Made by a program: the position numbers and the translations under genes | Assembly (NCBI GenBank): GCA_019054805.1 | Contig: JAHQIY010000001.1 | Coordinates: forward strand, 6,648,501 to 6,712,500 | Source: Brachionus manjavacas | Lineage: Eukaryota > Rotifera > Eurotatoria > Ploima > Brachionidae | DNA: 64,000 nt | Direction of reading: 5' to 3' | Shown: positions 1-64,000 of the stretch, one piece after another | Layout: the number at the start of each line of letters is the position of its first letter | How positions within the stretch are numbered: position 1 is the stretch's first letter | Notes under the pieces: generated by a model | What the model saw: only the letters and a program-made list of their open reading frames with translations | What the model was told of the DNA's origin: nothing | Databases searched by the model: none

Positions 1-799
1 ATTTAGTAAATTGAAAAATTAATTTTTTTTAAATAAAAATTAAAGATATTAAAATTCTCAGAAAAAAATTCTATGTTGCATCGCTTTTACATGAAATTAA
101 ATTTTTTTTTTCATTCTTTTTGTATCTGATCTTCTTTGAACCTTAAATAAATTGTTTTTTTAAGTTAAAGAATATCAATAACATTATTAAAATTAAACTT
201 AAAAAAAGGTTTAAATATTCTCTAATCCTCTATCAAAAATGTAAATTATTATTAAGTTTCTCTTATTTTTAAAATCAAAATTTAAGTTTTAGTTTGAAAA
301 CAAAAAATTAAAGAACACTTTCTAGTAATAAAATGTTTTTTTATTTTTTAAATTTATTTTTGTAATTTTATTATACTCATTCATTTTTCACGAAATCTTT
401 TGGACAATTTTGCTTTAGTCTTATCAAATTAACACATATTAAATCTTCAAATATTTTATTAATAAATCAATAATAATAAATCATTTTTAATTTTTTTAAA
501 TTTTTAGTAATGCTACTATAATCCATATTTTATATTTTTTACCCAGTTAATTGGTTTTGTTTTTCTAACTTTATTAATTTTAATTAGTATAACCATGATT
601 AATTTTTTATTCAGAAATTTTGCTTCTAAAAGGTTTTACTTTTTTTCGATTTTTAAGGTTAAAAAAGATAAAACCTAAGAAAAATTTTATCAAAATCAAT
701 AAAGAACGTTCGTTTAAATCCAAGCAAATTTCGAGCTCAAGACCAGTAATCTCAAATATTTACTCATTTAGATTCTTATGTTTTATTTTATTTGAACAG
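1..799. other. AT-rich stretch, no gene seen
   Basis: Almost pure A/T with homopolymer runs and no credible coding segment. Its last bases form a pyrimidine-rich tract ending in CAG directly before the exon-like block at 800, so at least the right end may be intron. Confidence 0.5.
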
Positions 800-1230
800 G
801 TTTTTAGATATCAACATACATCTCCGGAACAAGTCCGCCTCAAAAGCGATCCAGATAACTCGGCTTTGTTTGCCCCTACCCCAAATAACAGTGAATATCA
901 AACAGTCAACGGTAAGTATCTATCATTTTCTTTCAGCATCATTGTGAAAATTAAAATGTAAATTTTCCTAGAGCAAATAATTTCGTCTTATTTCTTGAAT
1001 TCCAAATTAAAGTAAATACATTAAATACTTCCGTCGTCAGGACTCTAAGATTAAAGATTTGTTTTTAGAGCTCAAATAAAGCCGGCAAATTATTCATTTA
1101 AAGAAATTAAGTAAACTCAATTAAATATTGGATGCCAAAAACATATTTTTATTTATTTCTTTGCCAAGATTTGAAATGCATCCGGGAAAAATTGTTCGTC
1201 CACTCAATCAAAGTATTCAACATCGAATGA
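800..1230 (+). CDS. probable last two exons of an unrecognised gene (partial)
   Basis: The block 800-911 is visibly richer in G and C than its surroundings. It is preceded by an acceptor ending TTTGAACAG and followed by a GTAAGT donor at 912. One frame across it reads as a hydrophilic peptide that includes SPEQVRLKSDPDNSALF. A second acceptor, TTTGCCAAG, ends at 1168. Joining 800-911 to 1169 keeps the frame (GAT across the junction) and runs for about 20 more codons to a TGA at 1228-1230. An alternative frame in the second block starts at ATG 1176 and stays open to TAG 1296-1298, so the true end is uncertain. I do not recognise the protein. Upstream exons would lie left of the window or in the AT-rich DNA before 800. 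Confidence 0.3.
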
Positions 1231-1298
1231 ACAGAACGCATCATTTCTATGTTTATGGATCCAAGGAAATTAATGTTCAAAACGAGACGAAACATTAG

Positions 1299-3464
1299 CA
1301 TTGTCTCAAAAGCTGTTAATAACTAATTAAACATGTTTTTATAAATTTAATATAGTAAATGAAAAAAGCTTTTTAAAAAGCCGATTTTTGTGTTTATTTA
1401 ATAACAAGACCCGTGAAAAACTCTATTTTAACACTTTGTAAAGATTTTTCTATACAATCTGAAAGAACACTTGAAATATTTATTTCATCCTAAAAGATAC
1501 AATAATAATAAACAATTAATTTTTTGATTTTTTTAGACAAATAATTTAAATAAATAATTTTATTCCCATTTTTTCTTTTATATTTTTTTTTTAAATCTTT
1601 TCGGAAAAAAATTTAAATTTTATAAAAGCACTTAATTATTTGAAATTAAATGAAAAAAAAATTTGAAATTAAAAATAAAACTAGTAGCACAATTGAAATA
1701 AATTCTAATTATTCATGTCCACACTTGACAATTAAATGAAAGAAAATTTAATTCTAAAATTTCACTTTTAATTTAACTTCGTCAAGTTTTTTTCACTTTT
1801 GTTTTTGGTCAAGTCAGACTTATCTACCTCGGTTTAAAAAAAAAAGAATTGAATGCATATTGTAAAACTGTTCACTGCAATGAAATAATTTTCAGCACAA
1901 AAACTTGACTAAGACATAAACTGATCCCCCCAAAAAAAATTAGTTTACAAAATTATTTTCATTAATTTTTAAAACTGTTCAACAAAATCAAAAAAAAACA
2001 TTAGAATTTTTCCAGATTAAAAAATCTCAAAAAAGAAAAAGAATAAAAAGAAAATGAATGACAATTCTTTGAATGTTGTCGATCCAATATTTGGTTATTG
2101 TAGTCACCACTTAGCCTAAATAAAGCTAATAGAAAGCGATGAGTTTGCTAAAAAGCCTAAAAAAGGTCTTCCAAAATTAGTTGAGTATTGGTTTTCTTTA
2201 AAAAAGATTTTAAAGAAGATATAAATTTAACATATTATTCAGAAACTATTCTTGTATCAAACTTCATAATCATTCTTTTAATAAATAATATAACATATTA
2301 ATTAAATTTTTTTCAATAAAAAAAAACTGTGTTCTGTTATTTTGTTAAATATGTATGAAATTTTTTATTTTGAATTCGGAACAAAATATTTTTGTTTTGC
2401 AGTAATTTGTGATATCAAGTTTTTGGTTTGTGGTGAATCATATTATATATTGAGATACAATTTTTGCCTTCTCTCTTAGCAGAAATCAGCTGAATATTGT
2501 AAGATTTTACCTGCAAGGATCCCTTAGGAGCCTCGAGTACCATTTGAAAGTTTGATCTCTTATAAATAATTTGACGATTAAAAAACTTAAATGCGACTAT
2601 AATTTTATTTTTATTTTATTTCTTTGTTTTATTTCTGTACTTAGTTTTCAGACTTGTTAGGCAAAGTCAGGTAAGAAGATTTTAAAAATCAAATTTTCAT
2701 AATTACTGAACTGTATCTCTTCATAGCACTCTCTCTAATTCAGATTTGTCGAAATATGTACACCATGAGGTAACAGAAAATTCCAAGTGCACTCTGACCA
2801 ACGATTTATTTGGTTTTATTTTAAAGAGATTTAAATTTTTCATATATATATATAAATTTATATGTGGTTTGTTCTGACTGCTCATGGGCTTATCTTGGTT
2901 TGCATACAAACATCCAAGTCTAGAAATAAAAATTAAGTTTTTTAAATGGATATTTTTTTACAAAGAATGTTTCAATTTTGTTAATAGAAAAATTTTACCA
3001 TAATCTTATCTAACTTCTTTAGCATATTCGAGCTTTAGGATAAAGTATATATTCTTAATTATAGCCATTATCTTATCTTAGTTAAATAAACATTTGCCTC
3101 ACAGATATTTTGAGTCATGTCATTTAGATAATTACTTAACAATATAGAATCCGTGACGGGTCCTTGACTTACTACCAGTTTGATTTCAAAAGTCTAATTT
3201 TTTGTCCAATTTAATTTGAAATGAAAAGCAGCTTTTCATGACAGGCTATGTCAAAGTCTTGTTCAATAAAATGCCTAGTTAAAAGAGTCATTAGATAAAC
3301 TGGGCATGATTTTTTTTTATTTAAAGTTTTTTTAATTTAATGTAAAAAAAAGTTTGAAAAAATTTCTCTTTAAAAACTGTTAAATAATAATTTTTACTTA
3401 ACTTCAGGTGAAAAATTTTTAAAATTAATTCATAACCAACTGTACAATACTTAAAAATTATTTC
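1299..3464. other. mostly empty AT-rich stretch with isolated exon-like islands
   Basis: No gene can be assembled here. Two minus-strand islands stand out from the A/T background. One is the 48-nt block at 2511-2558, listed separately. The other is an open frame of 41 sense codons at 3068-3193 with no start and no resemblance I recognise. Neither can be linked to the other with confidence. Confidence 0.4.
2511..2558 (-). other. isolated exon-like block (48 nt)
   Basis: On the minus strand this 48-nt block is bounded by an acceptor-like TTATTTATAAG and a donor CAG|GTAAAATC. It is open in phase 0 across its whole length, encoding RSNFQMVLEAPKGSLQ. It is far richer in G and C than its neighbours. 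I could not find convincing partner exons, so it may be a lone exon of an unassembled gene or chance. Confidence 0.2.
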
Positions 3465-4475
3465 ATTGTCATTGTGGATTTTTGATTTTACCTTTTTCCT
3501 TATAGCTTGAAATCGATTCTGTAAATTGTATCCAATGTATCTGTTGAATCTTTTACCTAAATATGGCCGGTACAAAAAAGTCTAAAAAGTGCACACGCAT
3601 CATAATGTTTAGAAAATACATTGCAAAAACTAAATTTCGGTGACACAATGAGGTTCAGCTTTTTTTTTTATCTCATACGGACAAAAGGCTATTGCTAATC
3701 TCAAAAGAGAAGCCGTACCATTTATTTATAAAAAAAAGTAAAAATTAAATAATAAATAAGTTTTTTTTGTAATTAAAGGTTTGAATATTAAAGACCAAAT
3801 TAATTTTTTTTAATTGCTTCATCATCTCTTGAACTAAAATATTTGCATTATTTGTTACCCTTATTTCTAACGTTTGTCGAGTCAAGCTTAAATCACGGAG
3901 AACGAGTTTATTGGCAAATTTTGGAAAAAAAATTGAAAGTCTCTTTTATAATTGAGTTATATTTTCCAATACTCGGTATTCTGAACTCAAAATCATTTTT
4001 AGCAACAATTTACTCAAATTGTTGCTAAAAAATGCCTAAAAAATTCGAGAAATTTTGGTGTCTTTTTACTGAGTTAACTTTAAAATGTGAATTTATTGGA
4101 TTAGTTTTGATTTATTTTTTGTGATTAATATTTTGTTAAATTATAAAAAAAACACTTTTAAAAATGTGACATCAAGAAACAAAAAAATCTCTTAAATTTT
4201 TTGGACATTTTTGTTTTTTTTCAACAATTTAGAAAAAATTTAGTAAATTTATGATTTTTTATTTTTTTAAATTTAGATAAATTTACTTTTTTTTACGTAT
4301 CACCGAAATTTAGTTCCTGTAATGTAATTCCTAAACATTATGATGTGTGTGCAGTTTTTAGACTTTTTTTACCGGCTAGATTTAGGTAAAAGATTCAAAA
4401 GATACATTGGATTCAATTTACAGTATCGATTTCGGGCTTTAAGGAAAAAGTTTTCAATGATTGTGAATGACTCTC
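3465..4475. repeat. old inverted repeat, about 180-bp arms
   Basis: Positions about 3465-3645 and 4296-4475 are inverted copies of each other, roughly 85% alike by eye. Both arms can be read outward as a related peptide (GKRFNRYIGYNLQNRFQAIR versus GKRFKRYIGFNLQYRFRALR). This suggests either a degraded transposon with long terminal repeats or two back-to-back copies of a former coding segment. The 650-bp interior holds a perfect 16-bp hairpin with a 4-nt loop at 3996-4031. No transposase is visible. Conservation of the peptide between arms could reflect past selection or simply incomplete decay. Confidence 0.6.
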
Positions 4476-6704
4476 AATGTCTTTTCAATCTGTATTTAGA
4501 AAAATCGAAAAAAAATCAAATTTGATTTTGGCAAATGAAATAGTCCTGGAATTTTTTCTTTTTAGTTTACTTAATAAACATATGGCTGTGAATTTTTCGA
4601 GATTAATTCTCAAAATCTAAGAAATGTTCAAGAGGTCCCGTTTTGAAATCAAAACGGCGTAAAGAAGCCTCATCATTTAAGTGAATAAATCACAGCATTA
4701 AAAAAAGATCTAAAAGGAAAATAAAAAGTCAATTACACGAGCAAATGTTAAGAATTCAGTTGCCGTTAAGCAAATTTTCCGATCGAGTCCTCAATAAAAT
4801 TAAATGACCCATCAAGATCGTTTCTGAAGTGGAATTGTCAACACACACACAACACACTAAAATTCCATAAAACTTATCATCTGTAAAAACGTTAGCCAAA
4901 GATCATTACTGTTATCATGACCTCCATGCTGCTAAAATAAATAAATAAACAAAATTTCTTCTCGCTTATCAACAACAACAACAGTTGATTGCTGAGTAAA
5001 TATTTTTAAAATATCTCGATAAAAAAATTGACTCACTGAAATGAATAAAAAAAGGTATGTTAAAATCGATCAACTGGAAATCGATTTAGAACAATTATTG
5101 GATTAATAGATCGATTAGAATTCACTTTTAAAAACAACATGATTTTAATTGTATTAAAATCAACTAAAATCCCTCAAGGGTCTTCTTATTTTGACAATGT
5201 ATTTGCCTCAAATTTACCTAATAATACCTTATTGGAGTGACACTTTTTTCCTTACCTTGTTTACATGTGCTCATCACTCTCTCATATTACACAAATATTT
5301 ACTCGCTTACAATCCATTTTCAGCTATAGAGTAAACAAATCAGTTTTCAAGGGCTCATATTTTCGATGTCATTGATTATCAGTTTCGATACATTCACTCG
5401 CCACTTGAGACTCGGAAATAAACTGTTAAAATTAATAACAACAGAAATAAATAATTACTAAAAAACAAGAAAACAATTGAAAGCAAACTTGAAGGCTGCA
5501 TGTTGTCGTGCCTTCGGGGCTAGTAGTATGTGACTTTGGTCAAATTTACCAGCGATCACTAATCACTCAATTAAAGGACACTTTAATCACTTATTTTATT
5601 GAGACAAATAATTGAATAAAAGATTAATATTAAACCTGACTTTTTTTCCTATTTCTAAAGCTCAAATTGGAATCTTTCGGGATTTAAGACAAAGATCAAA
5701 TATTTGCTCAATACGAGTAAGTCTTAAGAAATTTTGCAGCTTACCTTAACGGAAAAAATTACCATACTAATTGCATGTGACACAGTATCGGCTAAACATT
5801 CTCAAAACCAGCTCCTTTTATTTAGAAAAACTCTAAAATTAATAAAAAAAAGACCCAAAAGAAAATGCAAGAGGAAAAATCTCCAAATTTTTCTAACTTC
5901 TTTACATTTTTATTAAATTTTTTATTTATAATTAAGCATATAATCTGCTGGAAGGTTGGAATAATTTAGTCTTTCCTTTCAGCCAAGTGCTAAGTTGAAA
6001 TTCCTATTCAAATGAATCAGCTAGAAATTGTCAATATGAAAAAGATTTGATAAAATTTTTTTTTAATCTTATAAAATCAAGTTACATGAAATATACTTTT
6101 CAAATTTAAAATTTTATAAAACAGCCTACTAATTTCTTTTTTTGATAATTCAATTTTTTTCACTTTTTAAAGATTGTCAAAGGTGTTCATTTTTGAATGA
6201 AAATTAAAATTGAAAATATTTTTGAAAATTTCTTTTTTTTAATAGAAAAAAGTGCTTTAAAATTTAATTTTTATCCTTTTTTTTTAATTTTGCTCTTTGT
6301 AGAATTTTAATAGAACCTACATTTTTTTATTATTATTTTAATTTATTTCAATTGCTATCAAAAAGGTTATGGAAAATAAAAACTAAAAACTAACTCTAAC
6401 TAATGAATGATGATTGTGCCATTTTCAACAGACTGTCTGGAATTTTTTGCCAAATCTCATTCAAGTCTATTCTACCACTTGAATTTATTTACACTTTTGT
6501 TCATCAAATTTCCAAAATAATCTCCAGATAATTTCAAAGAACTTTTATAATTTTTTTATCAAAATTTGAAGAAAAAATTTTTTTTAAATAGATTTATTGA
6601 AAAATTGATGGTTTAAAGAAATAATTTAAAATAAAAAAATTCACATCAGGTTAACAGACTGTACAAGTTTTGAGCGAGAAAAAAATTCAAAAATTAAAGT
6701 TAAA
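4476..6704. other. gene-free AT-rich stretch
   Basis: No coding segment is supported. A short CA-rich run lies near 4842-4858 and an AAC trinucleotide run near 4970. The part around 5200-5570 is somewhat less A/T-biased and could hold regulatory DNA, but nothing specific is recognisable. Confidence 0.4.
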
Positions 6705-7733
6705 TTAAAGAAAATAAATCTTAGATTGATGATGGGCCATTTCCAAAGACTTTTTGTTTCCTTTGACCGGCTTGTACAGCAAGTCCTCGAGCGAGAATTC
6801 GATATTAGACCCCTTCAGCTTGATCTTCTGACTCAACTTTTTGCTTTTCTTTGCCGATTGGCAAACATTGCAGTTCTTGCACTGGGACTCGTCGCTAATC
6901 TTTCTCTTAGTCGACTTGACCAATTTGAGATCAAACGATTCAATGTTAATCTTGTAAATTCGAGTGGACGAAGTGGGCGCCTTTTTGGTCTTGTTTCGGA
7001 TGGTCTTCTTGGGATGATAGACCATGGGGTTGTGGTTGGACTTTTTGGGCGTCGAAGTGATCGGCTGCGACTTGGTGGGCGTGCTAGTGGAGGCCAAGTC
7101 GGCAATGAAAGTGACCGAATCTTGGCGAGCAAAGCGCCTCTTTGGCACATATATCTCGGGCACTGACAATTTGTACTCTTCTTCCTGTTCGAACATTTTT
7201 GTGTTTGTAGACTCTGATAAGAAAAATAATTTTATAATTTTGTTTTATATAAAGAGAGAAAATTGGAGTCTTTGTGGTGCAAGCGGCGTAAATCCGTGTT
7301 TTGAATTAAACATGGACTTTACAGTTTTTTATTTTTTTCGTCAATACTAATTTTCGAATAAACATATAATTTTTAACACCAAATGAAAAAGACCGAATTA
7401 TGATCAGCTTTATTTTTTGTTGAAAGCCAAGAAGAATTTACCTGTAAATTCAGTTTTATTTAGTAGAAGAGGCATGAAGTTGATTTTGGAATTCTCGCTG
7501 TCCAGCACTGAATCGATGTCTATTTTGCTCAATTTGGTTCTGTTGAAAATGGTAGTGTTGGCGGCCGACTCGTCGCTGACCAAATGGCCAGTTGAGGTCA
7601 CGAATCGTTGCCAGTTGTGCTTGGAGATCATTTTTTGGGCCCGGCTTCGCATTTGACTCAGACGCTTCTTGATCTGCTCCCTGCTTTCGGATTTTTTGAC
7701 CTCCACAGCTTCGATTGTGTAAGTTTGGTTCAT
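6705..7733 (-). CDS. unrecognised basic, Ser/Thr-rich protein, 266 aa, two exons
   Basis: Exons on the minus strand are 7442-7733 and 6705-7213. Exon 1 ends ACAG with a GTAAATTC donor; exon 2 follows an acceptor TTTTCTTATCAG. The join is phase 1 and gives one continuous 266-aa frame from ATG at 7733 to the stop at 6705. The coding DNA is conspicuously GC-rich compared with its flanks. The protein has a basic N-terminal third containing KKRLSQMRSRAQKMISKHNW (probably helical). A low-complexity Ser/Thr/Pro/Lys middle follows, then three closely spaced cysteines (C209, C212, C215) beside lysine-rich runs. It has no signal peptide or membrane segment. The basic clusters suggest a nuclear or nucleic-acid-associated protein, which is inference. 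I recognise no family. Confidence 0.75.
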
Positions 7734-10700
7734 TTTTTTTGTTAAAATAAAATCTAAAAAAAGAAGAACAAAGTCTTAAATTGCTGCAAAGAAGTTGGTC
7801 GCGATGCCGGACAGTGCGCTAATTGCAATTAAACACGCTAAATGAAAACAAATTTTTTATAGACTTTAGTTTATTTAAGGAGAAAATTTGGTAAAGAAGT
7901 TCGGTGATAGTTTTTGCATAGTTGTATTTAGAGGACAGTTGGGTTAAAATAGTTGAAAGATAATTGTAAAAAGTCTGCTTAACTAGTCTTTTAAATAGAG
8001 AGAGAAAAGTAGAAATAAAAATTAGAAACACGTGAGTTTTTATTGAGTGAAAATCAATTAATTGAAAAATTGAGAAAGAGAACTTTTTCTTTTGGCCTTT
8101 TTTCTTCTTATTCGTCAAAGTTTCCAATTAGTGGTCCAATCAAACATTAATGAAGAATGTGATTAATTAGAGTCAAAGTCCTAGTAAAAATAAGTGATTG
8201 GTTTATTAGAGTGCAAATTGATTAATAAATAAAATGAACTCCAAGAGCCAATGCAGATTGGTCGGAGGTTTGATTGGCAAAAATATGTAAAGATAAGCGA
8301 AATCGTTATCCGGATATTTAGACTCTAATTAATAATAATTTGATTCAGATTTAGTCACTTTGAGAATGATTTATTAAGAAAATGTACTCGCTGTCTTTGA
8401 AATCGTGGTCCCATATGATTCATTTTTTGTTCAAATATTTGTCTATGGCGGCACAAGTCTGCTGCTTTAAACAGAGATTTAAATTGTTAACATATTGATC
8501 AAATATTTAAGCCATTATCTCTTCTTCTAAAACATTTTCTAAACAAAATGATCACTTTGCATCATAGATACCTTTAATGGAAAAAAAATTTTATCTATCT
8601 TTTTATCCCTGAATAAAAATTGGAAAAATCTTTTTCTGCTTCCATTATATTTATCTAGAAGTAAATTTTAAAAGTGATCAAAAAATTTGAAAAAATACAA
8701 TCAATAATTTCACAATGCAGCTAAATTATAACACTTCAATATTCTCTAATTTTTCGATCATGATTTTGGATTTTTTTGACAATTGTTGACCAAAATTAAA
8801 AAAAAAACAAATACCACTCTTAACATAGTTCTTTTTTAATACAATTTTACGCTAATGAAAAGAAAAAAAATAATTAATATTTCTTTAGCGAAGATTGTCA
8901 CAAACTATTTAAAGCCTACGACCAATTCTTTAAATTTTCTGCATAAAATTATACCCGAGGACTCAGGACCATTAAATGACAAAAAAGGTTCGAAAGTCAA
9001 TTTATTCAAAAAGTCTGCGATTTTTCGAGCAAAATAAAACAATTCAAAAAATTCAAATATTTCGCTAAAATGAAACAGAATTTAGGGTTCCGACCTGTCC
9101 ATCCTTTATTTTAGTAAAAAAATTAAATGATAAAAAATTTAATTATATAAATTATTATAAATTTTCATGAAGAATGAAAACAAGATTTTACTAATGTTCA
9201 GAGCTAGTTGAGACTTTGAATCAAAATTAAATTGGATATAAATAAAGCTTGCCGTCTGGTAAAATTCAGAAAGCTTTGGCATGATTTTAATTTCATGGAA
9301 TACATTTTTTAACCTTAAATTTACATTAAGTAAAAATGGTATTTCTTTTAAATTTTTTAATTATAATTCATTTATTAATAATCTTGTAATAGTCAAAATA
9401 CAAAGTTAGAAAATATTTTTTAATATTTGGATTTTTTTTTTACATGAAAAATCAATAATGAAAATTATCCTCATTTTGTTTTTTGATTATTGAAAGGTTA
9501 TTATTAAATGAATAATAATTAAAAATTCACAAAAAACTAAGCGAAAGAAAACATTAAAAGTATTTTTTATAAGTCAAAAAAAAATATAATGGAAATAAAT
9601 AAAGCTTGCCAATCTGTTAAAAGTAAGAAAGCTTTCATGTTCCTAAATTAAAATATCTAAAATACTCGTGTAAAAGTCGTGTTCTACCAAATAATGTATG
9701 GAAAGAGATATGCAAAATTATACCATACTTCCCAGATTTTTCCTTGAATATCATTTTAAAATAATTTTTTTATTTAATTTAATTTATATTATATTTTTTG
9801 TTTTTTTAAATAAAAAATTTAATTGTCACATAAAATTTGATGTTTAAGTAGTATTTCCTTCTAAATATTTATGTCGATTAAGGTCCTTTTCTTTTTTTAA
9901 TAATAAAAAATTAAAACAACCATCTTGTAATCTAATTTCAGCTTTAAAATTCTCTCACATTTTTATTTTATAAAAATATAGTTTGGGTTATACCCTGGCA
10001 TTTTGGAATGGAACATCCTTTTTTTACGCCAAATATTCTTTGCTCATTCTGGTAAAAAAAAAAAAAAAGTAAATGCTATAAAAAAGCTATATATAGAATA
10101 GAGGTTTTTTTTGAAAAAAAAAGTAAGTAATTGAAAAATTCTCTCTATTCATTACATTTAAGTAAATAAGTAAAGATTGTCGCCGAAAATAAAAGTAAAT
10201 TTTGGAAATAAATTAATTGAAATTGTATTTTAAAGCTAGGAATTATCACTTGTATTTTGAATTTGAAAAAATGACACGTTTACTCTACAAAAGAAATAAA
10301 ATTTTTGAAATAATAAAAAAAAAATATAATGATATTTATTGATTTTTAAATTTATTGAAAATTCTAAGCATAAAAAAATGAATTATATCAGAAATAAGAA
10401 AATTAATTTTTTGCCCCTAAAATTCTAGTCTTTAAACACAAACATACAAAGATCCAGTGGGGATAATTTGTTAAATTTGTCATTGTTTAATGAAACAAGT
10501 TTTATCATTCTAGGCTCTAAAAACACCAAGCTTTTGTGTCCACTAGGAACAAACTTGCATTAGAGAATAATAAAATTAAACATTAATTTAACGGGAAAAT
10601 TTTAAAAAAAAGATAGATAACTAATATTGAATAAGCTTGGAGAATGTCCCATATTTAAGACTGTAGAAAAGTAAAAAAACAAAGTCCTTGAAAATATGAA

Positions 10701-10827
10701 TTGAGTGATAATTGCACCGATTAAAGTAAAATAAAGAATTTAGACTAAAAACTATAGAAATGATAGATAATTTATATTTTTGAGTAAAACTGTAAAAATA
10801 GCAATCACTCATTTTTAACAGCATTCA
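7734..10827. other. gene-free AT-rich stretch
   Basis: The first few hundred bases should include the promoter and 5' UTR of the minus-strand gene ending at 7733. An open frame on the minus strand at 7819-8127 has low-complexity composition and is probably chance. A pair of direct repeats near 9.2 and 9.6 kb is listed separately. Nothing else is recognisable. Confidence 0.4.
9233..9636. repeat. pair of about 46-bp direct repeats 358 bp apart
   Basis: Positions 9233-9279 and 9591-9636 share AATAAATAAAGCTTGCC, then TCTG.TAAAA and AGAAAGCTTT with a few mismatches. They are in direct orientation. They could be ends of a degraded element or a tandem-duplication remnant. The intervening 310 bp is A/T-rich without a coding frame. 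Confidence 0.5.
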
Positions 10828-12522
10828 AAACATCAAATCTAACCTTTACACAAATCGGATTTTGTAAAATCAGATAAAATAAGCCATTGCTGATAGAGCA
10901 ATGGAGAACAAAAAGTGAGAAAGAAAAAAAGACCAAGCAGAGATAATCATAGGTTAGTTTGACTGATATTTGCATGCAACTCACGATGATTAATAACCGA
11001 TCTAATCTAGCACTTGTCAAAATACACGAGAGCTCTGTAAAAATAAATACCTGAACAATTGTAATTTACACCTAACTGAACTAAAGTAAAGCAAACAACT
11101 CGGAAATAATTTCAATTCTCGTTTGGTTTGGCCAACAAGCAAAATAAAAATAAAATATTTTATCTCTCTGCATGATAATGTGTTTTTTACAAGTTTTTAT
11201 CAGACAATAAGGCTCACTCGCCAACCTCCCGCTGCCAAAATTATCTTTTCTTCTGAGACTTGCCGATTTTATTATACTCCAATTTAATAATTCACACATA
11301 TCTCATTTTTATAAAACACAAAGTCTCATGTGGCCTACTATTATTCTCGCCTAATACATTACCATTTCTTCTATTACAGCTTTTTTTTTATTATTTTTAA
11401 AAAATCAATTTATCATTAAACTTTTAATTAAGATTTTTTTTTATTTTTTTAAAATGCATTTATGAATAATCGTATTAATTTTGATATTATTTTAAAATAA
11501 ATAAAAATGAAATTTTAAAATCTTTTGTAAAATGGCTTTTAAAAAATACATTTTAAGAGAGACAAAATAAAAAATAAAGACATTTACCATGAATAATGTA
11601 ACTAGAGTATTTTTTGTAAAACTTGTTTATTCGTATCGAAGAATCACAAAATAAGAAAAAAATAGAAATTTAACTATTTAGTTAAGAAAAGATTAAAATT
11701 TTATATTTTCAATTTTGTTCATATTATTTCTAACAAAACTATAACTGTAAATTTAATTTTAAATATTTCCAATTTAACAATAAAATTCTCCAGAAAAAAT
11801 AAAAAACCAGAAATAGATTTTTAAAAATATAAAAAAAAAATATTCTATATCTTTTACAAAACTATAGATTACTGTAAGATCTTTCAAAACTGTCTAGGAT
11901 TTCTAATTATATTTAAAAAGAAAATGGATTTAAAAATTTAGGCAAAAATAAATTTTAATTAAATTCCTTCTAATGCTTCACGAGCAAAAATTATTAATTT
12001 TCATAAAAATCAATAGCTTTTCGACAATTTAAAAAAATACAACTTTTTAAATACCTTTTAGCTAAGAGATATGACCAGTTGATACGGAAACTTAGTTTTT
12101 TCTATAAAATTTCAAAATAAAAACAATTAATTTAATAATATTTATTTCAAAACTTTTTATATAATTTAACAAAAATAAAACTCTTTGAAAATCAAGTCTG
12201 TTTAACCATTTTGAACAACTTTCTTAACTTTGACGATACCTTAATAGTTCTATATTTCACACATATCTCTCTGGACAGCCTGCTGATAGGCAATAAAAAA
12301 TCACATAAAAAGAAATTCAAGTAGTTGTTTTCGAGCTGAATTTCAAACATAATTATCTATCAAGTATCCAAATTTGCACTCAATTACCGCTATTTTCTTC
12401 TAATTATCTTTTACTTTTCTTCTTCAGTTTTACATATTTTGAATAAATTATACTTTACTTGTTTAGCCTCAGACTTAGCCGATTGATTGAGGCATTGCAT
12501 TGATTGCGTAAAATCGGGAACA
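10828..12522. repeat. left arm of a 7.3-kb palindrome (inverted repeat, about 1.69 kb)
   Basis: The 1695 bp here are the reverse complement of 16401-18089. By reading, the arms differ by only a few substitutions and one 6-bp indel, near 11583 here and 17337 in the other arm. Identity is therefore about 99% or higher. Homology stops sharply at both ends. No target-site duplication is evident at 10827/18090 and no transposase is recognisable in the arms. Each arm contains two short frames (72 aa, and about 70 aa before the copies diverge) that are identical between arms. They look like parts of a transcribed or regulatory region, but I cannot assign them. Confidence 0.95.
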
Positions 12523-12599
12523 TAAAAAAAAATCCGTCTTACATTTCGGATTAAAATAATAAAGCCTGAGCGTAACTTATCCATCATTTTTTGAATCAT
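12411..12599 (-). CDS. small ORF across the arm/spacer boundary, 62 aa
   Basis: An ATG at 12599 opens a 62-aa frame whose last 35 or so residues (ending KYNLFKICKTEEEK) lie in the palindrome arm and are therefore repeated near 16.4-16.5 kb, there without this start. The composition is protein-like but I see no known family. It may be a terminal exon or a relic. Upstream DNA (12.7-13.1 kb) is unusually G/C-rich for this window and might be its promoter. Confidence 0.2.
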   Translation of the reverse strand: MIQKMMDKLRSGFIILIRNVRRIFFYVPDFTQSMQCLNQSAKSEAKQVKYNLFKICKTEEEK

Positions 12600-15060
12600 G
12601 CCTGATGGAACAAACTAATGCGCTATAGTTTCAGGATATTTATTCTAGTTACTATCTGTTTTATAGTGGTATTGTACATAGAATTTTTTTGCTTAATTTT
12701 TATTCATTCAAATAAAATTTGGTTTGTTTATGTTTTGTTGAGTGTCTTTTAGAGTATCAGGATGTGCCGCACTCGAGTGTCAAAATGTCGTGATTTATTC
12801 GGTTCAGGAACATAAAAACGGCTCATGGATTAAATTTCTTCAGCGATAAATAAAAAACATGAGTCGAGAGTAAATAGCTCGTGTCCTTGAATGGCATTAC
12901 AGTTGGTTTGATCGGATTAGAGCAAATATGTGCGCGGCACTGGCATTGAAGCAAGTCAATTTAGTGCAAATTTTGTGATACGCTTTGTGGTTTGAAGCTA
13001 TTTAAGTCTGTACTAATTTACTCATGAAATACTGATTAAATTTATTTAGATGTCAAATTGAATTTATAAATTGGTCTTAATTTGATGCTTAACTGTAGAA
13101 TCGATCATTTTTTGCCTCGGGGAAGGCTAGCGTCTCAGTAGAACTACTTGACTAACTGACAGTGTAATATGATAACATTTTTCCAGAGCAATTACTAAAA
13201 TTAGTTTGTTTTTTGAATCGAAAATAATCAAAAATTGAAAGTTGTAGATAGATTAATTATTTCCGTCATTTTGCCAGCTTTAAAAATTTTATTTTAAGAG
13301 CTTTAGCGGATTAATTTGAAAAAATAAATTTTATCTATTAATTTCCTTGTAAATTTTAGTAAAAGTTTTTTTTTGATTGAATTAAAAAATGAATCTACTG
13401 TTGAAACAACATTGAAAAAGTGTGATTCCTTTAATATTTTTTTCAGTTTCAAACAAAATTAAAATTTTAATTTAATAATATTTAAATTTAATATTTTAAT
13501 TCTAAAAGCATTTTCATGATAAAAAATTTTTTTTCAAATTTTTTTTCATTTTGATTTAAATTTAAATTGAATCGTTGAAAATGTTCATAAAAATGCAAAA
13601 CTTACATTTAAGACTTCAAATATTACTGTCAACATCTATTTTACTTAAAATTATTATTTTATTTGAAATTAAAAAAAAAATATTTGAAACATTTTTCTTT
13701 TTTTAGCTCAGTTGATAAATTTTGTAATTTAAACACCAAAAATTGAACTACGTTTACTTTTATTTAAACCGAGTTACCAAGTGTACATCAATTAGCATTC
13801 CAGAAAATGGAATATAAACAGTGTTTTTTTTATTTTTGAAAATTTAAATGAAATAAATTTTTGATAAAATTTTTTTTCAAAATTTGAAAGTTTAAAAATT
13901 AATTTTTTCTACATAATATTTTTTTCAATAATTTGGAAACAAGTTATTTTCCAAATGAAACAGAAATATTTATATAGATTTTAAATTTTGCTCGCTTTCA
14001 TTTTTTTTAAACTTATTAAGAAATTTTTTTTTTTTACATTCATTTTGTAAGTTACTTTACAACTAATAAAAAATAAAACATGCTAGAAGAAATCTTTTCT
14101 TAAAAAAACAATATTGTTATTTTATTTATTTAGAAAATTAGGACTAAAATATTTATTATGAATCGAATAACTTATTATTGAACAATTAAATGAACTCCTT
14201 GTTACAAGTTAATCCTTTTTTTAATCAAATTAATTTTTCAATAAATCGAAAACAAACTTTTAAAACATAATAAAAATCAACTAATACAAAAATATACAAA
14301 TACAAAAACTCTTAAGATCAAAAAATAAAAAAAATTAATCTGGGAATTAAATCTAGTTTACTATATACTCATTTTTGTTTAAAAATGTGAAAAACTTGTC
14401 AGTCTAGTTTCAAGTAGTCACCAAAAAATATCACTTACTTAAATATCATTTCATTAGAAACAGAATAATTTAGACCTTGAAGAAATTGGGATATGTTAAA
14501 AAAGCACCATTAAATTTGCATACACAATTTAGAAAATTTTCAAAAATTAACAAAATCTATCAAAATTGGTCAAATAATTTAAGGAACAAGTACTGGCTCA
14601 AAAAAATTCAGCTAGATAAATATTGCAATAGACTCCCTTTCTTAAATATTTACATAATATTAATGTTTGTATTATAATGCATAAACTGAATTATTTATTT
14701 AAAATGTTTTTTAAAATGAAACAAAACTAAATAAAAAATTAAATGTTTTCTCGTTTTGTTTTGTTCTTTTGTGCCGAATTTCATAATAGCACTAAATTTA
14801 ACCAAAATAAATTTAATCTAGTTGCTTACTATTTGATCATATTTTTTATTAAGAAAAATATTTAAAATAATCAAAATCAAACAACCGTTCAATCAATTTT
14901 AACTTGATTAAAAAAAAAAAAAATTTTATTTCGGCAATAATAGTTTATGAACTGGCATGAAAAAGCAAAAAAGATTTGATTTTATACAAAAATTTATTTT
15001 TAAGAAATCATTCTAAATTAAATAGAAAAGGAATTTATAGTGTGCAAAAGTAAAAAAAAA
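12600..15060. other. palindrome spacer, gene-free part
   Basis: The segment 12740-13020 is less A/T-rich and might be regulatory. The remainder is homopolymer-rich. A 66-codon frame at 14477-14677 reads KKLGYVKKAPLNLH at its start, but it has no recognisable domain and I do not call it. Confidence 0.4.
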
Positions 15061-16215
15061 TTATAAAAGTTTTGGCAATAGCTTAAGTTTCTCAATATCA
15101 AGTATATTAGTTACATCTCGGTCAATATCGCTATCTTGATCACTGAAATCCTTGGTTGATTTTCTGCGCGGCTTTTTTTTGTCACTGTCTTCAATTGGTT
15201 TGCCAAACAACCATACATCTTCATCATTGTCACTACTACTACTACTACTGCTTGATGACTTATTTAAAAATCTAGACTCCTCAATTGTATTTTCCTCGGG
15301 CGTGTAAAGTTTAAATAAATTTTGAGTTTCTAATCTAGGTAAAATTAAAGAGTGTCCTGTTGAGCTATTAACAATACTTCCGTCTTTTTTGAATAGATAT
15401 TTAGCTGCCAATGCACGAGTATTCATACTCGTGTTATTATTTAAAGATTCATCATCCAACATGAAACTTTGGTACTGAAAACTCGAGCTCTTGCTTTGAC
15501 TGATCGATGACTGATTAACACTCCAGTCTTTACTATTTTCTTTTAAATCTTTTAAAGATGCACTAAAAACAGTCTCACTCTCATCTTGGTCTGAATCCTG
15601 TTCTCCTGCGTTGAAATTGCCTTCAATTTTAAATAAACTTTCCTCCTGATAAAAATTTTGATTATATTGAACATGATCGTTTTGATTCCATTTAGGTTCT
15701 GGAGTCTTTTTAAGGATAGGTTTAGGGGTTTCGATTTGGCTTGAAGTTCTCTGAACAGGAGATGGATGAATGTGAGGTCTAACAAAGTGGCCAACAGGAG
15801 AGGGCCTGGTTTGCATTTGTGGATATGACTGCCGTAAAGGTTGGAGGTGATTTTGTGACTTTACCGGTTGGTAAAGACTCAAGTCATCGCAATTATTCAG
15901 TGTGATGTCCACAAATGGACTGCCCAAATTTGCCGGGTGAAAGTCAACCCCAATCGAAGGCCGAGAATCTAATGGTCTTGGACAATTATTTCTCGGAATG
16001 CCGAACATGACACTTTTACTTATTGTTTCATTCAGGCTCAAATTTGATTGAAAAGAAGTATTTTCAAGATGAGGGGGTTGACACACTTGATTGTAAATGT
16101 TATGATGATACTTGAGACTTGGAGATTGGGAATAGGGAAGAGGTGGAGTTGGTTTAGGACGCATAGATTCAAATTCGTCCTCCACTGAAGCCGAATGTTG
16201 TCTATAATTGAACAT
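15061..16215 (-). CDS. unrecognised disordered Ser/Pro/Asn-rich protein, 384 aa
   Basis: A single open frame runs from ATG 16215 to TAA at 15061. The frame continues open upstream of the ATG without another ATG, and an acceptor-like TTCAATTATAG lies just inside, so an upstream exon is possible. The protein looks intrinsically disordered. It has a Pro-rich N-terminal half (PKPTPPLPYSQSPS), acidic Ser/Asp stretches and a run of nine serines encoded by AGT repeats. A short ordered-looking patch, NTRALAAKYLFKKDGSI, lies around residues 265-281, and a basic KKKPRRKSTK segment is followed by a Leu-rich C terminus ending KLKLLPKLL. I recognise no family; the architecture would suit a scaffold or nuclear protein. 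It is the only gene inside the palindrome spacer, so its promoter abuts the right arm. Confidence 0.7.
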   Translation of the reverse strand: MFNYRQHSASVEDEFESMRPKPTPPLPYSQSPSLKYHHNIYNQVCQPPHLENTSFQSNLSLNETISKSVMFGIPRNNCPRPLDSRPSIGVDFHPANLGSPFVDITLNNCDDLSLYQPVKSQNHLQPLRQSYPQMQTRPSPVGHFVRPHIHPSPVQRTSSQIETPKPILKKTPEPKWNQNDHVQYNQNFYQEESLFKIEGNFNAGEQDSDQDESETVFSASLKDLKENSKDWSVNQSSISQSKSSSFQYQSFMLDDESLNNNTSMNTRALAAKYLFKKDGSIVNSSTGHSLILPRLETQNLFKLYTPEENTIEESRFLNKSSSSSSSSSDNDEDVWLFGKPIEDSDKKKPRRKSTKDFSDQDSDIDRDVTNILDIEKLKLLPKLL

Positions 16216-16400
16216 ATTTGAAAATATTATATTTCTTTGTTTTTTCAAAATTCAAAGCATATAATGCAAAAAAAGTATTATAGTAAAACTGTACTATAGT
16301 TAAATTATTTAATCAAAATTTTAAATACTATACAAAAAAATCAAATTTTAATTTAAAAAATTTTAATACGATTGATTAAAGCAATAAAAAAAAATTCTTC

Positions 16401-18089
16401 TGTTCCCGATTTTACGCAATCAATGCAATGCCTCAATCAATCGGCTAAGTCTGAGGCTAAACAAGTAAAGTATAATTTATTCAAAATATGTAAAACTGAA
16501 GAAGAAAAGTAAAAGATAATTAGAAGAAAATAGCGGTAATTGAGTGCAAATTTGGATACTTGATAGATAATTATGTTTGAAATTCAGCTCGAAAACAACT
16601 ACTTGAATTTCTTTTTATGTGATTTTTTATTGCCTATCAGCAGGCTGTCCAGAGAGATATGTGTGAAATATAGAACTATTAAGGTATCGTCAAAGTTAAG
16701 AAAGTTGTTCAAAATGGTTAAACAGACTTGATTTTCAAAGAGTTTTATTTTTGTTAAATTATATAAAAAGTTTTGAAATAAATATTATTAAATTAATTGT
16801 TTTTATTTTGAAATTTTATAGAAAAAACTAAGTTTCCGTATCAACTGGTCATATCTCTTAGCTAAAAGGTATTTAAAAAGTTGTATTTTTTTAAATTGTC
16901 GAAAAGCTATTGATTTTTATGAAAATTAATAATTTTTGCTCGTGAAGCATTAGAAGGAATTTAATTAAAATTTATTTTTGCCTAAATTTTTAAATCCATT
17001 TTCTTTTTAAATATAATTAGAAATCCTAGACAGTTTTGAAAGATCTTACAGTAATCTATAGTTTTGTAAAAGATATAGAATATTTTTTTTTTATATTTTT
17101 AAAAATCTATTTCTGGTTTTTTATTTTTTCTGGAGAATTTTATTGTTAAATTGGAAATATTTAAAATTAAATTTACAGTTATAGTTTTGTTAGAAATAAT
17201 ATGAACAAAATTGAAAATATAAAATTTTAATCTTTTCTTAACTAAATAGTTAAATTTCTATTTTTTTCTTATTTTGTGATTCTTCGATACGAATAAACAA
17301 GTTTTACAAAAAATACTCTAGTTACAATATTCATGGTCTTTATTTTTTATTTTGTCTCTCTTAAAATGTATTTTTTAAAAGCCATTTTACAAAAGATTTT
17401 AAAATTTCATTTTTATTTATTTTAAAATAATATCAAAATTAATATGATTATTCATAAATGCATTTTAAAAAAATAAAAAAAAATCTTAATTAAAAGTTTA
17501 ATGATAAATTGATTTTTTAAAAATAATAAAAAAAAAGCTGTAATAGAAGAAATGGTAATGTATTAGGCGAGAATAATAGTAGGCCACATGAGACTTTGTG
17601 TTTTATAAAAATGAGATATGTGTGAATTATTAAATTGGAGTATAATAAAATCGGCAAGTCTCAGAAGAAAAGATAATTTTGGCAGCGGGAGGTTGGCGAG
17701 TGAGCCTTATTGTCTGATAAAAACTTGTAAAAAACACATTATCATGCAGAGAGATAAAATATTTTATTTTTATTTTGCTTGTTGGCCAAACCAAACGAGA
17801 ATTGAAATTATTTCCGAGTTGTTTGCTTTACTTTAGTTCAGTTAGGTGTAAATTACAATTGTTCAGGTATTTATTTTTACAGAGCTCTCGTGTATTTTGA
17901 CAAGTGCTAGATTAGATCGGTTATTAATCATCGTGAGTTGCATGCAAATATCAGTCAAACTAACCTATGATTATCTCTGCTTGGTCTTTTTCTCTTTCTC
18001 ACTTTTTGTTCTCCATTGCTCTATCAGCAATGGCTTATTTTATCTGATTTTACAAAATCCGATTTGTGTAAAGGTTAGATTTGATGTTT
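16401..18089. repeat. right arm of the 7.3-kb palindrome
   Basis: This is the reverse complement of 10828-12522, 6 bp shorter because of one indel. The inner edge is at TGTTCCCGAT (16401) and the outer edge at TTGATGTTT (18089). The sequence beyond differs completely from that beyond the left arm. The outer 500 bp of the arm (17.6-18.09 kb) is markedly less A/T-rich than the rest. It contains a splice-acceptor-like GTATTTATTTTTACAG before AGCTCTCGTG, hinting at a duplicated exon or promoter. Confidence 0.95.
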
Positions 18090-18884
18090 ATGCAGGTGTT
18101 CGTCAACATCGAGTTAATTGTGCCTAATTTATTTACTGTTTAAAAAAAAAAAACATTGCTTTTTCAATTCAACCAAAAAATAAATTTAATGTATTAGTCA
18201 ACTCAATATAATAAAAATTATTAAGTCAGAAAAACTGACCACGTGTTTAATAATCGATAAATATTTTTCTTTTATTTTATAAATGTCATGATCAATAAGT
18301 CAAATTGTAAAAAAAAAAGTGAAATTGTAAATTTAGTGTAAAAATTAATCGATTTGTCAATATATTCTTAATCGATGTTTTAATACAGACTTTAATTATT
18401 TAATGTAAATGATTAACATTTAATGTAAAATAAACTTTTATTTTTATTGAATTAATTTTTTCAAAACAAGTCAATTATTGATTTTTTTTAAAATTTTTGA
18501 ATTTCATTAAATTGTTTTTGTCAATCTAGTAACACAGGCAACTTCGAGTAATTGGTATCGTCTTAAACAGTAATAGGTTTCAGAGTCTTCGGGTTCCTTT
18601 TGGCATACACAAGAGTTTCAATTATTTGATTAATTCATTCCTTAGAAAAGGTTTTGCGCTCTTTTTTTTCTGAATTATCCTTTAGTTTTGTTATTGCTTC
18701 ATAGAAAGATATTCTAAGTTTATCTATTTCAAGTTTATTTTAAGAAAACATTTTGATATTTTGAAATTCGACTTTTGGCTTAGCAATTTTGTTCTTAATT
18801 TATAATATTGGACAATAATTTTGGACAGAATTCAGATGAAAACAACAGCGATTTTATACAAAAACAGTCAAACTCAAACATACA
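18090..18884. other. AT-rich stretch leading into a LINE
   Basis: No gene is seen. The last 100-200 bp may be the 5' part of the LINE that follows, since a short open frame precedes the endonuclease domain, but its true 5' end cannot be placed. Confidence 0.4.
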
Positions 18885-20905
18885 ATGATGAAAAATCTAT
18901 CAAGTCAACTTTTTTCTATGAATAGGTTAGTAATTACACACTGGAACTGTCTTCACTTACCTAGTAGGGTTCATCTCTTAGGAAATTTTTTAGCTCAAAA
19001 ATGTCCCGACATTGTTTTGCTCAATGAATTAAAGATAGATTTTAGTGAGGCAAATTTTTATCTTGATTTTCAAAATTATCTGTTCTTAACTAAACCACGC
19101 ATCAATTATGGAGGAGGAGTAGCTATTTTAATTAAAGAAAGAATTGAATTTATACAAGATTTTTCTAATGAGGAATTCAATTCCGAATCCTTTGAATAAA
19201 ACTAAATTTAAGAAAGATAAATAAATTAGTTGTATTTAGTTTTTATAATCCACCCAATATACTTCTGAACTTTGAGCTTTTTAAAACAGTCAATAAAAAA
19301 TGTAGAAACTATATCTTAGGTGGCGATCTAAACGCTAGAACAAAGCAAACAGGCTGCGTAGGGGGAAATGAAAACGGTATAATGTTGGAAAGAATCATCA
19401 ATGAGTTAGACTTTTCAGGAATCAATGATAAGCGCCCTAATTTCAATATTTTTTATTAGAATTACATTGAAATTCTTGATCTTTTTTTAGTTTCATCTTC
19501 ATTAATTGACAAAATTACCGACTTCAATGTATCAAATATTCAAGACATGACTAGTGACCATTACCCAATTGAAGCATCAACATTCTGGAACGAATAGTTT
19601 ATTAAAGATTATACAATTTTTTGGAACATAATTCACTCCTCATCCAGGAGCAATCTGGATTTAGGAAACACCGGCAAACATCAGATAATCTATTCTTTTT
19701 AATTCGAAAAATTGTGGAATCATTTAATAGAAAAAAAAGAGTTTGTGGCCTTTTTTTTGATATTTCTAGAGCCTTTTATAGGGTTTGGCATGAAGGTCTA
19801 CTTTTTAAATTGATTAAAATGAATCCACCTCATTACTTGACTAACTGGATTAGATCCTTTTTAGATAGTAGGACATTAAAGGTAAATGTGAATGACCACT
19901 TAAGCGAAGAATACCAAATAACCTCAAGGCTCAGCAAAAAGTCCTTCCTTATTTAGAATATTTATCAATGACATCCCCAAAAGAAACAAAACAAATAATG
20001 AATTCTCTCTACTTTTCGCAGATGATCTAGTTACATTCTTCATTTATAACAAAAAGGGGAACCTTGAAAAAAAGATAAATAAATACACCAACAAACAAGA
20101 ACAGTGGCTTATTAAGTGGAAAATGAAGATATAAGTTGAAAAGTCGTGTTCAGTAGTCTTTTCTAAGTACACAAAAGAGAGTGATTATTTTAACTTAAAA
20201 TTTATGGAAGCAGAATAGTGAGGCAAAAAAAAATCAAGTTTCTTGGTATTAAATTTGATTCTAAATTAAATTTTAATATATTAGTAGACAGAATTAAAGA
20301 ACGCTGCAATAAAAGGCTAAATATTATTAAGATATTGTCAAACAAAAAATGGGGTCTTACTCAAAACACACTAGGAAATTTATATAAATCTTTAGTCGGA
20401 TCAATTTTAGACTATTCTTTTCCTTGCTTGAATTCATTTTCAGAAAATAAGATCAAAAAACTACAAGCAATTCAGAATACAGCAGTAAGATCTATCCTTA
20501 AGTTAAAATATGATACTCCCTCCAACATCGTGCAACATGAAGCTTTTAATAAACTAAAATTACTTACAGTCTCGAATCGTCTTTTTGAGTTGAGTGAGAA
20601 ATATGTTGGGACAGGACTGAGTCATTCTATTCCATTGGTTGTAAGACTGGTGGAGGAATACAGAGAAGGTTTCGAATCAACATATATTGAATACCCAACT
20701 CCATTGTGTAATTGCTACCTTACTATTTCTTCTTTTTTTCCTGAAACTTGAACTATTTAAACATGTGCCACATGCAACAATCTTTTCCAATTTATGTCTT
20801 TTCAACTTTCATTTTTTTAGCTTATTTACTTTATTTTGATTTTGATTTTTTTATTTTATTCTGAAGGAGCCCTAGCTCGTTACAGAATACAAATAAATAA
20901 ATAAG
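18885..20905 (+). mobile_element. non-LTR retrotransposon (LINE), broken, family A copy 1
   Basis: The order is an APE-type endonuclease, then reverse transcriptase, then a C-terminal region and a 3' tail. Endonuclease pieces are visible at 18.92-19.60 kb, including GGGVAILIKE, GGDLNARTKQTG and SDHYPIEAS. Reverse transcriptase pieces are at 19.62-20.16 kb: QEQSGFRKHRQTSDNL, FFDISRAFYRVWHEGL and the FADDL active-site box. A 177-aa C-terminal frame lies at 20218-20751. The element ends in a short AAATA-type tail near 20905. It is dead: there are several frameshifts and stop codons. About 200 residues normally found between the endonuclease and the GFR motif are missing at about 19.60-19.62 kb, an internal deletion. 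The layout fits the CR1/Jockey group broadly; the exact clade is uncertain. Confidence 0.9.
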
Positions 20906-21872
20906 TTCCATTCTGTAACAAAATTGATTTTTATATAAAAAAGAAATTTTATTTACATTTATTTATATTTTTCAAGTTAATTTTACATTAAGTTACTATT
21001 ATTTAGTGCAAATTATATTTTTTTCATTTTTTTACATTAAATGAACATAACATTAATGCTGTTCTTAATATAATTTGCATCAAATTTCTTTTTTTACACT
21101 AAATAATTAATTTCACTTATGTTTTTGAAAGTTATCGTGATGCAATTTGTATAAATAATTATTACCGGAATATTTTTTCAAGTTTGGTTCTTCAGACTTT
21201 AATTTTACGAAAAACTTCACCAAAATAACGATTCAAAACTAAAATTTAATTGAAAATCTAATTTTTGAAAAAGATGACGTAATTTAGGCAATTTAAAAAC
21301 AAAATACTCAATATATTTATTTTATCAAAATAAAAAGTTAAAAATAAATAATTAAATCACTAGATTTGAATCCAATTGTAATGATTTGTCACGAGATAAA
21401 AAAATTGCTTTGAAAAAAGATTACAAAACAAAGAGGAAGTGATCCAGATTATATTTGAGTTCCGAAATCGATCTATCCTGCTAAATGCCAATTACATATA
21501 AATCATATAAATTATTTAAAATTTTCAGATAAAATAATTGATTAAGTTTAAATTAAAACGTCCAAAAAATTGTACTTGAAAACGAATGTGAATTGTTAAC
21601 TTTTTAATATTTAATTGAAACAAAAACATTAATAAATAGTCACGAGTTTTTACTCTTGGTTTGATTCTAAATGGTATTTATTTATTTTACAAATTCTGGG
21701 CTTAGTGTTAAATTTTATTTCAAAATTATTTTAAAAGTTGATAAAATTTTTTGACATAAAATGTCTATTCTCAATCATGATTTCAAAAAAGCATAAGACT
21801 TGATAGAATTAAAAAAGTTTTTATTGAAATTTGCAATTTTTATAATTTAACAAAAACAACGTGTCAAAGGCT
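20906..21872. other. AT-rich intergenic stretch
   Basis: No gene or repeat is recognised. The last 200 bp should contain the 3' UTR of the minus-strand receptor gene. Confidence 0.4.
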
Positions 21873-24800
21873 TTAAGTGTTATAAAACGAACTCTGGACA
21901 ACATAGAAGCACCAGTAGAATATATTGAACAAGAGAAACAAATTAGGAAAAGCAATCCGACTGTATTTGTCAATTATACTAATATCTTTAACTTCTGGTA
22001 AAATTTTCTTGAAACCTTTGGCTTTAAATCGAAACGAACTAAGAAGATGCCTGTTAACAGTTCGCTTATCCGCAAACTGATTATAGCTGCCATTCTGATC
22101 CAAAAAATTCTTCTTCTTAGATTTGGCATCAATCGATTTAATCAATTTTCGTTGATTCGCACTGGGTTTTTTTCGATTTAGTATTGAATTCAAGCCGGAT
22201 CCATCAGGACGTATGTCTTGACTTTTTGCATAAAATGAAGCATGAGGATTGTTATCTTCTTCAAAATTTAAGTTTTTATTTCTAGAATTATAAAACCATG
22301 GCAATGGTGACATCCGGTTATAATCAGCATCAATGAAACTAGTCTCTTTCTTTTTAGATTTTTTGCTTGAAATTGGTAAAACTTCATTTTCATCATAGCA
22401 TTGACTCTTTTTATAAAATATGTAAAAAAAATTATTTTTCTAATAAATTTAAAAAAAAAGTACAATATTCTTATTAATTGCTTGATTAAGTTTTTTGCGT
22501 TTCTTTGCTCTTTGACTCCAATAGGAATAATTTACCGCAGCATATTCTAGCAAGGCTGCGAAAACAAATACAAAACACGTGACCAAATAGATATCAATTG
22601 CTTTCACATAGCTGATTCTGGGCAAGGTAGCACGTACGCCTGTGCTAATTGTGGTCATGGTAAGTACAGTTGTTATGCCAAGAGACACTCGAGCTGATGT
22701 AGCCTCGTGGTTAATCCAAAAAGACACCCAACTTAGCATTACGATTAAAGTGGATGGCAAATAAGTCTGAAAAATGAAGTAGCCAATGTGTCGCTGTAAT
22801 AAAAAACTGAGAGATAGACGCGTGTAGTATCCGGTAGCTTGCTGCTCCAGATAGGTGGAAGTCTTGTAATTTAAGATTTGAAATTGAGGCAAACTAACTT
22901 TGTCAACTCCTTTTACAGAGGCTTTTGAGTTTTTCCAGCAAATGTTCACTTCTTTGTTTGTATAACCATCTAAGTAATTAAAAAATAAAGATATTGCGCA
23001 ATAAGATTTTTAATAATTTAATGAAGTTAATTAAATTTTTGTTGTTGAATGGTTCAAAGAGTGCCTCAGTTTTATATGCTCTTTGTTTGTTTAAATTTAT
23101 TCATGAATTTTTAATTTGTTAATTATTTTTGAGTACTCAGTGACTAGGAATAAATTAATTAAACAAGATAGGCAAAATTTTTTAAATAGTTTTATCTTCA
23201 GATAAATTATCTATCCAGGCAGAACAAGATAATTTTGAATTAAGGAATAAAAATAAACTCAATAATAACTGAATAACAAAGTTGAGACTCGGTGGTCGGT
23301 ATGACCTTCGGCATCCTTGCTTAAATACTGATTTTAAAGTCATTTTTATATATTATTTATTTGCATATCATTTCCACAGTATTTATAAGTTTCACTAATT
23401 TTTGATAAGCATAAAAATATAATAAATACTGTAATTTATAATATAATAAAATAAATAAATATTATACAAAACAATGAAAAAATTTTTTTTGAACCATTTT
23501 CGAATAAATTGAAAACCTAAAAACGCACCGAATTAAGATTTTTTCTAATATCTTGTAATTTTTATTTTCTAAATTTGAATTTTGTCCAAGATTAAATGCT
23601 AAGTCATTAATAAGAGACCAAAAAAAAACTGAAGATTTATTTTGGACCTTTTGGTATCAATTCATACTTCAACAGCTTTTTTCCTTGAAACGCTTTTACT
23701 TTAATAAGATTACTCTTTAAGCTTTTTCAAAATTTTTCAAAATTTAAACTTTTATTAAATCAAAAAATTTATTTTATTAGTTTTCATTAGTTTTTTTATG
23801 AAGTCTGAATTTGGTTTAAAGTCTTTAAAATTTTTAGTTTTTTTTTTTAACCAAGTTTAAAAATAAATGAATGCCATTTCTTATCAATTTTGCACACCAT
23901 ATTCTAGGTAATATTTTTCTTATTGTCATAAAAATAATTAAAATGATTTAAAATTTTCAAATATTATCTAAAATATTTGGGTTCAGAAATTTAAAGCTTT
24001 AAGGAAAAAATGATTTAAGCAATATCAGCTAAAGCAAAAATAATTTTTAAGAAGCATCATGAACAATAAAATGAATAAAGCTCTTACTCTTCAGCTTTTA
24101 ATTGTCTTAGCTATCTTATTATTATTTCTCTGATTATTCTAGAAATTTAATAAGAAAAACAAAGAAAAATTAAAGCTAGATTTAGAAGAGTTTGAATAAT
24201 TTGTGGCATCGAACAAGTTATTTTTAATTTTTTAAATTGGAATTAATAAGCTCTAAAATTTTTTCAAGTATTTTTAAGCAGACGAATAAATTAACATGGG
24301 TGTTCAAATGACATAACTTATCTTCAAATATTAAAACATGACTTATCATTTTCTTTATTAATTAAATACTAATAGGCCAAAGACAACCCTTTCTCAAAGG
24401 AAGCTAATTAAATGATAACTTACAGCTTTCGATTTCAACGGTGCAGTTTTGAGAATCAAGCGGATAGTTGTGCAAGTCCATCATACAAGCTAGAGTGGTC
24501 GTAAATCTCATTCCGTAAATGACGTCTCCATTTCCATATATTTTTATCATTTTGTTCTTTTCGGTAACATCATGTAGAAATGAAAATTTATCATTTGCCA
24601 AAAATGTATCCGGAAGCCAAATTTTTTCCGCAAAATCACCCATCAAAGTCAAATAATCCCTCCTATTGCCAAAGACCAATCTTTCATCGTTCCAATATTG
24701 ATTTAAATAAATTGTTATTGTATAATCCTTTAATTGAAATCAAAATAGAAAATTAATTCAATCAGCTTCATTGATGCATACCATGTTCACTTCCGATATT

Positions 24801-25104
24801 GCGTCAAAACTTGCCAATACAACTTCCATTGACACGTTCAATGTTTCTGCTAAAAACAAGGCTTTTTTTAAATTCTTATAGAAAACCAAAGGTCAAGCGA
24901 CTTACCGCCGAATTTCGGTCTAAGTCGTATATCATAGTTCTTCAATAATTTGTCCAAAGTAGAGGACACATTTTGAAAATTATTATTTGGCATTGCCAAA
25001 AGATTAGTGAATCTTTTAAATGAGAAAAAAAATTAAATATTTTAAATTGTCGCTTTTAAAATTTACGTGTAAAGCAAAAGGATGATTGTTCTAACGTTGC
25101 TCAT
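21873..25104 (-). CDS. GABA-A receptor beta-like subunit (LCCH3 type), six exons, 518 aa
   Basis: Minus-strand exons are 25067-25104, 24906-25012, 24782-24849, 24424-24727, 22464-22969 and 21873-22406. All have GT-AG boundaries and the joined frame is exactly 519 codons. This is a subunit of a pentameric ligand-gated chloride channel in the plasma membrane. A short hydrophobic leader ([12 protein letters not shown]) precedes the ligand-binding domain. The Cys-loop has C152 and C166 with exactly 13 residues between. M1 lies around 234-257. M2 starts after the SAR triplet (264-266), the anion-selectivity position in GABA receptors, and reads [14 protein letters not shown]3 follows. A basic, poorly conserved cytoplasmic loop leads to M4 near residues 490-512. 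The M2-M3 region ([20 protein letters not shown]) matches insect LCCH3/beta subunits as I know them, more closely than RDL or glycine receptors. Four introns are 54-57 nt and one is 1454 nt. A short out-of-frame ATG lies just upstream of the chosen start. Confidence 0.96.
22970..24423. other. large intron 4 of the receptor gene
   Basis: This is the only long intron of the gene, about 26 times the length of the others. It is A/T-rich and contains no complete element I can delimit. The donor is GTAAGTT (minus strand, 24423) and the acceptor TTACTTAG (22970). Confidence 0.85.
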
Positions 25105-28100
25105 TCTATCAACTTGAGTGCAAAATTCATTGCTGAAAAAGTTTATCTAAATGAGATAACTGATGAAATCGATATAAATTGTTGATTAGAAGTTGGGAAG
25201 AGAGGGTGGAAAAAGCCGAGAAAAAAAAATTTGAATCGTTTAATTAATTGAAATAGAAATTAACTAAGACTCTTCGAAATTAACGAGCTTGAGTGTTCAA
25301 GGCAATTCTCCCGAATTAGCTCATAATCAAAGCAAATATTTATGCCCAAACGAACAATTAAAAAAGCGGTTAGGGTTAAAATTGGTAAACAAAAACCCAT
25401 TCGAGGCTTCCATTACCAGACAATCAGTGCTTATTTGTTCACTAAAGTCACATTTAATTCAGATTTTTAATTAAAATAAATCATATCCCTCGTTTCCTTT
25501 ATTTGTTCTCAATACCAAATAAACTAACACAAATTTCTAATCTGATTTTTGAAAATATTAAAAAAAAATTAAAAAATCTTGGATTAATTTTTATTTCCCA
25601 AAAAAATTAAATCAAAATTGCTAAAAATTAAGATAAGATTCGATGTTTTTTTGCATATGAAATATACTTATTTTCCTTTTCTTTTTTTTTTTTACAAAAT
25701 TTAAATAAACAAATATAGTTGATCGTGATTTCTTCTCGATAAAATGCAATTTTTGTTTTTAACTCAATCTGAACAAAATTCTTTAACAATTAAATTACAC
25801 AATCTAATTTTGAATTTAAATAGTAAAAAAATTCAATTTGCCAAAAACTCTTTAAATCTTTTACCCACATTTAAAAACAGTTCAATTTTGATTAAATTTA
25901 GAAACCAATTGAGCCAAGTGTTCTTAAATTAAAAATAATTAAAACATGACTTCAATCGAAAAGACACACAATTAATACATACTTAACAACTTTTTTTTTA
26001 TTAATTTAAATCTTAAAAAATAAGATTAAAAAATAAATATAGCTCTAGTATTACTTTTTAACTTTCAACTGGGTGGCCTATTTTTTTTTAAACAGAAACT
26101 TTGAAATTTCGGGAAATTGGACCAAATTAACTACAAATTTCCTAAAGACGAGGGTTAACTAAACTAAGCCAAACTTTGGTGTTTAAATCTTAAAGTAATT
26201 CTAAGCCCTCCTGAAGGAACTCTACGCTTTAAAAAATAAATTGATAAAGAATCCATATCCGATTCTTCAGCAAACATTTATTATTTGCCAAGGTTAAATA
26301 GTTGATTTGGAAGTGTGCTCAGGGTCTTTGAATGCTCTAATCCAAACAATCAAAAGTAAATAAATGAATTTAGTTCTATAAGATTTTTTAATAAATTCGA
26401 GAATTAAGCTATGTAATCACAAAAAAATTAAAATATAAAATAAGCCCTCAAAGAATCAGAAATTATTATTTAATTGAACAGAAAGCTTTTTTTTAGACAC
26501 TCTTATCTTGGTACTTAAAGTGATTTAGCCGGTCACGATTGAGTTTGACGTGGGTTTGTATCCGGAAAAGATCACAATGTTTTTGGCAAACAAATCCATG
26601 AGCATCTGTCAAATTTTGCTGCAAAAAACAATTTTTTAAAAATTTTATAACTAATATTTTTGATTATTAATATAAATGAATAAAAATATGATAGTTGTTT
26701 TAGAACAAGATGAAATAGTTTACTTTGTTTTAAAGATGACTTATTAATCAAATTTGTGGCGAATTTTAATAAGCTTGGTAAAATTGATGTTTGATTTTTG
26801 GCTTATAAATATCTATTAGTACCAAATATGGAGCGAAATTCAAGAATATTTTATTTTTTTCCGAAAGCACGACTAATAACACTCAAGGGAAATCAAGGAT
26901 TTTTCTCAGTAAACAATATTAAATGAAAAAGATAATCTATTCTCATAGGAATTTTGTTTTTGATTTGCACAACACATGCAATTTGAATTCATTTAAAAAA
27001 AAGAATAAAATTCTTTAACTTATGACTTCATAAATAATTCATTGCTTTATGAAAAAAGAAAATATTATAAAAATTTAATCTAACAATGCGTTTAATTAAT
27101 AAAAATTTTTTTTGAAAAAATTGTAATTTTTTAAAGCATCCAGTATTTAAAATGGAAATTTTTTAAATTCCATTTTTTTAAATAGCGTAGTTATGTTTGA
27201 AAATCAAACTTACAATAAAGCATGATGATAATTTGACAATATCAAATACATCATATGAAACGTAATTCTTAGGTAAAATTTGACGTTAATTTACTGATTT
27301 TGACAAAAAAAAATTTAATTACAAAAGGAGCAAAAAGACCATTCTTTTCGTTTTTAATTAGATTTTGAAAAAAAAACTGAAAAATGGAAATGCGAAATTC
27401 AGTACAAATTTAACAAAAACATTTCCTATTTAAAACTTTAAATTTTAAATATAAAATCTTCAATTTCTTTTCCCTTTATCTTTCTAAACTATTGACAATT
27501 AATTGATTCTTTGGTCAAGATAGTCTTTATTGAATTTCAAGTGAATCTTTTTGGATCGAGGAAGAAAAAATCTTGAAATTGGGAAATTACATTAAATTAA
27601 TCACTTCTGTTTAATATTTTGCAAATTTGAATCAGAGTTGTTTAAAATTCTCAGGTTTTTTTCAACAAGTCTAGACTTGGATTTGAATCAGACTTGTTCG
27701 GATTTTTTTTCATGACTTTTTTACAAGTCTGGTTCGAACAATTGTTTTAGGTCACCTCTTATTCAGTGGTTTTCAAGACAAATCTCTTCTCTAATGTTGG
27801 TCTAATAAATGTGGTAAAAATAATTTAATGGCTTTTTTATGTTTTTAAAATGATCGCTAGTTTTTTTAATAAAATTTTATCTGTGCATTATTCTTGATAT
27901 ATTAATGTCGCATTTTTAGAAAGGATTATAAAATCTTTTATTGAAAAAAAAAAAAATATATCAAAGCAGAGGGCAAAAGAAGAGCTTGTCTTATAAAATC
28001 TTCTTGAAATAAAAAAAAAACGAAAAATTTGATTAATTCTTAAAAGAATATCATTTGATTAGAACTAATTAACTCAGTGAAATATTAAATTTGCTTTATA

Positions 28101-28484
28101 GACTTAAGCATGATAAATAATCACGATCATTTAAATTTTTTAGTGAATTTTTATCTGTACAAGTATTTTATTAAACAATGATATACTAAATTTTATCTTA
28201 ATCAAAACCCATTTTATTTTCTTATTTAAAAAAAAAAGATGAACAAAAAAATTTCACTTAGTCAAAGTAAATTATATTTTAATATTTTTTTTTTATTTTT
28301 TTTAAATATATTTATGAATAAATTCATTAGCAATTAAAACACTTTGTATAAGGCAAATTAAATAACTCACGAGTTTCTGGCCAAAATGAATTTAAAAGTA
28401 TATTTTGAAATTATTCTGTTATCTATCAAAATTTATTTAAAAATAAAGGATTAAAAAAAAATACTATTACTAAAAGAAGATCAT
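25105..28484. other. intergenic stretch with one exon-like block and MITE debris
   Basis: The region upstream of the receptor gene (25.1-25.5 kb) should contain its promoter. On the minus strand, 26494-26620 is a G/C-rich island after an acceptor-like TTTTTTGCAG with two open frames; it may be an isolated terminal exon, but I cannot link it to anything. A MITE-like segment at 27.64-27.77 kb is listed separately. The rest is homopolymer-rich. Confidence 0.35.
27636..27770. repeat. MITE-like fragment starting CAGAGTTGTTTAAAA
   Basis: It begins with the same bases as the small inverted-repeat element at 62.17 kb and shares with it an AAGTCT.GACTTGG palindrome. Its right end is not clearly delimited, so this is probably a degraded relative in the hAT-like (CAG-ended) group. 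Confidence 0.35.
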
Positions 28485-29060
28485 GCATCAACGCGTCTAC
28501 GTTTTTGTCAATTTTGGAGGATAAGTAAAAATAAAACACAATTTAAAAACTTCTCAATCATGTTTTCTGATATAAAGATGTTCACGGTTGACGGTGGTTT
28601 AAGTAAACAAAATCGTTTTTTCAGTTTCTCGTGAAGAGGTTGACAAAAAAGGAGGTATAAACTAAAATTTTAATGTCTTATTTTAAATCTTTAATTAAAT
28701 GATTTTTGAGGATTTTTGGAATATCAGAATTTACTCTTTCTGTCATGGTTTGGATCGGATTGACAGAAAAAGGTGCTAATAAACCATACTTTGTTGAAAA
28801 AGTACATCATTTATTTTTATAATGACAGCTATTTATCTAATAAAACCAATTTAGATCAGACTATAAATTCGACATATTTTCAACGTCGAATTCTTCCATT
28901 TGCTAAGAGTGAAGAGCTGCGAATTTTTGGGACAAATCGGTGGATTTTTGATGTTAAGCCTCATATGTCACATGCTAGTCAAAAATGTTGTGAAACAAGT
29001 TACTTCAGTTATATCAGAAAACCAAATCGGCCTCCGAATTCACCTGATCTAAATATTTAT
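28485..29060 (+). mobile_element. mariner/Tc1-type transposase fragment (pseudogene)
   Basis: Broken frames spell a mariner-superfamily transposase catalytic core. First comes MFSDIKMFTVDGGLSKQN (the first Asp region), then SVMVWIGLTEKGANKPYFVE. KPHMSHASQK follows (the second Asp/His region, altered), then RPPNSPDLN (the third Asp). Several frameshifts and stops interrupt it. No N-terminal DNA-binding domain or terminal inverted repeats could be delimited. Identification rests on these ordered motifs and is strong at the superfamily level only. Confidence 0.85.
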
Positions 29061-29299
29061 TTATATATTTATTTGATAAAATTAAGCTCCTTAGAAGGAG
29101 AATTAGTACATTAAAAAATTAAGATAAAATTAAATTCAAAATTTGTTACATTTTATTGTATAAATAAAAGAAAGTTTAGCAAAGACATATAGGTTATCAA
29201 AGTTGAATATTTTAAGTGCATTTAGGACATTCATGATGTGGCATCTGAGTTTTAGGCTGAGTTGTCGAATTAGATTGTTTTGAGAGGTATTAAATAGTT

Positions 29300-30130
29300 T
29301 CTCGTCATTTTATTTAAAGTTTTAGTCTCAAGACCGCATGTGAATTAAGAAAAACAGTAGGTTTTGTAGATAAACGCTTGCAGGAACGGAGAAATTTTCT
29401 CTTTTTTTTTAAACCTAAGTATGAAAGAGACAACAAAGCTTGTTGTACTTTTATAAATTTACTAACTGCAACATTGTGGTAATCAAAGTCATTTGGGATA
29501 TCAACTCCTAAATATTTAATTCTTTTTACTTTTTCCAAGGTGGGTTTGTTAAAGAGTTGTGGACAAAATTCAACTATTGAAGATTTTTTGGGATTGAATT
29601 TTATTTTCCACTTAATTCCTTATTTAGAACAAATATCAAGAAGTTCTTGTAAATGAGAATCTACAGGGCTTATTAATAGTATATCATCTACATTTTGGTT
29701 ATAGTAATACTCTATTTACATTATTAAATAGAGCACTCATATTTTTGGACAGACATTCTAGTATTAATTCATTAATGAAGACATTAAATATACTTAGTGA
29801 TATTACTCAACCTTGTTTAACACCACAGTTAATTTAAAAAAAATCAAACTTTTTTAAGTCACTAATATAGACAACTCTCATAGTTTTGTGATTGTATTTT
29901 TTTAATATTATTCAAAAGTTAATGTCCATCCTTGATAAAAGTTTAAAGAAGAGTCCATCCCTCCAGACTTTATCAAATGCCTTTTCTGCGTCAAGGGATT
30001 CTACTTTACATTCAGAATTATTTTTCTTATATTGCATGATAGCAAGAACTTTTTCTTTTAAATCCAAATTGATTACTATTTGTTTTAAGCAAATCTGGAC
30101 ATGAATAAAGTATTAATTTTTCAAACATTT
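29300..30130 (-). mobile_element. LINE reverse-transcriptase fragment, family B (pseudogene)
   Basis: Reading the minus strand from 30130 down gives NQFGFKRKSSCYHAI, then ESLDAEKAFDKVWRDGLFF, then a GVKQG-like segment followed by FNVFINELI. A degenerate active-site region and WKIKFNPKKSSIVEFCPQLF come next, and KRIKYLGVDIPNDFDYHN closes the fragment. The order is correct for palm and thumb of a non-LTR reverse transcriptase. Multiple frameshifts make it nonfunctional. Its sequence is clearly different from family A at 18.9 kb. Confidence 0.85.
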
Positions 30131-30269
30131 GAGCTAAAAGTTAGATACCGAGATCGGCCTAATGTTATTAAGGACACTATTCTTTTTTGACTGGTCTTTA
30201 AGGATTGGAGTATAAGGAATATAAGGACAAAATAAATTAAGTAAAGAAATATTGTTTTCAGAATTTTAG

Positions 30270-30895
30270 CTATTCAAAAATTTTCTTTGAAATTGTGCTT
30301 CGGTCCTTCGTGTCAAATATCCTTCTCAGTTCTCTGGCCTGTTCTTCTTCTCCCTCACATCTTTTTACATCCTTGATTTTATAAATTTTTGAAGCACATG
30401 CTTCTTGAATAGTCATGCATGTGTCAAATTCAAGAATTTCTGATATCTCAAATATCTCGCTTACCATGTCGTCCTTGATGTCAATATCACCCATATATTT
30501 TATCATCTCATTAGTTAGTTCATTTGAGTCCAACCTGAGAAAGAAGTAACTGAACAAAAAATAAAGCTATTTTGATAAGCTTTATTTTATGTTCAGTTGG
30601 TTCGATGTTCATTGCATGAAATAGTTTCTTGGTCCTACACCTAGTTGAAATGTCCATAAAATTTTTGACAATATTTCCCTTAAATCGTTTGAGGTCATTA
30701 ATTTCGGTGCGCTTTAGATAGAACGCTTCAATGCCGTAGAGTAAAATAGGCCTAATGTATGTCTTATTCGGCTGTCTTTTCATTGTTGGCTGGATATGAT
30801 GTGTACAAAGTCCAAAAGCTCTTAGCCTGCTAATGGCTTGGCGTACTAGTCGTTTACGTTTTGCTAGGTGCTCTTTAGCCTAATGTAAATATTAT
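30270..30895 (-). mobile_element. C-terminal fragment of another LINE ORF2
   Basis: Two minus-strand frames joined by a frameshift near 30540 read RQAISRLRAFGLCTHH, then YIRPILLYGIEAFYLKRTEI and KLFHAMNIEPTEHKIKLIKI, then an acidic tail ending at 30270. The pattern IRPILLYGIEA followed by a leucine-rich region is typical of the segment after the reverse-transcriptase domain in non-LTR elements. Because it lies upstream, in transcription order, of the palm fragment at 29.3-30.1 kb, it belongs to a separate insertion. Confidence 0.75.
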
Positions 30896-31456
30896 CACAA
30901 ATAGTTTTAAAAAAAAATGTTTTTGTATTTTTTCCTTTATAGATAAGGCAAATATTACATATAATAAATCAAAATATAGCTCTAATTCAGAGCTTTTAAA
31001 CAGTTTATTGTGATCAATAATCGTTATTTCTTCTTACTGTGTAAATTATGTCTTTTGATTCTAAAATCTTACACATTCTTCTTTCTCTGTAATTTTTTTC
31101 TTTGTATAGCGCAATGTGCGAGACCATAGGCGACCTCCTAGTAGGCCGCCTCCGCAAGCTTACTTGCCGTAGCTTTTAATTTTTATTATTTTAGTTGGTT
31201 TAAAAAAAAACAAGGCTTAAAAATCATAAATCAATGTACAACTAGTTGAAAATCAAAACGATGTTGTATTCCGTCTGGTTTAAATTTCATAAGCCAAGAA
31301 TTACATCAGATAAAAAAGATTGTTCACTGATTAAAGTTTAAAATTTAATTTTAATATTAATATATTTTTTTTTTTAATTTACGTCTAAATAAATCTTTAA
31401 AATTTTAAAACCATTTAAACAAAAACCATTTTATGATTGTCAAAAAAATAAAAATA
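30896..31456. other. AT-rich stretch
   Basis: It holds one G/C-rich patch near 31105-31170 and otherwise nothing recognisable. The 3' UTR of the minus-strand BPNT1 gene should lie at its right edge. Confidence 0.4.
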
Positions 31457-34400
31457 TTATTTTCTATATTTTTGTCGAACTTTTTCAGCTTCGGCCTCAA
31501 TTTCATCTTTTAATTCTTGATTAAAATAGCTACATATATTAGAGTTGTTCTGACCCAAACTGAAAACTATCCCGTAATAGTTCTCCTCTATAAAACCTTC
31601 GTTTTTTGAATAAGAATATTGATTACCAAAAATATCTGTCATGCAGCCTCCAAGACTTTGAATTAAGGCCTCTGGTGCACATGTATCCCATCTTTTTGTT
31701 CCATTCTTAGGATAAATGTAATAATCGGCTTTTGAGTCGACTAAAGCCAACGCTTTATATCCGGCCCCGCCTTTAATTTAAATTGATTTAAATAAATATT
31801 ATTTAATTTAGTCAAAAATATCTAAGACTTTAATTAAACATTACAATATGTTATATTTATTGTTTCAGAAAAATAATGAGATGTTTGGTAATTTCCAAAT
31901 ACAAATTTTAAAATTAAATATTAAGTCCTTAATATTTACTGATACCTATTGAAAACACTGCACATTTTTTTGAAAGTAAAATATTCTGGTGTTTCTTTGA
32001 GAAGTAATTTACTACCATCATATTAAAAAATTAAATTTTAAAATAGAGATAATATTATTAAACCATTAAAATAGTAAACAAATTTTTTTAAGCCATATTT
32101 TGTTTAAAGTTGTCATTCTTAGTACAAAAGTACAAGAAAAAGTATAAAAAATAAAAAAATAAAAATTAATTTTTACATTAATTATATTGAATAAAATATT
32201 TGACGAATTTTTCAATTGAAGTTTAATTTAAATTCGAAAATTTATTTGATTCTTAATTGTTTTTACTAAATTTATTGTACATTTTAATATTTTAAAAATA
32301 GTTTATTTATGGTTTAATAATATTATTCCTCTCAAAAAATTTATCATAGTCTTTATTATTTTATTTTAAAAAATTTAAATTTTGTTTTATCTGTTTTTTT
32401 CGTTTTAGAGTTCAAAATAAGATACGTGTGGGTTTAAAGACCGTAAATTTATTCTTTGAATTTATTGAGAAATCTCAGTTTCGTATAGAAACAAAAAACT
32501 AAAAAATTGTGAGTTATATTTAAATTTTTGTTTCTTATAGAAAAAAATTCACAAATATTAATTTTTTATAATTTTCTCTTCTTTACTAAAAATTGCTCCT
32601 TACTTCATTGTCCCGTGTCCCATATAATAATTTAAATTTATAAATGGAAAAATTAAATTTTAATCCAAATTTTTTAAGCTTAATTTTGAAAAATTATCAA
32701 ATGTATTTTGTATTTCTGTATTTCACTTTTTCATATAATACGTGTAAAAAAGTTTTGCAAAAATCTTTAACTAAGTTAATATACGATTCTTTTTGGAATG
32801 TAACAAGATATTATAGTAATTCAGGGTTGAACCGTTAATGGGGTAAAACCGTGAATTCTTCTTTGAATGACTAAAACTTTTCTTTGAAAAAAAATTTTTC
32901 TATTAAATAAAAAAAAGAATATAAAGAACGTCTTTGTTAATAAAAATGACCAATAAAAAAGAATTTTTTAATTTTTTTTTATTTCATTTAAACGACTAAT
33001 CTTCGCTACTTAAATGAAAATGCCGATCCTCAATGATTGATATTTAAAAAAAAAGCTTTTTAAAAATGCCGAGAAGTAACAATCAAAAAACCCAAAAAGC
33101 TAATAGCGAAGAAACTTTACAAATAGCCATTGCCGAAATTGAAGCTAAAAATTTAAACAAACATCAAGCTTCTGTGCGCTTTAACATTCCATATTAAACA
33201 TTTAACGACCGAATCAATGAAAAGTATAAAAGACCAGCAAATGGTAAAGGTGCCATCCCATGGATCCCTAAAGAGTTTGAAACGCTTTTAGTTGAAGTGA
33301 TCAAACAATTAGCTGATTGGGGTCATGGTTTTAATTTTGCTAGCATTAGAAACTTTGATCAGACACAATTAAGTTGGGAAAAAAAAACAAATCGGCCAAC
33401 TTAGTTGAAGAAGATGAAGAAGAGTCTGAAATTGAAATATCTCCACTGAACGACCAAAAAAGTTGTTTCAAATGTAAAACAGTATTTGGAAAAGTCAAAA
33501 CAAATGGATCTCTGTGAGAAATGTAACAATTGGTCTTGTGGGAAATGCCTTCCAAGAGGCTTTGATTTAACTATGGAATTTTTTTGTTCAAAAAATTGTT
33601 CTAAATAGATACATTTTGTTTTAAAATAGGATACATATATTTTCTTATACTTTTTTTTGTATTTTAATTGCTTGAATGTATTTAATTCACGGATATACCC
33701 TAATGTAAGCGTTGAAACGTTAATGAAAGATCTTATTTTATTTTAACTATAACTTTTGAACCGTTCTTTTATTTTAAATAAAGTTTTTTTTTAAATTAAA
33801 GACAATATTCTCTTTTATTATTTTATATTTTTTTCGAAAAAAAAATAAATCTCACAAGCGATCAAATAAAATAATTCACGGTTTTACCCCGTTTGATTAT
33901 ATATCAAGATGCTATGGTTTATTCGAATCTATTTTACATCAATCTATTTTTCATAAATCATAAGTCAGAGCTTATTCAAATAACTTGATTTGAAAAGTTA
34001 AAACAACTTCATTAGACTTGAGAAATAATCAATTGCAAAACGATAAAAGTTTGTTTTATAAATGAAATGAAAAAAAAAATGAAGTAAATTAATCATATCT
34101 TAAAACTCTTTCCATTTTTTATTCAATTGAAAAAAAATTTCAAAAGATTTTACCTGAATGTATAATTTGTTTGTTTGGAATTAAATTCAAGTTCTTTTGG
34201 ATCAAATCGGTGATATGAGATCGTGTTGTAACAATGGTAGGTAAATTTGATGTGTTCTGTGTGACAGAAATTCTACCTTTGGTCAAATCGAATCCACCCA
34301 GACCCACTATACCCCAAAGGACACGATCTAAATATGAATTGGATTCCTGTTGAAACTTGAAAAATGGCTGATTAATGACACCAGCTATTGGTCGTCCATT

Positions 34401-34881
34401 CCAAGCTACACCGATTAAAACAGTCACTTCATTTGCCACGTTATAGTCCATAGTATACTCCTTGGTTCCGTCCAAAGGATCGACCCAGACAATTAGCTAT
34501 AAAAAATTTTACCAAAATCTTAATTTATTTTATCTAAATAATTACATCTTCTTCTCTAATACTCTGATAAACTTCCGGTAAAGTCTTGCCTTCTTTTAGA
34601 ACTGTTTCGTTAAGGGATAATTCCAAGTCGGCATAATCTTCCTTTAAATCTCCCTCTTCTCCACAAAATTTCAATTTAGGAAATTGTTTTTCCAAGGATT
34701 TGATAATGTTGAGTTGAGATAAAAAATCCGCTTTGGTAACAAAGTCATTGATGCCTTTTTCTTGAATATTCATTTCACCTGATTTTTTTACATCACGCAA
34801 GATACGAGCCGATTTTTGTGAAACATTAACCGCTGCTGCTATTAGCCGAGTTAAAAGTGGTACAGTACTGCTCGAAGCCAT
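31457..34881 (-). CDS. BPNT1: 3'(2'),5'-bisphosphate nucleotidase 1, three exons, 330 aa
   Basis: Minus-strand exons are 34546-34881, 34154-34496 and 31457-31770, with phases 0 and 1, joining into 331 codons. The enzyme hydrolyses 3'-phosphoadenosine 5'-phosphate to AMP in the cytosol, preventing inhibition of sulfotransferases and RNA-processing enzymes; it is Mg-dependent and lithium-sensitive in characterised members. Metal-binding motifs are intact: FCGEEGD (residues 72-78), VWVDPLDGTKEY (115-126) and RWDTCAPE (253-260). The start MASSSTV, the IREED end of exon 1 and GVINQPF agree with the animal enzyme, and the length is close to that of human BPNT1 (308 aa). Intron 1 is 49 nt. Intron 2 is 2383 nt and carries a complete pogo-like element. 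Confidence 0.95.
32840..33890. mobile_element. non-autonomous pogo/Tigger-like DNA transposon in BPNT1 intron 2
   Basis: The 1051-bp unit is bounded by a perfect 18-bp terminal inverted repeat, GGGGTAAAACCGTGAATT at 32840-32857 and its complement at 33873-33890. Inside, on the plus strand (antisense to BPNT1), are remnants of a transposase with a DNA-binding N terminus and a zinc-finger C terminus but no DDE catalytic domain between. I could not see a clear target-site duplication. Superfamily assignment rests on the psq/CENP-B-type N terminus. Confidence 0.85.
33067..33609 (+). pseudogene. pogo-like transposase remnant: psq HTH plus C-terminal zinc finger
   Basis: From ATG 33067 the frame reads a psq-type helix-turn-helix (EETLQIAIAEIEAKNLNKHQ, then ASVRFNIPY). 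An in-frame TAA at 33196-33198 interrupts it, and the conserved AIPWIPKEFETLLVEVI region follows. After a frameshift near 33400 comes an acidic linker, then a cysteine-rich segment spread over two frames: CFKCKT, CEKCNNWSCGKC and FFCSKNC. This resembles the zinc finger (PHD-like) that follows the DDE domain in some pogo-like transposases. The catalytic DDE domain (about 200 residues) is absent, an internal deletion typical of non-autonomous derivatives. Confidence 0.75.
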
Positions 34882-35745
34882 TTGAATTTTCTTTCTATTT
34901 TTATTTAAAATTGAATTTTTTTTATGTTCTGTGAGTTTTCGTTATTATACATTTATATGTAAAATTTATGCAATAATTAAATGATGAATAAATAATTTTT
35001 TCAATTTTGTTTGCATTTAGATTTGAATTAAATCAGACAAAAATATTTTTTTTTTTTTAATTATTATTAAAAACAAAAAAAATCGAAAAATCATTAATTA
35101 AGAATAAATTTTAATAAATAATAAATTTTGAAAATATATAATTGTTTATGTTAAACTGAAAAATTGAATTAAAATTTGAATTTTTAAATAGAAAAAAGTT
35201 TAAAAAAATGAAAAATAAAATTTAATTGTTGATTTTTAACTAAAGATTATTCAAATATTGTCTGTGAGTATATTACAATATTTCACTGTAAAGAAAAAAA
35301 AATGACAATATTTGGTACTGTTAATTTTGAAAATAAGAACAAAAAATTAAATTGAAAAATTAAATAAATTAGTTTTGTTTAAGTTTAAAACTTATCTGCA
35401 AAATATATCAAAAATTAAGATTAAAAAATCTAAATTTCAATGACAATTGATTGATTCATATATATTTTAAATTAAATAGAAAATCCTAGTTCTTCAACTT
35501 TTTGAATTGTGAAAAGTAAAGGAAAGATCAAAAAATTTCCGAATTTTTTTAATCAACAACTTTAAATGAAAGCCATAACACAGAAAACTTTTTGAAAAGA
35601 CTTTTAAAATTTAAAATGCTATAGAACCGAAATTCAAAGATTATTCATTCATTAGTTTTCAAAAAAATCGATCTAAATTTTTGTTAATATTATTCTGCAA
35701 TCATGACAAATAAAAAAGTTACAAGAAATTCGATAATATTTAACG
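34882..35745. other. AT-rich intergenic stretch with the BPNT1 promoter side
   Basis: Nothing beyond homopolymer-rich DNA is visible. The BPNT1 5' UTR and promoter should lie in the first few hundred bases. Confidence 0.4.
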
Positions 35746-35753
35746 AATTTTTT

Positions 35754-35987
35754 GGGTCTTGTCGATTATGTGACCCCAGAGTCACCTAATTACGTGATTC
35801 CGCGACGATGCTGGTTTGATGACTCCATGGATTGTGATTCCAACAAACAGAAAATTAAAGAAATATTTTTTTTCAAAGATTTATGTGACTTAAAAAAAAA
35901 ATACGTGACTCCATGGAGTCACCAAACGAGCATCAACCCTGAGTCACGTAATTAGGTGACTCCGGAGTCTCATAATCGACAAGACCC
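35754..35987. mobile_element. MITE with long inverted ends and 8-bp flanking duplication
   Basis: This 234-bp element is an imperfect palindrome. The left end GGGTCTTGTCGATTATG is mirrored at 35971-35987, and the arms continue through GAGTCACCTAATTACGTGA. The bases AATTTTTT flank it on both sides (35746-35753 and 35988-35995), consistent with an 8-bp target duplication, although the T-rich target weakens the test. Inside, GTGACTCC/GGAGTCAC is repeated several times, including a perfect 18-bp palindrome GTGACTCCATGGAGTCAC at about 35913-35930. No coding capacity. Confidence 0.8.
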
Positions 35988-35995
35988 AATTTTTT

Positions 35996-36626
35996 TTGCT
36001 AGACATAACAATAATGATGACATTGACATATATACGTTCATTGTTGCAATTATTAAGAAAAAAAAAAAATTCAGCTGAAAAAATTGAACAAAGCCTTGTT
36101 ATAAATAAAGTGATATTGATTTATTGGCCTTTGGTTATCAATTAAAAAAAAATCACGCAGATTAAATATAAGATAATGGAATAATCTGTGAAAAATTTTT
36201 TTAATTTTTTTTTAATATTTTTTTAATTAAAAAAGCATAAAAGAGACATTTATTAAAAATAAACTTAAAAAAAAATGATCATTATTTTAGAACAAATTTT
36301 AAAAATTTAATTTTTTTTCATTGAATTTATTTTTGGTTGTTTGCATTGAAAAAAAAAGTTACGTAAATAAATAAATTTTGTATAATTTTCTTTAATCCAA
36401 TATTTTTTAATTTTTTCTTAATTCCGGATTCAATTTTTCGAGATTAAATGGTAGAACCAAATGGATCGGATTATCGAGGTTGAACGGTATTACAGATTTT
36501 CTTTCATTACCTTGGTATATTATTTTCAATTGAAATTGAAGTCAATTGAAGTCAGCTGTTTCTGTGGGAATTCCAGGCAACTTGAAATTGATGATAAAAT
36601 TTTTATTCTCAAAATTGATAAAATAA
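35996..36626. other. AT-rich stretch
   Basis: No gene or delimited repeat is seen. Confidence 0.4.
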
Positions 36627-36752
36627 AGTTTTAATTATGAAATAAATTGTTATTTCTTAGTAGAGCTCCAAAAACGAACCGATTTTCTTTAAACCAGTTT
36701 CGAATTGCATTAACTTTACTAAGAAATAAAAATTTATTTCATAATTAAAACT
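36627..36752. repeat. 36-bp inverted repeat with a 54-nt loop
   Basis: Positions 36627-36662 and 36717-36752 are reverse complements with a single mismatch in 36 bp. Such a stem would form a strong RNA or DNA hairpin. It may be a minute MITE or a small-RNA precursor; there is no further evidence for either. Confidence 0.8.
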
Positions 36753-36884
36753 AAATGTCATGTCATTTATAAATTTTTTAAAGAGTAAATGGCTAAATAA
36801 AAAACTAATTTTTAAATATTGAATTGCATTTAATTTTTAGAGACCTTCACTTAAGACCTTTAATTAAATACCTAATGTCTTTTG

Positions 36885-36995
36885 TCATCCAGTTGATTTT
36901 CTCTATACAGACTTCGCAAAAGTCTTTGACCAAGTATTTCCTGAAAAATTGTTGTTCAAATTTAAAATTTACAAATATTTTTATAAATGGTAAAA
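36885..36995 (+). mobile_element. LINE reverse-transcriptase scrap
   Basis: The frame reads VDFLYTDFAKVFDQVFPEKL followed by LFKFKIYKYF. This is a clear match to the conserved D-F-x-K-A-F-D motif region of non-LTR reverse transcriptases. Nothing else of the element is recognisable around it. Confidence 0.75.
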
Positions 36996-37259
36996 GTGTT
37001 AAATGCAAAATTACAAAAACGTGTAATGGATTAATCAAAAAGATGAATCAATATAGCAAAAAATCATTCAATAAATTATTTTTATATTTTTAACATCAAC
37101 TATTTATAATAATTATTTTTAAATTCGAATATCCTATTTTACTAGAACATTTCCCTCTACTTAATGAATTCCATTGAAAAGAGAGTAATAACTATTTTTT
37201 TGTCATTTCTGTCAACTATTTTTCTTTAAATAATAAAAAACAAGATTTGAAATTTGAAA

Positions 37260-37669
37260 CTAGACATTTTCCTTCGAATTCGTATGTTCCTTTTGAGCTT
37301 TAAGTTCATCAAGAAGCTTGAGCTTAGCCGCAAATTCCGGATTGTGTTTGGCGTAATTATCCAATTCTCTTTTTTTTACGTTTTCAGCGCCTTTGTTTCG
37401 CCTATTTCTCAGCTTAGAATTTAATTTTTTTAAATAAATTTTAGAAAAATTGTCAAATACTTCTCGTTGCATGCAACCGGCCATTTTATTTTGAAGATCA
37501 CTACAGGCTCCCATATATTTCATATATTTATTCTAAAATTTAATTTTAATCCAAGCACAAAAAAATAAATTGATTTCTAGTGACCAACTTCTTTATTACA
37601 TTGTTCATAAGCTTCAATCCAACGGACACATTCGTCAGAATGAAGATGTTTTGCCAAACTTGAATGCAT
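37260..37669 (-). CDS. CMC2: twin CX9C mitochondrial protein CMC2, two exons, 117 aa
   Basis: Minus-strand exons are 37589-37669 and 37260-37532, with a 56-nt intron. The protein starts MHSSLAKHLHSDEC, matching the CMC2 family start. It has two CX9C motifs (C14/C24 and C37/C47) separated by a 12-residue loop, the spacing in human CMC2. Placing the donor at GAA|GTTGGT is what yields that loop length; a donor five bases further on would shift the frame. CMC2 family members are imported into the mitochondrial intermembrane space, folded by Mia40, and act in cytochrome c oxidase biogenesis. The C-terminal half, rich in Lys/Arg/Asn and ending HTNSKENV, is longer than in the human protein (79 aa). 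The CDS stops 37 nt after a final KAQKE segment. Confidence 0.9.
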
Positions 37670-38985
37670 TGTTAATTATTGAAAAAAATTTGAATTTTCT
37701 GAAATGTTTCAAATAATTTTTACAAAATTTTTATTTTATGAGATTTTTGAATCAAATCTAACTTTATTTTTGCTTTTTCTATATGCATTTGATGCTTTAT
37801 TTTTTAAAACTACTTATTTTTTAATTTTCATATTCGCAAATGGTTCCATTCGCAAATTTTTTACTGGTAATTATAAGTGTTTGTGACTGAATTACATCAC
37901 ACATCAGCTACCAAGCTATCGATTTGAATTTTATTTTAATTTTAGATAAAATATAAATTTAAACTAGGACAGAAGAGGTAAATTATTAGTTCTTAATTTT
38001 ATTAAATTATTCACGGCACTGTACTAATGTAATGTGCATGTTATGAGCGGTCGCTAGAAAAATATAGCTGTTATTTTTAATTTTAAAATTTTGATATACT
38101 TAAAAAATTAAGTTTTTTTTGCTAAAATTTTAAATTCTATTTTTTATTAACAAAAAATTTGATAATATAATTTAAAATAAACAATTAAATAGATTAAATT
38201 TTTTGTTCAAAAAAAGAGCTTAACAGTCTAAGAGCTCTGGTTTTAAGAGTTTTCAAAATTTTGGAATCTGACAGGATTTCAAACATAGAAAAGTACGCTT
38301 TCGTAAAAAATGGGCAAACTTGAGTATGGTATCAATACCAGTGCCCTAACCCAGTTAGCAGTTAAAATTTTCAATAAGATTTGTGGTCTTTTAGTATCTT
38401 ATTAAAAGACCACACTTTGCGCGAGATATTCGAGATTCAATAGTGTTAAAAAATATTTAATAACTGGTTCTCAATCAGTAGAAAATAAGTTTATTTTTAC
38501 TTAAATCAGGGTGAATTGTTTCAAAAAAATGAAAATAATTTTGACAATACAATAGTATAATAAAGAAAACAGGAGCTTTTTTGGAATATATAATTTTAAC
38601 TAATATGAATATTAATAAAGTTTTTTATTTTTCACCCATTATTGCATGCACAAAAAAAAAAACAACAGATAAATAAGTTTAAATATTTTTCGATTTTTAA
38701 AAAAACACTAAGATATCAATTAAATTTGAAGTACAACTTAATTTCAAAAAATTTTTATTAAAGAATTGTTTCGCCCTGATGATTTTACGTACATTTACGC
38801 GATGTTTGAGACTTTTTGTTTGAGCTTTCCAAAAAAACAGCATTTTTGTATGACATTCCACTTCTTCTCCATGCTGATTGATCTTTTCTTGGTGCCTATT
38901 TTTGCTGACTCAAGATATACTCCATTTTAACTTTTTTCCTTCAAATAATTTTGGTTTTCCTACATTTTTCCCTATCAAACATTCA
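37670..38985. other. AT-rich intergenic stretch
   Basis: No gene is supported. A 60-codon frame at 37704-37886 is hydrophobic low complexity, probably chance. The segment 38.03-38.41 kb is less A/T-rich but has no long frame. Confidence 0.4.
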
Positions 38986-38989
38986 CGGA

Positions 38990-39330
38990 GTAACTAACTC
39001 CCTTATTTTATTCAAAAGATTATTGAAACTAAAGAATGGCATCGTTTTTATAAATATTTAGAGAAAAATTTTTTTTTAGATTCTTTAAAAAGTAAAAAAA
39101 AAACATAATGCGTCAACAAAATCTGGCAGCTTGTTCCAATTTATGATAATTCTTTCGCTAAAAAATTTAATCTTGAAAAGCAATTATTTACTTTTTTCTT
39201 TACAGCAAATAATGGGAAGGCGCTCATCTCCTTTTCTTTTCCAGGTTCCCTTTTTATGATGTAAGGGGTTTTAACATTCGTGGCATATTGCAGAGATATT
39301 TTAAAGATTTTTCTCCCTCAGCGGACTTTC
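38990..39330 (-). mobile_element. LINE 3'-terminal coding scrap
   Basis: On the minus strand a frame reads NVKTPYIIKREPGKEKEM then FSRLNFLAKEL, and after a shift RIIINWNKLPDFVDAL. That ending is characteristic of the extreme C terminus of CR1/Jockey-type ORF2 proteins. The region is broken by several frameshifts. Confidence 0.65.
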
Positions 39331-39754
39331 AATCTTTGAATCTTTGCTCAAGTGACTAACACACAAAACATATTAGTGTACAAGAGTAACAAAATCAATA
39401 TAATAATTAAAATAACTTTTTTTTTCAAAAAAACTTGTTATATTACATTCGGCATAAAATATAATTAAATTTTAAATATTTATATTCTAAATATTTGTTA
39501 TGAAAGGTTTTATGAAATTCAGAACAAAAGCGATAAAAATAACAGAAAAGATTTTTAAAAAATTGGATTACTTTTTTATAAAAAGTTTAAAATTAGTTCT
39601 GTGAATGGATTATAGATCAGCATTCAAAGTTGGATCAAATATGGTCTACTAAAATCCGCAAATTTATCCGAAATTGAATTTAAATATTAAGGGAAACCTA
39701 GAAAAATATTTTTTTAATCGCTTAGTGATTATGCTCACTAATACGCAATCAAAC

Positions 39755-39836
39755 TGAGTAAATGTCAGCATTGGTTTAACTCAAGGCTCAGTACTTGGTA
39801 CTCTATTTTTTATCGTCTAATTAAACGACATGCTAG
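39755..39836 (+). mobile_element. LINE reverse-transcriptase scrap (QGSVLG motif)
   Basis: The frame VNVSIGLTQGSVLGTLFF, then IV (stop) LNDML, corresponds to the conserved GVPQGSVLGPLLF..NDL block of reverse transcriptases. Only this short piece survives. Confidence 0.7.
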
Positions 39837-40105
39837 AAATAAAAAGGAATAATTGCAAAGTATTTTTTCAAATTTTTTATTCTTTTAGATATTTTTGGAG
39901 ATTCTTTTTATTTAAATGTCCAACAAAACAAATATATTTTTTCAAATTTTTAGTTTAATTTCCTTGACCAAAACACTAAGATCAAAAAATTCAAAATTCT
40001 AAAATTACTATTTATATATAAATTTAGAAGAATAAAAAAAATTCTGTAAAATAAATATCTGCGCTAAATGATCCCATTAAAATTTTAATTAAAATAAAAT
40101 TCTTT

Positions 40106-40948
40106 CTAATTTAATTTAAACTCAAATAAATAGAATAAAAATAAAAAAGGATAATAGATAATTGTTTTGTCAATTTTAATTGCTTGTGATTTAACATTTC
40201 CTAGAGCTAAATTCGATTTTACCTTGGATGTACATTTAAAAACTGATTTTTCAATTTTTCCAAACACATCTGACATAGTATCAAAGCAATTTTTGCGAAA
40301 ATTTTTCTGAAAACATTGGTTAAATTTAGATATTTTTTTGCATATATTAAAGTCCTCGGCAATTATTTGTGATTCTTCGAACAAATATCTGTCCAAAACT
40401 GGTTCTTGCCTATCACAGTATTTATCTATTAAATTACGATTACAGTCCGGATCGATATACTGTGTTGCTTTTTCGGTTATTTCCTCAGTGGTGGTTTTTT
40501 TGGTTGTGGTTGGTTTTTTTCGCGGCAATCTTGGAAGTTTTATTTTGTCGCTTATGTCAGTGCATCCATGAGTCCGACCCTTAGATTAAATTATGAAATA
40601 TAGTTGTAAATTTAAGAAAATAAGAAAAAAATTACAAAATATCAATTAATTAAATTAAATAATAACATTTTTATTTATTAAAAAATCAATTACTTGTTCT
40701 ATTATGACTTTGACATTCCATTTTATGGTTTCCAATGCTGGTCCAAACTCCTGGATATTCTTGCACATTTTTAACTTTTTATTGATGCAGTCCACATGGC
40801 CTTTGGCCTCATTGCAATAAATGGTCCAGTTGAAATTTTCGCTGGTGGGTCCCGGAGGTGGTGGACATTTGCTTGCTATAAATATATCGCAGCATAAACA
40901 AAATAAGAAAATATTGAAAAATACAGTGACCAAAATTAAGAGCTTCAT
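40106..40948 (-). CDS. secreted or membrane-anchored Cys-rich protein, two exons, 251 aa
   Basis: Minus-strand exons are 40667-40948 and 40106-40579. The donor is AAT|GTTATT and the acceptor TTAATCTAAG, phase 0, with an 87-nt intron. The donor is weak, so the two exons could belong to a slightly different model. A clear signal peptide (MKLLILVTVFFNIFLFCLCC) leads into a first cysteine-rich module with the pattern C..C..C..C. A Thr/Lys-rich linker (KKPTTTKKTTTEE) follows, then a second cysteine-rich module of similar length. The chain ends in a hydrophobic tail (IIYYPFLFLFYLF) that could be a GPI-anchor signal or membrane helix. The two-module layout recalls small extracellular domains known from nematode T20D4.11-like proteins, but I would not assign a family. 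It is divergently arranged with the FAM47 gene. Confidence 0.7.
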
Positions 40949-41144
40949 TTTTGTAATGAAAATTTATGAAGATATGTTTGTGTGTTTGACTATTCAGTCT
41001 AGATATATTTGAGATTAATATTAAACAAAGTTTATTAATTAAATGTTAATCTCTTAAGTAGAGGTATTTCCATAGTTACAAGCAAAAAATATATATTTTA
41101 ACTCTAACTCGATTGATTTTTACATAATTTTATACAGACCAAAA
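40949..41144. promoter_or_regulatory. bidirectional promoter region
   Basis: Only 196 bp separate the start codons of the minus-strand secreted protein and the plus-strand FAM47 gene, so both promoters and 5' UTRs must share this interval. It contains an inverted pair GAGATTAA (41011-41018) and TTAATCTC (41046-41053), which may be a symmetrical binding site. Confidence 0.55.
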
Positions 41145-44100
41145 ATGAACAACAATGACATAAAGTATGTTATGTTGCCTCGTATTGAGGACAAGGCCCG
41201 GGTCGTTAAGCCGCAGCCTTGGTACAAAGAAAGACTTAGGGAAAAATATTTGAAAAATAAGGACAAAATAATAGATCCGAAACAATGGATTTTTATAAAA
41301 GGTGGTCTGGATGACTTTCGCGATGGTTTACCACCTCAGCACGATGATCTCATCATTAAAGTAAGATTAGACAATTATTTTAATTACTTTTGGCTAATTA
41401 GAACTTAGCCGACTAAAGGACCTAGTCCGACTATCAAAAACGATAAATGGAAGTATAAGGAAAATGCTGTGCCAGTCTCAGGCCATTTGAGCACCTATCA
41501 GAGATGTTATTCGAAAAAAATTCCCCTAACTGAAACAAAAGAGGATTATATAAACCAGATATTGGAAGACTTGGACAAGCATCCTTTGGCGTTGTACCCT
41601 CATCTGGAGGAAGGCATTCCACATGAGCTATTCGAAGAAATTTTGGACATTCTCGACCCTGAGATCAGCCGACCATCTAGAAACCAAAACGAGTCGAGTT
41701 TTTCACATGAGCATAGGTCAGGTGACTCAATCGAAAAAGTAGAAAGCAAAGTTTTGGATGAAGACAGCCAACTTTACCGTCGCAATATGTAACTTTGAAA
41801 ATAATGGAACTGATGATTTTTTGAAAAAAATTTGACAAAAATCATTCCATTTAAAATGTTGAAAGAAAAGTTTATTTTCTAATTCATTTGGACGCTCTTA
41901 AAACTATAAGTCCTAGCGATGATAATTTTACGCCATTTCAAGATTTTCTAAACCTTTTTTTCTTGTTCATTTTAGGGTTCTAACCATAGAATTCTGAATC
42001 AAACAATTTTCATTAATTCCTTTTTATAATTTTAGTCGCATTTAACGCGGCGGTGAAGTTTGGAGCAAAATAAAGAAAAGCAAAATATTTTTAAAAAAAT
42101 TTTTATATTCATCTAGTACTGTGAATATAAAATTTCACAGTACTAGATGAAATTTTATATAATGAAAAATATAATGAAAAGATATCAATATTCGATCTTT
42201 TCTTTAAATATAAATTTTTTTTTTTTTTGCTTTTGTTTACGTTTAACAAATTTCGTTTAAAAACGCAAAAAAGTATTTTTTTAAAATAACAATCAATAAT
42301 TTAAATAAAACTGGAATTCAATTTAATAAAATATAATTTGCTACAGTTTTTGCTTCAAATTTTACCGCCGCCATTTGACGGTAATTTATAGCAAAAAATG
42401 CTTAATGTAATTATTGAAAGTTAAATTGAATTTCGGTCGAAAAAAATTGTTTGATAAAAAAAAAATTCCTAAAATGCTGAGTATCCGATATTGTGTAATC
42501 GTCAGCTCAAGTTATGAATTTATGTCTAAACCGAGCTTTGATTTTTCTAGAATTTGGTATAATTTTTGGCTGGAAAAAAGTGAAAAAATTTGTAGTAAAA
42601 TTGTTTTTGAAAAGATTAATTTCACAAATGAAATTGATCTGAAATTTGTATTTTTGTCTATTGAATGCTATAAACAAAAATTCTCTTTTAACAAAATTAT
42701 TATTAAAGAAAATTTTTAATCATTTGTTCAAACAACTTTTGAACTATATGTCATAAAAAAATGGACTCATTTAGATCATTTTTTGTTGCTTTTTAAGATA
42801 ATTTTTTCTTCTTTCTTTTAGTTAACCATGGAACAAATCGATTTTTTTAAATTTTCTTAATTTTTAAAGTCTATGAAATATTTTTACAAAGTTTGGTTTA
42901 ATTTGGTCCATCAAAATTTTTAATAACCTTTATGTTGTGTCATGTTACATTCATTTAACTAATTTTGAAATTATGGAGAAAAAATTTTAAAATATTTTAT
43001 CGTTTGTTCTGTTCTGCTCTTTTGTCCTGAATTTCACATAAATTTTATTTCAGAACATTTTATATATTTAAAAATCAATTAATTCTAAAAAAATTTTCAG
43101 GCGATTCTAAAAGTATTTTTTCAAAAGTTTTTGATGCTATTCTTACTGTGTGTGTGAAAGATTGGAATTTTTTAATTACCAAAATTACTTGAGAAATGTT
43201 TTCTATTAGATGTATAAAGCCTTGGTTTATATCATTACTTTGTATTAGTTCACAGAGACAGGCTTAAAATAATTTCACTGCTTCGTGAGATAGATTTAAT
43301 ATTGATAATTTATCTAATGTCTCGGTAAAAAAAAACTAAAGATTTATTTATTTTTTACAGAGTTGGGATCAGTTATAAAAAAATCAGTTTTCAGTCAGTA
43401 TCAGTTTTTCGAGCATCAGTTCAGTATCAGTCTCAGTTAATGGGTATCAGTTATCAGTTAAAAATCAGTTAATTAGAAAAATGATACAATTAGTTTATTT
43501 ATTAAACAGTTTATAAAAATTAAAGTCTAATTAACATTTAAAACGGATATTTACATATATTTTTTATTACATTTTAGAAACATTATATTTGATAAATTTT
43601 TATAATGAATCTACTTCTATGTGGTCTCATCAAAAATGTAGAATCTGACCTTATCTCTGAAATTTTTAAAATGAACTTTATTTCAAATAAAAGAAAATAA
43701 AAAAGGTTTAGATAATGTATTGCAAAGCATTACTAACAAGTCAAAAAAATATATAAGTGTAAAACTAAATTAAAACCGAAAAAAAAATTTTCAAAAATTC
43801 AAATAAATAGTAAAACAGTTTTCAGTCAGTCTCAGTTAATTCAAAATACGTTATCGGTCAGTTTCAGTTTAACTGATAACTGAAATTAACTGATACTGAT
43901 CAGTTATTCAGTATCAGTTTCCCAACTCTGATTTTTTATTTTTTTATGTAAAAAAAATTTTCTTTTTAACTATGTTCTTTTTTAGTTAATTAATTTTTAA
44001 ACATGATTTCCCATGAAATGATTTTCTTTCAAAAATTTTCGAAAAATGACTGAGTTTCTAAAAAATTTAATTAATTGGACCATTTTCATTCTAGCCGAGA

Positions 44101-45026
44101 AGAAAGTCAGAGATTAGAAGAATTTTTAAAAAAAAATCACGAAGAAAAGAAAAAAGTGGAAGCAGAAAAAAAAGAAATAAAAAACAACTATAAGTGGTTG
44201 CTGAAAAAAGAGGACGCCAAAGCCAGGAGCAAGGGTCCTGAGCCAGAACAGGTCAAGGCTCAAGCCATTGATGCTCACATTAAAAAAGTAACTGAGCAAT
44301 TTTGTGATTGGGTTAAGTCGCTTGGAGGCGAGCATAACATTGATCAATTGACCTTGACTACTTTGTTCGCCAGTGGCTACGATACCAAACCGCCTTTAAG
44401 TGTTCCAATTAACATTGTTGAGCTTACTAATATTCCTGCTGAACTTAGACCTCATGTGTCAGTACCTACGCAAGATAACTCCGAAGATCAGTTGGCAAAA
44501 AAAATTTACCGTCAAGAAGACACGGTTAAATTTTGTCTTTTGAACTAAAAATAAGATTTTTAATTTTTTGTTTTAGGGCAAAAAACACGGAATTAGATAT
44601 GGAGCTTGGTATTTGGGAAAAGAGCATTGGCAAAAAATGCCTATTAATGAGAAATTAATAGATCCTAAAGTAAAAAATGATTCGGAAAAAATCGAAGCAA
44701 AAAAGAAATATGAAGATATTGTAAATATTTGAAATTTTGAAAAATTTAAGATTTTAATTTTTGTGTTTTAAGAATTCTCGGTTAGCTCCTCTTCATGGAG
44801 CTCAGGCTTTTAAGAAATTTGTTAAGGAAAAAAAACCACAACGAGTTCCTAGAGTAATTTTAAGTTTAGATTAGAGTAAAAAGCATATTGGATTTTTTTT
44901 AAGTTGGTCGAAGACTTGGAAGATTGGGAAGGAGAACAAATAATGAAATCTCAAGCAGCTGCAATGGCCTCTCAAGTTAGCGAATCTAAAAATTATATAA
45001 GTTCAAGTTTTGACAAATCTACTTAA
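41145..45026 (+). CDS. FAM47-family protein (FAM47E-like), six exons, 457 aa
   Basis: Exons are 41145-41360, 41409-41788, 44095-44524, 44577-44720, 44773-44853 and 44904-45026. All introns are GT-AG and the total is exactly 458 codons. Family landmarks occur in order: VKPQPWYKERLREKYLK, then IFIKGGLDDFRDGLPP (the start block). HPLALYPHLEEGIPHELFEE is at about 129-148, RYGAWYLGKEHW at about 349-360 and PLHGAQAFKKFV at about 396-407. These match human FAM47E segments as I know them. An acidic/lysine coiled-coil-like stretch follows exon 2. FAM47 proteins lack a catalytic domain; FAM47E has been linked to PRMT5 and chromatin, so a regulatory or scaffolding role is inference here. Introns are 48, 2306, 52, 52 and 50 nt. 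The donor of intron 3 (GTTAAAT) is weak, chosen for frame and family fit. A poly(A) signal AATAAA lies at 45062-45067. Confidence 0.92.
42047..42372. mobile_element. MITE in FAM47 intron 2
   Basis: Inverted ends GCGGCGGTGAAGTTTGGAGC (from 42047) and the complement of TTTGAAGCAAAA/GGCGGCGGTAAAA (to 42372) delimit about 326 bp with no coding frame. Within it lies a perfect 16-bp hairpin CATCTAGTACTGTGAA at 42110-42125 and its complement at 42134-42149, with an 8-nt loop. No target duplication could be fixed. Confidence 0.6.
43358..43930. mobile_element. hAT-type MITE in FAM47 intron 2, with 8-bp target duplication
   Basis: The 573-bp unit has terminal inverted repeats CAGAGTTGGGA and TCCCAACTCTG. 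It is flanked by identical 8-bp direct repeats ATTTTTTA (43350-43357 and 43931-43938), the target size and CAG end expected for hAT elements. Both subterminal regions are packed with a short motif, CAGTATCAGTT/ATCAGTTATCAGTT, in both orientations. There is no transposase. Confidence 0.9.
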
Positions 45027-46136
45027 ATATTTTAAAATTTTGTATCTAATTCCATTTAAAGAATAAATTAAACGAATATTTAGCTTATAGAAATATTTAG
45101 TATTAAAATATATTTCTAATTTAAAAAAAAAAATAAATTTGTTAAATTCAAAAAGTTAATTTTGAATTTAATTTTTTTAAGAATTGACAATTGTCTAAAA
45201 CTGTAATAAACAATCACAGTGATTATCCGGGTCGTATTTTAGCTTATTTAAAATTATAATCTCATTTTCATTCTGTTTCAATAAAATCTTTTGAAATTTA
45301 AATCTATAAAAAAGGTCTAAACGATACCATATTTATTATAAATTCTTTAAAAATTCTTTCTAAAATGAAAAAAGAAAACAATAATAACGTCAATTCAATT
45401 CGTCAGCATTCATTTTTAACTCACTTGAATGAGTTCCTGTAAGATACGGAACAGGAAGCGTGTATGAAGATTAACACATTCTATTAAATAAATAACAAGT
45501 TACCTCCATCAAAATAAAATCCTGGATTAAAGTCAAAAAATCTAAACTAATTTTATTTTGATGACAATTTTATCGAATTTTTCATTTAAGATATTACATT
45601 TTTCTTTTGAAATTTAAGTACCTGTTATAAAAATTTAATTTTTTTTTAAAATAATAGTGGAAGAAATATAAATTTTGAATAATATTATCTTATTAAAAAA
45701 ATTATTTTGTTTTAGCTTTTTCTGAATTAATTTTTCAAGATTTAGAGTATAAATTAACTTTTTTGCTATTTAGTTCAAGTTTCATTATCAGAAATGTAGT
45801 CTTACCGTATTCATCAAACACTGAAAGCCTTGGTTTAATGCGTCATCAAGACTCGATTTTAAAGTAAAAAATAAAAAATAATTTTTTTGAATTACGCATT
45901 TGGTAGCCAAAGCACCAAAGATTAAGAAATAAAAAGTATTAAAAAATTCATTTTTTATATTTTTCGACTAAAAAAATAATAAAATTCAAGTTCTGCTGCG
46001 GTATTTTTTTTAATAGCCAAAAGAAATAAACAAAAGCCTTGAAAGTATAAATGATGAATAGTCCAAGATTGATCGAATTAGTGACTTTTAAATGTTTGTT
46101 AAGGTTTTATGGTTGAGGGACCAAGATTTATGACAA
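45027..46136. other. AT-rich stretch after FAM47
   Basis: It holds the FAM47 3' end with the AATAAA at 45062. Nothing else is recognised. Confidence 0.4.
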
Positions 46137-47118
46137 ATTATTATTTATTTATTTGTTTTCTGTACCGAGCTAAAGCTCCTTCAGAATAAATTAAAAATAA
46201 AATAAAAAAATAAAATAAAAATAAAATTAAAGTTAATAAAATTAAATAAAAAAAGAATCAAAATAGAGTAAATAAGCTAAAAAAAATTAAAGTTAAAAAG
46301 ACATAAATTGGAAAAGATTGTTGCATGTGGCACATGTTTAAATAGTTCAAGTTTCAGGAAAAAAAGAAGAAATAGTAAGATAGCAATTACACAATGGAGT
46401 TGGGTATTCAATATATGTTGATTCGAAACCTTCTCTGTATTCCTCCACCAGTCTTACAACCAATGGAATAGAGAGACTCAGTCCTGTCCCAACATATTTC
46501 TCACTCAACTCAAAAAGACGATTCGAGACTGTTAGTAATTTTAGTTTATTAAAAGCTTCATGTTGCACGATGTTGGAGGGAGTATCATATTTTAACTTAA
46601 GGATAGATCTTACTGCTGTATTCTGAATTGCTTGTAGTTTTTTGATCTTATTTTCTGAAAATGAATTTAAGCAAGGAAAAGAATAGTCTAAAATCGATCC
46701 GACTAAAGATTTATATAAATTTCCTAGTGTGTTTTGATTGAGACCGCATTTTTTGTTTGACAATATCTTAATAATATTTAGCCTTTTGTTGCAGCGATCT
46801 TTAATTTCGTCTACTAGTATATTAAAGTTTAACTTAGAATCAAATTTAATACCAAGAAACTTGATTTCTTTTTGGCTCACTATTCTGTTTCCATAGATTT
46901 TTAAGTTTAGATTATCACCCCCTTTTTGTACCTAGAAAAGACTACTGAACACGACTTTTCAACTGATATCTTCATTTTCCATTTAATAAGCCATTGTTCT
47001 AGTTCGTTGGTGTATTTATTAATCTTATTTTCTAGGTTCCCTTTCTTGTTATAAATGAAGAATGTAACTAGATCATCTGCGAAAAGCAGAGAGTATTCAT
47101 TATTTGTTTTGTTTCTTT
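46137..47118 (-). mobile_element. non-LTR retrotransposon family A, 5'-truncated copy 2
   Basis: This minus-strand copy closely matches the 3' half of the LINE at 18.9-20.9 kb. It runs from the FADDL reverse-transcriptase box through the 177-aa C-terminal frame (46347-46880) to the short TAAA/AAATA-type 3' tail at 46137. Several residues differ (e.g. VDEIKDRC versus VDRIKERC). The match ends abruptly at about 47118, typical of 5' truncation during target-primed reverse transcription, and abuts a fragment of a different LINE. Confidence 0.9.
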
Positions 47119-47860
47119 TTGTACTTTGATTGATTTATATCCATAAATAGATGATCAATTATTTCGATTGAAGTATTGGCACTATAATCCGTAATATCTA
47201 TATGAGTCTTTTTCTCCACACAATTAAATTGTTTGCAAAACGAGGTGTTTTTCTGATCAAACTCTTTATATTTACCACGTAGGAATGCCAAGATATTGCA
47301 GAAAACCGAGCTTTTCTTTAACTTCTTCAAGAAGAACATCTTGGGTACTATCTCTAAGTTCATAGTTTCCAACAGAGGTCTAATCCTTGCAAATTTCTTA
47401 ATTTCTAGGGCTCTTTTAATTAATAAATTTTGTCTTGTGTCTTATTCTTTTAGACTATTTTCAGTAATAAAGACCAAATCTTGATGGTAGCGAAAAATCG
47501 ATTGACAAAACTGTTTGTACAGAAACTGACTAAATTAAGAGATGCAGATTTTGGATTACAATCAAATCGGTATATAGAATAAAAACTCCTCTCAGCTTTT
47601 TTCCACTTTTCTTCAATAAATTTCCAGATAAAATTACTATCACCAATCGGTATACCTAAGTATTCAGCATTTTAAATTAGTGGTATCTCAAAACCATTAA
47701 AATAAAGCTATTCGCACTCAAAGTTTTGCCTTTATGAAAGATAATCGCCGCAGATTTACTTGCACTAAAATAAATTTTCGATTTTTAAGCGAATTTTGAG
47801 CATTTTGAACATTTTTTCAAGAGGAGTTGACTATGTCCATATGTCGATTCAATGATAATT
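47119..47860 (-). mobile_element. LINE fragment, family C (pseudogene)
   Basis: Minus-strand frames give SKSAAIIFHKGKTLSANSFI, then NAEYLGIPIGDSNFIWKFIE and EKWKKAERSFYSIYRF, ending in a 90-aa frame (47100-47372) of C-terminal type. The arrangement K-S-x-x-I-F followed by YLGIPI is the thumb region after the reverse-transcriptase palm. Numerous frameshifts are present. It differs from families A and B. Confidence 0.8.
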
Positions 47861-48428
47861 TTGAACAAGTCTACTGAATTGTCTCTAAAAAAATTAAAAT
47901 TGAGGAGTTTTTCTAGTTTAATAGTTTATTTTTTTTTTAAGAAAGGCTACGAGCAGAGCTCCTTCAGCCATTTATCAACATATTTGAAAAATGAAAGATC
48001 ATATCATTTAAATAAAATTTATGAAAATATTTTATTAATGATGAGCTTATTGGATTGCTGCAGAGAGAAAATTTTCCAAATATTTATTTCCTTCAAAAAT
48101 AAACTGAATTGAATTCGAGTTCATTCTTGATTTTATCAATCTTGAATATTTTAATTACTAGATTTTAAAAAAATCAGTTGAATTAAAAAATTTTGTCGAT
48201 TTTTAGACGTCGACTGAAACTAGAAAAAATGCGTAAAATTAAATTTTTAACTTTTATTTGCCTAAAATTGTAAAAAAAGTTTCAAGAAATTTTTTAAACA
48301 ATTCTCATATTTCGAATTTGATTTTAAAAATCCTATTTCAAATTTTGAAAAAGACTGACCAAGTCCACTAGCTAGGAATGATTATAAAAAGCAAAAAAAA
48401 AAAAAGGTTTAAAAACAGTTTATTTTAT
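47861..48428. other. AT-rich stretch
   Basis: No gene. The poly(A) signal of the first methyltransferase gene (minus-strand AATAAA at 48419-48424) lies at its right edge. Confidence 0.45.
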
Positions 48429-49136
48429 TTAAGCTTTTATACCATAACCATAAACAACAGGATTGATAAATGTAATAAGAGCTCTGTTAACTCTATATTT
48501 TTTAAGTTCCAAATGATCATATGGCCCAGAGCTTAAAACTTTTTTCATATCCAAAAATTTACAATCCCCTAACGCTGGTTCAATTACTTTTTGCATACAC
48601 TTTCTAGTCTTGTTTTCATTATCAATTGAATGCTCCATAAAAATACAAACACCACCTGGTTTCAAAACTCGATAGATCTCGTTCATAACTTTTTTGTAAT
48701 CATCCACTGAACAGAGAATAAATGTGTGAACTACAACATCCATACTGTTGGACTCAATGCCGACCATTTCTTCAGCTTTGCTTACCACCAGCTTGGAAAC
48801 ATTCAAATCCTGTCGATTGTTTTTTTTGATCGACTCGTTTAAATAAGGCAAGAAAATGTCTGTTTTGTCAAGAATGGTCACATTAGAACCTTTTGGAAAA
48901 TGTTTGAAATTTTCTCCTGTGCCGATTCCAAGTTCCAAAATTTCCAATTGGTCATGCTTCTTGTTAGTTTTGACTTGAGAAATTGCTTCGTCGAAAAGTT
49001 TTGGTTTTACTACTTCAAGGTTCGAATGGACAAAATTCATCATAAAATTTAGAATAGCACCAAAATAAACTTTCATCAAGCATTTAAAAATTATCAGAAC
49101 TAAAACCAAGCCCACTAAAATGTATAGCCAAATCAT
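48429..49136 (-). CDS. METTL7-like membrane-anchored methyltransferase, paralogue 1, 235 aa
   Basis: A single exon from ATG 49136. An N-terminal hydrophobic anchor (IWLYILVGLVLVLIIFKCL) precedes a class I SAM-dependent methyltransferase fold. Motif I is LELGIGTGENFK, the acidic/post-I region is VTILDKTDIFLPYL, motif IV is DVVVHTFILCSV, and LKPGGVCIFMEH follows. The C terminus NPVVYGYGIKA is typical of the METTL7 (TMT1) family. Characterised METTL7A/B enzymes sit in the endoplasmic reticulum or lipid-droplet membrane and methylate small thiols; the substrate here is unknown. Intronless, unlike most genes in the window. A minus-strand AATAAA overlaps the region just after the stop. It is one of four same-strand paralogues between 48.4 and 59.7 kb. 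Confidence 0.93.
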   Translation of the reverse strand: MIWLYILVGLVLVLIIFKCLMKVYFGAILNFMMNFVHSNLEVVKPKLFDEAISQVKTNKKHDQLEILELGIGTGENFKHFPKGSNVTILDKTDIFLPYLNESIKKNNRQDLNVSKLVVSKAEEMVGIESNSMDVVVHTFILCSVDDYKKVMNEIYRVLKPGGVCIFMEHSIDNENKTRKCMQKVIEPALGDCKFLDMKKVLSSGPYDHLELKKYRVNRALITFINPVVYGYGIKA

Positions 49137-50113
49137 TTTATTTTTTAAAAATTATCTTAAAACCGAATAAATTTATATAATGCCAAATTTAATAATAAAT
49201 GTGCTTGTTTAATACAAAAATTTAATTGCTTTATCATTATGACAGTATCAAGCATTCCTTTTAAATTATGCATGCATGTTTTATTTTAAAAAAATTTTAT
49301 TAAATGATGCTTGCATTTCATTTTGATCCAAATTAACTTTAAATCAATTTATTTTAGATTTTAAAAGACAAACAATTCGAATTATTTATCATAATTTGTT
49401 GTTTTTACGCTGAATTTTTTTAATTTTTACTTTAAAATTCACTTAATAAGTTAATAAAATAATAATTTAAATTAAATTTTATTTACAAAAGAGCCATTTC
49501 TAGTCTAGAATAATAATAGATAGTAAAAAAAAACTCGAAAAATTAATTAATTTATTAAGTGAAAAAATAAATGAAAAAATAATCACCAAAAATGTTTTAT
49601 TCCTAGAAATGATAATTTCTAGGAATAATATTTTTTTTTTCTCTAAAATTCTACATAATTGAAGAAAATAGTCATTTTTTTCAACTTTATTTGCTTCATT
49701 ATGAACATGTCACAATTTTTGTTTTATACTTCTTTATTTTTCCCTCTATTAGCAAATAAGTAAAGCAAAAAAATAAAAATGATTCGTTAAATACATCTTT
49801 ATACATCGAAATTCTATGTTAAAATACAGTATGTTTTGTTAATTTTTTTAAGATTTAATCATCTTAAAAATTTATTTATAGAAGAAAGGTTTTTTCTTTG
49901 TAATGACTACCAAAATAACAAGAAAATTAAAAATTTTAGTGAATCTTTTTCATAAAAATTCACAGACAAGTGATCTTGATAATATAAGATTGCATTACAA
50001 AATGATTTTACGTCTTGATTTTAAAGGCAAAGTTAAGGGAGAATAGTAAGTTATGACATATTTCCAAAAAATACCTATATTTGATTTATAAAATTCAAAA
50101 TATCTGTGAAACA
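49137..50113. other. AT-rich stretch with a hairpin
   Basis: A perfect 14-bp stem, TTATTCCTAGAAAT and its complement, lies at 49597-49628 with a 4-nt loop. A short frame from ATG 49903 to TAG 50046 (47 aa, lysine-rich) is not recognisable and probably chance. Confidence 0.4.
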
Positions 50114-50115
50114 TA

Positions 50116-51322
50116 CCGTAAACGCTTGCAGACTACTCCAGGGCTTAACCTCATTTTCCGGATTTATTCCACTGGAATAGTTCCCATCGACACCATGTTA
50201 AAACATTTTTTTTTAATTTTATGGAATTGTGATAGATTTTTTGATTTATTCTAAGATTAAAACCCAATATTGAGTTTTTTTCCTGGCTTATTTCTGAGTT
50301 TTTTTTTTTTTTCAAAAACTGGAATTAATTAGAAAAGAATAAAAAAAATATTTAATTTCGATATATTCCATATTTAAAAATGTAAATTGAGTTTTATTCC
50401 AGGATTCAAAGTGGAAAAAAAATTTCAACGGGATGATTTTGATGAGAGTTTAATAATTGATTCATTCGATTCTTGTGGTATAACTGGTCAATCACACTTA
50501 CATAGCACTCTTAAAAACTTAGTCAACAACAATTTGATTTTTAATTCATATATAGATGATTTAGAAGAGGAAGAAGATATTTTAGGTTTGGACAACGTAG
50601 ATGAAATTGATGTAAATCTTAGAGAGCTTGTGTTAGAAGAGAATACATCAATTGAAGCAAATCAATCAAGTCCTGAACAATTAATAACCAGTCCAGAACA
50701 AAGTCAAATACAATCGTATCAAAATCCACCTAATTCAACTCCAATAAATATTCAAACACCAGAAACAGATGAAAATGTCAATCAAATTGGTTCTCCAGTA
50801 ACTTCGAATGAAGCTCAACCACGATTAAATGGTCGATATGTTCTTAAAGAACTAAATAATCAGCAAAATGTAAATCAACCAAATGTCTCAAATTCTTCGT
50901 CAATCACGATTCAAAAGCTGCCAAAAAAAAGAGGAAGAAAACCTCTCCCTCGTGACGAAAATGGAAAAATAATAAGACAACAAAACTTGTAAATCCAATT
51001 TTTTAAAACTTTAAATTTTTTTTTCCACTTTGAATCCTGGAATAAAACTCAATTTACATTTTTAAATATGGAATATATCGAAATTAAATATTTTTTTTAT
51101 TCTTTTCTAATTAATTCCAGTTTTTGAAAAAAAAAAAAACTCAGAAATAAGCCAGGAAAAAAACTCAATATTGGGTTTTAATCTTAGAATAAATCAAAAA
51201 ATCTATCACAATTCCATAAAATTAAAAAAAAATGTTTTAACATGGTGTCGATGGGAACTATTCCAGTGGAATAAATCCGAAAAATGAGGTTAAGCCCTGG
51301 AGTAGTCTGCAAGCGTTTACGG
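50116..51322. mobile_element. DNA transposon with 310-bp inverted repeats and TA target site
   Basis: The arms 50116-50425 and 51013-51322 are nearly perfect inverted repeats starting CCGTAAACGCTTGCAG. The element is flanked by TA on both sides, the target used by Tc1/mariner/pogo elements. The 590-bp interior carries only a C-terminal transposase-like frame, so this is a deletion derivative. It has inserted between methyltransferase paralogues 1 and 2. Confidence 0.92.
50387..50992 (+). pseudogene. C-terminal piece of a pogo-like transposase
   Basis: An open frame with no ATG begins inside the left arm, possibly after the acceptor-like TTTTATTCCAG. It includes ESLIIDSFDSCGIT, which resembles the post-catalytic 'I..SF..CGI' region of pogo/Tigger transposases. 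An acidic segment, a Gln/Asn/Pro-rich linker and a terminal KKRGRKPLPRDENGK (AT-hook-like) follow. The DNA-binding and DDE domains are missing. The assignment as a transposase tail is moderately supported by the motif and by the TA target site. Confidence 0.6.
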
Positions 51323-51379
51323 TAAAATTTAAAAAAAAATATCTTAAATATAAGTAAAATAATACTTAATGAACAACAA

Positions 51380-51586
51380 TTATTCAGCATTATCTATGTT
51401 GAGTTGTTTAAAACCAAAAAAATTACTACTCTTTTCTTCTATTAATTTTGTATCTTTTGTACCTTTTGAATAAAGTTCAAAGCCAAGATAGTACATGTTT
51501 TCGCTTATAACTAAGTTTTGTCTATCTAAAGTAATTAACCATTGCCAAATGTCTAATCTGCCATCTTGCGAATTTCTAGTGACAGT
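51380..51586 (-). CDS. orphan exon-like frame, unrecognised, 68 aa
   Basis: On the minus strand, 68 sense codons without an ATG run to TAA at 51380-51382. The peptide is convincingly protein-like (RLDIWQWLITLDRQNLVI, then YYLGFELYSKGTKD). An acceptor-like CACTAG sits near its beginning. It could be the last exon of a gene whose upstream exons were displaced by the transposons at 51.6-52.3 kb, or a fragment of an unknown mobile element. No family recognised. Confidence 0.35.
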   Translation of the reverse strand, partial: TVTRNSQDGRLDIWQWLITLDRQNLVISENMYYLGFELYSKGTKDTKLIEEKSSNFFGFKQLNIDNAE

Positions 51587-51641
51587 TTAAAAATTCTATG
51601 ATTTCTTTTAATGAATATTTTAGCTATAAATTGTTTATTTG

Positions 51642-52294
51642 GTCAGGTCCTGATGCCGCTTCAAAAAAATTTTTTTTCGGTCCAAAAAAAATTTGTCCGC
51701 GGCCGGACCGCTGAAACGGACGGTCTAAAATGCGGCCTGCCATAAAAAAGGGGGGGTGGTAAGTTCATTTCAATTCGATCGTTTCAATTCAGAAAAACTT
51801 GAATAACTTTTTTACTAAAAGAGATAATTTAGTTCTGTAAAATGCTCAATGGTATAGCAACTTTGCTTAATCCAAAAATAAATGTCTGCAAAAACTCTGC
51901 AATGTAATTGCACACTTGATTGGAATACTTTTTAATGGGGTGCAAAATGCAGAAAATTGCAGAGTATTTTGCAGACTTATTTTCCTGCATTAAGCAAATT
52001 TGCTTATAATTAAGCATTTTACAGAACTGAATTATCTCTTTTAGTAAAAAAGTTATTCAAGTTTTTCTGAATTGAAACGAACTTCACAACCCCTAAAAAA
52101 GGCCATGGACCGCCATTTGGACCGGCCGCTTTTTTGACCGGCCGTTTCAGCGGTCCGGTCGCGGTCAAATGTTCTTTTAAGAAAAAAAAGCTCTTTTTTT
52201 TTTGAAAATTAAAAAAAAAATTATTTTGGCGGTCCATGGCCGCCAGATTTGGACCGCTAGTTGGCCGGCCAAAATTGGCCGTCTGCCAGCACTA
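51642..52294. mobile_element. GC-rich MITE with a second MITE nested inside
   Basis: The outer unit has unusually G/C-rich inverted flanks built from GGACCGC/GCGGTCC and GGCCGG motifs. Its right end, read inward, is TAGTGCTGGCAGACGG; the left end CAGGTCCTGATGCCGC is only loosely similar. Nested inside (about 51760-52092) is an A/T-rich element with 65-bp, near-perfect inverted repeats at 51782-51846 and 52013-52077. That inner unit ends ACTTCACAACCCC, as does a diverged relative at 60.5-60.8 kb. No coding capacity. Confidence 0.75.
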
Positions 52295-52721
52295 TAATTT
52301 TACTTGTCAACATATTCAGTTTTTTTTTGGTCTCCACTCATAAAGTTTTAGCCAATTTTAATTAAATAATTTAATTTATTGTATCTAGAAAACATATTTT
52401 CAATGCAGGTTTTTTATCTTTAACCTAATCAAAAAATGGTTTTTTGAGTAGTTGAGTGTTATGAGTAAAAAAGTAAATAATTTTATTAATTCATTTTTTA
52501 CAGAATTTAATAATTAAATGAATACTTTCTTGTTTAGTAAATTAAATACCACAACAGTCTGGAAAAAATGGTTTACTTTTCGATAGAAGAAAAAAAATTA
52601 AAAATTAACAATTAATTAATTCGACTCCTTGGTAAAAAGCTTTTATAAATATTTGGTTAAAAAATGCGTCTAAAAGTAGATATTTTATTAAAATAACTTA
52701 AAATTATTTAGTTTTATTTAT
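52295..52721. other. AT-rich stretch
   Basis: No feature seen apart from the presumed 3' UTR of the next methyltransferase gene at its right edge. Confidence 0.4.
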
Positions 52722-53435
52722 TCATTGAATATAAGATTTAGTTCCATAACCATAAACAACCGGGTTCATAAAAGTAATGAGAACTCGATTTATTTCATAA
52801 TTTTTCAGTTGTAATTCTTCATAAGGACCAGAGCTTAAAATTTTTCTCATATCTAAAAACCTATCACCTAAAATTATGGCCATGACATTCTGTAATAATC
52901 TTCTTTTTTTACTCACATTGTCAATTGAATGCTCCATAAAAATACAAACACCGCCTGGTTTTAAAACTCGATACACCTGATTCATTACCTTTAAATGATC
53001 ATCAACTGAGCAAAGCATAAATGTGTGAACTACAACATCCATACTGTTGGACTCAATGCCGACCATTTCTTCAGCTTTGCTTACCACCAGCTTGGAAACA
53101 TTCAAATCCTGTCGATTGTTTTTTTTGATCGACTCGTTTAAATAAGGCAAGAAAATGTCTGTTTTGTCAAGAATGGTCACATTAGAACCTTTTGGAAAAT
53201 GTCTGAAATTTTCTCCTGTGCCGATTCCAAGTTCCAAAATTTCCAATCGATTATTTTTTTTGGTGCTCTTTATTTTTGAAATTGCTTCGTCAAAAAGCTT
53301 CAATTTGACTGTCTCCAAATTCGAATGTATAAATCTCATTATTAAATTTAAAAAAGCACCTGAGAAATATTTCATGAAAACTTTTAGGAGCACAATCGGC
53401 ATAGCCAAAGCGCCTATAAAGTAAATCCAAATCAT
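52722..53435 (-). CDS. METTL7-like methyltransferase, paralogue 2, 237 aa
   Basis: A single exon from ATG 53435. It has the same layout as paralogue 1: an N-terminal anchor (IWIYFIGALAMPIVLLKVFM), motif I LELGIGTGENFR, VVVHTFMLCSV and LKPGGVCIFMEH, ending in NPVVYGYGTKSYIQ. DNA at about 53018-53201 is identical to paralogues 1 and 4, whereas the 3' third of the gene is clearly diverged. The segment encoding SKIKSTKKNNRLEIL is shared with paralogue 4 but not with 1. This patchwork indicates sequence exchange between copies. Confidence 0.93.
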   Translation of the reverse strand: MIWIYFIGALAMPIVLLKVFMKYFSGAFLNLIMRFIHSNLETVKLKLFDEAISKIKSTKKNNRLEILELGIGTGENFRHFPKGSNVTILDKTDIFLPYLNESIKKNNRQDLNVSKLVVSKAEEMVGIESNSMDVVVHTFMLCSVDDHLKVMNQVYRVLKPGGVCIFMEHSIDNVSKKRRLLQNVMAIILGDRFLDMRKILSSGPYEELQLKNYEINRVLITFMNPVVYGYGTKSYIQ

Positions 53436-54410
53436 TTTAAATTTTCTTTCAAAAAATTTTCAAAAAAATTATTCTTGATAAAAACGAATGCAATCATCAT
53501 ATTTAAGTCTAAAAAATTGCCTGATCATTATGAAATTTAAAAAAAATAATGCTAGACTCGATGAATAGAAAAGTAAATGTTAATTATTTAAGCACCCTAG
53601 ATTTTTTTATTTTTACAATTTTTTTTAAGAAAATTTTTAAACCTTGGAATAATATGCAACTGTTAAAAATTCAAATTATTTAAATAAATTATTATCAACT
53701 TGATTTTGAAACAATAATGTCATCTCTAATTTCAAATTACTTTTTTATCTTGAATTGCACGTTTTTTCAATTATGCATTAATATAATAAATTATAGAAAA
53801 TTTTTGTAACTATTTTTGTATATTATTGTTTTTCTTTTTTTTTATTTATTTCGCTAACAATTACTTTAATTAAATGTTTTGTTTCTATGGCACTATTGAG
53901 GATGAACATTTTATCTTAAGATTTCGTTTTATTTTAATTTTCATATATTTGGCATTGTGGTATTTTGAACAAAGAATAAAAATAAAAATAATTTTTTTTT
54001 TAGATCTAAAGTTATAGGCTAAATTATAATACCGCATGCAAGGCCAAAATTTGTTTTCCTATTCATTCAAATTCTTTTTTAAGTTCTAAATTTTTAAATT
54101 ATTTCAATAGTGCTACGCCATGATGATTTTCACTAAATAATCATAAATAAACGATAATTTACGTATATTTACGAAAAAAAATAACAAAATGCTTTTTAGC
54201 GTAAGACAATTTTGTAAAATTCCGTATATTTTCGCAAAATTTCAAAAATTCCGGTAATTTTATGTAAATTAACCCATTCAATAGAAAATAAAGAACATAA
54301 AAGCTCTTGTTTTTCTTATTTTTTCTACAGTTTCGCTTAAAGAATTGATTTTTTCAATTTTTTTTTCACTAAAAAAATGACTTATAATTTAATTTGAGAT
54401 ATATTTTTTC
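53436..54410. other. AT-rich stretch with degraded repeat near 54.1-54.3 kb
   Basis: The segment 54.12-54.27 kb repeats short ACGTATATTTACG/AAATTCCG-type words and may be an old repeat. It could not be delimited. Confidence 0.35.
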
Positions 54411-57403
54411 TGTACTATATATTAATTTTTTTGTACCATAAAAACACTGTACTTAGAATATTTTTCTTGTGTACTATATCTTTACGGAATGTACCATAAA
54501 AGTTAGCGTTTTGTACCATAAAAATGATGATTCTGTACTAAGAAATTATCTTTTACTGTACTAAGAAATTACTTTTAAAAATTTTTAAATTTATTGAAAA
54601 TAAACGAACTTAAATTATACCGCACATAAAAAAATAGTTTTATAATCAAAGTAACGATTAACAAGAAATACAATTAAAATAATAAAAAATACAAATACAT
54701 AAAGTTTTTAAATCTTTCTTGGTCTTAAGACTCTATTTGATTTTGATGCTTCTTTAGGTGCATTTTCTTTATTACTTGTAAAAGATTTAGTTGCTTTTTT
54801 CTTACTTTTATCATAATTTAAACCGAAAGTGGGTTTAAAAACCAAAAGGTCTTTATTAACATGGTCATTTAATTATTGTTGTTTTGGTGATGGTGACGTT
54901 GGTTGTGGTGATGGTGGCAATTGGTTGTGGCGATGGTGGTAATGGCTTTGGATTAAAATCAAAATCAGCTATTTATTTTTTCTCTTCTGTTGGCAACTCA
55001 TTCTCATTTTCTTCGTCTTCATTTTCATAATCTGATTCTGTTAATTTAGCATCATCATGTTGAAAGAATAAAGCAGCTTTTGCTTTTTGTGGTCGCCCGC
55101 GTTTTCTCTTTTGACCAATAGGAATAGTTTTAGCCTCATTAGGTATAATTGTTAACTCTTTAATAGATGCTATGCCAATAATATGTTTACACATTTTAAA
55201 TTTGAAATTACTAGGACAAGAACAACTTGCTGTTCTCCAAGTATCTTCAGATGCATTTAAAGGAAAAGATACTTTCCAAATACCAAAACAAACACTTGTA
55301 AAGTCATTAAAATCTTTAAAATTAGCCGAATCGAATGCCTGTCTATATGCTTTTACTTCTCCTTTTGTTATTTCAGTCTTATAGTCTGATCTTTTAACGA
55401 AATAATGGATACCAGTATCATCTTTAATGCTTAGTGTTTTCTTCTTTAAATGGCTCCATTGATAAGCACGAGTGTATTGCTTGGTTCCAATCGTTGGTAA
55501 TGCACAAAACTCTTTAAAATTAGGATTTTGAGGATCTCTTTTAGTTGACCAATCTTTTACAATATTGAATGCTACGTTAAAGAACACACCTAATTCCAAG
55601 CGTTTTCTTAAAGTCTTTTCTTTTTTTATTTTTGAGTTGTAGGATTCAAGTCCATTATTGGTACTTGGATACCGTTTAATAAAACCTTCATACCTCCCAG
55701 AATAAAGATTAAGCCATTCTTGCTTAAAATGAAGCAAAAAGTCTTTCATTCATTTGTCGCTGCTTTTTAACCATTTCTTCATAAATAATTTTGTACCAGC
55801 TTGAAATACCCTGTTGTCTTGACTTATCTGCAGCATGTCTATGTCTTGGATGACATTTAATTGATTTTGTTTATCCAATATCAGTATCTTTTCTTGTACA
55901 GCTTTTCTCATGTGAAACCAGCACACACCGCGATAAAAATCCTTACCAAAAATTTCACTTAAACCATTTGTAATTGAATCAGCAGCATCAGCTAATAAGT
56001 CAACATTTTTAAGTCTCTCTAGGCCTAATTTTTCAATACCAATTTGTAATGATTCAAAAATAAAGGAAAAATCTGTTGCTTCCTCATTACTACACACAGC
56101 CATGCCTAGTGGATGAAATTTATTGTCCATATCTGACGTACCAACTATAAGCACGGGAAATCTTTGCCAAATTAATTTATAGGTAGCGTCTGCTTGGCAA
56201 ACTTTAGCACGTTTAGCAAGTTTCAGGATGCGTTTAGTTGAAAAGATTTGTCTTAAGTGACGATTATGAATGCGTGCTTTAAATTCATTTGATTGTGATA
56301 CTTCATCGCCATCAACTTTTACTTGATAAGTTACCAGAAAAGGTTCATCTTCACCATCTTTAACTTAACAATTCGATTTACACCATTCAATTTATGTACC
56401 AAAGTTGAATTTACAACTATTACCGGTGGTCTCTTATCTAGTCTTGCATTGAATCCAAATAATTGACGTAATGTAGGTATAACTAAATCTGGTATTCCAT
56501 CTTCTTTCTTTTTTTCTAGTGCATCAACTATCTTACTTGGTAATGTTACGCCTTTAATAAAAAGTAAACTTTTAATAGCACTTAAAGATATATTTATGTC
56601 TATTAATTTACCTATTGCTCTTAATTCTAGAATTTTCTCTTGTGTCATTTGATGAATACCATGTTGCTTTTTGTTAAGATTTATTTTATCATGATCGTGC
56701 GCAGCTTCAGTCTAAAACAATGACACATAATGGTTCTCATGATGACACAGCAGTTGTATAGCACAGCTACATTGAGGACCTATTTTCTTTACCATATTAC
56801 AACGATAAGAGACAAGTAAACCGTTGTCATTTTCATGTTCATTCCTAAACGACCATACTTTTCACTTTCTAAGCATTTCGTTGCATCTTTAGCATTGTTG
56901 AATTTTTCAACGAAAACATACTTCTTCTTCTTAGTCTTTTTATTGGTAACAACTTCATCTTGTGACTCTTCTTCGTCATTCGGAGACATATAGTCTTCTA
57001 GCTCTTCAAATTCATCAAAATCATAATTATTATTCTTTTTATAAGCCTTAAAATAAATTTATGTTTTGAAAGCACATTTATGTTTTAAAATATAAATACG
57101 CCATAACAAGTTTCTAAAACTCAGTTTATTTTTTGTCACGTTACTATTTAGACTTTGAACAAACAATTAAATGTTCAGTACAAAAAATTAATGTCTGGTA
57201 CACAAAAAATTATTTCTGGTACAAAACATTTAATTTCTCGTACAAAAGATTTAATTTATGGTACAAAAAAGTGAAACGTAAAGTTATGGTCTCAATGATT
57301 AAAATAAACTACAAATCATTAATTCATGGTACAAAAGATTAATTTAAGGTACAAATACATTGATTTTATGGTACAAAAAAATTAATTTATGGTACAGAAA
57401 AAT
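54411..57403. mobile_element. MULE (Mutator-like) transposon flanked by inverted tandem-repeat arrays
   Basis: A broken MULE transposase on the minus strand (54973-57046) lies between two arrays of short tandem repeats in opposite orientation. The left array (about 54411-54572) repeats TTTTGTACCATAAAAAT/CTGTACTAAGAAATTA, with eight TGTAC-centred units. The right array (about 57177-57403) repeats GGTACAAAAAATTAATTTAT at about 21-22 bp spacing, with nine GTAC units. Because they are mutually inverted they may serve as the element's terminal repeats. Exact ends and target duplication (9 bp expected for MULEs) could not be fixed. Confidence 0.75.
54973..57046 (-). pseudogene. MULE transposase, decayed
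   Basis: Reading the minus strand from 57046: an acidic start; a FLYWCH/WRKY-like zinc-finger region with SYRCNMVKKIGPQCSC and CHHENHY; a spacer; and the DDE core. The core includes VCQADATYKLIWQRFP (first Asp), LLADAADSITNGLSEIF with GVCWFHMRK (second Asp plus CxxH) and TNNGLESYNSKIKKE (Glu). A SWIM zinc finger, CSCPSNFKFKMCKH, and a basic KRKRGRPQK tail follow. The catalytic residues survive, but there is an in-frame TGA at 55750-55752, a frameshift near 56370 and at least one more near 56830, so the gene is inactive though rather young. It sits between methyltransferase paralogues 2 and 3. Confidence 0.88.
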
Positions 57404-58059
57404 TGACATCCATTTAATTTTTCGTAAATTTATAAAAAATTAAATTTTTTGAAAAAAAATTTTGGTAAAATCTAATCAAAAAGAGAAAATTTTTGAATTA
57501 TATTTTATTTTATTATATTTGGCTAAAAGTTTTTAGTAATTAAATCAGTCTCTTTTTTTTCAATAACTATTTTAATTACCTATTCTTTTCTACGCTACAC
57601 AAGGACCTTTTTTAAGTTTTTTTAATGAAAAAAGCATTTTTCGCTAAAGTTTTATACGTGATCTTTAAAAAAATTACGATCGTTAAATAATGTGATCATA
57701 ACCGATCACAGACCGACCAAGGACGTGTTGATCACATAATTGGGGATCGTGGAGATCAAGCCTACATGAACATTCTTTTTAAATTACCTTTAAGTAGTTA
57801 ATTTAAATAGATGATAAAATTAATAATATATAATTATTTGAAATTAATTTTATCAAAACATATCATTATTTTTGTTTGTTGTTTTAGGTCCTGTTTTTAA
57901 TTAAGAAGGTTCGAGTAGATGTATAAAGATGTCTTAATATACAGAAATTACCATCCAGAGAGACACTAAAAATTTAGCATACATATTTACCAGTTAACTA
58001 ATATTTACCAGTTTAAAAATTTATTTAAAAATTAAATATAAAAAATTTCTTTGGAAATA
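57404..58059. other. AT-rich stretch
   Basis: A G/C-richer patch near 57.68-57.77 kb contains several GATC words (TGATCAT, CGATCAC, TTGATCACA). No gene seen. Confidence 0.4.
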
Positions 58060-58767
58060 TTAAGATTTAGCTGATTTAACACCATAACCATAAACAATAG
58101 GATTTACATGAGCCAAGTAAAACTTGGGAATATTGTGCTCTTTAATGACTAATTCTTCATACAAACCATCTTTGATGACTTTGTTCATATCCAAAAATTT
58201 GCAGTAATTGAAAGGGTTTTCTAGCAGCTTTTGTAATAGTTTTCTTACTAAATTATTGTTATCCAAAGAATGCTCCATAAATATACAAATACCACCTGGT
58301 TTTAAAACTCGATAAATCTCGCTTAGGACCGAATGATAATCACTTACACTACATAACATTAAAGTATGTACAACTACGTCCATGCTGTCTGACTCAATTT
58401 CTACCATTGACTCAGCACTATTTAGAACTAATCTAGAAACATTTAAATCTTGGCGATTATTTTTTTTAATCGAATCATTTAGATATGGCAAAAAAATATC
58501 AGTTTTGTCAAGTATGGTTACATTTGATCCACGAGGAAAATTCTTAAAATTTTCACCACAACCTATTCCAAGCTCTAGTATTTCAAGTCTTTCACTTCTG
58601 CTTGTTTCTAGCCGTGTGAAAGCTTCTTGAAAATGTCTCGACTTTAACTCGACCATATTTGAATGTATACTCTTCATTAAAAAGCTTAGAACTGTGGGAT
58701 AATACAATTTAATTAAAAGTTTAATGACGAAACAAGTTAACAAGATTCCAATCAAAAATAAAATCAT
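58060..58767 (-). CDS. METTL7-like methyltransferase, paralogue 3 (divergent), 235 aa
   Basis: The first ATG in frame is at 58767 (MILFLIGILLTCFVIKLL, the membrane anchor); the frame is open for 14 codons further upstream but without ATG. Motifs are present: LELGIGCGENFK (GCG instead of GTG), DVVVHTLMLCSV and LKPGGICIFMEH, with the C terminus NPIVYGYGVKSAKS. Unlike the other three, its central DNA segment does not share long identical tracts, so it seems to have escaped the sequence exchange affecting its neighbours. It lies only 176 bp downstream of paralogue 4 on the same strand. Confidence 0.93.
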   Translation of the reverse strand: MILFLIGILLTCFVIKLLIKLYYPTVLSFLMKSIHSNMVELKSRHFQEAFTRLETSRSERLEILELGIGCGENFKNFPRGSNVTILDKTDIFLPYLNDSIKKNNRQDLNVSRLVLNSAESMVEIESDSMDVVVHTLMLCSVSDYHSVLSEIYRVLKPGGICIFMEHSLDNNNLVRKLLQKLLENPFNYCKFLDMNKVIKDGLYEELVIKEHNIPKFYLAHVNPIVYGYGVKSAKS

Positions 58768-58943
58768 TTTTTTACTAATTGACAGAGTTCTCAATTTTAG
58801 ACTTTTCAAATCAAGATTTAAACTACCAAAATATAAAAATAAATTTTTTTAAAAAATTTTTTATATTTAGATTTCAAAATTTGGCATGAAAAATTATTTA
58901 TTTTTAGAAAATTAAAAAAAAATTCTAAATTTATTCAAATTTT

Positions 58944-59654
58944 TCAATTTATATTTTTTAAACCATATCCATACATAATTGGATTTACCAATGCCATCCA
59001 AAATTTATTAATATGATATGTTTTTAGTTCCAAATGATCATATGGTCCAGAGCTTAGAACTTTTTTCATATCCAAAAATTTACAATCGCCAATTATTGGC
59101 CCTATTATTTTTTGGATGTATTTTTTGGGCTTCTTACTGAGATCAATTGAATGCTCCATAAAAATACAAACACCACCTGGTTTTAAAACTCGATAGATCT
59201 CGTTCATAACTTTTTTGTAATCATCCACTGAACAGAGAATAAATGTGTGAACTACAACATCCATACTGTTGGACTCAATGCCGACCATTTCTTCAGCTTT
59301 GCTTACCACCAGCTTGGAAACATTCAAATCCTGTCGATTGTTTTTTTTGATCGACTCGTTTAAATAAGGCAAGAAAATGTCTGTTTTGTCAAGAATGGTC
59401 ACATTAGAACCTTTTGGAAAATGTTTGAAATTTTCTCCTGTGCCGATTCCAAGTTCCAAAATTTCCAATCGATTATTTTTTTTTGTGCTCTTTATTTTTG
59501 AAATTGCTTCGTTGTAAAAATTTTTTTTTCGTGAGTCAATATTATTGTGAAGAATTTTCATCACTAAGTTTAAAATGAATGGACGAAAAATTAATGATAT
59601 CACTTTAAAAGTAAATAATGGAACATAGCTAAAAATTAATAATGAACAAAACAT
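58944..59654 (-). CDS. METTL7-like methyltransferase, paralogue 4, 236 aa
   Basis: A single exon from ATG 59654, with N-terminal anchor MFCSLLIFSYVPLFTFKVIS. The catalytic core (ILELGIGTGENFKHFPKG through LKPGGVCIFMEH) is almost identical in DNA to paralogue 1 over about 328 bp (one mismatch seen). The flanking N- and C-terminal parts differ, and the stretch just before motif I matches paralogue 2. The C terminus reads NPIMYGYGLKNIN. It is the most upstream member of the cluster in transcription direction. Confidence 0.93.
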   Translation of the reverse strand: MFCSLLIFSYVPLFTFKVISLIFRPFILNLVMKILHNNIDSRKKNFYNEAISKIKSTKKNNRLEILELGIGTGENFKHFPKGSNVTILDKTDIFLPYLNESIKKNNRQDLNVSKLVVSKAEEMVGIESNSMDVVVHTFILCSVDDYKKVMNEIYRVLKPGGVCIFMEHSIDLSKKPKKYIQKIIGPIIGDCKFLDMKKVLSSGPYDHLELKTYHINKFWMALVNPIMYGYGLKNIN

Positions 59655-60501
59655 GATATTTATTTTTTTCGATAAAATGAAAAGTTTTTTTTGAAGGTTG
59701 AATCACGAATTGTTTAATAAAATATTTTCAAGAAACAAAAATAGACATGATATATTTTTTTAGTATGAATGAACTTGAATTAAGCAAAAATTCTCTTAAA
59801 ATGCAAATCATTTCTAATGCCTAAAATTTTATTTATTTTAGAAATATTTAAATCTTTTTTTTTGTTTTGAATTTTTTTCATTTTCTTATTTTACTTAATT
59901 TCAATTTTTAATAGCCAAACGTAAACAATTGAATATTTTCTGAATTTTAGTTTAATACAATAAATTCTTTATGATTAAAAATCTAAATGCGATTTTTCTA
60001 ATGTGTTTTTTTGAGGCATTTAGAAGTTTATGATCAATTTTTGATGCTCAAAATGATCTAATCAATTTTTAATTATTAATTGTTATTGTTTTGTGTTGAA
60101 TGTCTAGAATATGAAAAAAAAGTCTTAATCGAATTTATAAATGAGCTGTTCACGTTCCAAAACAGAGGCTTAGTTGACTCAGTAAAGTTTTTTGTTCATA
60201 ACATTAGAATTGCATTAGATAGTAATTTAACTTTTTACTTTTATTTTGACTACTTTAATCTTTTACTTAAGCCTGCAATTTCTTAATTATTTAGATTTTT
60301 TTCTCTTTTTACCCATCTTTTATGTAATCTGACTTTAAGATTTTTATAAAATTTTAAATGGATTAATTATTTATGAAACTTAATGTGATTTAAATCAGAT
60401 TTTTTTTTTATTTTCTTTGTAAAATTGTAATTTAAGTTACCTTTTAAACTTGCCTATGAGGCTTAAATTTTTTTATAAATTAATAAACAAAAATAAGTGC
60501 A
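59655..60501. other. AT-rich stretch upstream of the methyltransferase cluster
   Basis: The promoter of paralogue 4 should lie in its left part. A 68-codon frame at 60080-60286 is probably chance. Confidence 0.4.
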
Positions 60502-60818
60502 GGGGTACATTTTTGGATTTATCATACTTTGTCAAATCTTAAGGCAAACTCTGCAAAAGTCTGTAAAATATAACTCACTTAAAATTGTATCATTAAGATG
60601 GTGTGCACCCTACTATGCTTAATTTTTTGCAAATTTTCCAAATGCAGTAAAATAAGTCTGCCAAAAATCCTACAAAGTTCTCCATTTTGCATATTTTCGG
60701 ATTAAATAAAATTTCTTATAAATTAAGGGTTTTTATTAATTATATTCTTTTTTAGTAGAAATATTATTCAAGTTCTTCTGATTTGAAATGATCGAATTGA
60801 GACGAACTTCACAACCCC
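60502..60818. repeat. diverged relative of the MITE nested at 51.8-52.1 kb
   Basis: It starts GGGGTAC and ends GACGAACTTCACAACCCC, like the element ending at 52092. It shares TTTAGTA..A.TATTCAAGTT.TTCTGA before that end, and GTCTGTAAAA/GCAAA words inside. The inverted arms are too diverged to form a long stem. Confidence 0.5.
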
Positions 60819-61013
60819 AATGACTATTCATTAGTTTAGAATTATTAACTTTAATGCCTTTAATGACTGAATACTTTTTTTAGTTATTTTTATATCTTTA
60901 AATGGATTTTTTAAATATTTGCAAATCTTATAAAAATAAATAATAATATAATATTTACAAATTCAAAATATAAGAAATCAAAAATTTTAATTTTGGCCAA
61001 AAAAAAGACAAAA
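60819..61013. other. AT-rich spacer
   Basis: Nothing seen except the expected 3' end of the minus-strand SAP/DUF6434 gene. Confidence 0.4.
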
Positions 61014-61694
61014 TTATTTTTTTTTTCTTTTAGAACTTTTAGGTTCAAGTAGATCATCGTTTTCTCTTTTTGATGAAGTTTCTTGACTCTTGACTGCTTC
61101 TGATCCTTGCTGTCTTAATTCTTTGTAGTGTTCATAATTAGCTTGTCCAGGAACACTTCGAACAAGCTTCCAGGCTTCAATAAATTCCTGTCTCGTTTTT
61201 CCTTTTTCATTGGCAAAAAAATCTCTTTGAAATTGATTGTATTGAAATTGTGGCAAAATCTTGGTCTTATAATCCGGCTTTTTCTTTTCCTCTTCTTCTT
61301 TTTTCCATCCATCTATCAAATCACCATAGGTCAAATTTAAATTTGAATTATCTTGCTTGGCAAATGCTCGCAAATATCCATTGAAACGAAAATTTGAACC
61401 AATATGCTTGGTGAAAAACTCTTTTGTCCTCGCATCGTTTTTATAATGCCTTACTTTAGTCGTTTTGGTTATTTGACCATCACTATCAAGAGGCAAAGAA
61501 ACTTTAACTGATTTAGAACTTATTTTTTTCCCCGAATTTAAAAATTCTGCAATACGTTCGGTTATTTCTATTTTTCCGCCATCTGTAGATATACCATAAT
61601 TATTACAGAAAGCGACAAGTTCTTTCTTATCCCAATAAAATTGTTTAAAAACCTCGGCATTTGTGTTTTTTTTTAATTCTGGTCTTGTAGACAT
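61014..61694 (-). CDS. SAP/DUF6434-type protein of bacterial character, 226 aa, intronless
   Basis: I place the start at ATG 61694 (MSTRPEL), because family members as I remember them begin with a short MxRPEL-like peptide. An upstream in-frame ATG at 61745 would add 17 basic/hydrophobic residues that could act as a mitochondrial presequence. Residues 13-55 form a SAP/HeH-like helix-extended-loop-helix (EVFKQFYWDKKELVAFCNNY, then TDGGKIEITERIAEFL). Residues about 80-190 match the DUF6434-type region: YKNDARTKEFFTKHIG, FRFNGYLRAFAK, DYKTKILPQFQYNQFQRDFF and EAWKLVRSVPG. That pairing is best known to me from short bacterial proteins of unknown function, thought to bind nucleic acid through the SAP fold. 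The last 35 residues are a charged tail with SKR and SKRKKK clusters, absent from the bacterial form as I know it and resembling a nuclear-localisation signal. Acquisition by horizontal transfer is an inference. Confidence 0.8.
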   Translation of the reverse strand: MSTRPELKKNTNAEVFKQFYWDKKELVAFCNNYGISTDGGKIEITERIAEFLNSGKKISSKSVKVSLPLDSDGQITKTTKVRHYKNDARTKEFFTKHIGSNFRFNGYLRAFAKQDNSNLNLTYGDLIDGWKKEEEEKKKPDYKTKILPQFQYNQFQRDFFANEKGKTRQEFIEAWKLVRSVPGQANYEHYKELRQQGSEAVKSQETSSKRENDDLLEPKSSKRKKK

Positions 61695-62902
61695 TTTTAA
61701 AATTTCTAGATAAAATAATCTATTTATTAATAATCTTTTGATCATAATTCTAAATTTTTTTAAAATTATGAATAATCTATTTGTAAAAGAGAAGTTATCC
61801 AAAATAACATTAGAAAAATAAAATTACACTATTATAGAATATGGAAGATATTATAATTTCACAAATATAACTTAAATAATCATTAAATTAAATTTTCATA
61901 ATACATTTATAAATTTATTCAAAAAACAATTAAACATAAATTTAAGTTTATTTTAGAGGCTAATTAGACATAAATGATCAGAATTTGGATACAATTAATA
62001 AATAAAGTAGGGATGTAGGGATGCTGTAAAATATCATAATAAATGTAAAATATCGAATAAACGGAAATCTGACATTTTTAAAAATTACCATTCTGCTGGA
62101 TTAATATTTTTACAAAAATTTAAAGTTTTAAAATTCGAATTTTTGTATAAGCCAGCATTAAAGCAGAGTTGTTTAAAAGTAACAAGCCTAAAGTCAAGTC
62201 CAAGTCTGGACTTTTTTAATTTTAATATTTTAATTATTTTAATTTGGAACTTTTAAACAACTTTACATCAAAGTTTCATGTTAAATTTGCTATATTAAAT
62301 TTGAACTGTATAACTGATTTTGTAAAAAAATTTGGTTCAGTAAATTGAAAATTGATTCAAAATATCCACATTATCATTAATCCGATTAAATCTTTCAATT
62401 CAGTCTAACCATAACCCCCTCGATTAGTCCGAATTAAAAAAATCCTGCTGAACCAATTTAGCATTTTTAATTTATTTTTATTTTAATTCTTTTTTTTATG
62501 TTACAAGAATTGGTTTTTTACTAAATCAAATAAATGTATAATTAACTAACATTTAGCGAAAAAGTAATTAAAATTCGGATAATTAAAAATTTCACTGCTT
62601 AAATTTTTTAATATTAATAAAATCTTTTTATTTTTTTGCTATTTTTAAAAAAATTAAATATGTTAAGTGATGAAATAATAATAAAAATATTTCAATTTTC
62701 TGATGATGTTTTGCTTTCATTAACTAGAATTTTGATTGATGCGTTTTTAAGCTCGATTTCTAATTATAATTTAGCAATAAGTAAAAGATAACGGTTTATT
62801 ACAACCATCATATAAAATATTTAAAATAAATGTGATAAATCAAAAATAAAAATAAGTTTATTATTGAAGATTTAGAAATTTTTCTATTTTATTTTTAATG
62901 TT
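61695..62902. other. AT-rich intergenic stretch with a tiny MITE
   Basis: It contains the 96-bp inverted-repeat unit at 62167-62262, listed separately, and otherwise no recognisable feature. Confidence 0.4.
62167..62262. repeat. 96-bp inverted-repeat element (tiny MITE)
   Basis: Perfect 14-bp ends AGTTGTTTAAAAGT (62167-62180) and ACTTTTAAACAACT (62249-62262) enclose an AAGTCTGGACTT palindrome. It is preceded by CAG, as in hAT elements, and is related at its start to the fragment at 27.64 kb. Confidence 0.65.
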
Positions 62903-64000
62903 TTAATGATCTAAAATGTCCACTATTTCAGTAAATTTATTGTTTAAAGCGATGTCTTTTGGCAAAAAACCGTCATTATCTCTTATTTGTTGATTTGCAT
63001 CAAATGTCACCAGAAGCTGAACAATATCTTTTTTATTTTCAAGTGTGGCAACATGCAAGCCAGTGCGTCCATTTGAATCGCATTCATTTATATCCTGATC
63101 TTCTTCAATGAACGAAATAACACTCTCATAAAATCCATTGCCACATGCATAGATGAACGGTGTTGTGTCCACCTTCCAATTAATGTCTCTTTCATGATCT
63201 TCATTTTTAATCATCGAAATTAAATCGTAGCACAATTTTTTAATGCTCGCTGACTCAATTAAAAGTGTATGCGAAAGATTAAATAAACTACCAATTTCCA
63301 GCTGAATGTCATGCCTAACTCCGATCATTATCAAAGAATCTAAGCCCATGTCAACAAAACCCATATTTTCGTCAAGCTCTTCATTGGTGCCCAAGCGTTT
63401 TCTAATTATGCTTTCAATTTTTTCTTTTAAAATCTGATATCCATCATTTTTATTAGTTTTCTGTAAAAGCATGCCTATATTTTGTTCATTGGTATTTTTG
63501 GGAAGGATGTTTTTGGTTAGTTTACTAAAATACTCAGTGTATCTTGTACCTTTTTTGGCCAACAGATCCCAATTGGCTTTAGTAATCAAAATTTTTTCGC
63601 TATTGTGGCAAATAGCAGTTCCAAGCAAATCGAATCCTTGTTCAAGTGTGAATGATTCAAATCCATCTTTTCGCAGTGAAGACACATACTTTGTGGCCAT
63701 ACCTTTTTGAGCCCAAGCACCCCAAGCAATACTCTGGCCTGCTAGACCCATTTGGCGACGTGACACAACAAGACTGTCAAGAAAACTGTTTGCTGATGTG
63801 TAATTCGACTGACCAGAAGATCCAATCCATGCTGTCAATGAGGAGAACACCACGAAATATTTCAAATTTTTGTCTTTGGTTAACTGATGAAGTAAATAAG
63901 AGCCGTACACTTTAGCCTGGTATACTCTATCAAAATCGTTCCATGATAAATTTTGTAAAGTTTTATCCTGTAAAACTCCAGCTAAGTGAAATATGCCAGT
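62903..64000 (-). CDS. type I polyketide synthase, 3' end (KR-ACP-ankyrin), partial
   Basis: The frame is open from the right edge of the window to the stop at 62903 (365 aa visible), so this is the C terminus of a much larger gene. First comes the end of a ketoreductase domain: GIFHLAGVLQDKTL, then FSSLTAWIGSSGQSNYTSAN with the catalytic Ser and Tyr, and NSFLDSLVVSRRQMG. An acyl-carrier domain follows with MGLDSLIMIG; Ser 222 of the visible part is the phosphopantetheine site. The last 90 or so residues are two to three ankyrin repeats (TTPFIYACGNGFYESV; NGRTGLHVATLENKKDIVQL; DGFLPKDIALNNKFTEIVDI). There is no thioesterase or reductase at the end, so product release must occur in trans or through another domain. 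No intron is seen in the visible part. The ankyrin tail after ACP is unusual. Confidence 0.93.
   Translation of the reverse strand, partial: TGIFHLAGVLQDKTLQNLSWNDFDRVYQAKVYGSYLLHQLTKDKNLKYFVVFSSLTAWIGSSGQSNYTSANSFLDSLVVSRRQMGLAGQSIAWGAWAQKGMATKYVSSLRKDGFESFTLEQGFDLLGTAICHNSEKILITKANWDLLAKKGTRYTEYFSKLTKNILPKNTNEQNIGMLLQKTNKNDGYQILKEKIESIIRKRLGTNEELDENMGFVDMGLDSLIMIGVRHDIQLEIGSLFNLSHTLLIESASIKKLCYDLISMIKNEDHERDINWKVDTTPFIYACGNGFYESVISFIEEDQDINECDSNGRTGLHVATLENKKDIVQLLVTFDANQQIRDNDGFLPKDIALNNKFTEIVDILDH

What the first reader, a model, noticed from the sequence alone, without database searches (positions are those of the whole stretch)
61014..61694. Bacterial-type SAP/DUF6434 gene in an animal-like genome, with an added basic tail
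The protein combines a SAP-like N terminus with the DUF6434-type region, a pairing I associate with bacterial proteins. It is intronless, sits among intron-bearing animal genes, and carries a lysine/arginine C-terminal tail that looks like a nuclear-localisation signal. This suggests a transferred gene domesticated for nuclear use. An in-frame upstream ATG would instead add a possible mitochondrial presequence, so its destination is open. Codon use matches the AT-rich host.
Basis: partly seen in the sequence, partly recalled or inferred. Interest (0 to 1): 0.75.

Follow-up and report, generated by a model that had tools for sequence, protein, structure and literature searches.

The report
Bacterial-type gene in animal chromosome
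An animal chromosome carries an intact gene whose closest relatives found here are in Legionella-type and other amoeba-associated bacteria; it was most likely captured by gene transfer and kept, probably as a small DNA-binding protein, and it sits beside a large natural-product gene cluster.

Summary
The ORF is real: window 61014-61694 (-), 226 aa, SAP_new25 (1.5e-18) plus DUF6434 (1.8e-8), the only close copy in the genome, in a 12.1 Mb contig with eukaryotic genes on both sides. Bacterial-type origin is supported: a GTDB scan confirmed 427 relatives, the closest in Legionella MAGs (51%, 47%), an uncultured proteobacterium and an Amoebophilaceae bacterium. Three ML trees place the gene in a Legionella-rich clade; inside or sister is unresolved (AU p 0.085 and 0.22). 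It keeps 26 of 27 conserved positions, so it is probably functional. Transfer is inferred: no eukaryote database could be searched. The basic tail is missing from nearly all relatives, but its nuclear-signal match is weak (22% of shuffled tails match). Host-like codon use proves nothing, as the closest Legionella gene is equally AT-rich. DUF6434 and the C-terminal third are tandem copies of one helical module. Likely role: a nucleic-acid-binding nuclear protein (inferred). Unexpected: 1.2 kb away ends the first frame of a roughly 55 kb NRPS/PKS cluster, three of whose four giant frames end in ankyrin repeats; 6 of the genome's 9 strong ketosynthase matches lie there.

The parts
61014..61694 (-). 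SAP_new25/DUF6434 protein-coding gene, 226 aa, intronless
   Evidence: only close copy in the genome at E <= 0.001
61512..61652 (-). SAP_new25 domain, residues 15-61 (weak SAP-fold matches: DEK, 3' exonuclease; weak profile matches: Hcc-1, SIZ1, DEK)
61299..61478 (-). DUF6434, residues 73-132: first helical-hairpin repeat
61134..61268 (-). second copy of the DUF6434 hairpin module, residues 143-187, not called by Pfam in this protein
   Evidence: profile-profile match to the first repeat, probability 97.7, E 1.9e-12
61017..61100 (-). Lys/Arg-rich C-terminal tail beyond the bacterial homology (residues 199-226), bipartite-NLS-like, low model confidence
61695..61745 (-). in-frame upstream extension from the ATG at 61745; probably 5' untranslated
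   Evidence: homologous start is 61694
62903..64000 (-). neighbour: C-terminal end (KR-ACP-ankyrin) of a 4689-codon intronless NRPS/PKS frame that runs on to C1:6725472

Best explanation
A bacterial SAP_new25/DUF6434 gene of the Legionella/amoeba-associated branch was acquired by an ancestor of this animal and has been kept as a working single gene. The protein is a compact nucleic-acid binder: the SAP helices contact DNA (or structured RNA) and two tandem DUF6434 helical hairpins add a second contact surface; in the animal it most likely works in the nucleus as a small chromatin-associated factor, perhaps helped in by the basic tail. Shown: presence, intactness, chromosomal setting, family membership, tree position among the sampled (bacterial) rows, tandem repeat. 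Inferred: transfer and its direction, expression, nucleic-acid binding, nuclear site.
For: Family matches. Best relatives bacterial, 51% over residues 3-193. ML trees: 84 rows, 7-row clade 100/98 (bootstrap not fully settled); 58 rows, 7-row clade 99/95 and 15-row clade 99/97; 53 rows without divergent or truncated rows, 6-row clade 99/93 and 13-row clade 100/99. 26 of 27 conserved positions kept, as in the median relative. Setting: 12.1 Mb contig, eukaryotic genes left (Neur_chan ligand-binding and membrane parts, inositol phosphatase) and right (IF4E, tubulin). The bacterial-type contig C21 of the same assembly carries only a 22%-identical copy, so it is not the source. Model pLDDT 88, all helical; SAP part weakly like DEK and 3' exonuclease SAP regions; SAP-domain chains are among the top rows of the profile search.
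Confidence: 0.55

Rival explanations
1. The gene did not come straight from a bacterium but through a eukaryotic or giant-virus vehicle in the amoeba gene pool, or is a member of a eukaryotic family; bacteria and animal both sampled it there.
For: The closest rows include amoeba-associated bacteria of two phyla, and the Amoebophilaceae copy stands apart from other Bacteroidota (all 22 Bacteroidota rows as one clade rejected, p 2e-7). The only significant structural match among viral proteins is a Terrestrivirus protein, E 5.8e-6, 25% identity.
Against: Two IMG/VR scans confirmed no relative. The family is broad in bacteria: 427 confirmed stretches in GTDB. The Terrestrivirus protein could not be put into the tree.
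Confidence: 0.2
2. The gene arrived together with the neighbouring NRPS/PKS cluster as one biosynthetic island and serves it (regulation or self-protection).
For: It lies 1.2 kb from the end of, and in the same orientation as, an NRPS/PKS frame in the cluster that holds 6 of the genome's 9 strong ketosynthase matches. In Sinorhizobium medicae a relative sits inside a PKS-NRPS operon with SagB dehydrogenase and PPTase genes.
Against: Only 1 of 111 bacterial loci (flanks up to 4 kb, many shorter; query the first NRPS/PKS frame alone) shows similarity to it, that same Sinorhizobium locus, and weakly; none of the Legionella or Amoebophilaceae loci does. Over the wider S. medicae cluster identity is 21-39%, generic for such enzymes.
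Confidence: 0.1
3. The protein works in mitochondria or cytosol rather than the nucleus; the tail is an unselected A-rich extension, or translation starts at the upstream ATG and adds a presequence.
For: Tail ends in A-rich codons; NLS-type match frequent in shuffles (22%). An open 17-codon upstream extension exists.
Against: The inner ATG is the homologous start. SAP domains are known mostly from nuclear proteins in eukaryotes (recalled).
Confidence: 0.25
4. Bacterial contamination joined by misassembly.
For: The assembly does hold bacterial sequence: C21 (bacterial-type genes, the only COX1 match) and C45 (full bacterial 16S match).
Against: AT-rich host-like flanks and eukaryotic genes on both sides within a 12.1 Mb contig; no close copy on any other contig.
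Confidence: 0.03

Closest known systems
SAP_new25/DUF6434 proteins of bacteria (Pfam PF18953 + PF20026), Legionella MAG copies closest
   Same: Same domains and order, homology to residue ~196, up to 51% identity, same start, same conserved residues
   Different: In an animal chromosome; about 28 extra residues forming a basic tail
Horizontally acquired bacterial genes of bdelloid rotifers (PMC11258130, abstract and passages)
   Same: Bacterial-type gene kept in an animal genome; there too NRPS/PKS clusters, some flanked by ABCB1-type transporters
   Different: This genome gave 0 matches (up to 2 mismatches) to the known rotifer spliced leader, so it is probably not a bdelloid; the species is not identified
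Eukaryotic SAP-domain proteins (DEK, SIZ1, Hcc-1)
   Same: Weak SAP fold and profile matches
   Different: No match beyond the SAP region; classical SAP Pfam cut-off not reached

Membership tests
SAP_new25 (PF18953) | profile match above gathering score | tested here: met
   66.6 vs 26.3 bits
DUF6434 (PF20026) | profile match above gathering score | tested here: met
   34.7 vs 26.8 bits
classical SAP (PF02037) | profile match above gathering score | tested here: not met
   12.8 vs 23.9 bits
classical SAP (PF02037) | DNA or RNA binding | not testable with these tools
   bench assay needed
horizontally transferred gene in an animal | chromosomal integration among host genes | tested here: met
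   read-level support not available
horizontally transferred gene in an animal | placement within a bacterial clade | tested here: inconclusive
   starred in a Legionella-rich clade, but AU does not reject a sister position and eukaryotes could not be sampled
horizontally transferred gene in an animal | maintained as a working gene | tested here: inconclusive
   intact, 26 of 27 conserved positions; no RNA data
bipartite NLS | two basic clusters 10-12 residues apart | tested here: inconclusive
   pattern present; 22% of shuffled tails also match
mitochondrial presequence | used N-terminal amphipathic extension | not testable with these tools
   needs 5' transcript ends; homologous start is downstream

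The most novel reading that the evidence does not exclude
A non-bdelloid animal took a SAP/DUF6434 gene from the amoeba-associated bacterial gene pool and uses it as a nuclear regulator or protector of an adjacent, ankyrin-docked NRPS/PKS assembly line, so that a foreign regulator and a large biosynthetic machine form one functional locus.
Probability: 0.08. Interest if true: 0.85.

Novelty: new member of a known kind. Interest (0 to 1): 0.5.

Why it matters
Transfer of bacterial genes into animals is well documented in bdelloid rotifers but thinner elsewhere (recalled). This is an intact, conserved, chromosomally anchored case whose relatives point to amoeba-dwelling bacteria as the gene pool, and it borders a large NRPS/PKS cluster. 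If the animal is a monogonont rotifer, which I could not show, such a cluster would be new there: two papers report none in the Brachionus species they screened (passages). DUF6434 is of unknown function; the tandem-repeat reading makes its architecture testable.

Full report
The frame. Window 61014-61694 on the minus strand is an uninterrupted ATG-to-TAA frame of 226 codons. Pfam gives SAP_new25 at residues 15-61 (1.5e-18) and DUF6434 at 73-132 (1.8e-8), both above cut-off; the classical SAP model stays below its cut-off. In 2000 shuffles of the flanks the longest open run was 120 codons. The genome (114.17 Mb, 61 contigs; the window is C1:6648501-6712500 of a 12.1 Mb contig) holds one match to the protein at E <= 0.001. 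By domain alone, SAP_new25 rings over its cut-off at two more places, both short frames just above it (26.9 bits on C17; 26.4 bits on C37, with a stop), among 33 matches up to E 10; DUF6434 rings at the window and weakly on C21.

Setting. To the left within the window lie two parts of a Cys-loop receptor in separate frames, part of an inositol phosphatase and a methyltransferase, by Pfam; three more methyltransferase-like frames and LINE-like fragments are by eye, and Pfam gave nothing for the one LINE-like and one transposase-like frame tried. To the right, 1.2 kb away, ends a 4689-codon intronless NRPS/PKS frame; then come a phosphopantetheinyl transferase, three more giant PKS/NRPS frames (2922, 4867 and 2384 codons), an ABC transporter with two membrane and two ATPase stretches, and IF4E and tubulin genes. 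So the SAP/DUF6434 gene and the cluster are embedded in an animal chromosome. The same assembly does contain bacterial sequence: C45 has a full 16S match and C21 bacterial-type genes, including its own, 22%-identical SAP/DUF6434 gene; that one scores below both Pfam cut-offs (20.9 and 21.5 bits).

Relatives. A GTDB scan with one peptide pattern confirmed 427 of 450 stretches and kept the best 80. Top are Legionella MAG copies (51% and 47%), an uncultured proteobacterium (45%), an Amoebophilaceae bacterium (43%), then many Bacillota near 40%; a Gammaproteobacteria MAG matches at 50% over 140 residues. In the order of the top Legionella genome 8 of 143 genomes have a match at E <= 1e-6, the best (G053, 48%) about as strong as the first; in the order of the Amoebophilaceae genome 17 of 291, drawn from a larger group; in the order of the uncultured proteobacterium 2 of 14. 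Plasmids: 20 records, 10 covering at least 80% of the query.

Trees. All were careful IQ-TREE runs. 84 rows (3 of 85 loci with internal stops dropped, 3 cut at their stop; C21 copy and window gene added): the window gene is in a 7-row clade (100/98) with Sinorhizobium medicae, two Legionella, a gammaproteobacterium, the uncultured proteobacterium and Amoebophilaceae; the program lists the window gene among the long branches and says that the bootstrap had not settled. 58 rows (33 chosen from these loci, 7 of 8 Legionellales, 17 of 18 Bacteroidota-order loci, the window gene): 3-row set 95/84, 7-row 99/95, 15-row 99/97. 53 rows without four divergent rows and the truncated L047: 6-row 99/93, 13-row 100/99; the 3-row set has 96/79, no longer starred. 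AU tests: the gene outside the 14 bacterial rows p 0.085, outside the 6 p 0.22, so nested versus sister is open; all 22 Bacteroidota rows in one clade rejected (p 2e-7), so the Amoebophilaceae copy moved between phyla. These groups were named after the tree was seen.

Constraint. The gene keeps 26 of the 27 positions that are at least 85% conserved among the other 57 rows; the median relative keeps 26 of 27 too. Its GC is 0.320 against 0.226 and 0.192 in the 1 kb flanks, GC3 0.229; the closest Legionella gene has GC 0.305 and GC3 0.215, so host-like codon use is no evidence of long residence.

Tail and start. In the 85 loci that were read, the residues after the matched stretch number 0-30; the longest (L013) is not basic, while L018 (17 residues) ends in a short basic stretch. 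Of 107 other rows, C21 included, 10 have a bipartite-NLS-like pattern somewhere and 1 has it within the last 30 residues. But shuffles of the tail reproduce the pattern in 22% and a five-residue basic run in 2.6%. So the tail is a real difference; its nuclear function is conjecture. The upstream ATG is in frame, but the inner ATG aligns with bacterial starts.

Function. The most economical mechanism is nucleic-acid binding by SAP with the repeats as accessory contacts. In bacteria the gene occurs on chromosomes and on plasmids, 13 of 20 matching plasmid records being conjugative, and in varied company (five loci). A link to biosynthesis is hinted at by S. medicae, where it lies in a PKS-NRPS operon, but 1 of 111 bacterial loci shows this, so the nearness to the animal's cluster may be coincidence.

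The cluster. Of 9 strong ketosynthase matches in the genome 6 lie in it; the others are a 2518-codon frame on C6 (perhaps the fatty acid synthase, not examined), one on C21 and one on C14. Three of its four giant frames end in ankyrin repeats by Pfam.

Literature. Passages of PMC10531068: many NRPS genes in bdelloid rotifers, none in Brachionus calyciflorus. Passages of PMC11258130: no NRP/PKS matches in B. plicatilis or B. calyciflorus. Amoebae as a gene-exchange ground: start of the abstract of PMC11323580 (listing). Of 20 papers holding Brachionus and polyketide synthase 15 were listed; by title, those two concern rotifer clusters. The animal is not named by any tool; a monogonont rotifer is my guess.

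Noticed in passing
window 62903-64000 and G000 C1:6711403-6765856: A roughly 55 kb NRPS/PKS cluster of giant open frames with 6 ketosynthases, condensation, adenylation, KR, DH, methyltransferase and thioesterase domains, plus a PPTase (C1:6727077-6728030); 6 of the genome's 9 strong ketosynthase matches are here.
   Followed up: partly
C-termini of C1 frames ending at 6711403, 6755698, 6765856; N-termini at 6732363 and 6758705: Three of four giant frames end in ankyrin repeats by Pfam and two begin with ankyrin-like stretches (by eye): possible docking domains between subunits.
   Followed up: partly
C1:6768882-6772067 and 6766978-6767967: ABC exporter (two membrane, two ATPase stretches) beside the cluster, and next to it a copy of the condensation-domain segment of the first NRPS/PKS frame.
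   Followed up: partly
C1:6741098-6741128: Two giant PKS frames (2922 and 4867 codons) overlap in different frames: an intron, two genes or a frame break; described only.
   Followed up: no
L097 and L098 (first NRPS/PKS frame): Two modules of the same frame share a long near-identical stretch after the ketosynthase (by eye), suggesting recent duplication or conversion.
   Followed up: no
window 48432-59702: Tandem array of four similar methyltransferase-like frames next to the SAP gene; one tested by Pfam.
   Followed up: partly
C21 (1.22 Mb) and C45: Bacterial sequence in the assembly: C21 with U32 peptidase, helicase and photolyase-like genes and the only COX1 match; C45 with a full 16S match.
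   Followed up: partly
L117, L121: Two Legionellales relatives carry N-terminal extensions with basic, bipartite-NLS-like stretches (by eye).
   Followed up: no
L144 (Sinorhizobium medicae plasmid): DUF6434 gene inside a PKS-NRPS gene cluster with SagB dehydrogenase, cobalamin-dependent and PPTase genes.
   Followed up: partly
G000 C4:325028, C8:2507780, C17:225965: Three SAP_new25-like hits of identical score just under cut-off, perhaps a repeated element with a SAP domain.
   Followed up: no
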